From Moraxellaceae bacterium (GTDB lineage Bacteria; Pseudomonadota; Gammaproteobacteria; Pseudomonadales; Moraxellaceae): a DNA stretch of 64,000 bases. The translations under genes were made by a program, and so were the position numbers. Shown here in pieces: positions 1-64,000 of the stretch; the stretch's first letter is position 1, and each line of letters begins with the position of its first letter. The stretch is taken from NCBI GenBank assembly GCA_004173455.1, contig SECL01000019.1, positions 1 to 64,000 of the forward strand. The letters are read 5' to 3'. The notes beneath the pieces were generated by a model that did not search any database, was not told the DNA's origin, and saw only the letters and a program-made list of their open reading frames with translations.

Positions 1-257
1 CGAGCCGTCACTTCAAACACAAAATACTCAAGTAACTTTTTCTGTACTTTTTTGCTTAACTTACAATTCGTTATATTCATTTTTGTAGACTAACATAAAG
101 CTAATCTACTACAGCCCCTATTTTATTATTTCTGCAAGGGCTTCAATTAAACCATAATTTTTTTATGGATTTTATCGCGCTTTATGCTGCAAACCAGTAG
201 AATATGCGCCCATCAATTCCTGTTTATGCCTTTTGGCAGACCCATTGGGAGCGTTTC

Positions 258-1229
258 ATGTCCGCAACATTAGACCAGCAGCTTGCACCTGCGTCTTCTA
301 CAACCACAAGCGATCAACAGCCTGTCACTTCCGACACGGCTGATCACGACTGGGTTGTGGCGGCGCTCTATCAGTTTCATCCCGTTGCAAACCCTGCCGC
401 CCTACAACAACAACTGCTGGATTTACTCAACGCCCTTAAGATTTGTGGCACCCTGATTGTTGCGGGTGAAGGCATTAATGGCACAGTGGCTGGTTCACGG
501 ACTGCCATTGACCAGATGCACCAGTACCTGCTGGATTATGGTTTTACCAATATGGAATATAAGGAATCACACAGTTCCGAAAAGCCATTTCGCAAAACCA
601 AGGTTAAGCTAAAAAAAGAAATTGTCACCCTTGGCGTGGAAGTGCAGCCCCGTTCACAGGTAGGTCATTACTTGAACCCTGAAGAATGGCACGACTTTAT
701 TCAGCAAGACGATGTGATCGTCGTTGATACCCGCAATGATTATGAATATAAAGCCGGCACATTCAAAAACGCGATTGATCCTCAAACCGAAAGCTTCCGT
801 GAGTTCCCGGAATACGTCGAAAAAAACCTGAGCGATGCCAAGAACAAGAAAATTGCCATGTTTTGTACCGGCGGTATTCGCTGTGAAAAATCCACCAGTC
901 TGCTATTACAACAGGGCTTTACCGAGGTTTATCACCTTAAGGGTGGCATTTTAAATTATCTGGAAAAAATTCCATCTGAACAAAGCCTGTGGCAAGGCGA
1001 ATGCTTTGTGTTTGATAACCGCACTGGCGTGACGCATGGTGTAGAGGAAGGTGAAAGCATAAAGTGTCATGCCTGTGGCTGGCCACTCTCGCCCGAAGAA
1101 GTGCAACTGCCCAGCTATGAATTGGGTGTGAGCTGCGTGTATTGCATCGACAAAACCACCGAACAGCAAAAAGCAGGCTTTCGTATGCGTCAATCACAAC
1201 TCACCAAAGCCAAGCGCAAAAGACTATAG
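258..1229 (+). CDS. trhO: tRNA uridine(34) hydroxylase, rhodanese family
   Basis: TrhO (YceA) catalyses oxygen-dependent hydroxylation of U34 in tRNA, the first step of 5-carboxymethoxyuridine formation in the cytoplasm. The protein has the family's N-terminal alpha/beta domain (DWVVAALYQFHP, GEGINGTVAG) followed by a rhodanese domain with the loop CTGGIRCEKS. Its first Cys is residue 203 from the chosen start. A C-terminal cysteine cluster (CHACGW, CVYC) follows. The frame is open upstream to an ATG at 204, but the ATG at 258 is preceded by GGGAG at good spacing and fits the family length (323 aa). The gene stands alone. Confidence 0.93.
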   Translation: MSATLDQQLAPASSTTTSDQQPVTSDTADHDWVVAALYQFHPVANPAALQQQLLDLLNALKICGTLIVAGEGINGTVAGSRTAIDQMHQYLLDYGFTNMEYKESHSSEKPFRKTKVKLKKEIVTLGVEVQPRSQVGHYLNPEEWHDFIQQDDVIVVDTRNDYEYKAGTFKNAIDPQTESFREFPEYVEKNLSDAKNKKIAMFCTGGIRCEKSTSLLLQQGFTEVYHLKGGILNYLEKIPSEQSLWQGECFVFDNRTGVTHGVEEGESIKCHACGWPLSPEEVQLPSYELGVSCVYCIDKTTEQQKAGFRMRQSQLTKAKRKRL

Positions 1230-1700
1230 TAGCTAGTTATCACTCTATAGCAGTCACTATATTCTCAAAAAGATTCAGCTGGCTGTAGTAAACCAAGCCA
1301 GTAACTCATTAACGGGTTGGCACGTAGATACCTGCACCAATCCCTTTTTATCCTTTTAATTTTAGTTTTTAATTATTTTTTCTATTCCTACCTCCCTTAA
1401 CTATTCGCTGCAACATGGTTTTTGCCGATTCATGTCTGACCTTGCAGTTAATATTCTTTTAATTCTCAGCAATCTTTAAGCCGACTTAAAGATTTGTTTA
1501 CGCATCCTCTACAACTGTCACGCTTCATTACGCTTCACGCTTTTTTTACTTCAACCTGCCAACAAGAAACGCTTAGCAACTACATTTCCGACAAACTACA
1601 GTAACGACATAGGGTAAAGCCCTGTTTATGGAAAGAAATGCAGTAGCGACTCAGTTAACTGTTCAGACTAAAAATTTTGCAAGTCAATTGGAGTAAAGCA
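1230..1700. other. Intergenic stretch, no gene seen
   Basis: About 470 bases lie between trhO and the glycine-zipper gene. The stretch is AT-rich with no convincing ORF, RNA gene or strong hairpin. The ribosome binding site of the next gene (TTGGAG) lies at about 1686-1691. It presumably carries that gene's promoter, but I cannot fix -35/-10 boxes with confidence. Confidence 0.5.
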
Positions 1701-2759
1701 ATGAGTAACTCACGTGATAATTTAGACAATATGGATCGCGATCAAATTAAAAACATGTCGGACGAGGCGCGTGATGATTTAAACGCAGATCCGATTACCG
1801 GTGAGCCCGGTTCTCATCCAGTCGGTACTGGTGTGGGTAGTGCCGGTGGTGCAGCCGCTGGTGCCGCTATTGGTGCTGTTGCCGGTCCAATTGGTGCAAT
1901 GGTAGGTGGCGTAATCGGTGCAATTGCAGGAGCTGCTGCTGGCCATGCAGCCGGTGAAGCTGTAAACCCAACTGAAGAAGAAGCGTACTGGCGTGAAAAT
2001 CATCGCAATACTGCCTATTATCAATCTGACGTAAGCCAGCATCCAGATCTGGATTATGACCGCGATTACAGCACTGCCTATCGTGTGGGCTATGAAAACC
2101 GCGCGCATTACAATGATAACCATCGTTTTGAAGATGCTGAAACTGATCTCAGCCGTAAATGGGATGAAGTCAAGGGTGATTCTCGCTTGAAGTGGGAACA
2201 AGCCAAGCATGCCACCCGTGATGCGTGGGATCGTGCAACTACCCGTACTGCTGGTAGCTATGACACTACTCGTAACACTGACGATAACGACCTCAACCGT
2301 GACCCAATTACTGGAGAACCCGGTTCTCATCCAGTAGGTACTGGTGTTGGTGGTATTGGTGGTGCAGCCGCTGGTGCAGCCATTGGTTCAGTTGCAGGCC
2401 CAGTAGGTACAGTGGTGGGTGGTGCTATTGGTGCAGTAGCCGGTGGTGTTGCAGGTCACGCAGCTGGTGAAGCTGTAAATCCGACTGAAGAAGATGCTTA
2501 CTGGCGTAGCAACTATGCCACTACACCTTATTATTCTACTAGCTCACAAACTTATTCTGATCTGGACTATGACCGTGACTATAGCTCTGCCTATCGTCTG
2601 GGTTATGAAAACCGTGCGCACTACGACCGTAATCAGCGTTTTGAAGATGTTGAAAACGACATGGCCAACAAGTGGGATCATCTTAAAGGTGAATCACGCC
2701 TGAAATGGGATGAAGCCAAAATGGCGACTCGCGATGCATGGAATCGTGCAACTCGATAA
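1701..2759 (+). CDS. Tandem-duplicated glycine-zipper protein
   Basis: Function unknown. The 352-aa protein consists of two near-copies of a unit of about 155 residues. Each unit has DPITGEPGSHPVGTGVG, then an Ala/Gly-rich glycine zipper (GAAAGAAIG...GPIGAMVGG), then GHAAGEAVNPTEE(E/D)AYWR, a Tyr/Asp-rich stretch (DLDYDRDY, YENRAHY), and a CsbD-like tail with KWD-LKGESRLKWDEAK and TRDAWNRATR. The glycine zipper suggests membrane association or oligomerisation; the charged tail suggests a stress-type hydrophilic domain. No signal peptide is visible. The start at 1701 is chosen over 1677 because GGAG precedes it by about 9 bases. A clear terminator follows. Confidence 0.8.
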   Translation: MSNSRDNLDNMDRDQIKNMSDEARDDLNADPITGEPGSHPVGTGVGSAGGAAAGAAIGAVAGPIGAMVGGVIGAIAGAAAGHAAGEAVNPTEEEAYWRENHRNTAYYQSDVSQHPDLDYDRDYSTAYRVGYENRAHYNDNHRFEDAETDLSRKWDEVKGDSRLKWEQAKHATRDAWDRATTRTAGSYDTTRNTDDNDLNRDPITGEPGSHPVGTGVGGIGGAAAGAAIGSVAGPVGTVVGGAIGAVAGGVAGHAAGEAVNPTEEDAYWRSNYATTPYYSTSSQTYSDLDYDRDYSSAYRLGYENRAHYDRNQRFEDVENDMANKWDHLKGESRLKWDEAKMATRDAWNRATR

Positions 2760-2770
2760 TTGCATGACAT

Positions 2771-2796
2771 AAAAAGCACCTGCGGGTGCTTTTTAT
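2771..2796. terminator. Rho-independent terminator
   Basis: The hairpin AAAAAGCACC-TGC-GGGTGCTTTTT has an A-run before and a T-run after, so it can work in both directions between the converging genes ending at 2759 and 2862. Confidence 0.85.
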
Positions 2797-2861
2797 TGCG
2801 TATTAGTTAGTCAATGGACTGCTTTAAGATTTAGAATCCTACCAGTGATTAACATTTTTAC

Positions 2862-3392
2862 TTATTCAGCAGGTGCATGATACAACAGGTACAGCTTGGT
2901 CAGATTTTCCGGAATTTCTTCGGCCAGCTCATCCATCAGGTCACCGTTACGGCGAATGTTGTCCATTTCGGTTTCGCCTTCAATGCCGCTAAATACCATC
3001 ATCGGCAGCGTCAGCATAATGATGGATTCTTCATCGGCATCATCCACCTGAAACCACGCTTCATCATTTAAAAACAACGCATCAACAAAACCCACACTCC
3101 AGTCGCCAAGGCTAGAGTCTTCTGTGGCTTCTTCAATCTCAAACGGAAACTCGATATTTTCTTCATTGATTAGGGTTTGCTGGATATCTTCACGCCATAA
3201 GCGGATTTGCTCAATAATATCCTTGTTGACCTTAGCTTGGTTATTTTCAAACAACTGACCTAGCCAGTCCTTGAGTTCAGGGCCAACAACACAAGCACAT
3301 AAAAAACCGTGAGTGGCCGCAAAATCCAGCCCATACTCATTGTGCTCGCCATCCAGATATTCAGCCAGTAAATCCAAATCCAGCGTTGCCAT
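2862..3392 (-). CDS. YecA/YgfB (UPF0149) family protein
   Basis: This is a UPF0149-family protein of unknown biochemical role. The start (MATLDLDLLAEYL) and THGFLCACVVGPEL are the typical N-terminal family features, and the C-terminal half is strongly acidic. The frame extends upstream to 3437, but the ATG at 3392 aligns with family N-termini (176 aa). The SEC-C metal-binding tail found in some YecA proteins is absent, so it is the short YgfB-like form. It is monocistronic and convergent with the glycine-zipper gene. Confidence 0.8.
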   Translation of the reverse strand: MATLDLDLLAEYLDGEHNEYGLDFAATHGFLCACVVGPELKDWLGQLFENNQAKVNKDIIEQIRLWREDIQQTLINEENIEFPFEIEEATEDSSLGDWSVGFVDALFLNDEAWFQVDDADEESIIMLTLPMMVFSGIEGETEMDNIRRNGDLMDELAEEIPENLTKLYLLYHAPAE

Positions 3393-3437
3393 AGTGTTTA
3401 ACCCGTCATTTAAAATTACCCGTATTGTGACATACAA

Positions 3438-3850
3438 CTTCAGTAAACTTAACTATTAAACACGCTGAAAAATCATGGTGTAAATTATGTGATCATAACG
3501 GCTTAAAGCAGGGAATTTTAAGAAACAAGCTACGATATTTTTTTATTTAATATGACATTCAAACTCTTGTTGTTGTAAGCCCATTTAACCAGACTGCTGA
3601 TTATTCAGTGGCTCAAAGCGCACTCAGTCATGTGCAAATTGTTGTGATTTTACCATTTCTTCAAAATAACTTGAACCCTATGAGCACAGGTTCGATATGC
3701 ACATTTTATGGCCAATTAGCCACGCCACATAACGCATTTTTTGCTCAAAAAATGGTACATTTTCTATCTACTTTTACTGCTTTTATATTAATAGCTACTT
3801 TTAGTATTCCGATTAAATTTCAACAATTCAATCTATTTTTTAAGGGATAA
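3438..3850. other. Intergenic stretch, no gene seen
   Basis: This is an AT-rich region upstream of the antiporter gene. An 80-codon open frame at 3608-3850 runs into the antiporter start, but its composition (hydrophobic, low complexity, no ribosome binding site) does not look coding. The antiporter's AAGGGA ribosome binding site sits at about 3841-3846. Confidence 0.5.
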
Positions 3851-5044
3851 ATGATGGAACTTTCTATCGCCAAAATTGGTTTGCTGTTGGTGATTGCCGC
3901 ATTTGTGGCAATGCTGGCACGGCGCTTTCATTTTCCCTATACCGTGGGCTTATTGATTGCAGGCATCGGAATGGCATTTGTTCCATTCATTCCCACGCTT
4001 GAGCTGACCAAGGAACTTATTTTTACGGCGCTGTTGCCTCCGTTGATCTTTGAGGCTGCCCTGTTTTTGCCGTGGAAAGAACTTAAACAGGTCATGCCGC
4101 AAGCCATTAGCATTGCCAGTGTCGGCCTGATATTTTCTGCAGTGGTGACAGGGCTTGGCATGTTTTACCTGCTCGATTGGCCGGTTTATGCAGCCACAGT
4201 ATTTGGGGTGCTGATTGCAGCCACCGACCCTGTTTCAGTCATTGCCACATTTAAAGAAGCCGGCGTTGAAGGCAAGCTTAAAATAATGGTTGAATCAGAA
4301 AGCCTGTTTAATGACGGTGTTGCAGCGGTACTATTTGGTTTGGCCATTGCCCTTGCGTCATCAACCCAAGAATTTAGTGCCATTGGCATTGTACTGAACA
4401 TGGGCTATGTGATTGGTGGTGGTTTGCTGGCTGGCGCTGCTGTAGGAGTGATTGCCTTATATGTACTGTCCAAAACCTCCGATCACCTGATTGAACTGAC
4501 TTTTAGTGCGATTGGTGCCTATGGCTCGTTTATGCTGGCCGAGCATTTTCATTGTTCAGGGGTACTGGCCACCCTGACTACTGGCGTTATTGTCGGCAAT
4601 CTTGGCCATATTAAAGCCATTTCATCCCGTGGCAACGAGGCGATTGAACACTTTTGGGAATTTGCCGCCTATATTGCCAATTCCATTATTTTTCTATTGA
4701 TCGGTCTATATGAAGCCAAACAATTTGACATCAACTTACTCATGGCTTCAGCCTGCGCCATTGTGCTGGTACTGCTGGGACGAATGATCGCCATTTATCC
4801 GGTGGCGGCGCTGTTTCGCAATAGTAAATATCGCATTCCAGCCACGTATCAGCATATTATGGTATGGGGTGGTCTGCGGGGCGCACTGGCCTTGGCACTG
4901 GCGCTGGGTTTACCCAATGATATGGTGTACCGCTCACAGATTATTACCGTGACTTTTGTGGTAGTTGGTTTTTCCATTCTGGTTCAAGGCATTACCATTA
5001 CACCCCTGCTCAAGCGCTTTGGGGTTTTAAATAAGAGTAGCTAA
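3851..5044 (+). CDS. Cation:proton antiporter, CPA1 (NhaP-like)
   Basis: This is an inner-membrane Na+(K+)/H+ exchanger of the CPA1 family, 397 aa with about 12 hydrophobic segments. Family features are PPLIFEAAL near residue 60, the ion-binding ATDPVSV motif (residues about 124-130), ESLFNDGVA, and the conserved WGGLRGALALALA near residue 340. It lacks the long cytoplasmic C-terminal domain of larger NhaP proteins. The ribosome binding site AAGGGA precedes the ATG pair at 3851/3854. It is a single gene closed by a terminator. Confidence 0.92.
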   Translation: MMELSIAKIGLLLVIAAFVAMLARRFHFPYTVGLLIAGIGMAFVPFIPTLELTKELIFTALLPPLIFEAALFLPWKELKQVMPQAISIASVGLIFSAVVTGLGMFYLLDWPVYAATVFGVLIAATDPVSVIATFKEAGVEGKLKIMVESESLFNDGVAAVLFGLAIALASSTQEFSAIGIVLNMGYVIGGGLLAGAAVGVIALYVLSKTSDHLIELTFSAIGAYGSFMLAEHFHCSGVLATLTTGVIVGNLGHIKAISSRGNEAIEHFWEFAAYIANSIIFLLIGLYEAKQFDINLLMASACAIVLVLLGRMIAIYPVAALFRNSKYRIPATYQHIMVWGGLRGALALALALGLPNDMVYRSQIITVTFVVVGFSILVQGITITPLLKRFGVLNKSS

Positions 5045-5113
5045 GTAGCTGTTAAAACTTAAGTGATCGGCAAAAAATTAAGTAACCGGCAAAAACCAAT
5101 GCTTTACGCCAAA

Positions 5114-5141
5114 TAAAAGCCGCATAACGCGGCTTTATTTT
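5114..5141 (+). terminator. Rho-independent terminator
   Basis: AAAAGCCGC-ATAAC-GCGGCTTTATTTTTTT forms a GC-rich hairpin with a T-run about 70 bases after the antiporter stop codon. Confidence 0.85.
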
Positions 5142-5256
5142 TTTCTATCAATTTATGCTAAAACCAATCTTCAGTGATGATTGCTTGGCATTACTTTTGG
5201 TTGATTGAATTGCTGGTTTTTATACTCACCCATTTAAAATGAGCGGACTCACCAGA

Positions 5257-5481
5257 TTAAAAATCTTCGTCGTCACCAAAATCATCAATGTCGTCAAAAT
5301 CAGAATCAAGCTCTTTAAGCTCACGCTGTAAACGACGCTCAGCCAGCAAATCATCAATTAAACGACGTTTTAATAAGGAGTCTTTGGCACTGGCAGCCTT
5401 GCTGGCGGCTTCGTCCTCAAAAGGCGCTTCTTCCTCAGTAAAGCTATCATCCAACTCAAAATCCTGACCTGAACCAGACAT
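5257..5481 (-). CDS. Small acidic protein, PA3496-like
   Basis: This 74-aa protein is very acidic at both ends (SFTEEEAPFEDEA; SDFDDIDDFGDDEDF). Between these lies a basic, helix-forming centre (LLKRRLIDDLLAERRLQREL). The arrangement of Arg-rich helix plus LxEERxLRxEL resembles the small PA3496 family of putative envelope-integrity proteins, but I assign this only tentatively from memory. It is divergent from rpoD across about 400 bases and is probably expressed alone. Confidence 0.6.
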   Translation of the reverse strand: MSGSGQDFELDDSFTEEEAPFEDEAASKAASAKDSLLKRRLIDDLLAERRLQRELKELDSDFDDIDDFGDDEDF

Positions 5482-5890
5482 AGCACTTCCCCCAAAAAAT
5501 TTTGTTCTGCCGGCTATTTATATCTGAACAAAAATAAAGTCAAGATTTTTTTTTATGCAACCCTAGGGGCACCAAGCGGCGCGTTGTTTTTCATCAGATT
5601 TAAAATCACTGGATCCGGGATTTAATCCGGCCAAATAACAACCAAAATATGAAGCAAAACACAGCAGTCATCTCAAGTAATGACTTGAAATCCAAAAAAT
5701 ATCCCTCATATTGGCTATTATTGACAACAACTGATCCTGACAGTCATGCATACCATTGATCATGTACAACCGATCACGGCACTGTCTCAAATTTAATCCG
5801 CTTTGTGCGTTAGGGCTAAAATTGTAGCAAAAAATATGCTACCATGCGCGATTGCCCTAAGCCACTGATAAACATTAAGAGTGACGAACG
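5482..5890. promoter_or_regulatory. rpoD upstream region with inverted repeat
   Basis: This 409-base divergent intergenic region has no ORF. GTAGCA (5824-5829) and TGCTAC (5837-5842) form an inverted repeat with a 7-base spacer about 50 bases before the rpoD ATG, overlapping a possible -10 (TATGCT). It is likely part of the rpoD promoter or operator; the assignment is inference. Confidence 0.4.
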
Positions 5891-7558
5891 ATGAGCGATT
5901 TGCAATCTCCTACCTCGCAAGTAGCGGCTTTAATTAGCCGAGGCAAGGAACAGGGCTACCTGACCTATGCCGAAGTCAACGATCATCTACCGGACTCCAT
6001 AACAGAAAGTGAGCAGATTGAAGACATCCTGACCCGCGAAGGCGAAATCAGCATTGCAAAACGCATTGAAGATGGGATTCGTGATGTGCTACATGCCATT
6101 GCCCACTGGCCGGGTGCTGTGGACGTGGTGTTACAGGAATATCAGGAAACCTTAAGTGGCGAACGTCGTCTGGCAGATATTCTGTCTGGTTATCTTGATC
6201 CGGATAGCGATGAAGTCATTCCAGAAGTCATTGAAGATGAATTATTGGCCGAGGAAGAAGCGCCAGTGGCTGCCAAGGCCGAAACCACTGATGATGACGA
6301 AGAGGAAGAAGACGGCGACAGCTCCGATGATGAAGTAGAGTCTGGCCCTGATCCTGAAATTGCCCGTGTTCGTTTTACCGAATTGCAAGATCATCTTGAT
6401 ATCGCAAAAGCTGCGATTGAAGCGCATGGTCGTCGTTCAAAACAGGCTGAAACTGCCCTGACTGAAATGGCAACCGTATTCATGATGTTCAAGCTGACGC
6501 CACGCCTATCTGAACAGCTTACCGCCATGATTCGTGATACGCATGAGCAAATTCGCCTCAGTGAACGCGAAATCATGCGTTATAGTGTACGTCGTGGCCG
6601 CATGAACCGTGACCGTTTCCGCAAAACCTTTCCGGGTAGCGAATCGCGTACCGATTGGTTAGATGAACAGATTGAGCAAGAACCTGCTATTGCTTCTTAC
6701 TTACAGGCAGTACGTGCTGACGTTGTGGCTTTCCAGCAAAAAATTGCTGATATTGAAACTTCGCTGGCCTTGCGTGTGGCGGATATCAAGGACATTTCCA
6801 AGCGTATGGCGATTGGCGAAGCCAAAGCACGCCGTGCTAAAAAAGAAATGGTGGAAGCCAACCTGCGTCTGGTCATTTCGATTGCCAAGAAATACACCAA
6901 TCGTGGCCTACAGTTCCTTGATTTGATTCAGGAAGGCAACATTGGCCTAATGAAAGCAGTCGACAAGTTTGAATACCGCCGTGGTTATAAATTTTCGACT
7001 TATGCCACATGGTGGATTCGTCAGGCGATTACTCGCTCTATTGCGGATCAGGCGCGAACCATTCGTATTCCGGTTCACATGATTGAAACCATCAACAAAA
7101 TCAATCGTGTGTCGCGGCAGTTACTACAGGAAATGGGTCGTGAGCCAACACCAGAAGAATTGGGCGAACGTCTAGAAATGGATGAGATGAAAGTTCGTAA
7201 GGTACTTAAAATTGCCAAAGAACCAATTTCCATGGAAACCCCGATTGGTGATGATGAAGATTCACATTTGGGCGATTTCATTGAAGACACCAACATTACT
7301 TCCCCAGTCGAAGCAGCAACGTCTGAAGGCTTGCGTGAAGCGACCCGTGAAGTACTAGCCAACCTGACTGAACGTGAAGCCAAGGTGCTCAAGATGCGTT
7401 TTGGTATTGATATGCCAACCGATCACACCTTGGAAGAAGTCGGCAAACAGTTTGACGTGACCCGTGAGCGGATTCGCCAGATTGAAGCCAAAGCCTTGCG
7501 CAAGCTGCGTCACCCTTCCCGTTCTGAACACCTGCGTTCATTCCTAGAAAACGACTAA
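5891..7558 (+). CDS. rpoD: RNA polymerase primary sigma factor, internally deleted
   Basis: This is the housekeeping sigma-70 that directs core RNA polymerase to -10/-35 promoters. Regions 2-4 are intact: [25 protein letters not shown], the -10-binding [10 protein letters not shown] segment, region 3 from [12 protein letters not shown], and the region 4 helix-turn-helix ([23 protein letters not shown]). The N-terminus starts as in Acinetobacter RpoD, then jumps at residue 46/47 (base 6028/6029) from ESEQIEDI straight to LTREGEI. Relatives have about 69 residues there, including the acidic end of region 1.1 and the start of region 1.2 with DPVRMYMREMG. The protein is therefore 555 aa instead of about 620. 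The reading frame is kept. It is either a real deletion or an assembly error. Confidence 0.95.
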
Positions 7559-7593
7559 GTTACCAAACACGTCGTTTACTTTCAGAATGACCT

Positions 7594-7624
7594 TAAAAAT
7601 GCCTGCTTAATGCAGGCATTTTTA
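7594..7624 (+). terminator. rpoD terminator
   Basis: AAAAATGCCTGC-TTAAT-GCAGGCATTTTTA is a strong hairpin with a T-run about 40 bases after the rpoD stop. Confidence 0.9.
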
Positions 7625-7779
7625 TTGGGTGAAGGTTTATATTGGATTTGATGATATGGCGGCTTCCAACGTTGCTAAACCATTTTTTGATCAATTGATA
7701 TCAAGCCATTATCCTGCCCTTTAGTTTAGCCAAATCGTCCCAATATATTGTTTAACGTTTAAAATTAGAGAGTAATGCA

Positions 7780-8109
7780 ATGACCGACCACAATGCTCAA
7801 ACACTAGCCAATACTTTAGCAGCCAATAACTCAGTAGAAAATCCGCCCTTGAATGAAGAACTGTGGCAGTTTCCGATGGATTATCCCATCAAGCTAATTG
7901 GCCTTGCGGTGCCTGAATTGCGCAGTGAAATTGAAGCCATTTTGCTCAAGCATTTTCCTGATTTTGATGTGAACAGTATTGAAGTGCATCCTTCTTCAAA
8001 AGGAACGTATCATTCAGTACGTGCGCATCTTCGCTTTGAAAATATTGAGCAAGTGCATGCGCTATATGCCGATTTAAAGGCGTGTGAGCATATTAAGACT
8101 GCGTTGTGA
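7780..8109 (+). CDS. ybeD: YbeD-family (DUF493) protein
   Basis: This is a small DUF493/YbeD ACT-like protein, 109 aa. Features seen are LWQFPMDYPIKLIGLA at the start of the domain and SSKGTYHSVRAHLRFENIEQV in the middle, which is the typical YbeD core. YbeD is a putative lipoate-regulatory protein usually encoded next to lipB, as here. It is separated from lipB by a terminator-like hairpin, so the two may not be fully cotranscribed. Function remains unproven for the family. Confidence 0.88.
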   Translation: MTDHNAQTLANTLAANNSVENPPLNEELWQFPMDYPIKLIGLAVPELRSEIEAILLKHFPDFDVNSIEVHPSSKGTYHSVRAHLRFENIEQVHALYADLKACEHIKTAL

Positions 8110-8116
8110 TTTTTAA

Positions 8117-8146
8117 ATAAACCCTGCTTTAAAGTAGGGTTTATTT
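8117..8146. terminator. Terminator between ybeD and lipB
   Basis: AAATAAACCCTGC-TTTAAA-GTAGGGTTTATTTT forms a hairpin with T-tract directly after the ybeD stop codon. It may only attenuate, since lipB begins 33 bases later. Confidence 0.75.
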
Positions 8147-8178
8147 TCATTTAATGGGTTAAATTTTATAATACGGCA

Positions 8179-8832
8179 ATGACTAATCAGCCCTCTCTTC
8201 ACATTACGCAATTCTCCACCCTGCAACCTTACGCGCCTACCTTTGCAGCCATGAAGCAGTTTACTGAAAACCGGACTAAATACGATTCGGATCAGCTCTG
8301 GCTGTTGCAGCATCATGATGTGCTCACGCAAGGGCAAGCTGGTAAACCGGAGCATGTGTTATTTGCTTCACCAGACTTGCCGATTGTCCAAACTGACCGT
8401 GGCGGGCAAGTTACTTGGCATGGTAAGGGTCAACTGGTGGGTTACCTGATGTTTGACCTCAACCGGCTTAAATGGAATGTGCGGGATCTGGTTAATTTTG
8501 CCGAACAACTCATGATTGACCTGTTAAAACACTACGGCCTGAGTGCCTATGCCAAAAAGGATGCGCCGGGTGTCTACATTAATGAGCAAAAAATTGCTTC
8601 GCTGGGATTCAAGATTCGCAAGGGTTGCAGCTACCATGGGTTGTCATTGAATATCGATTGCAGTCTTGACGGTTTTTCCCGGATTAACCCCTGTGGTTAT
8701 GCGGGTCTGCAAATGATCAGGCTGATTGATGTACTGGAGAGTCCACCAAATTTTGCGCAAATCTGTCAGCAAATACAGTATTTAATCGAAAAACAGCATA
8801 TATTTTCCAGTATTAACACTGGACTTGTCTAA
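8179..8832 (+). CDS. lipB: Lipoyl(octanoyl) transferase
   Basis: LipB moves the octanoyl group from acyl carrier protein to the lipoyl domains of 2-oxoacid dehydrogenases and the glycine cleavage H protein. The signature QTDRGGQVTWHGKGQLVGY lies at about residues 71-89. The acyl-enzyme pair is present: Lys138 in KIASLGFKI and Cys172 in INPCGYAGL. Length (217 aa) is normal. LipA, which completes lipoate synthesis, is not in the window. The ATG at 8179 has a weak ribosome binding site but fits family N-termini. Confidence 0.95.
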   Translation: MTNQPSLHITQFSTLQPYAPTFAAMKQFTENRTKYDSDQLWLLQHHDVLTQGQAGKPEHVLFASPDLPIVQTDRGGQVTWHGKGQLVGYLMFDLNRLKWNVRDLVNFAEQLMIDLLKHYGLSAYAKKDAPGVYINEQKIASLGFKIRKGCSYHGLSLNIDCSLDGFSRINPCGYAGLQMIRLIDVLESPPNFAQICQQIQYLIEKQHIFSSINTGLV

Positions 8833-8858
8833 ACAATCTGTTATTGTAGGGATTAAAA

Positions 8859-8876
8859 TTAGAGTAAATACTCTAA
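8859..8876. promoter_or_regulatory. Palindromic operator candidate
   Basis: TTAGAGT-AAAT-ACTCTAA is a perfect inverted repeat with 7-base arms, 50 bases before the start of the SCP2-like/alcohol dehydrogenase pair. Its symmetry and position suggest a repressor or activator site; no cognate regulator gene lies beside it. Confidence 0.4.
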
Positions 8877-8925
8877 AGATAAGTTTTACCCATTTCACTT
8901 AAATATTGATGATTGAGAATGCGTA

Positions 8926-9456
8926 GTGAAACCGACCAATAAACTTCTTCCAGCAGCACAGCGTGCCTATGTCGCTCTGATGATGGATGTCATCGGACGT
9001 GGCCTTACCTCAGCAAGTCAGGTTGACCCTGAAATTCATAATGAAACGAAAGGATTCCCGGCTGGTTTTATTGTCAGAATGACAGTGTTTCCCAAAGGGC
9101 CAAACTTTACCGCACAAGCTCAACAGGATGGTTCCCTAAAGCTGTTTAGTGACTTTGACGGTAAGCCAGACCTCACCATTACCTTTAAGCATATGTCACA
9201 TGCGTTTTTGGTATTTTCCTTTCAGGAAGGAACAGCACGCGCGTTTGCCAATGATCGCATGGTAGCCGATGGTGATGTGTCTTATGCCATTCGCATGGTG
9301 CGCTGCCTGAATAAAATGGAAGCCCTGATCCTGCCAAAAGCTGTGGCGAAGCTTGCTGTCAAAGAATACCCGGAACAATTAAGCTTTACTCAGAAGCTTA
9401 ATCTGGCCTCCCGAATTTACCTTAAAGTTGCTCAAACCTATATTAAACGGAGCTAA
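8926..9456 (+). CDS. SCP2-like lipid-binding domain protein
   Basis: This 176-aa soluble protein has a central segment (FTAQAQQDGSLKLFSDFDGKPDLTITF... HAFLVFSFQEGTARAFANDRMVADGDVSYAIRMVRCL) that resembles an SCP2 sterol/lipid-carrier fold: ligand-binding beta sheet followed by helices, with the 'dgd...a.r' pattern. The start codon is GTG. The stop is followed after two bases by the ATG of the iron alcohol dehydrogenase, so the two are translationally coupled and the protein probably handles a hydrophobic substrate or product of that enzyme. The family call rests on motif resemblance only. Confidence 0.6.
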   Translation: MKPTNKLLPAAQRAYVALMMDVIGRGLTSASQVDPEIHNETKGFPAGFIVRMTVFPKGPNFTAQAQQDGSLKLFSDFDGKPDLTITFKHMSHAFLVFSFQEGTARAFANDRMVADGDVSYAIRMVRCLNKMEALILPKAVAKLAVKEYPEQLSFTQKLNLASRIYLKVAQTYIKRS

Positions 9457-9458
9457 TT

Positions 9459-10646
9459 ATGGCCAAGCCGTATTATGAATTTTTTTGTCCAGTAAAAGTG
9501 ATTGCAGGGAATGCAGCCCTTGAGCATATTCCTTTTGAACTGGCGACTTTAGGTGCCAAGCGCGCCATGATTATTACCGACAAGGGCGTGCGCAGTAATA
9601 ACCTGCTGGAACCGATTCAGGCAGCATTTGAAAATACTGACAGCACAATTGCAGTAATCTTTGATGATGTTCCACCGGATAGCAGCCTGCAAACCGTACG
9701 TACTGCCGCTGAACTGTATCGTCAAAACAACTGTGATGCCATTATTGCCGTTGGCGGTGGCTCGGTGATTGATACCTCTAAAGGTGTGAATATTCTGGTG
9801 TCAGAAGGTGGTGATGACCTGCTGAAATATTCTGGGGCGCACAACCTGCCACGCCCATTAAAACCATTTTTTGTGGTGCCGACTACTGCCGGTACAGGCT
9901 CTGAAGTAACGCTGGCTGCGGTCATATCTGACATTGAAAAGAATGTAAAACTGCCGTTTGCCTCTTATTTTCTGATGCCTCACGCGGCTATTCTTGATCC
10001 GCGTATGACTTCAACCCTGCCATCGCATATTACGGCCATGACAGCGATGGATGCGATGACGCATGCGGTAGAAGCTTACACTTGTCTGGCAGCCAATCCA
10101 ATTAGCGATGCCTATGCATTTGCTGCGATTAAAAAGATCAGTGAAAACCTGACTAAAGTGCTGGACAAGCCAAAGAATGCGGATGCACGTCTGGAACTGG
10201 CGCAGGCCTCCACGATGGCTGGTATTGCATTCTCCAATGCAATGGTTGGTCTGGTGCATTCACTGGGTCATGCGACAGGCGCAGTTGCGCATTTGCCACA
10301 CGGCCTGTGTATGAACCTATTTATGCCGTATGTGCTGGAATATAACCAGTCTGTGAATGGCGACAAGATTGCTGAACTGCTGTTGCCGCTGGCTGGTGCA
10401 GACGTGTATGCCGCGACCCCTGCGGATCAGCGTGCCAACAAGGCCATTCAAACCATTCGCCAGATACGTGATGTCCTGTTTGAACGCACCAAGTTACCAC
10501 GCACTTTAAAAGAAACTGGCAAGGTCACTGAAGCGCAACTGGATGACATTGCAACCAAGGCACTGGATGATGGTTCGATTATCTTTAATCCACGTGAAGC
10601 ATCCAAAGCTGACCTTAAGGCCATTTTGCAAAAAGCCTGGGCTTAA
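9459..10646 (+). CDS. Iron-containing alcohol dehydrogenase
   Basis: This is a group III (Fe-dependent) alcohol dehydrogenase, 395 aa, oxidising an alcohol or reducing an aldehyde with NAD(P). The nucleotide-binding motif GGGSVIDTSKG lies at about residues 99-109 and TTAGTGSEVT at about 146-155. The metal-ligand segments are DAMTHAVEAYT and HSLGHATGAVAHLPHG. It is coupled to the upstream SCP2-like gene. In an alkane- or wax-ester-using relative of Acinetobacter a role in long-chain alcohol metabolism is plausible, but substrate cannot be read from sequence. Confidence 0.92.
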   Translation: MAKPYYEFFCPVKVIAGNAALEHIPFELATLGAKRAMIITDKGVRSNNLLEPIQAAFENTDSTIAVIFDDVPPDSSLQTVRTAAELYRQNNCDAIIAVGGGSVIDTSKGVNILVSEGGDDLLKYSGAHNLPRPLKPFFVVPTTAGTGSEVTLAAVISDIEKNVKLPFASYFLMPHAAILDPRMTSTLPSHITAMTAMDAMTHAVEAYTCLAANPISDAYAFAAIKKISENLTKVLDKPKNADARLELAQASTMAGIAFSNAMVGLVHSLGHATGAVAHLPHGLCMNLFMPYVLEYNQSVNGDKIAELLLPLAGADVYAATPADQRANKAIQTIRQIRDVLFERTKLPRTLKETGKVTEAQLDDIATKALDDGSIIFNPREASKADLKAILQKAWA

Positions 10647-10684
10647 ATTGCATTAACTAAGTTCGATTAACGTCATGCTTAAGA

Positions 10685-10711
10685 AAAGTCCTGCTTCGGC
10701 AGGATTTTTTT
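10685..10711 (+). terminator. Terminator of the alcohol dehydrogenase operon
   Basis: AAAGTCCTGC-TTCG-GCAGGATTTTTTT is a classic UUCG-loop terminator about 40 bases after the stop. Confidence 0.92.
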
Positions 10712-10937
10712 ATAAGTTTATAAAAAAAGTGAAATTATTAAATCTGACTTAATTTTGCGCAATCTCTCTATACTCTCCAACCCAAACCATGTTGGAGATG
10801 CAAAACACACTATCTTTCCTACTACACTGCTACGGAATGCCTCATTGTCTTTATGGTTTGCTGCAAGAACTTACTAAATGCTACATCAGCCTTAATAAGT
10901 AAAACCAAAACCGATTGATAAACAATGTAAGGAATAA

Positions 10938-12547
10938 ATGATGAAACAGAAAACACTGGCGGTAGCGGTAGCTGCGATTTGTGGCGTGGTTTTAACAGGC
11001 TGTAATGATAGTGATTCAGATGATTGGCAATCCATCATATCCAATCCCACTAAAACTGGCAATGTATTGGTATTGACTGATAATAATCAGCTGGCTTCGT
11101 TTGATATGAACAAGCCCAATGACTTAATATCCAATGAAAAAATTACTGGTCTCAAAAATAATGATAGCCTGATTGGTATTGATTATCGCCCTGCTGATGG
11201 CAAGTTGTATGCAGTAGGAAGCTTGGGCACAATTTACACCATTGATCCATCAACTAACCGTGCTGAACTTAAATCAACCCTAATTGCTGATTCCGCAGAT
11301 ACCAGCGCGCCTTATACAGAAATCACTGGCAACCCTGGGTTGATGTCTGTTGATTTTAATCCTGCTGCCGATCGCTTACGTGTAATTGGTAATGATGGCC
11401 AGAACTTGCGTATTAATGTGGACACTGGTGCAACCACTACCGATGGTGCGCTGAATGGAGCAGATGCGACCATCACTTCTGCGGCCTATACCAACAGTTT
11501 TGCAGGTACTGCAACCACCCGATTGTTTGATATCGATGTTAAAGCTGATCGCGTTTATCTGCAAAATCCACCCAACGATGGCACATTGGCAGCTTCAGCA
11601 CCCCTAGGTGTCAATGCCGAAAGTAGCAGTGGCTTTGATATTGATAGTAATAATAATCAGGGCTATGCCATTTTAAATGTAGTAAACAAACAGCAGTTTT
11701 ATAAAATTGATATTAATAAGGTAACAGCTGCTGACTCTGCCAATGCAGCGACACTTGTCGGTGATCTACCTTCAGGCATAATGAGCGCAACCATACGTGG
11801 TCTAGCATTAAAACCAGCCAAGGATGCTGGCGCTACCATACAAGGTCTTAGCAATAACAATCAGCTGGTTTCCTTTAAGCTCAATAAGCCGAATGAAACC
11901 AATACAGTAGCGATCACTGGCTTGGCTTCAGGTGAAACCCTGATGGGTATTGATTATCGTCTGCGTACCGATGTAGCAGGCAAATCCGGTGTGCAGCAGC
12001 AGATGATACTACGCTGCCTTTCACTGGCTTAAATGGCAATCACTTTGCCGTTGACTTTAATCCTTTAGCGGATCGTTTGCGGGTTATTAGCTCAACAGGT
12101 CAAAACCTGCGTATTAATGTGGATACAGGTGCGACCATTACCGATGGCAATTTGAATGGCTTGATGAATACACAGGTGACTGCCGCCGCTTATACCAACA
12201 GCTATCAGGGTACGATTTCCTCCACCGCGCTGTTTGATCTGGACAACACCAGCAACCGCCTGCTGCAACAAATTCCACCCAATGATGGCAACTTGATCAG
12301 CATTGGCGCTTTGGGCATTACGCTGGGTATGGATAGCGGCTTTGACATTGCAGGTGGTGATAATGGACTGGCGCTGGCTGCCGTGGCTGATGCAAGTGGC
12401 AACACTTCCAATCTGTATCGTGTTAACCTGACCACCGGTGCAGCAACCCCTGCCATAATGGCAAACGGTGCTGCCAGCCTTGCAGCTTCCAGAATTGGTA
12501 CAGGTACTACTCCTGCGTTAATTGATCTGGCAATCTGGCTTCAATAA
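10938..12547 (+). pseudogene. DUF4394 lipoprotein with frameshift
   Basis: The gene encodes an exported lipoprotein (signal peptide ending in VVLTGC, Cys22) with two tandem DUF4394 beta-propeller-like domains. The first is intact: NNQLASFDMNKPND, SLIGIDYRPADGKLYAVG, VDFNPAADRLRVIGNDGQNL. The second begins normally (NNQLVSFKLNKPNE, LMGIDYR). The frame is then lost near 11960-12000 and the 364-codon ORF stops at 12032. The rest continues in another frame (ADDTTLPFTGLNGNHFAVDFNP, then an ORF from 12077 to 12547). Compared with domain 1 about 15-20 residues are also missing at the break. Either a degraded gene or a sequencing error. Function of DUF4394 is unknown. Confidence 0.8.
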
Positions 12548-12583
12548 GCCTTTTTAAAGCAGTTATTCCTTTTAAAACATAAA

Positions 12584-12613
12584 ACTCCCGTATTCACGAA
12601 TGCGGGATTTTTT
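12584..12613 (+). terminator. Rho-independent terminator
   Basis: TCCCGTATTC-AC-GAATGCGGGATTTTTT folds into a strong hairpin with a T-run after the DUF4394 gene. Confidence 0.85.
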
Positions 12614-12642
12614 ATTGGCAAGCTTATTTTGGCGCTTAGCCA

Positions 12643-13056
12643 TTATTGACGACTTAACGTGATATTCCAGGAATCTCCTCTATCCTTCAATGCTATCCAC
12701 GCCAGTAGCATGCCACTAATATTACTGATAATCGGATTAAATGCGCCAGTTAGCAACTCGGGCGCGATCACGATAATATCCAGCAGCAGTACAGCCAGTG
12801 CAGTAAAAGCCAGCCAGACTGGCCAGTTCTTTTTATAAAACACCAGAATTAACAAACCGAGCAGGATTTCACCCATACCTGCCATTTGCGCCATCAGCTC
12901 AGAATTGAGCCAACCTTGCATAGACATAGGCATTAGCGCCAGATGCTGTTGATTAATAGATAGCTCAGTTTTATCCAGAAAAACCAGCTTGGGCACCAGT
13001 CCCTGATAGATAAATAAAAAACCCAAACCTAAACGGGCTAAGGTACTAGATTGCAT
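12643..13056 (-). CDS. DoxX-like membrane protein
   Basis: This is a 137-aa inner-membrane protein with four predicted hydrophobic helices. The N-terminal LGLGFLFIYQGLVPKL and the MAGMGEILLGLLILVFY helix match the DoxX-like family (PF13781 type), small quinone- or redox-linked membrane proteins of unclear function. Its start overlaps the end of the DCC-family gene by 11 bases, so it belongs to the trmL-DCC-DoxX operon. The DCC-DoxX pairing suggests a thiol-redox role (inference). Confidence 0.75.
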   Translation of the reverse strand: MQSSTLARLGLGFLFIYQGLVPKLVFLDKTELSINQQHLALMPMSMQGWLNSELMAQMAGMGEILLGLLILVFYKKNWPVWLAFTALAVLLLDIIVIAPELLTGAFNPIISNISGMLLAWIALKDRGDSWNITLSRQ

Positions 13057-13546
13057 GGTCTAAAAACCGTTTACGGATTTGCGGCGTAGGAGCCATGCAC
13101 TGTGCATGCTGCCCGAATAGTGTATAGCGCCGGCTTGCCACCTGATCATAGGTCCAGTCTCGCCAAGCCTTGGGAATATTGCGCCCGGCAGCCAGCACAC
13201 TAAATGGAAAAGGCAATTGCTGCATGATGCGCAACAGGGCATCACTGCGCTCATACACCTGATGACCTTCAATCAGTAGCATGGTGTCAAAGTGGTCTGT
13301 TGGCATGCCAAGCGAGGTTAAAATAGCCTGTCCTTGTGGCGACTGCACACTGCACAACTTGAATTTTTCCAGCACATCATGCCGGATCAAAAACCGGCTC
13401 CAGCCGGTGCATAGCTTGCACACCGCATCAAACATGACAATTTTATGGCCAGGCTGAATAAAGTCCGGTAAATTTGGCTCGCTAATATAATGAAATTTCC
13501 AGCTGCTTAATGCCTTATTCAAAACCTTGTTGCCGCCATGCTTCAT
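13046..13546 (-). CDS. DCC-family thiol-disulfide oxidoreductase-like (DUF393)
   Basis: The 166-aa protein carries the family signature VMFDAVCKLCTGWSRF, with the D-x-x-C-x-x-C motif that names the DCC (DUF393) family, near residue 40. GRNIPKAWRDWTYDQVASRRYTLFG near the C-terminus is also typical. Members are predicted thioredoxin-like redox proteins. The start overlaps the end of trmL by about 30 bases; a slightly later start is possible. It is in an operon with trmL and the DoxX-like gene. Confidence 0.85.
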   Translation of the reverse strand: MKHGGNKVLNKALSSWKFHYISEPNLPDFIQPGHKIVMFDAVCKLCTGWSRFLIRHDVLEKFKLCSVQSPQGQAILTSLGMPTDHFDTMLLIEGHQVYERSDALLRIMQQLPFPFSVLAAGRNIPKAWRDWTYDQVASRRYTLFGQHAQCMAPTPQIRKRFLDHAI

Positions 13547-13979
13547 AGATCATCACTGCCACGGAATTGGATAAATTCAGGCTACGTGATTCAGGCTGCA
13601 TCGGCAAGCGCAACCAATGTTCAAACGGAAAACTCATGCGCACGTCTTCCGGCAGGCCACGGGTTTCCGGCCCGAACAGGAAGGCCACATCACGGTTCAG
13701 GTTGCGGTCAAATGGCGAATGCTGGCCTTTGGTGGTGAGCGGGAAAATTGCCTCAATACCCAGCTTTTTTAACTCATCCAGACATGGCTGCAAGGATGGC
13801 CAGATTTTAAGTTCTGCCCACTCATGGTAATCTAGCCCTGCCCGCTTTAATTTTTTGTCTTCCAGTTCAAAACCCAGCGGTTCTACCAGATGCAGCTTGG
13901 CGCCTGTATTGGCACACAGACGAATAATATTACCGGTATTGCTAGGAATTTCCGGCTCAAACAACACAATATGAATCAC
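13515..13979 (-). CDS. trmL: tRNA (cytidine(34)-2'-O)-methyltransferase
   Basis: TrmL is a SPOUT methyltransferase that 2'-O-methylates position 34 of tRNA-Leu isoacceptors. The knot motifs are clear: EPEIPSNTGNIIRLCANTG near the N-terminus, FLFGPETRGLPEDV in the middle, and LPMQPESRSLNLSNSVAVM at the C-terminus forming the SAM pocket. The 154-aa length is normal. It is first in a minus-strand operon with DCC and DoxX-like genes. A tRNA-Leu gene, a likely substrate class, lies elsewhere in the window. Confidence 0.95.
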   Translation of the reverse strand: MIHIVLFEPEIPSNTGNIIRLCANTGAKLHLVEPLGFELEDKKLKRAGLDYHEWAELKIWPSLQPCLDELKKLGIEAIFPLTTKGQHSPFDRNLNRDVAFLFGPETRGLPEDVRMSFPFEHWLRLPMQPESRSLNLSNSVAVMIYEAWRQQGFE

Positions 13980-13994
13980 AATAGAACCAGTAGA

Positions 13995-14031
13995 ATAAAA
14001 AAACCAGCCCTAGTTTAGCTGGTTTTTTTTG
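13995..14031 (-). terminator. Terminator of the superoxide dismutase gene
   Basis: AAAAAACCAGC-CCTAGTTTA-GCTGGTTTTTTTT has A- and T-runs on both sides; it closes the minus-strand sod gene before trmL. Confidence 0.85.
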
Positions 14032-14079
14032 AAAAGATAAAAGCTGTTTTCAGGCTTGAATTTAAACCTGATTCGATGC

Positions 14080-14772
14080 TTATTTCATGGCCGCATCAAA
14101 ACGCTGGTTGACCTTGTTCCAGTTCACCACCTCCCAGAAAGCTTTGGTGTAATCAGCACGCTTATTCTGATATTTCAGGTAATAGGCATGTTCCCACACA
14201 TCCAGACCCAGCAATGGCTGACCTTTGGTTTCGGCAATATCCATGAGCGGATTGTCCTGATTGGGAGTGGAAGTCACCGCCAGCTTGTGCTCAGGCGTCA
14301 TTACCAGCCATGCCCAACCAGAGCCAAAACGGCTGGTGGCGGCATCATTAAACTGTTGCTCAAACGCCTCTAGCGAACCAAAGTCAGCTTTAATCTGTTT
14401 GAGTAAAGCAGTGCTTGGTTTACCGGCTTTGGCTTTTGGACTTAAGCTGTCCCAGAAAAAACTATGGTTATAGTTGCCGCCTGCATTATTGCGCACAGTC
14501 GTGTTGTATTTGGAAATCTGCGTCTGTACCTGCTCAATGCTCATTTTATCGAGCTCAGGATAGGTCTTGATTTGTTTGTTCAGGTTGTCCACATAGCCTT
14601 TGTGATGCTTGCCGTAGTGAATTTCCATGGTTTGCTTGTCGATGGAGGGCTCCAGCGCACTGGTGGCATACGGCAACGGCGCCTGTTTAAACTCGGCAAA
14701 TGCAACTGTTGCCATTCCCAGGCTAGATACCATAAGTGCAGAAATACCCAAAGAACGAAAATAAACCGACAC
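14080..14772 (-). CDS. Exported Mn-type superoxide dismutase
   Basis: This enzyme dismutates superoxide to oxygen and peroxide. The 230-aa protein starts with a signal peptide of about 26 residues (hydrophobic ISALMVSSLGMATVAFA, cleavage after AFA), so it should act in the periplasm. Metal ligands are His52 (IHYGKHH), His103 (NHSFFW), Asp191 and His195 (DVWEHAYY). The GGNYNHSFFW and TPNQDNPLM segments match Mn-type rather than Fe-type enzymes. Most gammaproteobacterial Fe/Mn enzymes are cytoplasmic, and periplasmic ones are usually Cu/Zn SodC, so the location is unusual. It is monocistronic. Confidence 0.92.
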   Translation of the reverse strand: MSVYFRSLGISALMVSSLGMATVAFAEFKQAPLPYATSALEPSIDKQTMEIHYGKHHKGYVDNLNKQIKTYPELDKMSIEQVQTQISKYNTTVRNNAGGNYNHSFFWDSLSPKAKAGKPSTALLKQIKADFGSLEAFEQQFNDAATSRFGSGWAWLVMTPEHKLAVTSTPNQDNPLMDIAETKGQPLLGLDVWEHAYYLKYQNKRADYTKAFWEVVNWNKVNQRFDAAMK

Positions 14773-15008
14773 GGCCTGCTCCCTAACTGTTATTAACTAA
14801 ACAGGTTTAACCCTAGCAAATGATTCTCAGTCCGATGTAGTGTTGCTGTAACTTTTTGGCAAAATCCCAGAAGAAATAAGCAGATAATTGGATTTTTCTT
14901 AAAATGTCCTTAAAAGACTTGTGTTTGTTCCTTGCCATTGCTGAACATCAAAAAATAGTCGCAGCAAAATTAAAATGGCTAAACGTCCTATCTGTTGCAA
15001 AAGCCGCC

Positions 15009-15014
15009 TATAAT
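15009..15014 (+). promoter_or_regulatory. -10 element of the rlmM promoter
   Basis: A consensus TATAAT lies 34 bases before the rlmM ATG. No good -35 box is seen at 17 bases (TCCTAT), though TTGCAA occurs nearer. Assigned on the -10 alone. Confidence 0.4.
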
Positions 15015-15047
15015 ACGCCGACTCTTTTTTTGTATTGCTAAACGGTT

Positions 15048-16109
15048 ATGTCACATTCTCCTAAAACTCCGGCCATTGTTGGCATACTGGCGCTGTGCCG
15101 CATTGGCTTTGAGCGCGAGTGCAGCAGCGAACTTGAACGCTGGTTCGGTGAACGTGGCGCCGATGGCTATGTCAAATTTGAAAAATTGGGCGGACAGGTC
15201 ATCTGGTTTGGCCAAAGCAAACAGTTTCCCAAAACCTCCGAACTGATTTTTGCGCGCCAAGTGGTCAAGTTGATTAGCAAAACGCCGATTTATTTTGATC
15301 AGAAAGACCGTATTACGCCGATTTTAAGTGCGCTGGAAGGCCAGTCTTACAGTGCCATTTATTTTGATAATACTGATACCAATGACGGCAACAGCATGGC
15401 GGATTTATTTCATCGCCTGCAAAAACCGCTGCTGTCTGCGGCTGGCAAAGCCAATATTTTAAACCGTGACGCCAAGCAGCGCGCGCATCTGGTATTTATT
15501 GATGGCACAGCAGCATGGCTTGGCATTAGCGAACCCGGTGAAACCCTCAAATGGCCGATGGGCATTCCGCGCCTGAAAATGCCACACGATGCGCCGAGCC
15601 GTTCTACCCTCAAGCTGGCCGAAGCCTTTACCTATTTTATGGACAAGGAAGAACAGGCTGAATGGCTGCGTGAAGGCTTAACGGCAGTTGACTTGGGTGC
15701 TTGCCCAGGTGGCTGGACATACCAGTTGGTCAAACATGGCTTGCAGGTGGTGGCGATTGATAATGGCGCCATGAATGAAAAAATCATGGAAAGCGGACAG
15801 GTTGAGCACATTAAAGCCGATGGGTTTGTCTATCGTCCGCCGCGTCCAGTACACTGGCTGGTGTGTGACATGGTGGAAAAACCAAGTCGTGTAGCACAGT
15901 TAATGGCGGACTGGTTGGCTGATGGCGATGCGCAGCGCGCCATGTTTAACCTGAAACTGCCCATGAAAACCCGGCTGGATGAGGTGGAATACTGCCGTGA
16001 TATTATTGAAGAACGCTTAAAGCAAGCCGGTAAAAAAATTGAGCGCCTGCAATTTCGCCAGTTGTATCATGACCGAGAGGAAGTGACGGTTTATCTGGTG
16101 GTGAAATAG
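15048..16109 (+). CDS. rlmM: 23S rRNA (cytidine(2498)-2'-O)-methyltransferase
   Basis: RlmM (YgdE) 2'-O-methylates C2498 in 23S rRNA of assembling 50S subunits. The 353-aa protein has the N-terminal THUMP-like region (LALCRIGFERECSSELERWF) and the RrmJ-type SAM fold with VDLGACPGGWTYQLV near residues 218-232. The catalytic region DMVEKPSRVAQLMADWL and NLKLPMKTR follows, with conserved Asp and Lys of the family. It begins with ATG at 15048 and is followed by an unrelated AT-rich gene 21 bases later. Confidence 0.94.
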   Translation: MSHSPKTPAIVGILALCRIGFERECSSELERWFGERGADGYVKFEKLGGQVIWFGQSKQFPKTSELIFARQVVKLISKTPIYFDQKDRITPILSALEGQSYSAIYFDNTDTNDGNSMADLFHRLQKPLLSAAGKANILNRDAKQRAHLVFIDGTAAWLGISEPGETLKWPMGIPRLKMPHDAPSRSTLKLAEAFTYFMDKEEQAEWLREGLTAVDLGACPGGWTYQLVKHGLQVVAIDNGAMNEKIMESGQVEHIKADGFVYRPPRPVHWLVCDMVEKPSRVAQLMADWLADGDAQRAMFNLKLPMKTRLDEVEYCRDIIEERLKQAGKKIERLQFRQLYHDREEVTVYLVVK

Positions 16110-16130
16110 AGTTAAAAAAGATACTGTAAG

Positions 16131-17213
16131 ATGATAGATAATAGAAACTGGAAATTTCAATTAGCGGGCATTTCAATTGGCCTAATTATTGGAGTTATTC
16201 TTTATATTGTATTTACCATCTTTTTAAATCATTCAGGTAATGAAGCAAGAAATTATAGTCTTGCTCCTCCAATGCAATATGATGCGCTCACTGCTGAAGA
16301 AATTTCACCTAATCAGCAGTGGATGATTCCCATCAATAAAAAACAAAATGAGCCTATTAAAGTAAATCTTCAAGCCTCTGATCTTTATTCTATACTTGGT
16401 AAAAATAGTTGGATTACACCACCTATTAATTTCAAATCCCGTACTGGAAAATTATTCCTTTACATTGATTATGCTGGTAAAGAACAATATTTCTCTGATA
16501 AATCCAGAATTTATAGTATTCCTGTGTGCATTCCTTTATCTAAATATTCACACTGTTCAATTAACCCAGCATCTAGCTACTCTTCTTATAATGACAAAAA
16601 TTTTTACTATATTGAAGAGTTTAGTAACTCTCGTACCATCTATGAACTTAATGATCAGAAGAAAGACACGAAGAGCTTATTTTATGGCTATAGTTTACCT
16701 CATGAATATCAAATAACCTCTTCTCAAGATTTAGCAATTAGTTTTAATTCATTAATTGATGAGAAAACTCAAATGGCATGGATGCGCGTTAGCATTAATG
16801 ATCATCCAATAAGCTTAATTAAAAAAAGTTTCTTCTTAACCAGTAAATATCAGAAATTTCTAAAATGGTTTCTAATATTGATACCATTCATTATTTTTTA
16901 CGATTATCAGAAAAATGGTGGATTTAGCAGCCCACATGCATTATCCATTGGCACTCTATTAATATTATGGTCAGGGCTAAACACAGTTATTTGGGATATA
17001 AATTATATGGTTATTGGCTGCCTGCTCATTACTTTTTCTGGAGTAATGTATATATTTGCCAATAACTTATATAAGCTATCATATAGCTTGGGATTTTTCA
17101 CAATTCTGGTGTTTTCTTATCAATATTATGGTGGCTTTACACATCAGGTTATAAAACAAATTGGACTTTTAACACTTATTGGCACTGCAATTTTTATAAA
17201 AACTCCAGATTAA
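16131..17213 (+). CDS. AT-rich multi-pass membrane protein, unknown
   Basis: I do not recognise this 360-aa protein. It has one N-terminal transmembrane helix (LAGISIGLIIGVILYIVFTI, residues about 11-30). A soluble, probably periplasmic region of about 200 residues follows with four cysteines (SIPVCIPL, SHCSINP and others). A C-terminal block of about four to five membrane helices runs from residue 240. Base composition is much more AT-rich than rlmM and lysS on either side, which suggests acquisition. The position 21 bases after rlmM allows cotranscription. No ribosome binding site is strong. Confidence 0.65.
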   Translation: MIDNRNWKFQLAGISIGLIIGVILYIVFTIFLNHSGNEARNYSLAPPMQYDALTAEEISPNQQWMIPINKKQNEPIKVNLQASDLYSILGKNSWITPPINFKSRTGKLFLYIDYAGKEQYFSDKSRIYSIPVCIPLSKYSHCSINPASSYSSYNDKNFYYIEEFSNSRTIYELNDQKKDTKSLFYGYSLPHEYQITSSQDLAISFNSLIDEKTQMAWMRVSINDHPISLIKKSFFLTSKYQKFLKWFLILIPFIIFYDYQKNGGFSSPHALSIGTLLILWSGLNTVIWDINYMVIGCLLITFSGVMYIFANNLYKLSYSLGFFTILVFSYQYYGGFTHQVIKQIGLLTLIGTAIFIKTPD

Positions 17214-17255
17214 ATTAAAGATAAGCTTCTTATCAATTGTTTAGATCATCTTATA

Positions 17256-17280
17256 GAAAAACCCACCAAACGGTGGGCTT
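17256..17280 (-). terminator. lysS terminator
   Basis: Read on the minus strand, CCCACC-GTTT-GGTGGG is followed by TTTTTC just after the lysS stop codon. Confidence 0.8.
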
Positions 17281-17292
17281 CTAAAAATAAAA

Positions 17293-18852
17293 CTAAACGT
17301 CTTTTCTACGCATGTGAGGAAATAAAATCACATCACGGATGCTGGCAGCATCAGCAAATAGCATCACCAGACGGTCCACGCCAATGCCCTGTCCTGCGGT
17401 TGGTGGCAAGCCGTATTCCAGCGCTTCAACAAAGTCGGCATCGTAATGCATGGCTTCATCATCACCGGCGTCTTTTTCGGCTACTTGCGCTTGAAAGCGT
17501 TCGGCCTGATCAATCGGGTCATTTAACTCACTAAAGCCATTGGCCAGCTCGCGCCCACCAATAAAGAACTCAAAACGGTCAGTCACATGCGGATTGGTAT
17601 CGCTACGACGCGCTAAGGGTGAGGTTTCTGCCGGATATTCGGTAATGAATGTGGGTTGACGCAGTTTGGTTTCTACGGTTTCTTCAAACACAATGGTTTG
17701 CAGCTTACCCAGACCAAAGCCAGATTTTACCTGCTCTTTTAGGGTATTTTGCACGAAGCCAGCCAAAAACTCGCGGTCATTGACTTGGTCACGGGTCAGC
17801 TCTGGATTATTTTCCAGAATGGCATCCACCATGGAAATCTTTTTATAAGGTCCTTTAAAGCTAAATAGTTCGCCCTGATACGGCACATCAGTGCTGCCCA
17901 GAATATCAAGCGCCAGTTTTTCCAGCATGTTTTCAGTCAATTGCATCAGGTCTTGATAATCGGCATAAGCCTGATAAAACTCAATCATGGTAAATTCAGG
18001 GTTATGCCGTGTCGACACGCCTTCGTTACGGAAATTGCGGTTAATCTCGAACACGCGCTCAAAACCACCCACCACCAAACGTTTTAAATACAGCTCTGGT
18101 GCAATCCGCAGATAAAGCTCCATGTCCAGCGCATTGTGATGGGTTTGGAATGGACGTGCCGCCGCGCCGCCCGGAATCACATGCATCATTGGCGTTTCGA
18201 CTTCCATAAAACGCTCGCCAATCAGGTATTCACGAATACCGGCAATCACTTTGGCACGAATTTCAAAAGTCTTGCGGGTGCCTTCATTGACGATCAAATC
18301 CAGATAACGCTTACGGTACTTCATTTCAGTATCGTTAAGGCCATGAAACTTGTCTGGCAGTGGACGCAAGGATTTGGTCAGCAGTTCAAACTGCTCGATA
18401 TGTACATACAAATCGCCTTTGCCGGAACGACTGATATAGCCTTCAACTGCAATAATATCGCCCAGATCCAAGCCTTTGATACTGGCCAATGTGTCTGCGT
18501 CTAATTCCTTGCGCGCCACATATAGCTGAATACGACCTGTCATGTCCTGAATCACGATAAACGAGCCACGGTTGAGCATGACACGGCCAGCTACCTTGAC
18601 ATATACACGTTCAGCGTTATCGATTTCTTCTTTGCTTTTCGCAGCAAACTGGGTTTGCAAATCACCTGCGTAGTGTTCCCGCTTAAAGGTATTGGGCCAA
18701 GGACTGATACCTTTATTCCTGGCGTTTTCTTCAATGCTCTTGAGCTTGGCGTGACGCTGCGCAATTAAGTCGTTTTCAGAAATTTGCTGATCAGGGGTGA
18801 CTTGATCCGATGTGGCTTGACCTGAATTGTGCTGACCTGACTGCGTCATCAT
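17293..18852 (-). CDS. lysS: Lysine--tRNA ligase, class II
   Basis: LysS charges tRNA-Lys. The OB-fold anticodon-binding domain covers about residues 80-180 ([20 protein letters not shown]). The class II catalytic core follows: [22 protein letters not shown] (motif 1 region), [26 protein letters not shown] (motif 2), and [19 protein letters not shown] (motif 3). The 519-aa length exceeds the E. coli enzyme by a Gln/Ser-rich N-terminal extension ([16 protein letters not shown]), which may be a leader or a slightly early start. Confidence 0.97.
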
Positions 18853-19195
18853 CTGCCTCTAAGCGTTGGGGGAAAATAAGGCGGCAATCATAGCAGAAAA
18901 GCCCGATATTGGCAGCAAGCGGCTTGGTTTTTATGGACTTGCTAATAGAAATTTTACATGAAGCAGGCTGAACAGAAATTTTTGAAATTAAAGCAGGCCA
19001 TTTACTGTTCAGTACAACTTTTAACCTTAGGTAGGTAAAAAGCAGTCTTAATTCATACTCTGGTAGTGCTTTTAATACTCAACCTGAATTGAGGGTTAAT
19101 CATGTCGGGCGCAGTATGGATGGACACTTTTTGCAGACCGATGCTGTCGGTGTACCTATAAATTCTATTGATTCCCCACGTTGAGGATAGATCAC
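18853..19195. other. Divergent intergenic region lysS / zinc alcohol dehydrogenase
   Basis: About 340 bases hold the two divergent promoters. No ORF or RNA gene is seen. GAGGA at 19183-19187 is the ribosome binding site for the dehydrogenase and argues for its ATG at 19196 rather than the TTG at 19181. Confidence 0.5.
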
Positions 19196-20359
19196 ATGCG
19201 TGCATTAACCTACCATGGTGCCAAGGATGTTCGAGTTGAAACTGTTGCAGATCCTGTTATTCAGGAACCAGATGATGTGATTTTAAGAGTCACCGCCACT
19301 GCCATTTGTGGCTCAGACTTGCATTTATATCGCGGAAAAATACCTGCGCTTAAGGACGGTGATATTTTCGGCCATGAGTTTATGGGCATTGTCGAAGAAG
19401 TAGGTCCAGAAGTGACTGAAGTTAAAAAGGGTGACCGTGTAATTATTCCCTTTGTGATTGCATGTGGGCATTGTTTCTTTTGCGAGCATGATTTAACGGC
19501 TGCCTGTGAAAATACCAATCCTGACCGTGGCGCTATTATTAATAAAAAACAAATTCCACCGGGTGCCGCGCTATTTGGTTATAGCCATTTATATGGTGGT
19601 GTGCCCGGTGGCCAAGCCGAGTATGTGCGTGTGCCCAAAGGCAATGTGGGACCATTTAAAGTGCCGGGTTCGTTGTCGGATGAAAAAGTATTATTTTTGA
19701 CCGATATTTTACCAACGGGCTGGCAAGCTGTCGTCAATGCACAAGTGAAAAAAGGTTCCAGCCTTGCAATTTACGGCGCAGGTCCTGTTGGATTGATGGC
19801 TGCTGCCTGTGCGCGTTTGCTGGGTGCCGAGCAAATCTTTATGGTCGATCATCATGAATATCGCTTGCAATACGCCAAAGAAACCTATGGTGCGATTCCT
19901 GTCAATTTTGACAAAGTGGATGCCGCTGAGTTTATTATTGAAAATACCAACGGCAAGCGCGGTGTTGATGCCGTGATTGATGCGATTGGTTTTGAAGCCA
20001 AAGGCAGCATGATTGAAACCGTACTCACCAATTTAAAACTTGAAGGCTCCAGTGGCGCGGCTTTACGTCAATGTATTGCAGCAGTGCGCCGTGGTGGTGT
20101 GGTGAGCGTACCGGGTGTATACGCAGGGCCAATTCATGGATTCCTGTTTGGCGATGCGTTTGATAAAGGTCTTACTTTTAAAATGGGTCAAACCCATGTG
20201 CATCACTTTTTGCCGCAGCTTTTGGAGCATATTGAAAATGGTGATTTAAACCCTGAAATTATTATTACCCATCGCATGAAACTGGAAGATGCAGCCGAGG
20301 GCTATCGTATTTTTGAGCAGCGTGAACAGGATTGCCGTAAGGTGATTTTAACCCCTTAA
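19196..20359 (+). CDS. Zinc-dependent alcohol/formaldehyde dehydrogenase (MDR family)
   Basis: This medium-chain dehydrogenase of 387 aa resembles glutathione-independent formaldehyde dehydrogenase-type enzymes. The catalytic zinc site is [10 protein letters not shown] (Cys near residue 38) and [16 protein letters not shown] structural zinc-like cysteine cluster ([15 protein letters not shown]) follows. The Rossmann motif is [19 protein letters not shown] near residue 190. It oxidises an alcohol or hydrated aldehyde with NAD. It is a single gene ending at a strong hairpin. Confidence 0.92.
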
Positions 20360-20416
20360 ATTGTAAGTTTTAATTTGTTGATTTTGAATTTTTAAATTAT
20401 TTTCTAACTTTACTCA

Positions 20417-20454
20417 CATAGCCATACTGATTAATCAGCATGGCTATTTTTTTC
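20417..20454. terminator. Bidirectional terminator
   Basis: CATAGCCAT-ACTGATTAATCAGC-ATGGCTATTTTTTT separates two convergent dehydrogenase genes. Confidence 0.8.
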
Positions 20455-20455
20455 C

Positions 20456-21484
20456 TTAGACCTTAATTACTGTTTTGCCAAAGTTTTCACCCTTAAGCAT
20501 GCCGTTAAATGCATCAACAGTTTTGTCCAGTCCTGCTATCACGTTTTCTTTGTACTTGATTTTGCCTTCTTTGAGCCATGTTGACATTTGCTGGTTAAAC
20601 TCAGGGTAATGGCTGCCATAATCATCAAATATAATAAAGCCTTGTATGCGAATACGTTTTTTCAGCAGTGTGCCAATAAAGCCGGGCAAGCGATCTGACC
20701 CTTGCGCCTGTTCCGTGGCGTTGTATTGCGACACTACCCCGCACAGTGGAATACGCGCAGCCGAATTGAGTAATGGCCACACCGCATCAAATACTTTGCC
20801 GCCGACGTTTTCATAATAAATATCAATACCATCGGGCACGGCTTGCTTTAATTTTTCGACAAAATTTTCATCATGGTGATCAATGCAGGCATCAAAACCA
20901 AGCTCCTCTACCGCATAACGGCATTTTTCGGCACCGCCTGCCACGCCGACAACACGGCAACCTTTAATCTTGGCAATTTGCCCCACTGTCGCCCCGACTG
21001 GCCCTGTGGCTGCGGCAACCACCAAGGTTTCACCTGCTTTGGGCTGGCCAATATCCAGTAACCCCATGTAAGCAGTAAAACCTGGCATACCCAAAATCCC
21101 CAGCGCCCACGATGGATGCTCAGGATTCATGCCTAAACTCTGGCATTGTTTGCCATCAGACACGCTATAACTTTGCCAGCCATTACCGGACAGTACCCAC
21201 TCGCCTGGTTTAAATTTTGGATTTTTACTCTCTATCACCTGACTAACCGTGCCGCCTACCATCACCTCGCCAATCTCAACAGGGGCTGCATACGATGGCG
21301 CATCGCTCATTCGGCCACGCATATAGGGATCAAGCGACAAATACACGGTTTTAAGCAACATCTCGCCATCTTTTAAGGCAGGAATATCGATGTCTTCAAT
21401 ACGAAAATCACTATGTTTTGGTTCACCCACGGGACGCGCGGCCAACACAATACGCTGGTTTTTGTGCTCGGTTGTTGAGGTCAT
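20456..21484 (-). CDS. NADP-dependent oxidoreductase, CurA/leukotriene B4 dehydrogenase type
   Basis: This is a zinc-free MDR enzyme (342 aa) that reduces activated alkenes (alpha,beta-unsaturated carbonyls) with NADPH. N-terminal YLSLDPYMRGRMSD and the NADPH-binding AATGPVGATVGQIAKIKGCRVVGVAGG are diagnostic, with IDIYYENVGG downstream. The ATG at 21484 is chosen because AGGAG lies 8 bases before it; a GTG two codons earlier is too close. It is divergent from a TetR regulator, with a palindrome in the shared region, so it is probably induced by electrophiles. Confidence 0.9.
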   Translation of the reverse strand: MTSTTEHKNQRIVLAARPVGEPKHSDFRIEDIDIPALKDGEMLLKTVYLSLDPYMRGRMSDAPSYAAPVEIGEVMVGGTVSQVIESKNPKFKPGEWVLSGNGWQSYSVSDGKQCQSLGMNPEHPSWALGILGMPGFTAYMGLLDIGQPKAGETLVVAAATGPVGATVGQIAKIKGCRVVGVAGGAEKCRYAVEELGFDACIDHHDENFVEKLKQAVPDGIDIYYENVGGKVFDAVWPLLNSAARIPLCGVVSQYNATEQAQGSDRLPGFIGTLLKKRIRIQGFIIFDDYGSHYPEFNQQMSTWLKEGKIKYKENVIAGLDKTVDAFNGMLKGENFGKTVIKV

Positions 21485-21634
21485 ATTCACTACTCCTGAT
21501 ATTTGCCGGTGTTAGAGCGGATAAAAATAAGTCTGGATTTCACGCTGAATGCCATAGTTCACTCCTACCCAATGACTGATCAACGCCTGATGAGTGAGCG
21601 TAAGAATGAATCGTGAAATTGCTTTACAGGCATT

Positions 21635-21673
21635 GTAGATCAGTTATACTTAAAAACAAGACGACTGGTCTAC
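21635..21673. promoter_or_regulatory. Operator region for the TetR regulator
   Basis: GTAGATCAGT (21635-21644) and ACTGGTCTAC (21664-21673) are inverted copies, 9 of 10 matching. The right half also contains the shorter palindrome AGAC-GACTG-GTCT (21659-21671). The half-site TAGAYC/GGTCTA resembles the box bound by NemR-type TetR proteins. It sits between the divergent reductase and tetR genes. Confidence 0.5.
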
Positions 21674-21755
21674 TTTTTGTATAGTGTGTGAAAATGCCAT
21701 AGCGTCACCCCTAGTTTGCGCACGATATATTTCCTTAAAAAATTTGAGCCACATA

Positions 21756-22433
21756 ATGAGCAATCAGAATACGCCTAGCCAACGGGTCAATAGCCAGACA
21801 GCCCCTCCTCCATCAATGCTGACTGGCCAAATTAAAAAGTCTGATGCTAAACGACTGCATATCTTACAAACTGGCCTAAATCTGGTCATTCGTAAAGGAT
21901 TTATCGGTGTGGGCTTGCAGGAAATTCTAAAAAACTGTGGCATTCCCAAAGGGTCTTTTTATCATTATTTTGCGTCCAAGGAAGCCTTTGGCTGCGAGCT
22001 GGTCAACTACTATATTGGCGATTACCAGATGCGCCTTAATGCCTTGTGGGAGAATGACTTAGCCAAAGATGAGCTGGCCTATAACAAACTGATTAATTAT
22101 TTTAGCCTGTGGATTGATGACCCTCAAACCCAATGCGGCTGGGCGGATAGTTGCCTGATTGTTAAACTGGCGGCAGAAGTGGCTGATTTATCAGAAGACA
22201 TGCGCTCTATTATGGCGCAAGGCGTAGAAGATTTAATCACACAAATTACATCAGTGTTAAATCAAGGCTTTGAAGATCAATCGATTAAGACCCAACCTAA
22301 CGCTGCTACTGCCGCCCAAGTGCTGTATCAAATGTGGCTGGGTGCGGCCTTGCTCAGCAAACTACAAAAGGACAAAGCGCCTTTACAGCATGCCTTACAT
22401 GCCACTCAGTTGATGCTGAATAATCAGCTGTAG
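21756..22433 (+). CDS. TetR/AcrR family repressor, NemR-like
   Basis: This is a TetR-fold DNA-binding repressor of 225 aa. The helix-turn-helix spans about residues 25-75 (GFIGVGLQEILKNCGIPKGSFYHYFASKEAFG). The ligand domain contains CGWADSCLIVKLAAEVADLSEDMR, with Cys residues that could act as sensors as in NemR. The frame is open upstream to 21684, but the MSNQN start at 21756 fits. It is the first gene of a unit with DJ-1 and probably MaoC genes and is divergent from the NADPH-dependent reductase, suggesting control of both. The inducer is inferred only. Confidence 0.88.
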   Translation: MSNQNTPSQRVNSQTAPPPSMLTGQIKKSDAKRLHILQTGLNLVIRKGFIGVGLQEILKNCGIPKGSFYHYFASKEAFGCELVNYYIGDYQMRLNALWENDLAKDELAYNKLINYFSLWIDDPQTQCGWADSCLIVKLAAEVADLSEDMRSIMAQGVEDLITQITSVLNQGFEDQSIKTQPNAATAAQVLYQMWLGAALLSKLQKDKAPLQHALHATQLMLNNQL

Positions 22434-22496
22434 ACAGAATAATTCAGTTTCGCATTTTAAACCCAACGTCCTATACACCATACGAGGAATAACAGC

Positions 22497-23183
22497 ATGA
22501 ATGTTTTAATGGTACTGACTTCACACGATCAACTGGGCAATACAGGTAAAAAAACTGGCTTTTGGCTAGAAGAATTTACTTCGCCTTACTATGTGTTTAA
22601 AGATGCAGGCGCCAATATTGTCATTGCCTCGCCAAAAGGTGGTCAACCGCCGCTAGATCCAAAAAGTGACGCGCCAGATGCCCAAACCGACTCGACACGT
22701 CGTTTTGCCAAGGACTCAGAAGCACAACAACAACTGGCCACGACCTTGCCATTAGATCAAATCAATGCTGCTGATTTTGACACCGTGTTTTATGCAGGTG
22801 GTCATGGACCTTTGTGGGATCTCACCAACGACCAGCATTCTATTCAATTACTGCAAGCATTTGACCGTGCTAACAAACCCATGGGCTTGGTGTGTCACGC
22901 GCCTGCAGTATTAAAAAATGTCAAAGCAGCCAACGGTGAATCGTTTGTTAAAGGTAAAAAGCTGACTGGTTTTTCCAATAGTGAAGAAGCAGCAGTGCAG
23001 CTAACCGATGTGGTGCCTTTTTTAATTGAAGATGAGTTTAAAAAACAAGGCGCGCATTATGAAAAAGGGGCTGACTGGAATTCTTATACAGTGGTTGATG
23101 GTCACTTAATCACCGGACAAAATCCTGCCAGCTCCGAGGCAGTCGCAGAGCAGTTGTTAGGCATGCTAAAAGCTCAGGCATAA
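22497..23183 (+). CDS. DJ-1/PfpI superfamily protein (HchA/YajL-like)
   Basis: This 228-aa class I glutamine amidotransferase-like protein has the nucleophile elbow GLVCHAPAVL (Cys near residue 138) and the YAGGHGPLWDL oxyanion segment near residues 97-107. The short N-terminal segment (MNVLMVLTSHDQLGNTGKKTG) matches the Hsp31/glyoxalase III-like branch. Such proteins detoxify methylglyoxal without glutathione or repair glycated targets. GAGGAATAACAGC before the ATG is a good ribosome binding site. It lies 64 bases after tetR, likely the same operon. Confidence 0.9.
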   Translation: MNVLMVLTSHDQLGNTGKKTGFWLEEFTSPYYVFKDAGANIVIASPKGGQPPLDPKSDAPDAQTDSTRRFAKDSEAQQQLATTLPLDQINAADFDTVFYAGGHGPLWDLTNDQHSIQLLQAFDRANKPMGLVCHAPAVLKNVKAANGESFVKGKKLTGFSNSEEAAVQLTDVVPFLIEDEFKKQGAHYEKGADWNSYTVVDGHLITGQNPASSEAVAEQLLGMLKAQA

Positions 23184-23356
23184 ATCATAACTATTTTGGG
23201 ATGTTAAGTAGTTCTGAGCTTTAACTCAGTTGTCGCTGGTGTTCAGCGCATGGCTTTATCTCAGCTAATCTGACGGCAACTGCAATAAGTTTTGACCCCA
23301 ACAAGCGTCTATTCAATAATAGACTGTTCTTTTTACCTAATGGATGATTGATTGGT

Positions 23357-23821
23357 ATGACCACCCCTTTGTATCCCAACGGCTTATTTCTCGATGATTT
23401 GAACATTGGTGACCGCTTTACCAGCCAAAGCTATACTTTAGAAAAAGAAAAATTGCTTGAATTTGCCAGTGAATATGACCCGCAGCCTTTTCACCTTGAT
23501 GATGAACTGGCCAAAGATACCCTGTTTGGTGGCCTTGCAGCCAGTGGCTGGCAAACTGCCTCTATTACCATGAAGCTATGGACAGAAACCCTTAAAATAG
23601 CAAACGGCCTGATTGGTATTGACTGTCATCTCAAATGGCCTACACCAACCCGTGCTGGCGATACCTTGAGAGTTGAAGCCGAAATTATTGATATTAAAAT
23701 TTCTAAAAGTAAGCCTAATATGGGCATTGTGACGTATCACAGCTTAACCAAAAACCAGCTTGACCAAGTGGTGCAAGACACGACCACCAAGGTTGTGGTG
23801 TTTAAAAAACAGCAAGCTTAA
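23357..23821 (+). CDS. MaoC-like hydratase/dehydratase
   Basis: This is a hot-dog fold protein of 154 aa. The (R)-specific hydratase motif region is FHLDDELAKDTLFGGLAASGWQTA, with Asp and His in the D-x(4)-H-type arrangement (YDPQPFHLDD). It probably adds water to a short enoyl thioester. The TTG at 23348 is in frame, but ATG at 23357 is the better start. It follows the DJ-1 gene by about 170 bases and may have its own promoter. Confidence 0.88.
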   Translation: MTTPLYPNGLFLDDLNIGDRFTSQSYTLEKEKLLEFASEYDPQPFHLDDELAKDTLFGGLAASGWQTASITMKLWTETLKIANGLIGIDCHLKWPTPTRAGDTLRVEAEIIDIKISKSKPNMGIVTYHSLTKNQLDQVVQDTTTKVVVFKKQQA

Positions 23822-23865
23822 AAAGAGTAAGTTGTTAACGCCTGACCCGCTTTGAAGTTTACTAC

Positions 23866-23927
23866 ACCTGACGCCAAAGCCACGTTGCATGACAGCACTC
23901 CATATCAAATCATCATGCAACGTCAGG
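23866..23927. other. Long imperfect hairpin
   Basis: ACGTTGCATGA (23882-23892) and TCATGCAACGT (23913-23923) are perfect 11-base inverted copies. CCTGACG (23866-23872) also pairs with CGTCAGG (23921-23927), so the right arm can form a 15-base stem with an 11-base bulge on the left. No T-run follows. It lies in the 340-base gap before rubrerythrin; terminator, attenuator or mobile-element remnant are all possible. Confidence 0.55.
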
Positions 23928-24160
23928 GTGCATTGTTCTGTTTATGCTGACAGTTTTGCCGCTATCGTTAGATCTAAAAACTAAGATCTAAAAAACCAAT
24001 CAGTTTTATAATAACTATCGTTTTTACATTTAAATCATTATACCCGATACTGGCTCTATCACTTAAGCAGCCAGCCTTGTATTCGCTTGCCACTTATACT
24101 TGCGCCTTAATTTTTAAACAGCTTAAGCAATAACATCTTCAATGATGAATGAGGACTCCC

Positions 24161-24652
24161 ATGCAAAACACCGAGATCAAAACGCCGTCTATCACAATTC
24201 AAAACCTTGAAGCTGCCTTTGCGGGTGAAGCCATGGCACACATCAAATATCGCTATTTTGCCAAGCTGGCACGTGAAATGGGCGATGAAGACACTGCAGG
24301 CATTTTTGAGGAAACTGCCAGTCAGGAAGTGATGCATGCTTTTGGTCATTTGGATTTGTTGTATCCAAAAGCAAAAATGACCCCTGCAAAATCACTTGAA
24401 ATTGCAATTGAAGGTGAAACCTATGAATACACCGAAATGTATCCCAAATTCCGCCACCTCGCCGTTGAAGAAGGCAATCAGGCAGCGGTGAGCGAATATG
24501 ATGAGCAAATTGAAGAATCCCGCGTGCATGCCGAGCAGTTTAAAGCCGTGCTGGAAAAAGCCGCCAAACGCTTTGCCGCGCTGACTACTGTCGAAAAACG
24601 TCATGCCAATCATTATCAAAATGCACTCGACAAATTGCGTGCAGGTGGTTAA
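24161..24652 (+). CDS. Rubrerythrin-like diiron protein
   Basis: This ferritin-like four-helix protein of 163 aa carries a diiron site for peroxide reduction. Iron ligands are visible in FAGEAMAHIKYRYF, EETASQEVMHA and EEGNQAAVSEYDEQIEESRVHAEQF. The rubredoxin domain that ends classical rubrerythrins is missing, but a free-standing rubredoxin gene follows 165 bases later and could deliver the electrons. ATG 24161 follows GAGGA; the ATG at 24149 overlaps that site. Confidence 0.9.
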   Translation: MQNTEIKTPSITIQNLEAAFAGEAMAHIKYRYFAKLAREMGDEDTAGIFEETASQEVMHAFGHLDLLYPKAKMTPAKSLEIAIEGETYEYTEMYPKFRHLAVEEGNQAAVSEYDEQIEESRVHAEQFKAVLEKAAKRFAALTTVEKRHANHYQNALDKLRAGG

Positions 24653-24817
24653 CGTGTGGCAAATTTAGAGCAATAACTCTTTTTTTGGGGTTTTGCACGG
24701 TTTTTTTGGATTTTTGGCGTTACAAATTGCCCTGTGCAATGGCACAATTCAGACATGCTGCCCTAGGCTTAACCCAGGGTCATGTTGCACTAAAGCAGCG
24801 TCGTTTTGGAGATGAAT

Positions 24818-24982
24818 ATGAAGAAGTATCAATGTATCGTATGTGGCTGGATCTATGATGAAGCCGAAGGCTGGCCACAGGATGGCATTGTGCCGGGCAC
24901 CAAATGGGATGACATTCCAGATGACTGGACCTGCCCGGATTGTGGTGTATCCAAAATGGATTTTGAGATGATTGAAGTTTAA
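24818..24982 (+). CDS. rubA: Rubredoxin
   Basis: This 54-aa one-iron electron carrier has both CxxC ligands: [10 protein letters not shown] (Cys6, Cys9) and [12 protein letters not shown] (Cys39, Cys42), with the family's WDDIPDDW between them. The start at 24818 has GGAG six bases upstream; an ATG at 24812 would leave no spacing. It transfers electrons from rubredoxin reductase (next gene) to AlkB/AlkM-type alkane hydroxylases, and perhaps to the rubrerythrin upstream. A hairpin separates it from rubB. Confidence 0.96.
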
Positions 24983-24993
24983 GTATTTGTTAA

Positions 24994-25025
24994 GGCCATG
25001 TTCCAGTGTGTGCATGGCTTTTTTT
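24994..25025 (+). terminator. Hairpin between rubA and rubB
   Basis: GCCATG (24995-25000) pairs with CATGGC (25013-25018), followed by seven T. It may attenuate, giving more rubredoxin than reductase, because rubB starts only 36 bases later. Confidence 0.7.
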
Positions 25026-25060
25026 ATGCAATTGATTAATTTTATTGGGAAGATTTGCAG

Positions 25061-26257
25061 ATGAATCCAATTGTCATTGTTGGCTCAGGTATGGCCGGTT
25101 ATACCCTGGCTCGTGAGTTTCGTAAACTGGATAGCACCACGCCTGTCGTGATGATCAGTGCCGATGACGCGGTAAATTATGCAAAACCCACGCTCTCCAA
25201 TGCGTTGGTCGGCAACAAGCATCCAGACCAGATTGGACTGGGTGATCCGGCCAAAATGAGCGCGCAATTAAATATCAATATTCTGGCGCATACCACGGTT
25301 GATCAGGTGGACTGTGAAAACCATACGCTGCAACTTAAGCAGCAAAATGGCGAGCAAACCACACAAGCATATAGCAAACTAATTCTGGCTGTCGGTGCCA
25401 ATCCCATTCGCCTGCCGATTGAAGGCGATGGCGCAGACGATATTCATGTGGTGAATTCGCTGGCCGATTACCGGACTTTTCGCGATAACCTGTCCTTGCG
25501 CACTGACAAGCGTGTGCTGTTATTAGGCGCTGGTCTGATTGGCTGTGAGTTTGCCAATGACCTGAAAGCCACCGGCCACGATGTGACAGTGGTTGATATT
25601 GCACCGCAGCCTTTGGGTCGCTTGCTGCCGGCTGATACTGCTACGGCATTTCAGGCTGGACTGGAACATATTGGCGTGCAGTTTGCGCTCAATACCACCG
25701 TTCAAAGCATTCAGCGGGTTGCCAGTGCTCAGGGTCATCACGACTATGCAGTGCAACTAACCAATGGCACCAGTCTAGTAGTGGATATTGTGCTGTCAGC
25801 CATTGGCTTGCGTCCCAATCTGGAACTGGCACAAGCGGCCAGCATCAAAACCAGTCGCGGAATTATTGTTGATGCCCTACTACAAGCCAGCCAGCCGGAT
25901 ATTTATGCCATTGGTGATTGCGCAGAAGTCGAAGGTCACTTGCTGCCATTTGTGATGCCGATTATGCAACAGGCACGCGCACTGGCCAAAACACTAGCCG
26001 GTACAGCCACCCAAGTTCACTACCCTGCCATGCCGGTTGCAGTAAAAACCCCAGCAGCGCCGCTTACCGTATTGCCTGCGCCTGCTGATGTGCAAGTCAA
26101 TTGGGAAACCGAAAAACTGGATGATGGTATGATTGCCAAAGCCATGGATAGTGCAGGAACATTGCGTGGCTTTGTATTGCTGGGTGCCAGCGCAGGCAAG
26201 CAACGTATGGCACTTACCAAGCTGGTGCCAGACCTATTGCCCCTCGTCAGTGCCTAA
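25061..26257 (+). CDS. rubB: Rubredoxin--NAD(+) reductase
   Basis: This FAD-dependent pyridine nucleotide-disulfide oxidoreductase-fold enzyme of 398 aa passes electrons from NADH to rubredoxin for alkane hydroxylation. The FAD motif VIVGSGMAGYTLA is at the N-terminus, the NAD motif LLLGAGLIGCEFAND near residue 150, and the second FAD motif IYAIGDCAE near residue 285. The C-terminal domain matches rubredoxin reductases. Start ATG 25061 is preceded by GGGAAG. Gene order matches the rubA-rubB unit of Acinetobacter ADP1. Confidence 0.95.
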   Translation: MNPIVIVGSGMAGYTLAREFRKLDSTTPVVMISADDAVNYAKPTLSNALVGNKHPDQIGLGDPAKMSAQLNINILAHTTVDQVDCENHTLQLKQQNGEQTTQAYSKLILAVGANPIRLPIEGDGADDIHVVNSLADYRTFRDNLSLRTDKRVLLLGAGLIGCEFANDLKATGHDVTVVDIAPQPLGRLLPADTATAFQAGLEHIGVQFALNTTVQSIQRVASAQGHHDYAVQLTNGTSLVVDIVLSAIGLRPNLELAQAASIKTSRGIIVDALLQASQPDIYAIGDCAEVEGHLLPFVMPIMQQARALAKTLAGTATQVHYPAMPVAVKTPAAPLTVLPAPADVQVNWETEKLDDGMIAKAMDSAGTLRGFVLLGASAGKQRMALTKLVPDLLPLVSA

Positions 26258-26368
26258 GCTTAAAAAGCTATCGTCTAAATAGGTTAAGTCAACAAATCAG
26301 CCGTATAGATTTTGGGCATGAGCGTTTTAAAATAAGGCAGATTAACTGCCTTATTTTATAGGTGAAAC

Positions 26369-26899
26369 ATGACGGACTTATCAGAAAAAATTAAACTGAT
26401 TCAGGCTGATATCACCCAAATTACAGTAGATGCGATTGTGAATGCGGCCAATAACTCCCTACTGGGCGGTGGCGGCGTGGATGGGGCGATTCATAGGGCT
26501 GAGGGTGCAACAATCCTCAAACAATGCCAGCAAATTCGTGCCCGACAAGGCGGCTGTAAAACTGGTGAGGCGGTCATTACTACAGCAGGAATGCTTCCGG
26601 CAAAATTTGTCATTCATACCGTAGGACCCGTGTGGCATGGTGGCACACAACATGAAGATCAGCTCCTGCAATCCTGCTATAACCAGAGCTTAAAGCTGGC
26701 TGACCAGCACCAGTTAAGCAGTATTGCTTTTCCCAATATTAGTACCGGAATTTATGGTTTTCCCAAAGCACGTGCAGCCCGTCTTGCTGTACAGGTTATA
26801 TGCCAAGTATTGCCACAATGCCAATATTTACAGCAGGTTATCTTGGTATGTCACGATGCAGAAAATTATGCGCTGTATCAGGATGTGCTGAATAAATAG
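26369..26899 (+). CDS. Macro-domain protein (O-acetyl-ADP-ribose deacetylase, YmdB-like)
   Basis: This is a single macro domain, 176 aa, binding ADP-ribose and probably hydrolysing O-acetyl-ADP-ribose or ADP-ribosylated targets. Signature elements are [20 protein letters not shown] near residues 24-43, [10 protein letters not shown], and [19 protein letters not shown] near the C-terminus. AGGTGAAAC precedes the ATG. It sits between rubB and the esterase, where the known ADP1 operon has no such gene. Confidence 0.93.
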
Positions 26900-27036
26900 G
26901 TTTTTCCAATAAAACACTAAAAATTGGCAATATTTTGTGCTAAAAATTCATGAAATGATTTATGATAGTTTCAATTTGACAATATAAATTGTCATCAATA
27001 GAACGTTGTCACCCATAAGCACAGCAGGTTAAATAC

Positions 27037-27996
27037 ATGAATGCCCTCAGCAGTTTACAACCCTCTCAATACTGCGCCTTAATGCAGGAAAGTAAAATTG
27101 ATATTGGCAACAATATCCAGTTGCATTTTGAAATTGGTGGCATTGATAGTACAAATCCAGATCAGGATACTATTTTGCTGATTATGGGGCTGGGAGCGCA
27201 AATGCTGATCTGGCCAGATTACTTTTGTGAAGCGCTGATCAAACAAGGTTATCGTGTGATCCGTTTTGACAACCGTGATATTGGTTTATCCAGCAAAATC
27301 CGTCATAAAGGCCCACGCTTAAACAGCTTGAAACTCATGGGGCGTTTTACTTTAGGCTTACCCAACGAAGGTGCGCCTTATACACTGTATGACATGGCCG
27401 ATGACACCAACCGCCTGATGGACGCGCTGCATCTTGAAAAAGCACATGTGATTGGGGCATCCATGGGTGGCATGATTGCCCAGATTCTGGCTGCCAAATA
27501 CCCACAAAAAGTCCAAACCCTGAATTTATTGTTTACCAGTAATAACCGCGCGTTTCTGCCGCCGCCTTTTCCCAAACAATTTCTGAGCTTGATGGGTCGT
27601 CCTAAGTCTACCGATGAAGACGGCATGGTGGCTCATTCCATGCGGCTGTTTAGCACCATTGGTTCTCCGGGTCACTTCAATCTGGATGAAGCACGCGAAA
27701 CAGCGCGCAAACTATATCGACGCAGTTTTCATCCAGCGGGTGTCATGCAGCAATTTTTAGCTATTTTGTGTACTGGCTCGCTCAGTAAAGTTGATCGTGA
27801 TATTAAACAACCTACGCTTGTGGTACATGGCAGCAAGGATCGTTTGTTACCGCCCTCACATGGTCGTGCCGTGGCCAAATCCATTAAAAATGCCAAATTC
27901 CAGCTCATTGATGGCATGGGTCATGACATTCCCAAATACTTTGTACCGCAACTGGTCGAACTGTTTGGCCAGCACATTCAAGCTCATGTGAAGTAA
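27037..27996 (+). CDS. estB: Alpha/beta hydrolase, EstB-like esterase
   Basis: This is a 319-aa alpha/beta hydrolase. The oxyanion/strand region is LLIMGLGAQMLIWPDYF. The nucleophile elbow is VIGASMGGMIAQ with Ser142, and the late histidine is in IDGMGHDIP. The family hydrolyses carboxylic esters; substrate is unknown. Position before oxyR and after rubB matches estB of the Acinetobacter ADP1 rubA-rubB-estB-oxyR operon, which is the ground for the symbol. OxyR starts 5 bases after its stop. Confidence 0.85.
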   Translation: MNALSSLQPSQYCALMQESKIDIGNNIQLHFEIGGIDSTNPDQDTILLIMGLGAQMLIWPDYFCEALIKQGYRVIRFDNRDIGLSSKIRHKGPRLNSLKLMGRFTLGLPNEGAPYTLYDMADDTNRLMDALHLEKAHVIGASMGGMIAQILAAKYPQKVQTLNLLFTSNNRAFLPPPFPKQFLSLMGRPKSTDEDGMVAHSMRLFSTIGSPGHFNLDEARETARKLYRRSFHPAGVMQQFLAILCTGSLSKVDRDIKQPTLVVHGSKDRLLPPSHGRAVAKSIKNAKFQLIDGMGHDIPKYFVPQLVELFGQHIQAHVK

Positions 27997-28001
27997 ACAT
28001 T

Positions 28002-28907
28002 ATGGCGGCACTTCCTTCCCTGCGACAACTGTCCTATCTGGTCACCCTGTCTGAAACGCTACATTTTACCGAAGCTGCCCGGCGCTCGTTTGTTACCCAA
28101 TCCACTTTGTCGGGTGGCATTATGGAATTAGAGCGCCTGCTGGGTGGGGTGCTGGTCGAACGTGATCGGCAGAATGTACGACTCACGCCGCTGGGTGAAG
28201 AAGTGGTACGCCGTGCGCGTTTTTTGCTGGCCGATGCCCAAGACCTGATGCGCCTGAGCCGTGAGATGAGTGAACCCTTTACAGGCGAGCTACATTTGGG
28301 GGTGATTCCAACCATTGCACCGTTTGTGCTCACGCCATTGTTGCAATCTATTGGGCAGCAGATGCCCAAGCTGCAACTGTTTTTGCATGAAGTGCAAAGT
28401 AGTCAGGCAGTTGAACGACTCGAACATGGCACGCTGGATATCGTGTTGCTGGCGCTGCCATTTGATACTCATAACCTAATGGTGCAGGCGCTACGCGATG
28501 AACCGCTTTATCTGGTGTATCATGAACAAGACAAAAACTGCGTCAAGGCACGCACGATGTCCGATTTGGATTTGTCGCGGCTGTTATTGCTGGAAGAAGG
28601 CCATTGCCTGCGGGAACACACCTTAAGTGCCTGCTCGGTAAGTGACTTAAAGCAGCAAAGCAGTTTGTCGGCCAGTAGCTTGCCTACCCTCATTCAAATG
28701 GTACAGTCGCAGCTTGGTTTTACCTTGCTACCCGACATTGCCATTAAATCCGGTATTTTAAACGCATTGCCCCAACTCAAAGTCAAAGCCATTGATCAGG
28801 CACCTATGCGTACGCTGGCTTTACTGACTCGTAAAAGTACACCACTACATGCCGAATTTGAGCAATTGGCCGAAGTGTTAAAACCAATTGTTAATTATAT
28901 GGATTGA
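28002..28907 (+). CDS. oxyR: Hydrogen peroxide-sensing regulator OxyR
   Basis: This LysR-family regulator of 301 aa has an N-terminal helix-turn-helix (LHFTEAARRSFVTQSTLSGGI, residues 20-40) and a substrate-binding-fold sensor. The redox pair is present: Cys202 in EEGHCLREH and Cys211, nine residues apart exactly as Cys199/Cys208 of E. coli OxyR, which form the activating disulfide. It lies 5 bases after estB in one operon. It probably controls katE-like genes elsewhere, including perhaps the catalase in this window. Confidence 0.95.
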   Translation: MAALPSLRQLSYLVTLSETLHFTEAARRSFVTQSTLSGGIMELERLLGGVLVERDRQNVRLTPLGEEVVRRARFLLADAQDLMRLSREMSEPFTGELHLGVIPTIAPFVLTPLLQSIGQQMPKLQLFLHEVQSSQAVERLEHGTLDIVLLALPFDTHNLMVQALRDEPLYLVYHEQDKNCVKARTMSDLDLSRLLLLEEGHCLREHTLSACSVSDLKQQSSLSASSLPTLIQMVQSQLGFTLLPDIAIKSGILNALPQLKVKAIDQAPMRTLALLTRKSTPLHAEFEQLAEVLKPIVNYMD

Positions 28908-29007
28908 TCAACAGACTCTCAATAACTGTCTTAATCGATTTTAAAATCATTACTGCCTAGAAAAACAGCAATGAAACCTGATTTTATTAATATTTTAGCC
29001 AAACCTC

Positions 29008-29036
29008 TTGACCACTTAGGCATTGATGCATAAAAT
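29008..29036 (+). promoter_or_regulatory. tRNA-Asn promoter
   Basis: TTGACC (29008-29013) and TAAAAT (29031-29036) are separated by exactly 17 bases and end 17 bases before the tRNA start. Confidence 0.7.
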
Positions 29037-29053
29037 GCCGCCGTACTGATCGA

Positions 29054-29129
29054 TCTCCAATAGCTCAGTCGGTAGAGCAACGGACTGTTAATCCGTGTGT
29101 CCCTGGTTCGAGCCCAGGTTGGAGAGCCA
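29054..29129 (+). tRNA. tRNA-Asn (GTT)
   Basis: The sequence folds as a cloverleaf with acceptor TCTCCAA/TTGGAGA, D-arm TAGCTCAGTCGGTAGAGCA, anticodon GTT at 29087-29089 in the loop CTGTTAA, T-loop GTTCGAGCC, and an encoded CCA end. Confidence 0.97.
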
Positions 29130-29278
29130 AAATTCTGCTGTAGAAAAAAATAATATCCCTGCCTAATGAGCAGGAAAATGTTTAGCGCAAAATGGCTGGA
29201 ACTCAACGATTTTGGTTCAGCATTACTGCTTTATCCGGCAGGATTATTAGAATTAATCAATTCAAAATTAGCATAGCG

Positions 29279-29512
29279 ATGGCTTTAAAACAAAAATTAA
29301 AGCATTTGATTAACATAAGAGTAATTTTTGCCCTATCTTATTTTCTTATCACTGTTGTTTGTTTAATTGTTTTTGTTGGCAGTGATGATGACAAAGGACA
29401 GTATATATTCTTGCAGCTACCAATCGCACTTCAAATGGGAGTTTTTAGTAAACTGGGTTTGAACAAATTCTTAATATCGTTAAATTGGTTTTCTGCTTAT
29501 TTCATTTTTTAG
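29279..29512 (+). CDS. Possible small membrane protein, unknown
   Basis: A 77-aa frame starting at ATG 29279 encodes one clear hydrophobic helix (VIFALSYFLITVVCLIVFVG) and a second weaker one near the C-terminus. Ribosome binding is poor and no family is recognised. It lies between tRNA-Asn and the left end of the island. It may be a real small membrane protein or chance. Confidence 0.35.
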   Translation: MALKQKLKHLINIRVIFALSYFLITVVCLIVFVGSDDDKGQYIFLQLPIALQMGVFSKLGLNKFLISLNWFSAYFIF

Positions 29513-29596
29513 CTATCCACCAATTTTTTCCTGTCCTTATAATTGTCCCTATTCTTTGTTGTTGTATATCAGTATAAAACCCTATGTAGAGGCAAT

Positions 29597-29632
29597 AAAA
29601 AAGGCTTAAACCCTTTGGATTCAAGCCTTTAT
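29597..29632 (-). terminator. Ancestral tRNA-Leu terminator, displaced by the island
   Basis: AAAGGCTT (29600-29607) and AAGCCTTT (29623-29630) form a hairpin; on the minus strand it is followed by TTTTATTG. It lies about 45 bases downstream of the tRNA-Leu 3'-end remnant at 29676-29698, exactly where the tRNA-Leu terminator would have been before integration. Confidence 0.65.
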
Positions 29633-29678
29633 CTACCATATTTAAGTATATGGAGGTATACAATTTTATATAAATGGT

Positions 29679-29698
29679 GGGGCGAAGAGGCTCGAACT
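29679..29698. repeat. attL, left end repeat of the island
   Basis: GGGGCGAAGAGGCTCGAACT matches 19 of 20 bases of the repeat at 39599-39618, which is the 3' T-arm/acceptor part of tRNA-Leu. On the minus strand this copy runs into ACCA, the mature tRNA 3' end, so it is the displaced chromosomal end of the tRNA gene. Confidence 0.8.
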
Positions 29699-29937
29699 AC
29701 TCTTTTAATCCACTGTTATTTAAATAAATTATTTTAAAAAAAATTAAACAGGTACTTATTGAGGTACTCATTGAACTAGCCTACTTATCATATGAAATTA
29801 CAATGTCGCACTACTGCTTTAGTTACACAAAGAAATTTCATGCATAGCAACTGATGAATTGACTAGAGAGACTAAAGTTATTGGTTTAGGTTAAGGATAA
29901 TTTTTTTAAGTTATATTATCGTTCTATGGCTACAGTT
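29699..29937. other. Left end of the island, non-coding, with arm-type sites
   Basis: This AT-rich stretch holds AGGTACTTAT (29750-29759) and AGGTACTCAT (29762-29771), spaced 12 bases start to start. The same pair with the same spacing occurs at the right end (39462-39483). These are probably integrase arm-binding sites. No gene is seen. Confidence 0.6.
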
Positions 29938-31287
29938 TTATTTAATGTTTAATCTATCAAAGGCAAACAACTTAAGAACACTAGCACTCGGATAACTAGA
30001 TAAGCTTGCTACACCATTAGCTAAAACTATTGGCAATAAAGCATTTTTATATTTAACAGTAACTAATGAATGCAAGCCTTCAATAATTCTTTCGACTCCT
30101 ATTAAATCATTCGCTTGAGGATAATTCATATAATCATCATCTAAATTAGTTTTGTATTCATAAGGAGGAATATTTAAAACTATAGCAGTCTTACTATCAA
30201 CCTTAACCAAAACTTTTTCACCATAATTCGTTTTTAGTCCATACTCATTTTCACGGAAAGGAGCACACTGTACAGATTCACGAATATATTTATGAGTTAG
30301 AACCTTATAAGAGGAAAACTTTTGATTTAATTCTTTAGGCTCAATATGCTTTTCGATAGTTTGAAAAAACTCATCAAAAGCCCCGGTTTTTTCTTGCCCT
30401 ATTAAATAAACTGGATAATTTTGATCTTTAGAAAACTTTAAGAAAGCTCTTATATTCGGAACTAGTTTCGAATATTGACTTCTAAGACTTAATGGCCCAT
30501 CTTTAATAAAAAGTATGTGATTTAATTGAACTTTATCATTTTCCCAAAAATACCTTATTGCACTAAATAAGCTAATAGTTTCGTGAAGCAACATATAACT
30601 TGTCGCCAAACTATCAGGTGCAGCAAATTCGTTCATCTCCATATGGAAACCGATAATATCAGTTGAAAGAATCTCACCACTACAATGCGGGCATGTACTT
30701 CTATCAGTATTGTAAGGTAATCCCTCAATCTGTCTTAAGCATGACAAATGAGGACATTGAAATGCTGGCGATAAATTATTTTTTTGAGAATCCCATTTTT
30801 TGTATATAAGCCACTTGTAAGTCTCATAAATATGTCCATCTTGGGATGGATCATTAAAAGAATCAAAAATAATTCTTCGGACTGAATCATATAAACTATT
30901 ATCTTTAAGACGAATGTTTTTTAATGGAAAAACAGTTGCATGTAAATTTGCTGAATTTTCCATTAATTTTTTCATCTGTAATGGATGCGGATACTTTTTA
31001 TCGATAGTGTCCAAACTACTTTCATCTAATACAAAAAGCGCAGTTTTTACAAAAGCCAACTCTTTTTTGATTGGCCCCAATCCTATTAAAGAAGCGATAG
31101 AACCATCTACACAATAAATTAATTTAAAAGGCGACGCCTTATGCTCTACAGTATTCCAAGTAGAGAGGTCATCCACATTGGAATCATTAGCTTTTAATGA
31201 TTCAAATTCTTCAATTAATCGTTTAACATGATCACTTTTTAATACATCTAAATGACCAAGTTTTGAAGCCGTTTCGCCTTGATACAT
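29938..31287 (-). CDS. nurA: NurA-family nuclease with zinc ribbon
   Basis: This is a NurA-domain nuclease of 449 aa, partner of HerA-type ATPases, where the pair resects or degrades DNA. The first catalytic acidic motif is IYCVDGSIAS (Asp61) and a second is HILFIKDGPLSL (Asp263), matching the DGS and DG motifs of NurA. Between them sits a zinc-ribbon-like insert, C178-x4-C183 and C199-x2-C202, unusual for the family. ATG 31287 is chosen because TGAGG, overlapping the herA stop, lies 7 bases before it. It is the last gene of the dam-herA-nurA operon. Confidence 0.85.
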   Translation of the reverse strand: MYQGETASKLGHLDVLKSDHVKRLIEEFESLKANDSNVDDLSTWNTVEHKASPFKLIYCVDGSIASLIGLGPIKKELAFVKTALFVLDESSLDTIDKKYPHPLQMKKLMENSANLHATVFPLKNIRLKDNSLYDSVRRIIFDSFNDPSQDGHIYETYKWLIYKKWDSQKNNLSPAFQCPHLSCLRQIEGLPYNTDRSTCPHCSGEILSTDIIGFHMEMNEFAAPDSLATSYMLLHETISLFSAIRYFWENDKVQLNHILFIKDGPLSLRSQYSKLVPNIRAFLKFSKDQNYPVYLIGQEKTGAFDEFFQTIEKHIEPKELNQKFSSYKVLTHKYIRESVQCAPFRENEYGLKTNYGEKVLVKVDSKTAIVLNIPPYEYKTNLDDDYMNYPQANDLIGVERIIEGLHSLVTVKYKNALLPIVLANGVASLSSYPSASVLKLFAFDRLNIK

Positions 31288-31295
31288 AATTAGCC

Positions 31296-33293
31296 TCAAG
31301 AACCAAAATGCTTAACTTGGACAGGTACAACAAATCTATGTGATTGAGTCAACATTCTCATATAACCCGGAGTTTTAGAAGACAGAATATCCTGTTGAAT
31401 TCCATCATATGAAACATTTACCTTTCCTAAAGATCTCGCTTCATCCTGTGAAGAGAGATGACCAACAAAGAAATTTTCTGTTTGAGCTAACAACTCTTGA
31501 CTAATAGTACTCGGGCTTTGGGTAGAGTAAATCATCCCTATATGAAATTTAGCTCCCTCTTTTGCAAACCTGCTATATACATCCGTATTATCCTTGACAG
31601 TTCTTGGAAAAAGATTGTGAGCTTCTTCAAAAAATAGATTTATAAAATGCGATTCTAGGGTGTTACTAGTAAATTTACGTTCTTGTTCTTTAAATACTGC
31701 TGTTGAAATCATATTAGAAAAATATTTTCTTACCTTATCATCAGCACTACCTAGATCCAGAATTACTGTTTTTGAGTTATTTAAATCGTCAATAATTTCT
31801 TTTATTAGATTTGCTGCATGAGGTGAATGATATTGTTTATAGTCTGTGATCCATTGTGTTCCTCTACCAGTATTAGGATTAAGAAAAGTTAGCATAACTA
31901 TATCGTCACCATCAAATAATTCATTTTTTTGACCTGAAGTTGAAAGTAATGGATCATTAGAATTCAATACATATTTTGCCAGTGAGGCATACTCTCGCTT
32001 CATTTGCCCTAATGTTTTTGGCCTTGGGGGCACCCCTTCATCAGTATCTGATTCATTATCTATAAAAGCATAAACTTTTTCACGGACTTCGTCAGTAAAA
32101 CCCGGATCAAATCCATTTGGGCCATTTTTAACTGGTGGAATAAGAACTTTTAATTCAAGTTCATTTGCTTGAAATGCTGATTGATTAAGAATCGACCAAA
32201 ATAATTGAATTTTGCGATAAGCTCTAATTTTCTCACCAAAATTCATATTATTAAGAAGATCAAAGGTCGGAAGCTCTAAGTTTGCAAATGATTTTACATA
32301 GCCACTCAGATTACCTTCAGCTTGTAATAGTCCTCCTAATACTCTCATACCTTCTGATGGGTCTGTGTAAAAGTTTAAACGTAGCGGCTTAGACGGTGTT
32401 TCTTGCTTTTGAATTAGTGCATAGACTTGACAGTAATCATTATGTATTTCCCTAAGAGATATATTTTGATGATTTGTATTTGCATATTCACCATTGATAT
32501 CAAAAATTAGTTGTCCACATTTATATTCAGACTGTTGTGCTAAAGCCTCAATCGTGGCATTCGCCAGAATTTTGACTACATTGGATTTACCTAAACGGGT
32601 TTTACCAAACATTGCTGTCCTAGCACCGAGAAAATCTTTCAAGGATATTTGAACATCAACATCTACAATATTTGCCTTATTATTATTAAAAGGAAGGCGG
32701 CATTCGGTAAGTCTTAATTTACCAACGGATTGATTCAGTTCAGGCTTAACCATACCATTTATTATAATATTTAGAATTCTTTCATCAGGAGCGAAAACCC
32801 TATATCTGTGAGCAGATACTACAGCATTAATATCTCCTGAAAATTCTATTTTTAGAGCATCATCAGGATTTGGATAAAACATTCCCAATAAATCACAATC
32901 AATACTCCCCCATTGCAATTCACTAATTGTCCATCTATCCAATTCAGGCATACTTTTTTTATGTAATTCAAAATAAGTTTGTTGGACACTGTTTGTTAAT
33001 GGTGTTGGCGCTACCCCTGCTACTCTTAACAACGAAAAGTGTGGTGCTATACCTTCTAAGTCTTCTGGAACCATAATTAAAAACGAGCCACGTGGCATGC
33101 CACCTATGGCTTTTTTATAAGGATCACTTGTTATAATTCTTGCTGTATTAAATCCGATATCTATCACATAACCAGCAAATTTCCAATTATCAACACTACT
33201 TGTTAACTCTTTAGCTTTTTCCTCATCTAAAAATTGATTTAAAATTGATAATGGATTACCTGAAAATCTTGATTTTGTAAGAAAGTTATGCAT
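31296..33293 (-). CDS. herA: HerA-family DNA translocase ATPase
   Basis: This is a 665-aa FtsK/HerA-superfamily ATPase (DUF87). An N-terminal beta-barrel-like region (residues about 35-180) precedes the motor. The Walker A motif is GKTRLGKSN at 230-238 and the Walker B FFEEAHNLF at 554-562, with STQSPS as sensor at about 589. HerA hexamers pump DNA and regulate NurA. Its ribosome binding site TGAGGA overlaps the dam stop codon and its own stop overlaps the nurA leader, so the three are coupled. The gene is strongly AT-rich. Confidence 0.92.
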   Translation of the reverse strand: MHNFLTKSRFSGNPLSILNQFLDEEKAKELTSSVDNWKFAGYVIDIGFNTARIITSDPYKKAIGGMPRGSFLIMVPEDLEGIAPHFSLLRVAGVAPTPLTNSVQQTYFELHKKSMPELDRWTISELQWGSIDCDLLGMFYPNPDDALKIEFSGDINAVVSAHRYRVFAPDERILNIIINGMVKPELNQSVGKLRLTECRLPFNNNKANIVDVDVQISLKDFLGARTAMFGKTRLGKSNVVKILANATIEALAQQSEYKCGQLIFDINGEYANTNHQNISLREIHNDYCQVYALIQKQETPSKPLRLNFYTDPSEGMRVLGGLLQAEGNLSGYVKSFANLELPTFDLLNNMNFGEKIRAYRKIQLFWSILNQSAFQANELELKVLIPPVKNGPNGFDPGFTDEVREKVYAFIDNESDTDEGVPPRPKTLGQMKREYASLAKYVLNSNDPLLSTSGQKNELFDGDDIVMLTFLNPNTGRGTQWITDYKQYHSPHAANLIKEIIDDLNNSKTVILDLGSADDKVRKYFSNMISTAVFKEQERKFTSNTLESHFINLFFEEAHNLFPRTVKDNTDVYSRFAKEGAKFHIGMIYSTQSPSTISQELLAQTENFFVGHLSSQDEARSLGKVNVSYDGIQQDILSSKTPGYMRMLTQSHRFVVPVQVKHFGS

Positions 33294-33303
33294 TTTAATA
33301 TCC

Positions 33304-34104
33304 TCATATATTACATGTAATAATCAGCTCTTCATACCTATTTCTATTAACGCTATTAGCAGCTATACTACTATACCTTGATATTTCTTTCACACTAAAA
33401 TCATTACAATATAACTCTCTAATAGATTCATGATTAGCATTTGTAATAATAATTTTTACACCTCTTTTCCTTGCTCTATTTGCAGCTTTAGCTAAACGCT
33501 CTTGATCAGCCCATGAAAATAAAATTTCATTATATTTTATAAAGCCATTATTGTTATGTCTTACAGTATAAGGTGGATCTAAAAAAAGAAGATCTCCATC
33601 AGTAGACTCATCAACTAACTGCTCAAAATCGCCCCAGACTAGCTTAGAGCTTTGTAACGCTTTAGACCACTCATCCCATTTATCATTATCTTGAATTACT
33701 TTATTTTTAGTTCCAATAGGAACATTAAATTTACCTTTCAAATTTACACGATAAATACTATTAAAGCATGTTCTATTAAGGTAAATGAATTGAGCTGCTA
33801 TTTCAAGATCATCTTTAAATATTTGATCACGAACTAAATAATAATAACTTTTGGAATGATTATTATGATGAAATTTCAATAGTCTTACTACCTCCTTGTG
33901 ATAATTTTTAATAGCATTATAAGTAATAATTAAGTCTCTGTTAGAGTCTCCCAAAATGCTATAAGCCGGTTTTATCGAATAGAAAAAGCTTCCACCACCC
34001 AAGAATGGCTCAATATATCTACCGTGGAATGGAATATCTAGTAGCTCAGGAGCAACTTTCACTAACCAACGCTTACCACCAGTCCATGCTAAAAATGGAT
34101 TCAT
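33304..34104 (-). CDS. Dam-family DNA adenine-N6 methyltransferase
   Basis: This D12-class (group alpha) methyltransferase of 266 aa methylates adenine N6. N-terminal PFLAWTGGKRWLV and motif I YIEPFLGGGSFFY (30-42) bind SAM. NRTCFNSIYRVNLKGKFNVP (110-129) is the Dam/DpnM-type recognition region, which points to a GATC-like target. The catalytic motif IV is LFLDPPY (173-179). It is the first gene of the operon with herA and nurA. No restriction enzyme lies beside it, so HerA-NurA may be the effector it protects against (inference). Confidence 0.94.
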   Translation of the reverse strand: MNPFLAWTGGKRWLVKVAPELLDIPFHGRYIEPFLGGGSFFYSIKPAYSILGDSNRDLIITYNAIKNYHKEVVRLLKFHHNNHSKSYYYLVRDQIFKDDLEIAAQFIYLNRTCFNSIYRVNLKGKFNVPIGTKNKVIQDNDKWDEWSKALQSSKLVWGDFEQLVDESTDGDLLFLDPPYTVRHNNNGFIKYNEILFSWADQERLAKAANRARKRGVKIIITNANHESIRELYCNDFSVKEISRYSSIAANSVNRNRYEELIITCNI

Positions 34105-34308
34105 ATAACCTAAAATTATTTATTAATAAAATCTTGTGTCTTTTATGACATTTAAATCCTAACAGCTTTATAAATTTATACAATACACAAGCATAGCTCA
34201 TTGCTGTAAGAATTAGAAATCAGAAAGCTGCATAAGTAATTAAAATCATCAGCCCGCTACAATCAATACATGTTATTAATTATCATGCACTTACCAACAA
34301 GATAGCTC

Positions 34309-34572
34309 CTATGAATCTGACTTTTCCCTATGATTAATTTTATCAATCATACCATCAAATAATACCTGAGGACTGACACCTAACGCATCTGCAATCTTCA
34401 AAATATTTGCTAAGGTTAAATTACGCTTTCCTCTTTCAACATCTCCATAAAAAGTACGCTGTAAATTTTTTTCATGAGCAAAATTTTCCTGTGAAAATCC
34501 TGTCTTCTCCCTGTACCTACGGCAGTTATTTCCGAAAATAATAAAACGAGGATCATTATGTTCTTCTTTCAT
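34309..34572 (-). CDS. XRE-family regulator, possible R-M controller-type protein
   Basis: This 87-aa helix-turn-helix protein has IIFGNNCRRYREKTGFSQENFAH, FYGDVERGKRNLTLANILKIADALGVSPQVLF, the full Cro/C1-type domain. Size and sequence resemble controller (C) proteins of restriction-modification systems. The ATG at 34572 is chosen; the frame runs upstream to 34665. It is 200 bases upstream of the methyltransferase gene in the same direction and divergent from the membrane protein genes, so it could regulate both. Confidence 0.85.
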   Translation of the reverse strand: MKEEHNDPRFIIFGNNCRRYREKTGFSQENFAHEKNLQRTFYGDVERGKRNLTLANILKIADALGVSPQVLFDGMIDKINHREKSDS

Positions 34573-34743
34573 GGAATCTACAGTACAAGTTAAAAAATCA
34601 TGGTAGAAATTCGCCCTTGTATAAACCACCCTCAAATATTTATCCCTTATAAATATAACCCCCATAAAGATGACTTATTTTTAACTTGAAGGTATGATCT
34701 AGCTCTTGGTCAATAAGTATTTTAAGTTTTAAAGAGAACGATT

Positions 34744-35601
34744 ATGAATTTTCAGATACTCAACGGAGCAGGTTTAGACGGTGATACACTTTTTTTAAGT
34801 GACAACCACTATTTAACATTCAACCATCAAGGCAAAATGATCAGAATTCCAACTGGTAGCATTGCCAAGATTGAGAAAAATGAGGAATTTAAAAAGGAAG
34901 TATTTTTCACCATTACCTTTACTGACAATCAAACTGCCAAGGCAAAATCATCAAAGAATGATTATGAAGAGGTCTATAAGCTGCAATTTATCAATCCCAA
35001 AGTGCCTTTTACCATATCTGAAATTTCCTCCAAAGATTTTCTCATGGAACACAAGAAGTCCTTATTTGTTATAGGTCTAGTCATCTTATTTCTCTTATTT
35101 AAATGTTCTGGTAGTTCAGATTCTTCATCCTCTACTACATTATCCACCTCTAGCTTTTCCCCTCAAGAATGCAACTACCTTACTTCTTTTGGCCTGCAAA
35201 CTAATGCTTACCATCAACAGGAAGGTGAAGACTACATTTGTATTGCTGATTTTCTTGAAGTAGGCCAAGCAGATAACACAGGCAATGAAAGTAACTTGGA
35301 TTTTGCAGTTGAAGGTACAGCCAGCCAGATTACAGATGTTTATTTACGGGCTATTTATGGCAACAAGTCATCAAGTGCAGCAGCACGGGAGAAGTTTATT
35401 GATGCCAGTAAGGAATTAATTACTAGGACTACCAATCACCCCATCCCGAACAAGCTGTTGCAGGCCATTAAAAAAGGCAAGGAATATAAAGGCACGATTG
35501 ATGGCAAGAAAGTCACTTTAGAAATAAATCCAAGAGATAACTACAGTAAAGGCAAAGCATCCAACTATGGTTATGCACATCAACTAACGATTTACTATTA
35601 A
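34744..35601 (+). CDS. Single-pass membrane protein of the island, unknown
   Basis: I do not recognise this 285-aa protein. Residues 1-95 look like a small cytoplasmic beta-rich domain (IPTGSIAKIEKNEEFKKEVF). Residues about 106-123 form a transmembrane helix (LFVIGLVILFLLFKCSG), then a Ser-rich linker, then a domain of about 150 residues on the other side of the membrane (FAVEGTASQITDVYLRA). AAAGAGAACG precedes the ATG. It is divergent from the XRE gene and followed after 14 bases by another membrane protein. A membrane effector or sensor role is possible but unproven. Confidence 0.75.
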   Translation: MNFQILNGAGLDGDTLFLSDNHYLTFNHQGKMIRIPTGSIAKIEKNEEFKKEVFFTITFTDNQTAKAKSSKNDYEEVYKLQFINPKVPFTISEISSKDFLMEHKKSLFVIGLVILFLLFKCSGSSDSSSSTTLSTSSFSPQECNYLTSFGLQTNAYHQQEGEDYICIADFLEVGQADNTGNESNLDFAVEGTASQITDVYLRAIYGNKSSSAAAREKFIDASKELITRTTNHPIPNKLLQAIKKGKEYKGTIDGKKVTLEINPRDNYSKGKASNYGYAHQLTIYY

Positions 35602-35615
35602 AGAAGGAAAAAACC

Positions 35616-36005
35616 ATGGAATTTAATGGTGCTAAAGGCGCTTTAATTGCGTTAACTGCTATAGGACTAACAATTTTTATAGTTATCAAACTCTTTTCCA
35701 ATGTTGACATGTCTGCTTCAACACAGGCAACCGCACAAGAAGACGATGACTATTACCTGTCTGGCAAATATGGGACAATGAATCAATGCCTAAAAAGTGC
35801 TAAACAACATTTGAAAAAGCATCATCTTAAGTACAAGCTCACTGGTGATAAGCCGACTAGTGTATCAGCAACAATCTATCATCCTGATGGTTTTGAAATA
35901 ACAGGGATGAATAATTCCTTCAGTTGCACCCAAAAAGAAACTGGTACAGAAGGTGTTTATTACGAACTATTTATGTTTGTTCCACCTGAATACAGGAATC
36001 AGTAA
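35616..36005 (+). CDS. Small membrane-anchored protein, unknown
   Basis: This 129-aa protein has an N-terminal helix (GALIALTAIGLTIFIVIKLF, residues 8-27) acting as anchor or uncleaved signal. A soluble domain with two cysteines (MNQCLKSAKQHLKKH; FSCTQKETG) follows, suggesting a disulfide-bonded exported domain. AAGAAGGAAA precedes the ATG. It forms an operon with the preceding membrane protein. No family is recognised. Confidence 0.72.
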   Translation: MEFNGAKGALIALTAIGLTIFIVIKLFSNVDMSASTQATAQEDDDYYLSGKYGTMNQCLKSAKQHLKKHHLKYKLTGDKPTSVSATIYHPDGFEITGMNNSFSCTQKETGTEGVYYELFMFVPPEYRNQ

Positions 36006-36068
36006 CTACTGATACGCAGGCGTATTTTTAAAGTTTTCTTGTCTGATTTATAGGGAATATTTCCATAT

Positions 36069-36100
36069 AAAGACTATCTGGTAATGGATAGTCTTTCTTC
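36069..36100 (+). terminator. Terminator of the membrane protein pair
   Basis: AAAGACTATC (36069-36078) and GATAGTCTTT (36087-36096) form a hairpin ending in TTTCTTC, about 65 bases after the stop. Confidence 0.55.
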
Positions 36101-36178
36101 ATTTAAGATGATGATTAATATAGATTAATTTTAAATTTATCAAGTGTATATAAAGATCGATTCTTGTTATCATAAGAA

Positions 36179-36940
36179 TTACATAACTTTACAAAGCTTG
36201 ATTGATGAACCAAATGAATTTCGAGTCATGACACCTGCTTTTTGACTGGTTTTAGATAGATAACTGGCTCTGGTAAAAGCATCTTCAAATTCAGTTTTAA
36301 GATCATGATATCTAGCTTCGATAAAACCACCCTCTTCTGGTTTTTCAGTCTTCCTGTAATTTAACCTTGGGTTTTGGTCTTTACCATTTCGCTTATTTTT
36401 TCCCTTGTTGATTCCTTCAATTTTCTTAAAAGCATTGATTGACCGATACACAACTTCATCAATGCCAAATTGGTTATGTCTTAAATCAACAATAAACATG
36501 AAGTGGCAGTGATGGTAGTTAAGCATGATTTTACCTCTATCTCTTCTTATGCCTGCTGGCTTGAATTCTTTAAATTCAAAGGAATAAATATAATGAAACT
36601 CAGGTATTTTTCTTGATCGAAAGGAGCTAGTTTTCTCCCCTTTTAACTGTGCTTCTTCATATTTTAATATCCATTTTTCTTTTCTTTCTTCTTCGTATTT
36701 TTTCCATTCGGATTTCCATTTTCTTCTTAATACTTCAAGAAAAACACTTTTATTAAATTTATCTGGATCATAACTGAACTCTATTTGATACATTACTGGA
36801 TTAGTCATAGTCTCTCTGCAATGCTCAAGTATTTTTAATATTGATTCTAGATTCCTAGTGTTATACCAATACTCTAAGTTTTGTAAAACCTTATACCCTT
36901 TAAAAGTTTCTTCATAATTAATCAGGTAACCTTTTCTCAT
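36179..36940 (-). CDS. Gp2/YagK-YfjJ-type replication protein (HUH-like)
   Basis: The 253-aa basic protein resembles inovirus Gp2/YfjJ-type proteins found in P4-like satellites. Two features of rolling-circle initiators are seen: an H-U-H-like motif H144-C-H146 in YHHCHFMFIVDL, and a later Tyr227 with Lys230 in ASYLSKTS. It may nick and start replication of the excised element. An 11-base perfect inverted repeat lies 40 bases upstream of its start and could be the origin. The family call is from motif resemblance. Confidence 0.7.
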   Translation of the reverse strand: MRKGYLINYEETFKGYKVLQNLEYWYNTRNLESILKILEHCRETMTNPVMYQIEFSYDPDKFNKSVFLEVLRRKWKSEWKKYEEERKEKWILKYEEAQLKGEKTSSFRSRKIPEFHYIYSFEFKEFKPAGIRRDRGKIMLNYHHCHFMFIVDLRHNQFGIDEVVYRSINAFKKIEGINKGKNKRNGKDQNPRLNYRKTEKPEEGGFIEARYHDLKTEFEDAFTRASYLSKTSQKAGVMTRNSFGSSIKLCKVM

Positions 36941-37270
36941 AGCTTACTCCTATTATTATTGATAACTGATATTGATGTATTGTTAGAATAGGCATTTATA
37001 AGATGTATTAATAAATAGTATTCTAACAAATATCTAAAAGAACGCTGTTAAGCAGGCAGGCCAAAATAGAGTTATAGACCTTTAATGAATAGCGTTTGGC
37101 TAATAAATCAATGTGTGGCAACTCGCAAGACTTTAAAGCCTATTCACTTCATGCTTTTTTTTGCCATGAAAATAGCGCTTTCATTCCAGTCTGGGGTGTT
37201 TGTACCATCATGGCCTGAACTGCGCTAAAAACATGGTAAAAGCATGGCTAGAATTGATATTTAGATTGCC
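36941..37270. promoter_or_regulatory. Candidate origin or operator region
   Basis: TTGTTAGAATA (36980-36990) and TATTCTAACAA (37019-37029) are a perfect 11-base inverted repeat with a 28-base AT-rich spacer, just upstream of the Gp2-like gene. Several GCCATG/CATGGC motifs follow at 37160-37255. This 330-base gap has no gene. An origin for the Rep-like protein or an operator are the likely options. Confidence 0.45.
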
Positions 37271-37591
37271 TTAATTATCCTGTGATTCTTCTTTCTTTAT
37301 TCCAAGCTGCCTTAGCTGGCTTGCAATAGAATTTGCAAACTCAGTGATCATGGTTTCTAACCCTTTTAGCCCGTCAATATGACATGTTAGCACCTGATTG
37401 ATGAGCATGGCATGAACCAAAGCATTTAAACTAGGATAATATCCAATGGTGGTATACCTAATCTTTCCGATATTTTCAGGTTTTGCTTCTTTTAATGCAC
37501 CTACTTTATTTCCAATAACTCTCTTTTTTCTTAAAATAAAGTTGAATTCATCAGTACTGACACAATACTCATTATTTAAATCAATCTTCAT
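37271..37591 (-). CDS. Small island protein, DUF5405-like
   Basis: This 106-aa soluble protein has EYCVSTDEFNFILRKKRV at the N-terminus and YYPSLNALVHAMLINQVLT in the middle. The pattern resembles the small DUF5405-type proteins of P2/P4-like phages and satellites, where the function is unknown. The resemblance is weak and from memory. It lies between the Gp2-like and AlpA-like genes on the same strand, in the early region of the element. Confidence 0.6.
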   Translation of the reverse strand: MKIDLNNEYCVSTDEFNFILRKKRVIGNKVGALKEAKPENIGKIRYTTIGYYPSLNALVHAMLINQVLTCHIDGLKGLETMITEFANSIASQLRQLGIKKEESQDN

Positions 37592-37713
37592 TTATATTAC
37601 CTCTACTGATTAATAAACCGTTTTATCAAGGCATTAATAATGCTAAAAACGAGTTTGATTACAGCAAGGTGAGATTATTCCCCCTACTTCTGCCTAGTTA
37701 ATTAACTTATGAA

Positions 37714-37917
37714 TTAAGCTGTAGTTTGCTTTTGATTCCACCATTGAATTAATGACTGGTAATCAAAATAAACAGCACTCTGCTTGGTTATTCCATCCTT
37801 GATTGGACGGGGAAAGGTTGGATCATTATCAATAAGTTTATAAAGAGAATCCCTACCAATTGATAAGATAGTACAGGTTTCTTTAAAAGAGATACGGATT
37901 TTTGGAAGTGATTGCAT
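37714..37917 (-). CDS. AlpA-like excision/transcription regulator
   Basis: This 67-aa winged helix-turn-helix protein of the AlpA/MerR-like type has ISFKETCTILSIGRDSLYKLI, TFPRPIKDGITKQSAVYFDYQSLIQWWNQ, the usual AlpA layout. AlpA-family proteins activate integrase expression and element excision in P4-like elements and act as directionality factors. GGAGACC, read on the minus strand just before the ATG, is a strong ribosome binding site. It lies 194 bases after the integrase gene in the same direction. Confidence 0.85.
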   Translation of the reverse strand: MQSLPKIRISFKETCTILSIGRDSLYKLIDNDPTFPRPIKDGITKQSAVYFDYQSLIQWWNQKQTTA

Positions 37918-38111
37918 GAGGGTCTCCTTATGCTATTAATAAAAAATAGATAAGGTGATTTTATTTGTTATAAAACCCCTACAACCCCCCAAATATAAAA
38001 CACTTTAAAACATCAGTTCAAGCTTTTTTTTCTGATAAATGCAAAAAACCTCTATCGCCACTTAGCATCTAGACATGCCTCAATAATTTTTCGATGAATG
38101 ATTTTAAAATA

Positions 38112-39440
38112 TCATGCCGTCTTAAAAAAATTAATTACTTGCGCATCATTGCGTTGTTGTTTGATTATCTGTCCATAATCATAAGGTGAAATAAATTGTT
38201 GACGATTATGATCTAAATAATCACTCCACCAATTCATCATACTTTTACGCTCAGCCAAGAACTCAGCCATATGTGTATAAGCGCCTCGAACCTCATTACG
38301 CTCCTTGTGGCTCATTTGGCGCTCTACAGCATCTTCACTGTATAAAGTAGATTGAATCAAAGCACTACAAGCCATTCCACGGAAACCATGTCCACATACA
38401 TCTAGTTTCGTGTTATAGCCCATTCTCTGTAATGCTTTATTGACTGTATTTTCACTAATAAATTTTTTAGGGTCATCACGACCGGGAAAGACGTTTTCAA
38501 GATGACCGCTATATTTTTGAATTTCACGTAAGATGGCAATGGCTTGAGGTGATAAAGGAACTAAATGTTCTTCCCCCATCTTAGCTCCACGATCAGAGTA
38601 GCGTACACCCTCAACAGCTTTTCTTGATGCAGGAATAATCCATTGTTGTTTCTCAAAATTTATTTCATGCCAACGTGCAAAACGGATTTCTGAAGAACGA
38701 ATGAACACATTTAAAGTTAATAAAGTGCATAACTTGGTTATCGGTGCTCCACCCTTGTAATTATCAATACGCTGAAAGAAGTCAGGTAGGTATTCATGCT
38801 TTAGCTGAGGATAGTGTGTTTTTTTCTTAGCAATTACTACCCCATCCATCTCCCTTGCTGGATTATGCCTTACGTAGCCATTTTGGATTGCATAGCTAAA
38901 TATTCTGACCAAGTTTGCCTTAATATCACGGGCAACCCGGTTAATTCCCTTTTGATCAATAACAGTAATCGCTTTGGCAATATGTAATGGCTCAACCTCT
39001 TCAATAGGCATATGCCCTATGATAGGAAACAAATGATTCTCAAATTTACGCATTGTTTTCTTACCCGTATCATCACCCCACTGGCCTTTATTAGTGACTT
39101 CGGCATGCCAAGCACGAGTAACTTTTTCTAATGAATGGGCGTTTTCTTTTTTAATCTTGGCAAGCTCTAACTGTTCTTTTGGATCAAGTCCGTTTGCCAA
39201 CATTGCTTCAAATTCGCTTCTTTTTTTTCTAGCCTCTACCAACTTTAAAGCCGGATACTCACCCATTTTTATAATTTTGAGTACACCTAAATCATTTTTA
39301 TACTTGTATCGCCATGTTTTTGTACCTGAAGGACGAACAAGTAATATCAAACCGCCACCATCGAATAGTGAATATTCTTTAGTCTGCGGCTTAGCAGCAT
39401 CAATTTTTGAAGGATTCAATGGTATGACTAATCTTGCCAC
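38112..39440 (-). CDS. int: Tyrosine integrase, P4 type
   Basis: This tyrosine recombinase of 442 aa integrates the island at tRNA-Leu. The N-terminal DUF4102 arm-binding domain covers about residues 1-90 (YSLFDGGGLILLVRPSGTKTWRYKY). A SAM-like core-binding domain follows. The catalytic domain has Arg in RSSEIRFARW, HGFRGM as the H-x-x-R box, and a Tyr near the end in VRGAYTHMAEF, with the P4-type tail MMNWWSDYLD. It reads away from the tRNA-Leu gene in the same direction, so the tRNA promoter may now drive it. Confidence 0.95.
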   Translation of the reverse strand: MARLVIPLNPSKIDAAKPQTKEYSLFDGGGLILLVRPSGTKTWRYKYKNDLGVLKIIKMGEYPALKLVEARKKRSEFEAMLANGLDPKEQLELAKIKKENAHSLEKVTRAWHAEVTNKGQWGDDTGKKTMRKFENHLFPIIGHMPIEEVEPLHIAKAITVIDQKGINRVARDIKANLVRIFSYAIQNGYVRHNPAREMDGVVIAKKKTHYPQLKHEYLPDFFQRIDNYKGGAPITKLCTLLTLNVFIRSSEIRFARWHEINFEKQQWIIPASRKAVEGVRYSDRGAKMGEEHLVPLSPQAIAILREIQKYSGHLENVFPGRDDPKKFISENTVNKALQRMGYNTKLDVCGHGFRGMACSALIQSTLYSEDAVERQMSHKERNEVRGAYTHMAEFLAERKSMMNWWSDYLDHNRQQFISPYDYGQIIKQQRNDAQVINFFKTA

Positions 39441-39441
39441 A

Positions 39442-39483
39442 AATAAGCACCTATCAGTTTTAGGTACTTATATAGGTACTTAT
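39442..39483. repeat. Right-end integrase arm-type sites
   Basis: AGGTACTTAT occurs at 39462-39471 and 39474-39483, start-to-start 12 bases, as at the left end. An inverted variant, ATAAGCACCTAT, lies at 39442-39453. The sites overlap the int start region, which suggests integrase autoregulation. Confidence 0.6.
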
Positions 39484-39596
39484 TTTTGAGCGATATGTCA
39501 AGATATGAACACTTATACAACTATAAGTTTTTCTATAACTCTTTATTTTTATTATTTAATTTAAGCCTATTACAACATATAACTACATATATAGAG

Positions 39597-39678
39597 TGGG
39601 GGCGAAGAGACTCGAACTCTTACACCTTGCGGCGCTGGAACCTAAATCCAGTGCGTCTACCAATTCCGCCACGCCCCC
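39597..39678 (-). tRNA. tRNA-Leu (TAG), 3' end supplied by the island
   Basis: The minus-strand sequence folds as a long-variable-arm tRNA: acceptor GGGGGCG/CGCCCCC, anticodon TAG (39642-39644) in GATTTAGGTTC, variable arm, T-arm AAGAG-TTCGAGT-CTCTT, discriminator A at 39597. The next bases read CTC rather than CCA. The ACCA end is found instead at the left end of the island (29675-29678), showing that integration replaced the 3' end, so CCA must be added enzymatically. A TATGAT -10 lies at 39689-39694. Confidence 0.93.
39599..39618. repeat. attR, right end repeat of the island
   Basis: GGGGCGAAGAGACTCGAACT lies inside the 3' part of tRNA-Leu and matches the left repeat with one mismatch. 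Confidence 0.8.
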
Positions 39679-39758
39679 GATGGCGCGAATCATAACAAAC
39701 CCGTTTGCTCTTGCCTAGCGCTATTACTTATAAATGTTCAAACATTGCACAAACAAGC

Positions 39759-40187
39759 CTATTTTTTATCATTCTGCGGTTTTTTGCCATTCTGATAAAG
39801 CAAATAATGCGTTCCTACCGAATCAAAGGCATCATGCAAATGCAGCCTGATCGTACCCTTTTGACTAAAATCGCCATAGCCATGCCCTACCGTAAACTGA
39901 GCATTAAACTGCTGTAAAATACGCTTTAGGATCCATGGATGCACAAAAATAGACAATTCAAGTACCTTTGCCTTGCGCTTATACTGGTTTTGCCATAAAA
40001 CCAACTCATCTGCCATGCGCTGAAATTTTTTGGAAAACTCCTCATAATCTTCAGAAGAAAATCGAATCTGACGGGTAATAGAACGATTCCACCAATTCCC
40101 AGTTACCACATCCTCTGTCTCATAATAAGATGCAATGGCTTCAGGCAGTGGTGTTAGTACAGAAGTGGATGAATGAGAGTCGGTCAT
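39759..40187 (-). CDS. Conserved protein of unknown function
   Basis: This 142-aa soluble protein has WWNRSITRQIRFSSEDYEEF in the N-terminal half and IFVHPWILKRILQQFNAQFTVG near the C-terminus. I do not recognise the family. The ATG at 40187 is chosen; a TTG at 40211 would overlap the region just after the kinase stop. It follows the kinase gene by 26 bases on the same strand and is probably the last gene of the patatin-kinase operon. Confidence 0.65.
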   Translation of the reverse strand: MTDSHSSTSVLTPLPEAIASYYETEDVVTGNWWNRSITRQIRFSSEDYEEFSKKFQRMADELVLWQNQYKRKAKVLELSIFVHPWILKRILQQFNAQFTVGHGYGDFSQKGTIRLHLHDAFDSVGTHYLLYQNGKKPQNDKK

Positions 40188-40213
40188 TTTGGAAGGCTCA
40201 TATGACTGCAATC

Positions 40214-41158
40214 TTACAGTTGATCGCCAGTCAATGATAACGCTAAACAGTGATTCAGTGTTTGAAAAGCCTGCTGCGCCATTTGCCGAATCTCAGTCAC
40301 TTCAGACAAGCGGTTGGATCTTTTTTTGGCCAGTAAGTCATCTATTAAGGCCTGAAAACCAGCCAATGGTTTTGGCAGTAAGGCGACCGGATGCTGACAA
40401 TGCTGTACCGCCCAGCCTTGATAGCTTGACGCATTAAACATACTTTGACCTGTGAGTAGTTCATACAAAATGAGGCCAAGACTATAAAAGTCGGTTTGCA
40501 CAGTGGCTGGCTGACCCAAAAATTGTTCTGGGCTCATGTAACGTGGCGTTCCTCTGGTTTTGGATGCGTCTAAGGTTAGAAAAGCTGAACTAGATATGTT
40601 CGGCCTTGGATGAGGCTGTGCTAATGCAAAGTCAATCAGGCAGACATGCAATGATGAGTGACTAATAGATGAATAACTACTATCTGAATTCAGCAAAAAA
40701 TTAGAAGGCTTTAGATCCAAGTGCAACCAACCCTGCTGATGTAATGCATCAACAGCATCCAGCATGTCAAGCCACAACTGTCCTGCTTGGGATAGCGTAT
40801 ATGGTTGATGACCTAAAAACTGCTTAACACTTCCCTGCGCCATATACGGCAATACCAAATAATGCATAGACTGTGATTTTAAAGAAGATGATTTGCCCGT
40901 AAGATAATCCTGTCCGCTGTCACACAGTGGTAGCCAATATTGAGATGCAGATTGATTGAGTTGCTCTAGTACTTTAACTTCGTGGAGAAATAAATCCTGT
41001 TCAATCTTGCCTGCAACCCCTGATAAAATTTTAATCACCAGCAATGCTTTATTGGACAAGGCTTGCGCCAGATAAAGCTGTGGTCGTACAAAACTCAGGT
41101 ATGCGGACTGTACCTGCAATGGCTTGATAAAATCATACTGTCCTAATTTTGCCTGCAT
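40214..41158 (-). CDS. Serine/threonine protein kinase-like protein
   Basis: This is a Hanks-type kinase domain of about 314 aa. The ATP-binding Lys43 is in LLVIKIL and the following Glu in FLHEVKVL. The catalytic loop is LHLDLKPSNFLL (Asp148), with HLD in place of HRD. The metal-binding DFG is changed to DFA (IDFALAQ). The activation segment GTPRYMSPEQFLG is standard. No transmembrane or sensor domain is present. The ATG at 41158 is used; a GTG at 41179 is in frame. The patatin gene ends just upstream on the same strand. Confidence 0.85.
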   Translation of the reverse strand: MQAKLGQYDFIKPLQVQSAYLSFVRPQLYLAQALSNKALLVIKILSGVAGKIEQDLFLHEVKVLEQLNQSASQYWLPLCDSGQDYLTGKSSSLKSQSMHYLVLPYMAQGSVKQFLGHQPYTLSQAGQLWLDMLDAVDALHQQGWLHLDLKPSNFLLNSDSSYSSISHSSLHVCLIDFALAQPHPRPNISSSAFLTLDASKTRGTPRYMSPEQFLGQPATVQTDFYSLGLILYELLTGQSMFNASSYQGWAVQHCQHPVALLPKPLAGFQALIDDLLAKKRSNRLSEVTEIRQMAQQAFQTLNHCLALSLTGDQL

Positions 41159-41182
41159 CAATATGACCACACCTACCACTGT

Positions 41183-42748
41183 TTAAAGTTGTGACGGATG
41201 TACACGGCGCGACTCGATAGCGAGTAGGGCTTTAGCGCAATCATCATCATTTACAGACTGTGCCAGCAACTCCAGACGTTTGGCACTGAGAATTTCCAGA
41301 CAGTGCTCCAGCGTTTTACCAATTCGGGCATGGGTTGCAATACCACTAATTTTTGGCCAAGTCGCACGCTCACCTTCCTGTTGCAATACCTTAAATAATT
41401 GCTTGCTGGGATTTTTGAGCATATAGGTATAGTGTCGTAAATTATAATTGCCAACAATATTTACATCACCATAGTAACGCTGGCCAATAATGCCATAACC
41501 ATGATCTAGCATGCGTCTGACAGTCGGCATACGACCAAAACGCTCACGGGTAAAGTCCATGGCACCCATCGCCAGCACCTTGCCCTGCCCTCGCACAATC
41601 TTGCTCGGCCAGCTCAGCACGTCCTTACGATGACGCTGAATATCATTTTGCATAAACGGCACAATATGTGGATTTACCTGACAGGCAATGGTGTAATTAA
41701 TATTATAAAGCCGTGCAATGCGATCACGTGGAAAGTCACTGCGCACGCTGCCATCTACCCAGCGTAACGATGACATGTAAGGGCTATTTTTCCCTTGTGC
41801 ATTTTTTGCAGTGAGCTTTACCGGAGGAAATAATATCGGCACAGCACAAGACGCCAGTGCAGCACTCCACATCAGTAAATAAGGCGACGTCAGCTCATTC
41901 ATAATGCGCGGGGACTGGCTACCCTCAAAAGGTGCAACGGCAATATTAATATGTCGACCCGTTCTGGCAAAAGCCTCCTCAAAGGTATAATTGCCCAGAT
42001 TTTGCCGCAAAAATACCTTAAGCACATTCACATCCGCAATACCGCCACCCCTCAGGATTTCAGCCATTTTACGAAAATGAAAAGCATGCTGATAAAATCC
42101 ATCACCATCATATAAATCAATGAGTTCATCATCGGTATGCGTGCCCAACATGCCCGCCATCAAGGCACCTGCACTGGAGCCTGAAAACACCTTGGGCAAT
42201 AGATCTTGCGCATGCAGCGCCTTGCAAACCCCAGTATGAAACAGCCCTAGCGTTGCCCCACCAGAAAACATTAAGGCTGGCTGGCCATAACTGTGCTTGG
42301 TATCCTCAAAAAAACAATACTTGTCCGCAGCAGGCAAAAATTCAAAATCATGCTCGCACACGTAATACAAGCACTGGCACACTTCTTCAATATAGTCTTC
42401 AATTAGTTTTTTGGTGCCAATATAAGCATGGCTGTATAATAACGGATGGCCGATATTGCCCAGATCATGATGCAATCCTTCGCGTAAAGTTCTTACCAAC
42501 TCAACATCTTTGCGCTCAAGACGATAGCGCCGCAAACGGGTCAACCGATCTGCAATCAGCTCATAATCATAATAAGGCGAAGTATTATCAAGCTTCCAGT
42601 CCTGACGACCTGTGGCCTCATCGAGCTCCAAGGCGACTTCACGCCATTCCTGATAATCGTGTGCAGATTGCAAATTGCGCTCAAGCGTTTTAATACGGGA
42701 TGACAATCTGGAATGATGGGTATAGGTCGGCAAGTGCAAATTCATCAA
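41183..42748 (-). CDS. Patatin-like phospholipase with DUF3336
   Basis: The 521-aa protein has an N-terminal DUF3336 domain (residues about 20-145, EWREVALELDEATG... WKLDNTSPYYDYELI). A patatin domain follows with oxyanion loop GGATLG (163-168), nucleophile elbow GSSAG with Ser192, and a catalytic Asp in RWVDGSVRSDFP. It should hydrolyse phospholipids or triacylglycerol, as its eukaryotic Tgl/SDP1 relatives do, and lipid-storing Moraxellaceae would provide the substrate. A protein kinase follows on the same strand. Confidence 0.92.
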   Translation of the reverse strand: MMNLHLPTYTHHSRLSSRIKTLERNLQSAHDYQEWREVALELDEATGRQDWKLDNTSPYYDYELIADRLTRLRRYRLERKDVELVRTLREGLHHDLGNIGHPLLYSHAYIGTKKLIEDYIEEVCQCLYYVCEHDFEFLPAADKYCFFEDTKHSYGQPALMFSGGATLGLFHTGVCKALHAQDLLPKVFSGSSAGALMAGMLGTHTDDELIDLYDGDGFYQHAFHFRKMAEILRGGGIADVNVLKVFLRQNLGNYTFEEAFARTGRHINIAVAPFEGSQSPRIMNELTSPYLLMWSAALASCAVPILFPPVKLTAKNAQGKNSPYMSSLRWVDGSVRSDFPRDRIARLYNINYTIACQVNPHIVPFMQNDIQRHRKDVLSWPSKIVRGQGKVLAMGAMDFTRERFGRMPTVRRMLDHGYGIIGQRYYGDVNIVGNYNLRHYTYMLKNPSKQLFKVLQQEGERATWPKISGIATHARIGKTLEHCLEILSAKRLELLAQSVNDDDCAKALLAIESRRVHPSQL

Positions 42749-43213
42749 GTATCCCTGTTATCTTTTTGGTTAAACCGTCAATAAAGCGTCACTAAGTTAT
42801 CTTGGTTATTTAAAGTCTGCTTTCCCCAATACCAATTACTTATTGATAAAAAAGACTTTAATTTAACTTATCCAAATGACGACGGCTTAACTTTTACTAA
42901 TGAGTATTCATTCCTTATAAATAAGATTAGCAGCTATTTTTTGCAAGACATTTTTAACAAGAAGCTGCTGAAAAAGATGAAATGAATCAAAACGTAACAT
43001 TGATACTCAAATATCCAAAAATAATCATGTCAAACGATACAGCATAGCTTACTTTTAAAATTAACGATTTTTATAAAGTGGTTTTATGAAGGAAATGATA
43101 TTAAAAAATCTCAATAAATAATTGATATGAAATAAGTAATTTTAAAAAACAAGGTTGATAACCTGACGCAGATTTTTCCAGTCAGGTAGAAATCAGGCCA
43201 AATGTCAAAAATC
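42749..43213. other. Intergenic stretch, no gene seen
   Basis: About 465 very AT-rich bases between tsaD and the patatin gene contain no convincing ORF or RNA gene. ACCTGAC (43161-43167) and GTCAGGT (43181-43187) form a hairpin beyond the tsaD stop that may help terminate it, but no T-run follows directly. Confidence 0.5.
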
Positions 43214-44224
43214 TCAAGCGGGCGGTTGCAATTCACTCATGGGCCAGCGTGGTGTAGTGGTCACACTTAAATCATCTGTTTGCCCTGCCTTTAGGCGTTG
43301 CCAGCCTGCAAAAGCAATCATGGCACCGTTATCCGTGCATAAGGCAGGTTCTGCATAATACACTTGCGAATTTATCTTTTTAAGCTCACTTTCAAGGCGT
43401 TCACGCAATAACTGGTTGGCACTCACCCCACCTGCAATCACCAACTGCTTCAAGCCGGTTTGCTTTAAGGCACGAATGGATTTTTTGACCAATGTATCTA
43501 CCATAGCCTCTTGAAAACTGGCGGCCAGATCGGCTTCGCGGTTTTGTCCTTTTACTTTGTTATAACGGGTTAATACCGCTGTTTTCATCCCACTAAACGA
43601 AAAATCCAGTGCCTGATGCATCAGCGGCCTTGGCAAATCAAATGACTTGGGATCACCCTGCAATGCCAATTTGGCTATGTTTGGCCCACCGGGATACGGC
43701 AAGCCCATCATCTTGGCAACCTTATCAAATGCCTCACCGGCAGCATCATCAATAGATTCGCCCAGCAGCTCATACTGACCAATACCATAAGCTGCCATGA
43801 GCTGGGTATGTCCGCCAGAAACCAGCAAAGCCACAAAGGGAAATTGCGGTGGATTATCGGATAATAAAGGCGCTAGCAAGTGTCCTTCCATGTGATGCAC
43901 GCCAATAGCCGGAATATTTAAGGCATAAGCCAGCGTGCGGCCAAACAGCGCACCAGTCATTAACGCGCCCATCAGACCCGGTCCACGCGTGTAAGCCACC
44001 GCATTGATTTGCTGCTTGGTAACACCCGTTTGCTGCAAAAGCGCTTGCAGTAATGGAATGAGTTTGCGTACATGATCCCGCGAAGCCAGCTCAGGCACCA
44101 CCCCGCCATACTCAGCATGCAACTGGATCTGACTGTATAAAACCTGCCCCAACAAGCCGCGCTCGCTATCAAAAAGTGCCAAACCCGTTTCATCACAGGA
44201 TGTTTCCAAGCCTAAAACCAGCAT
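43214..44224 (-). CDS. tsaD: tRNA A37 threonylcarbamoyltransferase catalytic subunit
   Basis: TsaD (Gcp/YgjD) transfers threonylcarbamoyl from its adenylate to A37 of ANN-decoding tRNAs, with TsaB and TsaE. The ASKHA-fold motifs are [14 protein letters not shown] at the N-terminus, [12 protein letters not shown] with the metal-binding His pair near residues 110-120, VSGGHTQL, and [14 protein letters not shown] near residue 275. Length 336 aa is normal. It is divergent from rpsU, the usual arrangement in gammaproteobacteria. Confidence 0.97.
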
Positions 44225-44282
44225 AAAACGCCTACCCGTAAAATCCTGAATAAAAATAACTACAATCCCGCTTATTATAGTC

Positions 44283-44311
44283 TTGTTCTTGTAGATGTAA
44301 ACGCGTAAAAT
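44283..44311 (+). promoter_or_regulatory. rpsU promoter
   Basis: TTGTTC (44283-44288) and TAAAAT (44306-44311) are 17 bases apart and end about 90 bases before the rpsU ATG, leaving an untranslated leader that also carries AGAGGATG at the start. Confidence 0.5.
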
Positions 44312-44399
44312 ACTGGCCTTTACTGCGTCCTTGCTTTGTATTTATCCAATGACTGGATAAACATCAGGCGCGTTAATATCAATCTCCAGAGGATGTTAC

Positions 44400-44615
44400 A
44401 TGCCACAAGTTAAGTTGAAAGAAGGCGAACCAGTTGACGTTGCAATCCGTCGTTTTAAGCGTTCTTGCGAAAAAGCAGGTGTATTGGCTGACGTGCGTAA
44501 GCGCGAATTCTACGAAAAGCCAACCCAAGAGCGTAAGCGTAAAAAAGCGGCTGCTGTTAAGCGTTATGCCAAAAAACTGGCTCGTGAGTCTGTTCGCACA
44601 ACTCGCTTGTACTAA
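44400..44615 (+). CDS. rpsU: 30S ribosomal protein S21
   Basis: S21 is a 71-aa basic protein of the small subunit needed for initiation on Shine-Dalgarno mRNAs. The sequence is typical: [38 protein letters not shown] and a Lys/Arg-rich tail. AGAGGATGTTAC before the ATG is a strong ribosome binding site. It is followed closely by the yqeY gene; dnaG and rpoD, its neighbours in E. coli, are not next to it, although rpoD is elsewhere in the window. Confidence 0.98.
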
Positions 44616-44663
44616 TTAATCGCTTATTCTCAAGTAAATATTAATTAGTAAGGCCTGTTTGCT

Positions 44664-45110
44664 ATGTCTGCATTAAAATCTCAAATTACTGAAGTATTAA
44701 AAACTTCCATGCGTCAACGCGATATGGAAACTATTACGGTAATTCGTAGTGTGCAGGCGGCAATCAAGCAAATAGAGGTTGATACTCGTGAAGAACTGGA
44801 TGACGCACGAGTATTGGCAGTTTTAGAGAAACAAATTAAGCAACGCAAGGAATCTATCTCTGCCTTTGAAGGGGCAGGACGTGATGATTTGGCTGCTAAA
44901 GAACAATTCGAAATCGGGGTGATAAGTCAATTTCTGCCAGCAGCGTTATCCGAGCAAGAACTGGATACACTGATTGAAAATGAAATTAGCGAACAGGGTG
45001 CCACGACCATTCGCGATATGGGTAAAGTAATGAATGCATTACGTCCAAAAATCGCTGGTCGTGCAGATGCCAGTATGGTTTCTGGTAAAATCAAAAGCCG
45101 GCTTGCTTAA
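44664..45110 (+). CDS. yqeY: GatB/YqeY domain protein
   Basis: This is a 148-aa helical YqeY protein, related to the C-terminal tRNA-binding domain of GatB. It has the N-terminal domain (LKTSMRQRDMETITVIRSVQAAIKQIEVD), the linker KQRKESISAFEGAGR, and the GatB-like C-terminal domain (MGKVMNALRPKIAGRADASMVS). It probably interacts with tRNA or translation factors; the role is not established. It lies 48 bases after rpsU, likely cotranscribed, as in other Moraxellaceae. Confidence 0.93.
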   Translation: MSALKSQITEVLKTSMRQRDMETITVIRSVQAAIKQIEVDTREELDDARVLAVLEKQIKQRKESISAFEGAGRDDLAAKEQFEIGVISQFLPAALSEQELDTLIENEISEQGATTIRDMGKVMNALRPKIAGRADASMVSGKIKSRLA

Positions 45111-45391
45111 GTCTTTTGTTCTCATTATCAATTCGCATTAATATAAAAAGTGATTTATCACCAATAAATGCATTCTAATTTTTATTTTTCGTTAACTAAA
45201 TACAACATTCTTCTACACTTTAAGGTCAGTTTTCCTTATTGCCCTCTTTAATGTTGCTGTGCTATATCTAGCTCGCAATTTAATGCTGAGCAACAAAACC
45301 ATTTAAAGCCTAAGGGTTCAAAAAAGCCCATTACTTTAGTCATGCATTAGATTTTAATTGTTTATTTTTTTAGTTAGTAAAAGGATTTTAT

Positions 45392-46648
45392 ATGAATCAT
45401 CTTGGCACGCTCCCAAAATTATTTTCAGTCACACTACTCGCCTCTTCTTTAATGTTGACTGGCTGTAATGACAGTAATGATGATTCCTCGGATAATATCT
45501 CGACTAATTTAGTCACCAAGACAGAAAGTTATGCACCCGAACAAACCACAGCCACGACCACTGTCAGCGACAAAATCACTTATAAAATGCCCTCAATTAA
45601 TGCGGGTCAAACTACTGCTACCGCAGTGGTGATGATTCCCAAAGGTACTATGCCTGCGAATGGTTGGCCAGTTGTGGTCTGGGCACATGGCACGACCGGT
45701 GTAGCGGATCAATGTGCGCCAAGTAATCTTAAGGATACTGATGGTAAGTTTACTTTAGGCGGCACACTGCCTATCGTGCAGCAATTGCTGAGCGAAGGTT
45801 ATGCGGTGGTGGCACCAGATTATGAAGGCTTAGGTAGTCCTGGTATTCATCCGTTCCTGAATGCCAAAAGTGAAAGCCAGTCTATTATTTCGGCTTTGCA
45901 AGCGGCTGAACAGCAGTACTCTAAACAGCTGTCTAAAGACTGGGTGGTGGTAGGTCATTCTCAGGGTGGTCATGCAGCCATTGCAGCCGCTGAGCGTGCG
46001 GGCGATGCAGGTTTCAACTTTAAGGGTGTGGTCGCTTATGCGCCGGCCTCAAATTTAGGTACTATTTTATTGGGTGGCTATTCTCAGATAAAAGGTGCGC
46101 TAAACACGCCTGCTGGTGTACCAACAGCAAAAGCTGTTCTTCCCGGTCTTCAGGCCTTTTCTGCGCTGGCAACTGCAGGGGTTAAGCAAACCCAGCCTCA
46201 ATTTACCTATAACATGGCATTTACCAGTGATCGTGCAGCCAATATTGCCGCCAAAGCCGAAACTGAATGCTATCCTCAGGTTTCAGCCGATTTTTCTACC
46301 GATATTAACGCCTATTATGATGATGCACAAAATGCAACCACGCTTTACCCAGGTTTAGATGAGAACTTTAATAAAATTCCATCTATAGCAATCTTTCTGC
46401 TTGATTCTAAGATTGGCCAAAAATCAATCAATATGCCGCTTTTAGTGCTACAGGGCGATGATGATCGAACTGTACCTAAAGGTGCAACTCAACTACTGGA
46501 ACAGCAAATTCGTACCACCAATCAGAGCAATAGCAATATCACGTTTAAGTATGAAGCTGGTCAAGATCATGGCAGTATTGTGACTGATGCCGCGAACCCA
46601 AATGGACAGTTGGCAGCCTTTTTGGAAACTAACCTACCTTCAAACTAA
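45392..46648 (+). CDS. Lipase-like alpha/beta hydrolase lipoprotein
   Basis: This is an exported lipoprotein of 418 aa. The signal peptide ends in the lipobox LMLTGC (Cys25), followed by an Asp/Ser-rich linker. The alpha/beta hydrolase domain has WAHGTTGVADQCAPS as oxyanion region, nucleophile elbow VVGHSQGGHAA, a catalytic Asp in LQGDDDRTVP, and a late His in GQDHGSIV. It resembles secretory lipases. It should be anchored at the outer membrane or cell surface and hydrolyse esters or lipids. A good terminator follows. Confidence 0.9.
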   Translation: MNHLGTLPKLFSVTLLASSLMLTGCNDSNDDSSDNISTNLVTKTESYAPEQTTATTTVSDKITYKMPSINAGQTTATAVVMIPKGTMPANGWPVVVWAHGTTGVADQCAPSNLKDTDGKFTLGGTLPIVQQLLSEGYAVVAPDYEGLGSPGIHPFLNAKSESQSIISALQAAEQQYSKQLSKDWVVVGHSQGGHAAIAAAERAGDAGFNFKGVVAYAPASNLGTILLGGYSQIKGALNTPAGVPTAKAVLPGLQAFSALATAGVKQTQPQFTYNMAFTSDRAANIAAKAETECYPQVSADFSTDINAYYDDAQNATTLYPGLDENFNKIPSIAIFLLDSKIGQKSINMPLLVLQGDDDRTVPKGATQLLEQQIRTTNQSNSNITFKYEAGQDHGSIVTDAANPNGQLAAFLETNLPSN

Positions 46649-46667
46649 GTGATTAAATTTTAAACGT

Positions 46668-46698
46668 AAAAAGAGCGAGAAATTCTCGCTCTTTTTTA
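46668..46698 (+). terminator. Rho-independent terminator
   Basis: AAAGAGCGAGAA-ATTCTCGCTCTTTTTT is a strong hairpin with T-run 20 bases after the lipase stop. Confidence 0.92.
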
Positions 46699-46764
46699 TG
46701 CCTGCCTACTTTTATCAACGAACTCGAACTATTGACAATTTTTTAGGCCATCATTAGCTATCGC

Positions 46765-47952
46765 CTACCGCGATAAATAGCGCGTCATATCCTCAATTCC
46801 TTTTAAGGTCATCGGGAACATCTTATCTTCAAAAATATGTTTAATGGCTGCAATGGTTTGGGTGTAATGCCAATAGCTGTCGTTTTCCGGATTAAGCCAT
46901 GCCGTTTTACTAAAATGATAACGCATACGCTGCAACCAGATGTTGCCCGCTTCATCATTCATATACTCGACCGAACCACCACGCGACATCAACTCGTACG
47001 GTGCCATGCTGGCATCGCCTACAAAGATCACGCGGTAATCCTTGCCGTAGGTATGCATCAAATCCCAAGTGCTCATACGACTGCTGGAGCGGCGCAGGTT
47101 GTCTTTCCAGACGTGGTCATATAGGCAATTATGGAAATAAAAAAATTCCAGCGTCTTAAACTCGGATTTGGCAGCACTAAATAGCTTTTCACACTGCTGG
47201 ATATAGCTATCCATAGAGCCACCAATATCAAATAACATCAGTACCTTAACCCGATTACGCCGTTCTGGCACCATTTGAATATCCAGCATACCCTGCCGTG
47301 CTGTTGCATCAATGGTGAGATCAACATCCAGCTCTTCGGCTGCACCCTGCCGTGCAAAACGACGCAAGCGACGCAAGGCAATTTGCATCTGCCGTGTACC
47401 TAGTACCTGATCATCATCCAAATTACGGTATTGACGCTGTTCCCACACCTTGACTGCTGAACGCTGCCGACCCGGCCCGCCAATACGCACGCCTTCTGGA
47501 TTATCACCATAGGCACCGAAAGGTGATGTACCCCCTGTGCCGATCATTTTGTTGCCACCCTGATGTTTTTTATGTTGCTCGCGCAAGCGTTCCTGCAACA
47601 TTTTCATCAACTCTTCCAAAGAACCTGCCTTTTCTAGCAAGGCTTTTTCTTCAGGCGTTAGGGTTTTTTCCAGCAACTCCAAATCCAGCCATTCTGGTGG
47701 AATCTGGTTTAGTCGCGCCAGCAAGTCTTCGGTATCCAGCGACTGAATACCTTCAAAATAATCCTTGATGGCACGGTCAAACTTGTCATAGTACCGTTCA
47801 TCTTTCACCAGACATAACTTGGCCAGATGATAAAACGCTTCACGATCTGCAAACACCAATCCGGCCTGAACCGCTTGATTCAAATCCAGCAGTTCCGTGG
47901 TAGTAACCGGCACACCGTATTTTTTAAGGGTATAAAACAGATGAACAAACAT
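46765..47952 (-). CDS. VWA domain protein, CoxE-like
   Basis: This 395-aa protein has a long helical N-terminal part and a C-terminal von Willebrand A domain. The MIDAS-like motif is VLMLFDIGGSMDSYI, where the usual DxSxS is DIGGS, as is common in this proteobacterial subfamily. FVGDASMAPYELM is the second metal site region. It is paired with a MoxR AAA+ ATPase 24 bases upstream. Such pairs act as chaperones for metal-centre insertion or complex assembly; the client is unknown. Confidence 0.9.
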   Translation of the reverse strand: MFVHLFYTLKKYGVPVTTTELLDLNQAVQAGLVFADREAFYHLAKLCLVKDERYYDKFDRAIKDYFEGIQSLDTEDLLARLNQIPPEWLDLELLEKTLTPEEKALLEKAGSLEELMKMLQERLREQHKKHQGGNKMIGTGGTSPFGAYGDNPEGVRIGGPGRQRSAVKVWEQRQYRNLDDDQVLGTRQMQIALRRLRRFARQGAAEELDVDLTIDATARQGMLDIQMVPERRNRVKVLMLFDIGGSMDSYIQQCEKLFSAAKSEFKTLEFFYFHNCLYDHVWKDNLRRSSSRMSTWDLMHTYGKDYRVIFVGDASMAPYELMSRGGSVEYMNDEAGNIWLQRMRYHFSKTAWLNPENDSYWHYTQTIAAIKHIFEDKMFPMTLKGIEDMTRYLSR

Positions 47953-47976
47953 GGACTGCCCAGCTTATGAATCAGG

Positions 47977-48840
47977 TTAGCGACGTGACATAAATGCAAG
48001 ACGTTCCAGCAATTGCACGTCCTGTTCGTTCTTGATTAACGCGCCGTACAAGGGAGGAATGGCTGACTTTGGATCACGCTTGCGCAATACATCTTCCGGC
48101 ATATCATCAGCCATTAACAAGCTCAACCAATCAATTAACTCACTGGTGGACGGCGGCTTTTTCAATCCGGGCACGTCACGCAGCTTGAAGAAAATCTGGA
48201 GGGCTTCACTGACCAACCCTTCACGAATATTGGGGAAATGCACGTCGATAATCTGACGCATAGTGGCTTCATCAGGAAACTCAATATAATGAAAGAAACA
48301 ACGACGCAAAAATGCATCCGGTAATTCTTTTTCATTGTTTGAGGTAATGATCACCACTGGACGCTGTCTAGCACTAATGGTTTCGCCGGTTTCATACACA
48401 TAAAAAGCCATGCGATCTAGTTCGTGCAGCAAATCATTAGGGAATTCAATATCGGCCTTGTCAATTTCATCAATCAACAATACGCAGCGCTCTTCACTGG
48501 TAAAGGCTTCCCACAGTTTACCCGGCTTGATGTAGTGGCCAATCTCATATACCTTGTTATCACCCAGCTGGCTGTCACGCAGGCGCGATACCGCATCATA
48601 CTCATACAGGCCTTGCTGTGCCTTGGTGGTCGACTTGATATGCCAAGTAATGAGTTTCATGCCGAGGCTTTTTGCCACCTGTTCTGCCAGCAAGGTTTTA
48701 CCAGTGCCAGGTTCACCCTTAACCAGTAAAGGTTTTTGTAGGGTACGCGCGGCATTAACCGCCAAACGTAAATTGTCCGTTGCGATGTACTGGTCTGTAC
48801 CACTAAATTTTTGCTGTTGGTTTGTCATTGGAGTCGTCAC
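47977..48840 (-). CDS. MoxR-family AAA+ ATPase
   Basis: This 287-aa AAA+ ATPase has Walker A VKGEPGTGKTLLAEQ near residues 40-54, Walker B VLLIDEIDKADIEFPNDLL near residue 120, sensor 1 VVIITSNNEKELPDAFLRRCFFH, and a C-terminal lid (GLKKPPSTSELIDWL). It forms a pair with the VWA protein downstream, in which the ATPase remodels a client presented through the VWA partner. The start codon ATG at 48840 is followed by MTTPMTNQQ. Confidence 0.93.
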   Translation of the reverse strand: MTTPMTNQQQKFSGTDQYIATDNLRLAVNAARTLQKPLLVKGEPGTGKTLLAEQVAKSLGMKLITWHIKSTTKAQQGLYEYDAVSRLRDSQLGDNKVYEIGHYIKPGKLWEAFTSEERCVLLIDEIDKADIEFPNDLLHELDRMAFYVYETGETISARQRPVVIITSNNEKELPDAFLRRCFFHYIEFPDEATMRQIIDVHFPNIREGLVSEALQIFFKLRDVPGLKKPPSTSELIDWLSLLMADDMPEDVLRKRDPKSAIPPLYGALIKNEQDVQLLERLAFMSRR

Positions 48841-48917
48841 AATCAGGTAATTACAAAAGAAAGTTGGTATTCATGGCATTTGGAATACGTGGCGTGATGC
48901 GGTTTAAGCAGTGCCAT

Positions 48918-49283
48918 TTATTCGGCTGTAAGCTGACGGTACTGCTGATATTTATTCCATAAATATCCCAGAAAAAAGCCCATTCCTGATACAAACAAAA
49001 TAGGAACCAGATTAGTCCAGATCAGGTGTTTTTCCTCGGTGAGGAAGCCAAACATCAACCCCACAATCGCAGGAGCAAGTTTGGCATTGGTACCTTCAGT
49101 AATGGTCGGCGACAGCAGCAAAGCAAACAAGAAAATCCAGCTCATACCACCAAGAGGCCGTGGCAAGGCTTTGGCAATAAAATACCAGAGCCACAGCACA
49201 AACAGGCTACCACCCAGATAGATGGCAATCGCCAGATCATACTCAGGAAATTGGTCAAAAAATGCAAAGAAATCAGGCACCAC
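48918..49283 (-). CDS. Small inner-membrane protein, unknown
   Basis: This 121-aa protein has about four hydrophobic helices ([51 protein letters not shown]) and short loops. I do not recognise the family. Its start overlaps the end of ycgL by 11 bases, so it is translated with rnd and ycgL. The MoxR gene follows about 80 bases downstream. Confidence 0.7.
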
Positions 49284-49578
49284 GTAAGCCCTCTGGTGCA
49301 GGCGCTGTGGCAGAAATCAGCCCCTCTGGTGGCAATTGCAGAAAATAGCCTTGCTGCGAAAAGGCTTGGAGTACATCCAGCACATTAACACGCGCCAGTG
49401 GACGCTCAGGCTGTAGCTCCAGATGCATCACAAAAGATGCGCGGCCAAACGCCTGTTTCAATGTGGCAGGCACCACCGCAAGCGGATCGGGTGCATCGGC
49501 ATCATCCGGATAACCCGGACGCGCAATGTAGAGGTACATCTCATCTTTTTTGCTGGATTTGTAAATATCGCAATGCAT
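49273..49578 (-). CDS. ycgL: YcgL domain protein
   Basis: This 101-aa protein of the YcgL (DUF709) family has [19 protein letters not shown] at the N-terminus and [31 protein letters not shown] in the C-terminal half, the two conserved blocks of the family. The ATG at 49578 matches family starts; an ATG at 49590 is also in frame. The gene follows rnd, an association common in gammaproteobacteria. Function unknown. Confidence 0.9.
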
Positions 49579-49671
49579 AGATGTCAACATTTATCGCAAA
49601 TAATCCAACTAGCATACACTAATTCAAGCGGATGCCATTGACTGAAAGTTTAGACTGGTGAGTAAAAATTG

Positions 49672-50814
49672 CTAGTCGACGGGTGCCATTTCGGCAGCAA
49701 GTGCCTGTTGTTGCTGACTCAATAAACTTAAAATAGGTCGTGTGAGCAGATCATAGCGCCAACCCAGCAAGTATGCGGGTAACTTGCTTTCATCTTCTTT
49801 GAGCGCCACCAGATTGATCATGGCACTAAGCCATTTTTTACGTAACAGCACCTCAGCAGGCACCTGAATGCTATCACTGACAGAAGCCACGTAATGTGAA
49901 ACCTGATCAAGCAATTCATTGTTTTTAAAACGTAAAGGTCTAGGTAGACGCATGGGCCACTGTGCGTGTTCTGGCAAATAATGCATTAAGTCCAGAATGG
50001 TTTTGCCATGCTCGCGCTGCACATTTTGCCGTAAATCCTTAATGCGCTGCAATTGATAGGCATTGACAGGTTGTTTATCCAGTAAATCAACCATTGTGCT
50101 GTTTTTTAAAATAAAGCTTTTGGGCTGATCGGTGGCACGTGCAATTTGCTCACGCCATATACAAAGCTGCTGAAGCTGCGCCAACTGCTTGCGGTTATAG
50201 CGAAAATTGGCCACATCCAGATAAAGCTCGGTCAGCGGTGTGTCACTGGCAATATCGTGGGCACAAGTTCGGCAGTCTTCCAGTGCATAATCCCATAACT
50301 GCTTTTGCTGAAGCTGCTGCTGAATAGTTCTGGCCAGTGCAGGCAAATGAATCACATCATTGGCAGCATATTGTAGCTGTTCAGGACGCAAAGGTCGCGC
50401 TAGCCAGTCTGATCGGGTTTCGCCCTTGTCAATCTGGATCTCCAATTCCTGACTTAATGCCTGCTGATAACTCAATTGTAAGCCATGCCCCAAAAAAGCC
50501 AGTCCCACCTGTGTGTCAAACACATTGGATAATGGTTTCTGATTGGCATAATAATGAATAAGGTCTAGGTCTTCACTGCAAGCATGCAAAATATTGAGGC
50601 GTGCATTAAAAATCAGTAGCCATAAATCGGTTAGGTCAAGCGTTTTACCATCCAGTAAAAACACTTGTCCTTCCACATTAATTTGCAGCACACCCAGACA
50701 AGGTCTTAAGGTATTTACTTTAATAAATTCGGTATCCAGAGCATACGTATCTGTACTGGCCATGACAGCGTACAAATCATACAGCTGATCCTGCTGAGTG
50801 ATGTACTGGAACAT
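49672..50814 (-). CDS. rnd: Ribonuclease D
   Basis: RNase D is a 3'-5' exonuclease that trims tRNA precursors, including those without an encoded CCA such as the island-altered tRNA-Leu here. The DEDDy exonuclease motifs are LDTEFIKVNTL (D-x-E), LHACSEDLDLIHYY, and YAANDVIHLPAL with the catalytic Tyr and Asp. One HRDC domain (WREQIARATDQPKSFILKNSTMVDL) follows. Length 380 aa is normal. It is first of the rnd-ycgL-membrane protein operon. Confidence 0.95.
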   Translation of the reverse strand: MFQYITQQDQLYDLYAVMASTDTYALDTEFIKVNTLRPCLGVLQINVEGQVFLLDGKTLDLTDLWLLIFNARLNILHACSEDLDLIHYYANQKPLSNVFDTQVGLAFLGHGLQLSYQQALSQELEIQIDKGETRSDWLARPLRPEQLQYAANDVIHLPALARTIQQQLQQKQLWDYALEDCRTCAHDIASDTPLTELYLDVANFRYNRKQLAQLQQLCIWREQIARATDQPKSFILKNSTMVDLLDKQPVNAYQLQRIKDLRQNVQREHGKTILDLMHYLPEHAQWPMRLPRPLRFKNNELLDQVSHYVASVSDSIQVPAEVLLRKKWLSAMINLVALKEDESKLPAYLLGWRYDLLTRPILSLLSQQQQALAAEMAPVD

Positions 50815-50984
50815 CCATTTTCTACCGTAATAATCTAGGAAACTATTAAGCCATGTTACATAATAGCTGACAAGTTAAAAGAAATAATTTAAGCAATAAG
50901 CCAACCATTTAAACACTTTTTAGTCGGTTTATTTTATTTAATCAGCTTGGGTTTAGTTCATTAATTAGCCAAGCTTAATAGGCT

Positions 50985-51581
50985 TTAACGTACCGATAAA
51001 CGATACTGTAAGGCCTGACTCAAAGTATGGCTATCCACATATTCAAGTTCACCGCCCTGAGGGACACCTTGAGCAATACGGGTCACTTTAATCGGTAGAT
51101 TTTTGCTGGCTTCAACCATGTAATGTGCTGTGGCCTGCCCCTCAACGGTCGCATTGGTTGCCAGAATGACTTCACTTATTTCTTCATTATTAATGCGTGA
51201 TAACAATAATGGAATGCCAATTTCTTCGGGGCCAATGCCATCTAGCGGAGACAAGTGTCCGCCTAACACAAAATAACGTCCTTTAAAGCTACCACTTTGT
51301 TCAATAGCAAGCACATCAGCAGGCGACTCCACCACACACAACACATGCTGATCCCGTTCATTGGAAGCGCAGATATTGCACACTTCCTTTTCCGATAAGG
51401 AGCGACACATGGCGCAATTTTGGATGGAATGCATGGCGTGATTAAGGGCATGTGCCAAATCGAGCGCCCCATGCCGATTACGCGACAGCAAGTGCAATGC
51501 CATGCGCTGTGCGGATTTTGGCCCAATACCCGGCAGCACCCGCAGGCGCTGCACCAGTTCTTCAAACGCTGGACTGAACAA
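50985..51581 (-). CDS. recR: Recombination protein RecR
   Basis: RecR acts with RecF and RecO to load RecA on gapped DNA. It has an N-terminal helix-hairpin-helix ([20 protein letters not shown]), a zinc finger [16 protein letters not shown], and a Toprim domain ([34 protein letters not shown]). The 198-aa length is normal. The start is TTG at 51581, which aligns with the family N-terminus [14 protein letters not shown] lies 8 bases upstream. It follows ybaB by 23 bases. The dnaX gene that often precedes ybaB is absent. Confidence 0.96.
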
Positions 51582-51604
51582 AGCATTATCCTATGGAAAA
51601 TGGA

Positions 51605-51934
51605 TTAAAACAAACCTGCCATTCCCGGTGGAAGTCCCATGCCGCTATTGGCTTTTTGCAGGGTTTCTTCGGAGATAGTTTCGGCCTGACGTACTGCATC
51701 ATTAATGGCGGCGGCAATCAAATCTTCAATGATATCGGCATCATCTTTTAGTAACTCAGGATCAATCTGAATACGCTTTACCACAAAACGTCCTGTCATG
51801 CTGACCTTGACCAGACCGCCACCGGCTTCGGCATGTACTTCGGTTTGTGCCAGTTGCTCTTTGGCTTTTTTGATGTTGGTTTCAACATCTTTTTGCATGC
51901 GCTGTGCTTGCTGCATCAGCATATTAATGTTCAT
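51605..51934 (-). CDS. ybaB: YbaB/EbfC nucleoid-associated protein
   Basis: This 109-aa DNA-binding protein forms tweezer-shaped dimers. It has [20 protein letters not shown] at the N-terminus, [19 protein letters not shown] in the sheet, and ends in [13 protein letters not shown]. The start at 51934 has AGGAGT just upstream; the frame extends 17 codons further without support. It is in an operon with recR, the usual pairing. Confidence 0.95.
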
Positions 51935-52031
51935 ATCATTACTCCTGATCAAATATAAAAACAATAAAACAGATAAACACTTCAATCTTTTTCAAAAATT
52001 CAGTGGCAAAGATTCAGTTTCAAAAACCTAG

Positions 52032-53270
52032 TTAAACCAGTTGATTAAGGCCACGCGCCAAATCAGCTTTAATGTCTTCAATGTCTTCCAGACCCACTGA
52101 TACGCGTAATAGCCCCTCTACAATTCCAGCGGCCGCTTTGGCTTCGGCAGGCAGTTTGCCATGCGTGGTGGTGGCCGGATGGGTAATGGTGGATTTGGCA
52201 TCGCCCAGATTGCCAGTAATGGAAATAAATCGGGTCTGATCAATTACTGCCCAAGCTGCCTGGCGCTCCCCTTTTACAATAAAGGAAACGATACCGCCAA
52301 AAGCGCGCTGTTGCTGTTTGGCAAGCAGATGACCAGGATGGCTTTTCAGTCCACTGTAAAATACTGTTTCAACCGCAGGATGCGCTTGCAGCCATTCGGC
52401 CAATTGCAAGGCACTTTTGGAATGGGCTTCCATACGTAGACGCAAGGTTTCCAGCCCCTTAACAAATATCCATGCGTTAAACGGACTCATGCTAGGGCCA
52501 CAGGTGCGAATTACACCAAATACTTCTTCAAGTAATTGAGCGCTTCCCACCACTGCGCCACCGAGTGCGCGTCCCTGTCCGTCCAGATACTTGGTCGCAG
52601 AATGAATGACCAGATCCACGCCAAATTTCAACGGTTGCTGTAAAGCAGGCGTACAAAAACAATTGTCTACCGCCAATAGAATATCATGCTGATGCGCCAG
52701 ATTGGCCAATGCAGTCAGGTCAGCCACTTCGGATAAAGGATTACTCGGCGATTCACAAAAAAACAGTCGGGTGGTACCGGACTCAATAGCATTTTGCCAC
52801 TGATTTAAATCCGTCAAGTCCACAAATGTCACATTCACACCAAATTTACGCATGTATTTGTCAAACAGAGCAGTGGTGGTGCCAAACACAGCACGCGAAC
52901 ACACCACATGATCGCCAGCTTTTAAAAATGCCAAGGCGATGGCCAGAATGGCGCCCATTCCTGACGAGGTCGCCACACAACGCTCACCCCCTTCCAGCGC
53001 CGCCAGTCGTTCTTCAAACATGCGCACGGTAGGATTGGTAAATCGTGAATAAATATTGCCTTTTTTCTTATTGGAAAAATGATCCGCCGCATCCGCAGCA
53101 CTGTGATAAACAAACGAGGAGGTCAGAAAAATCGGCTCGCCATGTTCACCTTCATGGGTGCGCTGATGACCAGTGCGTAATGCAATAGTGTCAAAATGCT
53201 GACTTTGCGATTCCTGATCCGGCATGGAATCACTAAATGCATTAGGCTCAAAATCAGGCGTTTGACTCAT
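52032..53270 (-). CDS. metZ: O-succinylhomoserine sulfhydrylase
   Basis: This PLP enzyme of the Cys/Met metabolism family makes homocysteine from O-succinylhomoserine and sulfide. Seen are NIYSRFTNPTVRMFEERLAALE, ATSSGMGAILAIALAFLKAGD, VDNCFCTPALQQPLKFGVDLVIHSATKYLDGQGR with the Schiff-base Lys, and SIGLEDIEDIKAD-type C-terminus (SVGLEDIEDIKADL). The 412-aa reading starts at ATG 53270; the frame continues upstream without need. MetZ rather than MetB or MetY is assigned from overall resemblance, moderately sure. Confidence 0.88.
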   Translation of the reverse strand: MSQTPDFEPNAFSDSMPDQESQSQHFDTIALRTGHQRTHEGEHGEPIFLTSSFVYHSAADAADHFSNKKKGNIYSRFTNPTVRMFEERLAALEGGERCVATSSGMGAILAIALAFLKAGDHVVCSRAVFGTTTALFDKYMRKFGVNVTFVDLTDLNQWQNAIESGTTRLFFCESPSNPLSEVADLTALANLAHQHDILLAVDNCFCTPALQQPLKFGVDLVIHSATKYLDGQGRALGGAVVGSAQLLEEVFGVIRTCGPSMSPFNAWIFVKGLETLRLRMEAHSKSALQLAEWLQAHPAVETVFYSGLKSHPGHLLAKQQQRAFGGIVSFIVKGERQAAWAVIDQTRFISITGNLGDAKSTITHPATTTHGKLPAEAKAAAGIVEGLLRVSVGLEDIEDIKADLARGLNQLV

Positions 53271-53600
53271 TTTTTCTCTCGAAGTGCTTAAAAACACGGA
53301 TATAAAACAGGGCTTAATTGTGAGAGCGGCAAACTGACCAGTCAAGGTTAAATTATTAGAAAATTGCTATTAAGCTATACTTATACGTGCTTAAAAATGA
53401 CAACATACTTTATAGCTCAGTGATTGATGATTTTGAAATTGATGACTTTGAAAATGCAAATTGTCAGTACAGCCAACTCATCACAGGGTACATCGGTTTA
53501 AAATGCACGTCACTGTATATCACAGGCACTGCATTTGGCGTTGTAGCTGTTGTGATTTACCTGTTCAATCCCGTTGCAACCTATTTTCTAGAGTTCTGTC
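53271..53600. promoter_or_regulatory. Divergent promoter region metZ / PhaC-like hydrolase
   Basis: About 330 bases separate the two divergent genes. Open frames on the plus strand (53387 onwards) lack ribosome binding sites and overlap the hydrolase start in another frame. No distinct operator is recognised. Confidence 0.4.
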
Positions 53601-54743
53601 ATGTCCAATTTGTTTAAACCCAAGGGATTCACTTCGAAGACACTCAAGTCCAAACCATTGACTAACGTGAGTCAGTTGTCCAAAAACTCACGTTTTATCA
53701 ATATATATGACCGGCTGTTTAACAAGGCACCCTTGGTACAATCTGGCAGAACAGCGTATCAGGATATTTTTCATGATGGGCTGGCAAGCTTGCGTTATTA
53801 CCCCGCTGCGGACAATGCCGCTAAAAAATACCGGATTCCGCTGGTGTTTGTTGCACCGCTGGCCATTAACATGGAAATTTATGACCTGTTCCATGACCGT
53901 TCCTTGGTCGGCTATTTTGCAGCACAGGGCTTTGACGTTTACCTGATCGACTGGGGCAACCCTTCCCGGCAGCATGCAAACCTGAATTTTGAACATTATG
54001 TGCTGGAGCTAATGCCAAATATGCTGGCTCAGGTACGTTTGCACAGTGGCCAGCAACAGCTTAGCCTACATGGCTGGAGTATGGCAGGTGTTTTTACCTT
54101 GCTCTATGCAGCAGCGACCAGAGACCCAGATCTTAAAAATATCATTATTCTGGGTACACCCATTGATGCGTATGCGTCTGGTGGCATTGGTAGGTTGTAT
54201 CGCCATGCAGGCATCGGATTTCGCTGGTTGCAGGGTAAAACCGGACTGCATCCGCGCCAATTGCCCGCTACCCTTTTGCACTCACCGGGCTGGTCAAACG
54301 CACTGGGTTTTAAGCTGCTTGATCCGATCGGCACACTCAAAGGTCATCTGAACCTGATCCGGCAACTGGATGACCGCAAGGCGGTTGAAGCACATGCCAC
54401 ACTGGGTTCATTTTTAAACAATATGGTGGATTATCCCGGTGGTATTAACCGCGATATGCTGCTAAAAGTATGGATGGAAAATAGCCTGAGCCGTGGCGAG
54501 TTTCCTTTGGGCGGTAAGACTATTTACCTTCAAGATATTCATGCCTCGTTGTTGGCAGGTGGTGGCTGTAATGATGGCATGGTCACTGTCGATTCGGTGC
54601 GTCCACTCACACGTCTGCTGGGCACCGATGATGCCACCTTTACCACCATTCCCGGTGGCCATGTGGGACTGATGAGTAGCCAGCAGGCTGCCACAGAATT
54701 CTGGCCATTTATGGCAAGTTGGCTCGCCGCGCGTTCAGGTTAA
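53601..54743 (+). CDS. PhaC-like alpha/beta hydrolase with serine nucleophile
   Basis: This 380-aa protein resembles class III polyhydroxyalkanoate synthase PhaC: VFVAPLAINMEIYDLFHDRSLVGYFAAQGFDVYLIDWG is the typical N-terminal core. The nucleophile elbow reads LHGWSMAGVFTL, with Ser where true PhaC has Cys (GxCxG). Asp in GCNDGMVTVDS and His in IPGGHVGLM complete a triad. It may be an ester hydrolase or depolymerase-like enzyme rather than a polymerase. No phaA, phaB, phaE or phasin gene is nearby. Confidence 0.85.
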   Translation: MSNLFKPKGFTSKTLKSKPLTNVSQLSKNSRFINIYDRLFNKAPLVQSGRTAYQDIFHDGLASLRYYPAADNAAKKYRIPLVFVAPLAINMEIYDLFHDRSLVGYFAAQGFDVYLIDWGNPSRQHANLNFEHYVLELMPNMLAQVRLHSGQQQLSLHGWSMAGVFTLLYAAATRDPDLKNIIILGTPIDAYASGGIGRLYRHAGIGFRWLQGKTGLHPRQLPATLLHSPGWSNALGFKLLDPIGTLKGHLNLIRQLDDRKAVEAHATLGSFLNNMVDYPGGINRDMLLKVWMENSLSRGEFPLGGKTIYLQDIHASLLAGGGCNDGMVTVDSVRPLTRLLGTDDATFTTIPGGHVGLMSSQQAATEFWPFMASWLAARSG

Positions 54744-54815
54744 GCTTGCCAAAACTGCTTTTTGTTGCTTAGTCTTGGCAGCATCTCAACCCAGTTTTTT
54801 AGGACAAAGTGGCTA

Positions 54816-55691
54816 ATGACGATTAACTCTGTTGCATTTATCGGGCTGGGAGCCATGGGCTGGCGTATGGCGGCGCATTTACCCAAGCACTTTAGTGATG
54901 TGCGCGTGTGGAATAGAACTTTTGACAAAGCAGAACAGCATGCCGCTGCTTTTGGTACCACAGCCAGTAGTATTGAGCATGCCGTGCAAGCAGATGTGAT
55001 TTTCTCCTGCCTCCCTACTAGCCAGCAAGTGGAAGAGATTATTTTAGTACACCCACCAAAACCTGGCAGCATTTGGATTGATTGCACCAGTGGTGAGCCA
55101 ATTTCGGCACAAAAACTCAGCCAACAACTTTTAGAATATGATGTTCATTTTTTAGATGCGCCGGTTTCGGGTCAAACCATTGGTGCTGAAAACGGCACAC
55201 TCACCGTCATGGTGGGTGGAAATATTCAAGCCTTAGAGCGAGCGCGGCCAGCAATTGAGCCATTTGCCGGCTTGATTGAATATGTAGGTGAAGCAGGTTC
55301 AGGGTTTGCAGTCAAAGCAGTGAATAACATGCTGCTGGCGGTCAATTTATGGGCAGCAGCGGAAGGCTTTACCACCCTTAAAGCGCATGGCGTGGATATG
55401 CAAGGTGCGCTGAACTGCATCAATGCCTCCAGCGGTAAAAGTAACGCAACCGAAACCGTGCTACCGCAGCGCGTGTTTAACCGCAGCTTTCCCAATACAT
55501 TTGCGCTTAATTTGTTGGCCAAAGACACAGGCATTGCGCTGGACTTAGTGCAGCGTGCCAAACTGCCTGCGCCACTACTCGCCTTAACTCAAAGCCTAAT
55601 TCGGGCGGCCAGCGATACCTCCGCCAGTGATAGCGATTTTTCAGCGGCAGTAAAAATGTTGGAACGCTGGACCAATATCGAGCTGAGTTAA
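54816..55691 (+). CDS. Beta-hydroxyacid dehydrogenase (3-hydroxyisobutyrate dehydrogenase family)
   Basis: This NAD(P)-dependent dehydrogenase of 291 aa oxidises a beta-hydroxy acid or reduces a semialdehyde or glyoxylate. The Rossmann motif is VAFIGLGAMGWRMAAHL. The substrate motif is FLDAPVSGQTIGAENGTLTVMVGG and the catalytic Lys is in GFAVKAVNNMLLAV. The start at 54816 follows AGGA at 54801; the frame is open to 54762. It lies 72 bases after the PhaC-like gene and may be cotranscribed. Confidence 0.9.
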   Translation: MTINSVAFIGLGAMGWRMAAHLPKHFSDVRVWNRTFDKAEQHAAAFGTTASSIEHAVQADVIFSCLPTSQQVEEIILVHPPKPGSIWIDCTSGEPISAQKLSQQLLEYDVHFLDAPVSGQTIGAENGTLTVMVGGNIQALERARPAIEPFAGLIEYVGEAGSGFAVKAVNNMLLAVNLWAAAEGFTTLKAHGVDMQGALNCINASSGKSNATETVLPQRVFNRSFPNTFALNLLAKDTGIALDLVQRAKLPAPLLALTQSLIRAASDTSASDSDFSAAVKMLERWTNIELS

Positions 55692-55729
55692 GCTAACTAT
55701 TTTTATCTTAGAATAAAGGAATCAATGAC

Positions 55730-56146
55730 ATGAATTATGATGATCAAAATATTTTTGCCAAAATTTTACGCGGTGAAATTCCCTGCACCAAAGTATATGA
55801 AGATGATCAAACATTGGCTTTTATGGACATCATGCCGCAAGCCGATGGTCACACTTTGGTGATTCCCAAAGAGCCTGCGATTACCTTGATGGATTTATCA
55901 CCTGAAAGTGCTGCTTATACGATTAATATTGTACAAAAGGTGGGTAAGGCGATTCAAACGGCATTAGGCGCTGAGGGCATTGTCCTGATGCAACTGAATG
56001 GCAGCAAAGCGGGTCAAACCGTACCGCATATTCATTTTCATTTAATTCCAAGCTCTATCCATGAACTGGGTAAACATGCCGTGCAAATGGGTGATCAGGA
56101 AAAAATTAAACAACTGGCCGAAAAGATTCGCGCTGAGCTGGTTTAA
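55730..56146 (+). CDS. HIT family nucleotide hydrolase
   Basis: This 138-aa histidine-triad protein probably hydrolyses adenosine phosphoramidates or dinucleoside polyphosphates. The active site is VPHIHFHLIP, the His-x-His-x-His-like triad, near residues 102-111. N-terminal IFAKILRGEIPCTKVYEDD and DIMPQADGHTLVIPK are typical. AAAGGAATCAATGAC precedes the ATG. It follows the dehydrogenase by 38 bases and ends at a terminator. Confidence 0.94.
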   Translation: MNYDDQNIFAKILRGEIPCTKVYEDDQTLAFMDIMPQADGHTLVIPKEPAITLMDLSPESAAYTINIVQKVGKAIQTALGAEGIVLMQLNGSKAGQTVPHIHFHLIPSSIHELGKHAVQMGDQEKIKQLAEKIRAELV

Positions 56147-56182
56147 AAATCGCCCTACGTTCATTTAATATTATAATTTCAT

Positions 56183-56218
56183 AGGGGCTGACTGATGAGG
56201 TTAGCCCTTTATTTTTTA
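56183..56218 (+). terminator. Probable terminator
   Basis: AGGGGCT-GACTGATGAGGTT-AGCCCTTTATTTTTT forms a short hairpin with T-run after the HIT gene and before the converging membrane protein gene. Confidence 0.6.
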
Positions 56219-56224
56219 GCAGCA

Positions 56225-56998
56225 TTAAACGACTTTAATATTTTGTGGTCTTAACAGGAGAGGCAACTGAAATAAAAGCTGCACGCCTAATGCACTTAAA
56301 ATTGCCATCATAACTGGCCACCAAAAACTGTGTCCCTGCCATGCAAAACCAAGCACCAGAAAAAATACGCTGAGTGAACATAAGCCTTTGACCATGCCAC
56401 GATATAATTGGGTAACGGCTGCTGCACCCTGACTCCGATGGGTAAAGACTGCCAAGACTGAGCCAATCACTGGAAATACTGCCAGTATGCCACTCCAGTT
56501 GCCGCCCAGTAAATGCGCAGATTGTGTAACGGCAAGGGTTAGCAGAGCGCCAGCAATTAATCGTAGCGGTAAGTCTTTTAAACTGGTTGCAGCGTGTGCC
56601 TTAAAAGCAACTTTGGGCAAAGACACAGGCGTCAGTGCAATCGCTAGAGCAGCAAGCGCTAGTGCAATGACAGGCGTTAAGCTCAGTTGTGCCAGCAAAA
56701 ATGCGGTGAGCGTCCAAACCACGAGCGATAATGCATAAGCCACAGGCCAAGCGTTTGACAAACTTAGCCAGCTATAGGCTATTCCAAAGGCCAATAGCGC
56801 AACTACAGAAGCCATGGCAGACGTTGATGCCACTACGCCAAACGCCTGTCCCTGCTCCAATGCCAAAAACACAACAATCGGCCCAGCCACGATGGGTAAA
56901 CCACCCAACAGACCAGCTACCTGTGCGCCCCATTTCTTTCCAGCCAGTGTTACTAGCGCAATAAATAACGGCACAATGGTGAGTTTTAACAACAGCAT
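56225..56998 (-). CDS. Multi-pass inner-membrane protein, unknown
   Basis: This 257-aa protein has about eight to nine hydrophobic helices, Ala/Leu-rich throughout (KLTIVPLFIALVTLAGKKWG; LLGGLPIVAGPIVVFLALEQ; ALALAALAIALTP). The LLGGLPIVAGPIVVF block near residue 35 and LLGGNWSGILAVFPVIGSV near residue 160 look like an internal repeat, suggesting a two-fold transporter-like topology. No family is named. It is monocistronic. Confidence 0.75.
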   Translation of the reverse strand: MLLLKLTIVPLFIALVTLAGKKWGAQVAGLLGGLPIVAGPIVVFLALEQGQAFGVVASTSAMASVVALLAFGIAYSWLSLSNAWPVAYALSLVVWTLTAFLLAQLSLTPVIALALAALAIALTPVSLPKVAFKAHAATSLKDLPLRLIAGALLTLAVTQSAHLLGGNWSGILAVFPVIGSVLAVFTHRSQGAAAVTQLYRGMVKGLCSLSVFFLVLGFAWQGHSFWWPVMMAILSALGVQLLFQLPLLLRPQNIKVV

Positions 56999-57103
56999 GA
57001 TTTTTCCTTATGCTTTATGACTATTTTAAAAATACATCTTTAACAAGCCCATCGAATCATAGCGCGTTAATTTTTTAAGCCTTTATTTTTTTATACCTGC
57101 ACC

Positions 57104-57736
57104 TTATTTCTTATCCCGTCGATCACCTATTTTTTTGGCAGGATTTCCTACCACAATCGCATAGGATGCTACATCACGCGTGACAGTGCTATCCATTCCC
57201 ACCACCGCATAATCATGAATAGTCACCCCATCAACAATGCCGACACTGGCACCTAGCCACACATCTTGCCCAATCACAATCCCGTGTGAGCTTACCGCCT
57301 GTTCATGAATAGTGTAATCAAGCTTCATACCATGATTAAACGCATAAAGATGGCAATAAGCTGCCAGTCTGGCATTGTCACTAATATGAATGCCCATGCG
57401 CCCACCATCCAAGGTGCAGTGATGATTTAAGGCAACATTTTTGCCTAATGTAATGGGGCCATGCAGCACACAATCAGCCGCAATAAAGCTTCCATCACCA
57501 ATAATAATATCGCGGTTTGGTTCGGCAAAGAGTTGGGCATCGGGAGAAATAAAACAATTCTTGCCAATCTGAATGCTTTCTACCGAGCATAAATAGTCTT
57601 GGTATTCCTGCTGCCACGCTTGCGCCCAAGCCAAATGTTTAGGTTTTAAGCTGAAATATAACCACGGCATATAACTCAGGCGTTTTTTATGTTGCTCGCG
57701 GTATTTGAGCAGTGGATCAGAAAATTCTGTTGTCAT
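57104..57736 (-). CDS. Hexapeptide-repeat acyltransferase
   Basis: This left-handed beta-helix acyltransferase of 210 aa has hexapeptide repeats from about residue 60 (IGKNCFISPDAQLFAEPNRDIIIGDGSFIAADCVLHGPITLGKNV in outline). The late segment IVIGQDVWLGASVGIVDGVTIHDYAVVGMDSTV matches maltose/galactoside acetyltransferase-like enzymes, with a catalytic His in YAFNHGM. It probably acetylates a sugar; the substrate is not readable. It lies upstream-adjacent to the glnS terminator. Confidence 0.88.
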   Translation of the reverse strand: MTTEFSDPLLKYREQHKKRLSYMPWLYFSLKPKHLAWAQAWQQEYQDYLCSVESIQIGKNCFISPDAQLFAEPNRDIIIGDGSFIAADCVLHGPITLGKNVALNHHCTLDGGRMGIHISDNARLAAYCHLYAFNHGMKLDYTIHEQAVSSHGIVIGQDVWLGASVGIVDGVTIHDYAVVGMDSTVTRDVASYAIVVGNPAKKIGDRRDKK

Positions 57737-57745
57737 GGACTAAAA

Positions 57746-57774
57746 AACCAAAAACCTCCCTTATCAGGGAGGCT
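57746..57774 (-). terminator. glnS terminator
   Basis: On the minus strand CCTCCC-TGATAA-GGGAGG is followed by TTTTTGGTTTTTT shortly after the glnS stop. Confidence 0.9.
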
Positions 57775-57791
57775 GGGTTGAAAGATAAAAT

Positions 57792-59504
57792 TTAACTCGG
57801 CTTATAACTATCGCGTAAATCCAGAATCCGGTTAAACACGGGTTTATCCGTAGTGAAGTCTTTTTCATCCGCCACAAAATAACCTTCACGTTCAAACTGG
57901 AAGCGATCGCCTGTATTAGCCTGCGCCAATGAAGGCTCAACCACCGCTTGAAATATTTTCACTGAGTCAGGATTTAAGTTTTGTAAAAAGTCATCACCGA
58001 ATTCAGGGTTGGCATTGGCAAATAAGCGCTCATAAACACGCACTTCCGCAGGCACACCTTGCGCACTGTCCACCCAGTGAATGACACCTTTGACCTTACG
58101 GCCTTCAGGATTTTTGCCCAGTGTGTCAGGGTCAATCGTGCATTTTAGCTCAATGATTTCGCCGTTTTGATCTTTTACGACTTCATTGCACTTGATCACA
58201 TAAGCATGACGCAAACGTACTTCGCCATCCGGAATCAGGCGCTTAAAGCCTTTAGGTGGCACTTCAGCAAAGTCGTTTTTATCAATATAAATCGTAGAAG
58301 ACAATGGAATATCACGCTCACCCATATCCACATTGGGATGGCGCGAATGATGTAAGGTTAGGCTTTCTGGCAAATTGGTCAGCGTTACTTTTAGTGGATT
58401 TAATACCGCCATAGCGCGCGGTGCGGTATTTTCCAATGACTGGCGAATACAGAACTCCAGCAGTCCAATATCGACCACACCATCCGCTTTGGATACGCCG
58501 GTACGCTGGCAAAAATCGCGTAAGCCTTCGGGCGTAAAACCACGACGACGCATCCCTGCCACGGTTGGCATACGCGGGTCATCCCAGCCCTGCACAACAT
58601 TTTCGTCCACTAATTTTTTTAGTTTACGCTTACTAGTTAAGGTGTAATCAACATTTAGACGAGAAAATTCAATCTGACGAGGCTTGGCTTTAGTATCAAC
58701 CTTGGCAATAATCCACTCATAAAATGGACGATGGTCTTCAAATTCCAGCGTACACAGCGAATGGGTAATGCCTTCAATGGCATCAGACAATGGGTGCGCA
58801 TAATCGTACATAGGATAAATGCACCACTTGTCACCTGTTTGATGATGATGCGCCTTTAATACACGATATAAAATAGGATCACGCAGGTGAACGTTTGGAC
58901 TGGTCATATCCACTTTAGCGCGTAACACCGCGGCACCCTCATCAAAGCCACCAGTCCGCATTTTTTCAAACAGCTTTAGGTTTTCTGCAACGCTTTGATC
59001 GCGATTGGGTGAATTGGTGCCTGCTTCGGTAAAGCTACCGCGATTTAGCTTAATTTGCTCAGGGGTTTGCAGGTCAACATAGGCATCGCCCTGTTCAATT
59101 AATTGTATTGCCCACGCATAAAGTTGGTCAAAATAGCTGGAGGCATAGCGAATTTCACCATTCCAGTCAAAGCCCAGCCAGTGAATGTCATTTTTAATGT
59201 TATCGACATATTCCTGTTTTTCGGCAGACGGATTGGTGTCATCCAGACGCAGGTTGCATAGTCCCCAATTTTCAAGCGCCACGCCAAAGTTTAGGCAAAT
59301 AGATTTGACATGGCCAAGGTGCAGGTAGCCATTGGGTTCTGGTGGAAAACGTGACACAATCTGGCTGTGTTTGCCGCTGGCGAGGTCATCTGCAATAATC
59401 TGGCGAATAAAATCCAGACCGGCCTGTGCTTGCTGCTGTTGGGGTGCGTTGGAAGAGGTTGGGGTCAAGTCAGGCATCGCAGTGGCAGCATCATTTGGCT
59501 TCAT
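57792..59504 (-). CDS. glnS: Glutamine--tRNA ligase
   Basis: GlnS is a class I synthetase charging tRNA-Gln. The HIGH-type motif is in [17 protein letters not shown], the dimer/acceptor region [20 protein letters not shown] follows, and the KMSKS-type loop is [11 protein letters not shown]. The C-terminal beta-barrels bind the anticodon. The ATG at 59504 gives 570 aa; the frame extends upstream 35 codons without support, and an internal start nine codons later is also possible. A short Gln-rich leader precedes the conserved domain. Confidence 0.96.
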
Positions 59505-59543
59505 ATGGATTACACACAGAAAATAAAGGTTTAGGTAGGAAAA

Positions 59544-60212
59544 TTGAAAAATATACTCGCAAATCTTGAAAATTTCGTCAAAACTATAGCACTTCCGTTT
59601 AGACAGCAATTTCTTGGTTTACTCGCCTTGCAGTTTACCGTTTGCGTCTTCATCACTCAACCAATTCAAACGGCTTTTGCCGCACAACCTGGAGTTACAG
59701 TAATGAGTCACCCACAAGTTGAGTTAAATACCAACAAAGGTCGCATTGTACTGGAATTAGACAGCGATAAAGCGCCAAAAACTGTGGCCAACTTTTTGTC
59801 TTATGTGAAAAGTGGTCACTATGATGGTGTGATCTTCCATCGCGTGATTGATAATTTCATGATTCAGGGCGGCGGTATGGATGCCAATTTCAAGGAAAAG
59901 CCAACCCGTGACTCCATTGAAAACGAAGCAGACAATGGCCTGACTAATGAAGAAGGCACCGTAGCCATGGCACGTACCAACGCCCCGCATTCTGCCAGCG
60001 CCCAGTTCTTTATCAATGTCAAAAACAACACGTTCCTCAACCACACTGGCAAAACGCCACAAGGCTGGGGCTATGCCGTATTTGGTAAAGTGGTTGAAGG
60101 CATGGACGTGGTGAATACCATTAAAAAGGTAAAAACTGGCAACCGTGGCCATCACTCCGATGTACCTGTTGAAAACATTGTCATTGAATCTGCCAAAGTC
60201 ATCAGCGAATAA
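59544..60212 (+). CDS. Cyclophilin-type peptidyl-prolyl isomerase, two possible starts
   Basis: This cyclophilin catalyses proline cis-trans isomerisation. Core motifs: [30 protein letters not shown] and [15 protein letters not shown]. From the TTG at 59544 (222 aa) it carries a signal-peptide-like N-terminus ([20 protein letters not shown], then AFAAQPG) and would be periplasmic. From the ATG at 59703, with GGAG 8 bases upstream, it is a 169-aa cytoplasmic PpiB-like protein. Which start is used is open; both could be. Confidence 0.88.
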
Positions 60213-60235
60213 GCAGGTTACGGGTAGCATAATCC

Positions 60236-60988
60236 GTGCAACAACTGTTTATTGCTGATTTACATTTGTCGCCCGATCACCCTCGCCTTGTGCGGGGGTT
60301 TTTAGATTTACTGATTCAGTATGAAAGTGCTATTGACCAGCTCTACATTGTAGGTGACTGGTTTGAAGCATGGCTGGGTGACGATGATCATTCAGCATGG
60401 CTAGATGGTATTGTTAAGGCGTTGCAGCAATTTGTGGCACACGGCACGCAAGTGTTTTTTATGCATGGCAACCGCGATTTTACACTTGGCCAGCAGTTTA
60501 TGCAGCGTTTTGATGGACAACTGATCCGCACTGAACGCCTGACCATCAAAAATGCAGGATTAACTGTGGTATTAGAACATGGCGATGCCTTATGTACCGA
60601 TGATATTTCCTATCAGCGTTTTAAAAAAATTATTCGTAATCCGCTGGTCATGACAACTCTACTGCATTTGCCATTGACGTTACGTCGCAAGGTGGCGCAA
60701 CAAGCGCGTCAAAAAAGCAAAGCCAGCCATCAGCACAAGTCTGCTTATATTATGGATGTAAACGAACAGGCTGTCGCAACAGTGCTTAACCAGCATGATG
60801 TCTTGCTGCATGGTCATACCCATCGTCCTGCGATTCATGAGTACAGTAATGGCAAAAAACGGGTGGTACTGGGTGACTGGCGCGAACCTGAATCCACAGC
60901 AAGTTTAACAACAGGTTTGTCCTATGGCAGCGCCATGATTGCCCTACTGAATGAACACGGCCTGCAATTGCTTGAATGGAAGTTCTAG
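60236..60988 (+). CDS. lpxH: UDP-2,3-diacylglucosamine diphosphatase
   Basis: LpxH cleaves UDP-2,3-diacylglucosamine to lipid X in lipid A synthesis, on the inner face of the inner membrane. The calcineurin-like metal sites are all present: FIADLHLSPDHP (D-x-H), VGDWFEAWLGDD, MHGNRDF (G-N-R-D), LEHGDALCTDD, and LLHGHTHRPAIHE (G-H-x-H). Length 250 aa is normal. The start is GTG at 60236, 24 bases after the cyclophilin stop; ppiB-lpxH is a known gammaproteobacterial pairing. Confidence 0.96.
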   Translation: MQQLFIADLHLSPDHPRLVRGFLDLLIQYESAIDQLYIVGDWFEAWLGDDDHSAWLDGIVKALQQFVAHGTQVFFMHGNRDFTLGQQFMQRFDGQLIRTERLTIKNAGLTVVLEHGDALCTDDISYQRFKKIIRNPLVMTTLLHLPLTLRRKVAQQARQKSKASHQHKSAYIMDVNEQAVATVLNQHDVLLHGHTHRPAIHEYSNGKKRVVLGDWREPESTASLTTGLSYGSAMIALLNEHGLQLLEWKF

Positions 60989-61054
60989 CCTGCTTCCCAG
61001 CCCATCATTGCTTGTTAGATGACAGTTATAAAACGCCTTCAAAAAGCACACTCA

Positions 61055-61089
61055 TAAAAAAACCAGCCTAAAATCAGACTGGTTTTTTG
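61055..61089. terminator. Bidirectional terminator
   Basis: AAAAAAACCAGCCT-AAAATC-AGACTGGTTTTTT lies between the converging lpxH and katE genes. Confidence 0.88.
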
Positions 61090-61103
61090 TCACTCTCAAT
61101 ATA

Positions 61104-63254
61104 TTAAGCAGGAACCATCTTGGCCAGTGGTTCACGTGCCCACACGCGGTGCTTTAACAAGCCCTGCTTGAGCTGATCCTGTAGCTTGGCAAAATCATTA
61201 CCAGTGAGCGTTCCTTCATCCGGTTTTAGGTGAAGCTGTTGCAGCAATTTCGCATACTCACCCAGTAGTACCAAGGGTTTTAAATGTTTATAGGTTTCTA
61301 GCAAATAATGCAGACCTTCACCATTTTGCTGCATGGCACTGACATCATCACCATCCACCATCACCATCGCATCAAACATAATAGAGGGCATGCCGTCCAT
61401 CGCTGCATCGACTTTAAGCATATCGCCTTTGTTGGTTTTTACAGGTGCTGGACTGGGGCCAACCAGTTTCACCACAGCCATTTCCTCAATTGCCCAATTT
61501 AAAATCGTTTCCACCGTATCTGCATTAACGCCATTGCTCACCAGTACGGCAATCTTGCGTGCCTTGATGTCAGTGGGCAGCAAATTCATTTGGCTTAATG
61601 CCGGTGAGGGTTGCAGATTAAACTGCGGTACGTCCACCGTGCCTTTAGTCGGTGGCTCTACGCCAAGATTCATCGCCACTTTTCCAGCCAGCTCCAGATC
61701 AATATTGGCTAAAATTTCATTGACCGTACGCTCACGAATCCATACTCGCTCTACTTTACCGAGTTCAAAACTGTAGCCAGCCACCACATGCGCTTGCTCT
61801 GCTTGGCTCAAGCTTTGATAAAACATACGGGCTTGCGAGAAATGATCGGCAAATGACGGACTCCGTTGACGGATTTTATGCCCATCTACCCGTTCCTGAT
61901 AACTCTCAAAACCACCTTGTGCTGCGGCAGGTGGCGTTTCGCGTGGCCAGTTATTGTCAATGGAATTGGGATTATAAGAAGCACGCCCCTTATTGATAGT
62001 TTCACGGTGCAGGCCATCACGCTGATGATTATGAAACGGACAAACCGGACGGTTAATAGGAATTTCGTGGAAGTTTGGCCCACCTAGTCGGGTGAGCTGC
62101 GTATCGGTATATGAAAATAGTCGCCCCTGAAGCAAAGGATCGTTGCTAAAATCGATGCCCGGTACAATATGTGCTGGACAAAACGCCACTTGCTCGGTTT
62201 CTGCAAAAAAGTTTTCCGGATTACGATTAAGTACCATTTTGCCTAACGGCGTTACAGGCACTAATTCTTCAGGAATCAGCTTAGTCGGATCAAGAATATC
62301 AAAATCAAACTGGTGCTCATCTTCTTCTGCAATAATCTGTACACCCAGTTCCCATTCAGGATATAAGCCTGCTTCAATACTTTCCCACAAATCGCGACGA
62401 TGGAAATCAGGATCTTTGCCTGCCAATTTTTGTGCTTCATCCCACACTAGAGACACTACACCCTGCAAAGGCTTCCAGTGAAACTTCACAAAGCGACCTT
62501 TACCTTCCGCATTGATAAAACGGAACGTGTGAATACCAAAGCCCTGCATACTGCGTAAATTACGCGGAATCGCACGATCTGACATTTGCCAGGTCACATG
62601 ATGCGCTGTTTCTGGTGTTAAGGACACAAAATCCCAAAACGTATCATGCGCAGACTGACCTGTCGGAATTTCATTGTGTGGCTCAGGTTTGACCGCATGC
62701 ACCACATCGGGAAACTTAATGGCATCCTGAATAAAAAAGATCGGCATATTGTTGCCTACCAGATCATAATTGCCTTCATCCGTATAAAATTTTACGGAAA
62801 AACCGCGTGTATCCCTGACGGTATCGGCTGAACCACGAGGCCCTTGCACGGTTGAAAATCGGGTAAATACCGGAGTTTGCTTGTTAGGGTCTTGCAAAAA
62901 TCCGGCTTTGGTCAGCTCAGCATGGTTTTTATAAGACTGAAAATAACCATGGGCAGCACTACCACGCGCATGCACCACCCGCTCTGGAATCCGCTCATGA
63001 TCAAAATGAGTAATTTTTTCACGCAGGATAAAATCTTCTAGCAGCGTTGGGCCACGTACATCAGCTTTCAGGCTATTTTGGTCATCTGCAATTTTAACGC
63101 CCTGATTGGTACGCAATGCCTGATCAGTGGCATCGGCTTTCGCATGTTCTAGTTGTTGATTTTTTTCTGAAATATTTTGGCGATCTGTGGTGTCTGTCCC
63201 TGCCAGTTCACTTTTAAACGCATCATTATCAGTTTGCGGGTTCTTTATCATCAT
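61104..63254 (-). CDS. katE: Catalase HPII (large-subunit, clade 2)
   Basis: This monofunctional haem catalase of 716 aa dismutates hydrogen peroxide. The catalytic His is in [14 protein letters not shown], the Asn in [15 protein letters not shown], and the haem-ligand Tyr in [17 protein letters not shown]-terminal DJ-1/glutamine amidotransferase-like domain of about 150 residues ([19 protein letters not shown]) marks the large HPII class. The N-terminal extension of about 65 residues is also typical. In other bacteria it is stationary-phase controlled; OxyR control is possible here. It is monocistronic. Confidence 0.97.
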
Positions 63255-63561
63255 AGGCTCCAGTGCGATGGGTTTTTGTGCCTAAAGCCTAAGGGCTTTT
63301 ATAAGGCATGTTATGACCTGTCTGTGTTGTCAGCGCTATAAATAAGGTAAATTGAACAGTCGATCAATATGCAGGTACGCTTCATAACACATCACAACAG
63401 GAAGCACCCGAATGGCTACACAGCTGTTATAGAAGATACGTTTGACTACATTGTTATGCGATATTCTTAAATTAATTATGTCGTTTTTCTAATCAATCAA
63501 TTTAATAAAAAACCCGCAGACCTAAAGACTACGGGTTGATCTAAGCACACTTCTTTACGGC
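63255..63561. promoter_or_regulatory. katE upstream region and fba terminator
   Basis: The gap of about 310 bases holds the katE promoter region near 63260-63340, not resolved into boxes, and the fba terminator at 63506-63538. No gene is seen. Confidence 0.4.
63506..63538 (-). terminator. fba terminator
   Basis: On the minus strand AACCCGTAGTC-TTTAG-GTCTGCGGGTT runs into TTTTTATT, about 25 bases after the aldolase stop codon. Confidence 0.85.
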
Positions 63562-64000
63562 TTATTTGCTGTAGCGATTCACCATTTTTTCTAAAGAAAT
63601 CGGGTTGATCTTACTGGCATTACCAGCAGTGCCAAACGCTTCATAACGTGCCACACAAATCTCCTGCATGGCAGTCACAGTCTTGGCAAAAAACTTACGT
63701 GGATCGAACTCAGCCGGATTGATGGCCAGCTCACGGCGAATGGCACCCGTAGAGGCCAGACGCAAATCGGTATCAATATTAATCTTGCGTACACCATGCT
63801 TAATGGCTTCTACCAGTTGCTCGACCGGCACACCATAAGTTTCCTTAATTTCGCCGCCATACTGGTTAATAATCGCCAGCCAGTCCTGTGGCACCGAGCT
63901 AGAACCATGCATCACCAGATGGGTATTGGGAATGCGGGCATGAATTTCCTTGATGCGCTCAATCGCCAGAATGTCATCGGTGGGCGGACGGGTAAACTTG
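63562..64000 (-). CDS. fba: Fructose-bisphosphate aldolase class II, 3' part
   Basis: This is the C-terminal 146 residues of a class II (metal-dependent) aldolase that splits fructose 1,6-bisphosphate. The gene continues beyond the window. Conserved pieces are [16 protein letters not shown] with a metal His, [28 protein letters not shown] (phosphate and Schiff-free substrate site with Asn/Asp), and [14 protein letters not shown]. It matches the longer CbbA-type class II enzymes of Moraxellaceae and pseudomonads. The frame is open to the last base. Confidence 0.94.

Follow-up and report, generated by a model that had tools for sequence, protein, structure and literature searches.

The core of a small defence island, integrated at a tRNA-Leu gene of a Moraxellaceae bacterium, includes a protein that is related, at great divergence, to the inovirus Gp2/YagK_YfjJ_C proteins (PF11726) and is most likely a single-tyrosine HUH nickase. 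We consider it somewhat better than an even bet that this protein (P0001) would act on the excised island by rolling-circle copying, and that a perfect inverted repeat upstream of its gene is more likely regulatory. The evidence comes from the window (the whole 64,000-nucleotide stretch analysed, positions 1 to 64,000 of contig SECL01000019.1), from related loci, and from profile and structure comparisons.

Borders and gene content of the island

G+C content drops from ~45% in the window to ~32% between a tRNA-Asn (29054) and a tRNA-Leu gene (TAG; 39596–39678, reverse strand), the latter being the integration target. An att repeat inside the 3' end of the tRNA-Leu gene (39599–39618, forward strand) has a distal counterpart, identical at 19 of 20 bases, at 29679–29698 (forward strand). 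Comparison with three genomes of the same genus (G001, G002 and G003) revealed an empty site in G001, where the left flank (29532–29698, 87% identical) joins the tRNA-Leu segment (39587–39678, 97% identical) with a 32-base overlap; in G002 and G003, within the loci compared, the left flank aligned over a 37-base piece only. The att repeats and the G001 empty site together delimit an element of ~9,920 bp. Repeats of the AGGTACTTAT type near its right (39462–39484) and left (29750–29772) ends, both on the forward strand, are probably integrase arm sites.

Starting from the tRNA-Leu end, the reverse strand encodes a tyrosine integrase (442 aa; 38112–39440), an AlpA-like regulator or excisionase (67 aa; 37714–37917; Pfam 18.8 bits, cut-off 21), a DUF5405/phrog_154-like protein (106 aa; 37271–37591) and P0001 (253 aa; 36179–36940). 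The AlpA-like protein resembles, by eye, the AlpA of a sibling island in the same genome, which passes the Pfam cut-off. The DUF5405-like protein matches a 'replication initiation protein' of PHROGs (E 2.1e-17) and falls just below the Pfam DUF5405 cut-off; apart from it, no other replication gene was recognised in the island. Two forward-strand genes follow, for a small protein with an N-terminal hydrophobic segment (129 aa; 35616–36005) and a protein with a hydrophobic segment (285 aa; 34744–35601), both segments being recognised by eye. The remainder, again on the reverse strand, consists of an HTH regulator (118 aa; 34309–34665), 68% identical over 80 aa to that of the sibling island, and of cargo genes for a Dam-family adenine methyltransferase (266 aa; 33304–34104), a HerA-like ATPase (DUF87; 665 aa; 31296–33293) and a NurA-type nuclease (453 aa; 29938–31299).

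These last four genes stand in a row (29938–34665), and it is possible that they form a HerA–NurA restriction system with its own methyltransferase. Five plasmid proteins match the 453-aa NurA-type protein, and three of these carry the annotation NurA; a DUF87 (HerA-type) gene lies near the NurA gene in two plasmid records, from Deferribacter (plus a methyltransferase) and from Tolypothrix (plus an HTH gene). The defence cargo that the earlier note had assumed beside the Gp2-like gene is indeed there, as defence-type genes of an integrase–AlpA island. The element combines the marks of a mobile island, namely a tyrosine integrase, an AlpA (below its cut-off), a Gp2-like protein and flanking direct repeats.

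Remote kinship of P0001 with Gp2 proteins

The motif pair from which the earlier note had started, an HCH and a later Tyr-x-x-Lys as in rolling-circle initiators, is present in P0001 as H144-C145-H146 and Y227-x-x-K230 (YLSK), with a glutamate at position 122. Shuffling P0001 5000 times produced the pair in 8.5% of cases (3.3% with the middle residue restricted to VILMFYWCA), and the pattern H.H...Y..K was found in 3 of the 50 window open reading frames of at least 150 aa, the Gp2-like gene counted among them, so that the motif by itself is no proof of an HUH protein. No family in the domain and profile libraries matched P0001 above cut-off, 'Gp2' being the label given by the earlier note. Against PF11726 it scored 11.9 bits (E 0.22), short of the curated Pfam cut-off of 25.8, and we therefore file it as a remote relative rather than as a PF11726 member.

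Profile comparison provided a firmer link. An hhalign profile of P0001 and two relatives, neither of them fetched through PF11726, aligned with eight PF11726 proteins at a probability of 96.7% (E 3.4e-10), and a five-member profile reached 97.7% against Gp2 proteins; P0001 alone reached 56%, with the alignment confined to the C-terminal block. For comparison, the branch profile reached 0.6% and 0.2% with two proteins that occupy the same gene slot but are unrelated. Across an 11-row alignment of the branch, E122 and H144 are invariant, and R224, Y227, K230 and K234 are kept at 90% or more, one row being truncated. The second histidine (H146) is replaced by glutamate in two of the 11 rows (L058 and L060), giving HLE; the third metal ligand is presumably E122. 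These two plasmid relatives (L058, 2862–3470; L060, 5253–5828), together with L059 by eye, carry His-Leu-Glu in place of HxH, and directly after the HLE gene the three have similar genes of 91 aa. Perhaps such relatives have a changed metal site or are inactive forms.

When Pfam matches were accepted at E up to 1, PF11726 matched 7 of the 11 branch members, P0001 included, and REP_ORF2-G2P, a model which we take to represent an HUH domain, matched three (best E 0.0067). Both models matched all eight classical Gp2 members at the same threshold, REP_ORF2-G2P with a best E of 1.9e-7, and with the member shown in full just below the cut-off. It is because the REP_ORF2-G2P model matches the classical members and 3 of 11 branch members that we take the step from Gp2 to HUH. 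PHROGs gave no useful match to the 11 branch rows, nor did PDB sequence searches yield anything useful; the NCBI-derived record identical to one plasmid relative is annotated 'inovirus-type Gp2 protein'.

Aligned by profile, P0001 and the PF11726 proteins share the HxH, a SYLAK-type tyrosine block and an FGxS end, whereas in P0001 the RxDL block is missing and a longer segment precedes the conserved glutamate. The profile link, the conserved Glu, HxH and YxxK, and the annotation by others tie P0001 to the Gp2/YagK_YfjJ_C proteins. Its description as an 'HUH-like Gp2' therefore stands as a remote Gp2/YagK_YfjJ_C kinship with motifs conserved across relatives, and falls short in that P0001 itself lies below every family cut-off. 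The same genome holds six PF11726 matches on contigs C73, C18, C4, C63 and C74, none of them being the window gene; those on C73 and C18 lie ~4 kb from tRNA-Arg and tRNA-Pro, with small HTH-like genes upstream (by eye).

Predicted fold

The model of P0001, built from a six-row alignment (pLDDT 63.7), runs in the order helix, strand, helix, strand, strand, helix, strand, helix, with Glu122 and the HxH on successive strands and Tyr227 directly after helix 218–226. None of the 50 PDB structure matches listed for it was an HUH protein; the matches were RRM-like (Cas7, EF-1 beta), with no PDB Foldseek match at E ≤ 0.001, and three BFVD rows were named replication proteins, none of them under E 0.001. 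We do not take the missing HUH rows of this predicted structure as excluding an HUH fold.

Modelled from a seven-row alignment (pLDDT 66.6), the closest relative ranked AAV2 Rep first and second among PDB structures in VIA (Z 6.9 and 6.8), with superpositions at rmsd 3.6–3.7 over 124–127 aligned. B19 NS1, a REP-associated transposase and pMV158 RepB appeared in lower VIA rows, and by title 13 of the 50 rows, all within rank 25, are presumably HUH proteins; all Z values were below 8, and the HUH rows were tied with unrelated folds. The first BFVD match was a viral replication protein (probability 0.98, E 2.6e-3). The structure prediction that the earlier note had proposed for an HUH fold gave a divided answer, in favour through the tied first rank of AAV2 Rep for the closest relative and without an HUH row for P0001's own model; we regard an HUH fold of the Gp2-like protein as likely. 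It could still be argued that HxH and YxxK came together by chance in a protein that is no nuclease, as the shuffle rate and the weak fold matches of P0001's own model would allow; with the motifs conserved across 11 rows and a profile link to Gp2 proteins, we regard this as very improbable. The gene product is probably an HUH nickase belonging to a module for mobilisation or replication.

The upstream inverted repeat

The earlier note had described a perfect inverted repeat about 40 bases upstream of the start, and one is found 39 bases before the ATG of the Gp2-like gene. Its left 11-bp arm, TTGTTAGAATA, lies at 36980–36990 (forward strand) and its right arm, the complement, at 37019–37029 (reverse strand), enclosing a 28-nt loop that holds a further inner stem. 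Within one mismatch, TTGTTAGAATA occurs at two places in the whole window, which are the two arms, against 1.9 expected by chance, and it is hence the pairing of the arms that counts and not their occurrence. Perfect arms of at least 11 bases with a loop of up to 60 appeared in 18 of 1000 dinucleotide shuffles of the 330-bp gap, and perfect arms of that length with a loop of up to 40 appeared somewhere in 21 of 100 shuffled islands. The island has a second 11-bp inverted repeat inside a coding region (30921–30966), so repeats of this length are not rare in such AT-rich DNA. Folding of the strand around the repeat, with the inner stem, was better than in 200 of 200 shuffles (z −3.4).

Conservation of the repeat was sought across related loci. 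The exact TTGTTAGAATA arm was absent from 66 of 68 loci, the remaining two being the window's own locus; within one mismatch, L094 (the sibling island) and L056 had no copy, and L062 and L057 each had a lone arm, far removed from the gene. Upstream repeats of any sequence, at p ≤ 0.05, preceded 13 of 37 Gp2 genes and 14 of 80 control genes, a comparison of raw counts whose rows are not independent, given near-copies among the 37 (L062/L071, L005/L030); the 37-gene count omits L019, L020, L023, L026, L027, L034, L048–L051, L074, L085 and duplicate loci. Gp2 genes are preceded by such repeats more often than other genes are, yet the repeats are not specific to them. A first test of the 14 closest loci found a repeat that was reached by at most 3 of 60 shuffles in four (the window, L064, L066 and L067) and not in the other ten. 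The repeats of L066 and L067 are of unrelated sequence and lie 25 and 43 bases before the gene, and the test somewhat favours hairpins at those loci, of unrelated sequence. Several other upstream repeats, being short-loop hairpins far from the start, may be terminators.

The proposal that the inverted repeat is the origin of the protein gained no support from this comparison: its sequence was found in no relative, upstream repeats are not specific to Gp2 genes, and we dropped it as a conserved origin. Origins of HUH enzymes frequently form hairpins and may diverge quickly. Here the repeat is more likely to be regulatory or particular to the lineage than to be a nick site, and regulation is the simpler reading. 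In particular, we give about even chances to a role in control of the gene, with the repeat as an operator or a 5' leader hairpin to which AlpA, the HTH regulator or P0001 would bind; its place 39 bases before the start codon, its lack of counterparts in relatives and the upstream repeats of 14 in 80 other genes are in keeping with this, whereas a scan for sigma-70-type promoters gave no match at the repeat, and the hairpins of L066 and L067 sit where an origin hairpin could also sit.

Distribution and genetic settings of the relatives

Direct searches with P0001 returned no match among phages, viral contigs or genome contigs, and one weak Acinetobacter match among plasmids; they matched 2 of 58 relatives, 1 of 390 genomes of the order and 2 of 369 of the class, its own genome counted. 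The branch profile matched 17 of 299 genomes of the family (own counted), some of the weaker matches being classical Gp2 proteins. Viral scans with the classical Gp2 alignment and with two plasmid relatives found none, a scan with the L073 protein found L073 and L074 only, and one with the L060 protein found L085. The L085 gene (8977–9579), of the HLE type, directly follows a thymidylate synthase-like gene (by eye) on a 62-kb AT-rich virus contig. Some relatives are degraded and contain stop codons. This extreme divergence and scarcity, with the degraded relatives, would fit a decaying relic, that is, a fixed defence island whose nickase is inactive by now, but the 253-codon frame is intact with all motif residues present, and so are the integrase and the att repeats, which leaves a relic quite improbable.

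The island core as a whole recurs. An island of Acinetobacter calcoaceticus ANC 3811 (L062/L069), located at tmRNA and with other cargo, carries the integrase–AlpA–DUF5405–Gp2 core, and its L062 copy shows 56% identity to the window's island in AlpA (the L062 homologue itself having no Pfam match), 39% in the DUF5405-like protein, 30% in the integrase and 28% in the Gp2-like protein. The four-gene core is also present in the IMG/VR records L071 and L072, and an AlpA-like gene accompanies the Gp2-like gene in L056 and L057, the former also with an integrase (by eye).

The DUF5405-like gene itself has 77 matching phage records. In the P2-like phage SEN1 a relative stands one gene away from the gene that nicks the origin; a Schitoviridae phage with a DUF5405/phrog_154 gene has no nicking gene annotated nearby. 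The sibling island, on contig C65 of the same genome (L094, 2078–7652) at tRNA-Leu(cag), carries an integrase, AlpA, phrog_154 and an HTH regulator, with no recognisable Gp2 and no HerA or methyltransferase gene recognised. A 188-aa gene in its Gp2 slot was considered as a hidden Gp2 relative and rejected (profile probability 0.6%). Persistence of this sibling without Gp2 argues against a strict dependence of the integrase–AlpA–phrog_154 core on Gp2.

Other members of the branch are found on small plasmid-type records: seven contigs of 3.7–7.6 kb, four of them with identical ends, two additional named plasmids, and one record of 9.7 kb that carries head and terminase genes. Another Rep stands beside the Gp2-like relative on all ten plasmid-type records tested, namely Rep_3 in L058, L061, L065, L066 and L073, Replicase/PriCT in L059, L060 (the named plasmid NZ_CP028556.1) and L063, and an annotated Rep in NZ_CP080578.1 and CP033544.1, the Gp2 match of the last being weak (29%). 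In an eleventh record, L074, one gene is alike L073's Rep by look. Given this second Rep, the Gp2-like protein is not the sole initiator there; the ten records and the Gp2-less sibling are evidence against a simple 'replication' role.

We also weighed an HUH nickase that serves transfer by another element, through a relaxase-like or packaging-related nick, rather than replication. The accompanying Rep on 10 of 10 records is in its favour, as are two relatives whose small records carry genes for heads and a terminase, with none seen for tails, and the phage transduction of one kindred island reported in the available part of PMC12595487. Against it, no coupling protein or relaxosome gene lies beside the gene in the loci read by eye, PLSDB types the three named plasmid records as non-mobilizable, and the sole other replication gene recognised in the island is the DUF5405-like one, a PHROGs 'replication initiation protein'. 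On balance we find a pure transfer role unlikely and keep to nicking for rolling-circle copying of the excised island.

The two head-gene records, L073 (9672 bp) and L074 (6167 bp), both contain head and terminase genes and a Gp2-like relative, with no tail genes seen; L073 has a Rep_3 initiator by Pfam, and its capsid gene is seemingly split over the ends of the record (by eye). From their gene content they look like plasmids making their own heads. The same head-gene cluster stands beside a RepM gene on a 132-kb Acinetobacter schindleri plasmid (L101, 167–9185; NZ_CP044475.1), with a terminase 94.8% identical; its Gp2 slot holds another gene, of 374 aa, which was tried as a hidden Gp2 and rejected (profile probability 0.2%).

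Proposed mechanism and significance

Under our preferred reading, the integrase and AlpA would excise the island as a circle, the Gp2-like protein would nick one strand of that circle and so start rolling-circle synthesis, and this synthesis would yield additional copies, or concatemers, for packaging by a helper phage. The DUF5405-like protein, by its neighbourhood in phage SEN1, may assist the nicking or replication step, and the methyltransferase, HerA and NurA cargo would be carried along with the island. The suggestion of the earlier note that replication after excision raises the copy number of the defence cargo is compatible with such a mechanism. We counted for this explanation the conserved four-gene core in a second island, the G001 empty site and the behaviour of the Pseudomonas island I55 described below; and against it the sub-cut-off scores of P0001, its HUH-less model, the Rep on 10 of 10 plasmid-type records, HLE in 2 of 11 rows, the Gp2-less sibling and the DUF5405 phages without a nearby nicking gene.

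Islands with integrase, AlpA and Gp2 are already known, as the part of PMC12595487 available to us attests. New, as far as searched, are three points: databases miss this Gp2 branch on score; in islands it is paired with a DUF5405-like gene; and it is also present on plasmid-type records, the small head-gene ones among them, where a Rep is already in place. A literature search pairing inovirus Gp2 with rolling circle found no paper. More speculatively, the divergent branch could be a shared 'second replication mode' of Moraxellaceae hitchhikers, and perhaps of wider groups, by which islands, small Rep_3/Replicase-type plasmids and head/terminase records change from being maintained to making rolling-circle concatemers that undergo phage-type packaging; we rate this as rather improbable.

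In plain terms, the gene probably encodes a DNA-nicking enzyme for copying or moving a defence island. Gp2-like genes recur in widespread integrase–AlpA islands, and this branch offers a small case on amplifying, moving or packaging such elements; if it is true that the gene does any of these, defence genes could gain copies at the moment of phage attack.

Comparison with known elements

The closest relative of the island, that of ANC 3811, has the same four-gene core with different cargo, and differs in its tmRNA site, in its changed gene order and in having no upstream repeat beyond chance. With the replication region of P2-like phages (gpA, DUF5405) the island shares a DUF5405 gene near an origin-nicking gene, but the nicking gene has ~740 codons there against 253 here, and the likeness is one of gene neighbourhood. 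Gram-negative phage-inducible chromosomal islands (PICIs), as described in the available part of PMC6092414, likewise combine int and AlpA in a small island, and AlpA drives the induction of a PICI there; they differ in having a pri-rep primase and terS, neither of which was recognised in this island, and no primase-type match was found among the ten larger island proteins scanned.

A further parallel is provided by the Pseudomonas IntY–AlpA islands I23, I44 and I55 as presented in the accessible portion of PMC12595487: they contain a tyrosine integrase, AlpA, an inovirus Gp2-like protein, an HTH protein and phage-defence cargo, have no recognised genes for autonomous transfer according to that portion, and are given no function for their Gp2-like gene in it. 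I55 is reported there to excise, to form circles or concatemers and to be transduced by a jumbo phage. The present island differs in its tRNA-Leu rather than tmRNA site, its HerA–NurA cargo and its size of ~10 kb, and it has a DUF5405-like gene, of which the same portion makes no mention for I23, I44 and I55. It shares with them the integrase, AlpA, the Gp2-like protein, the HTH protein and a cargo of defence genes.
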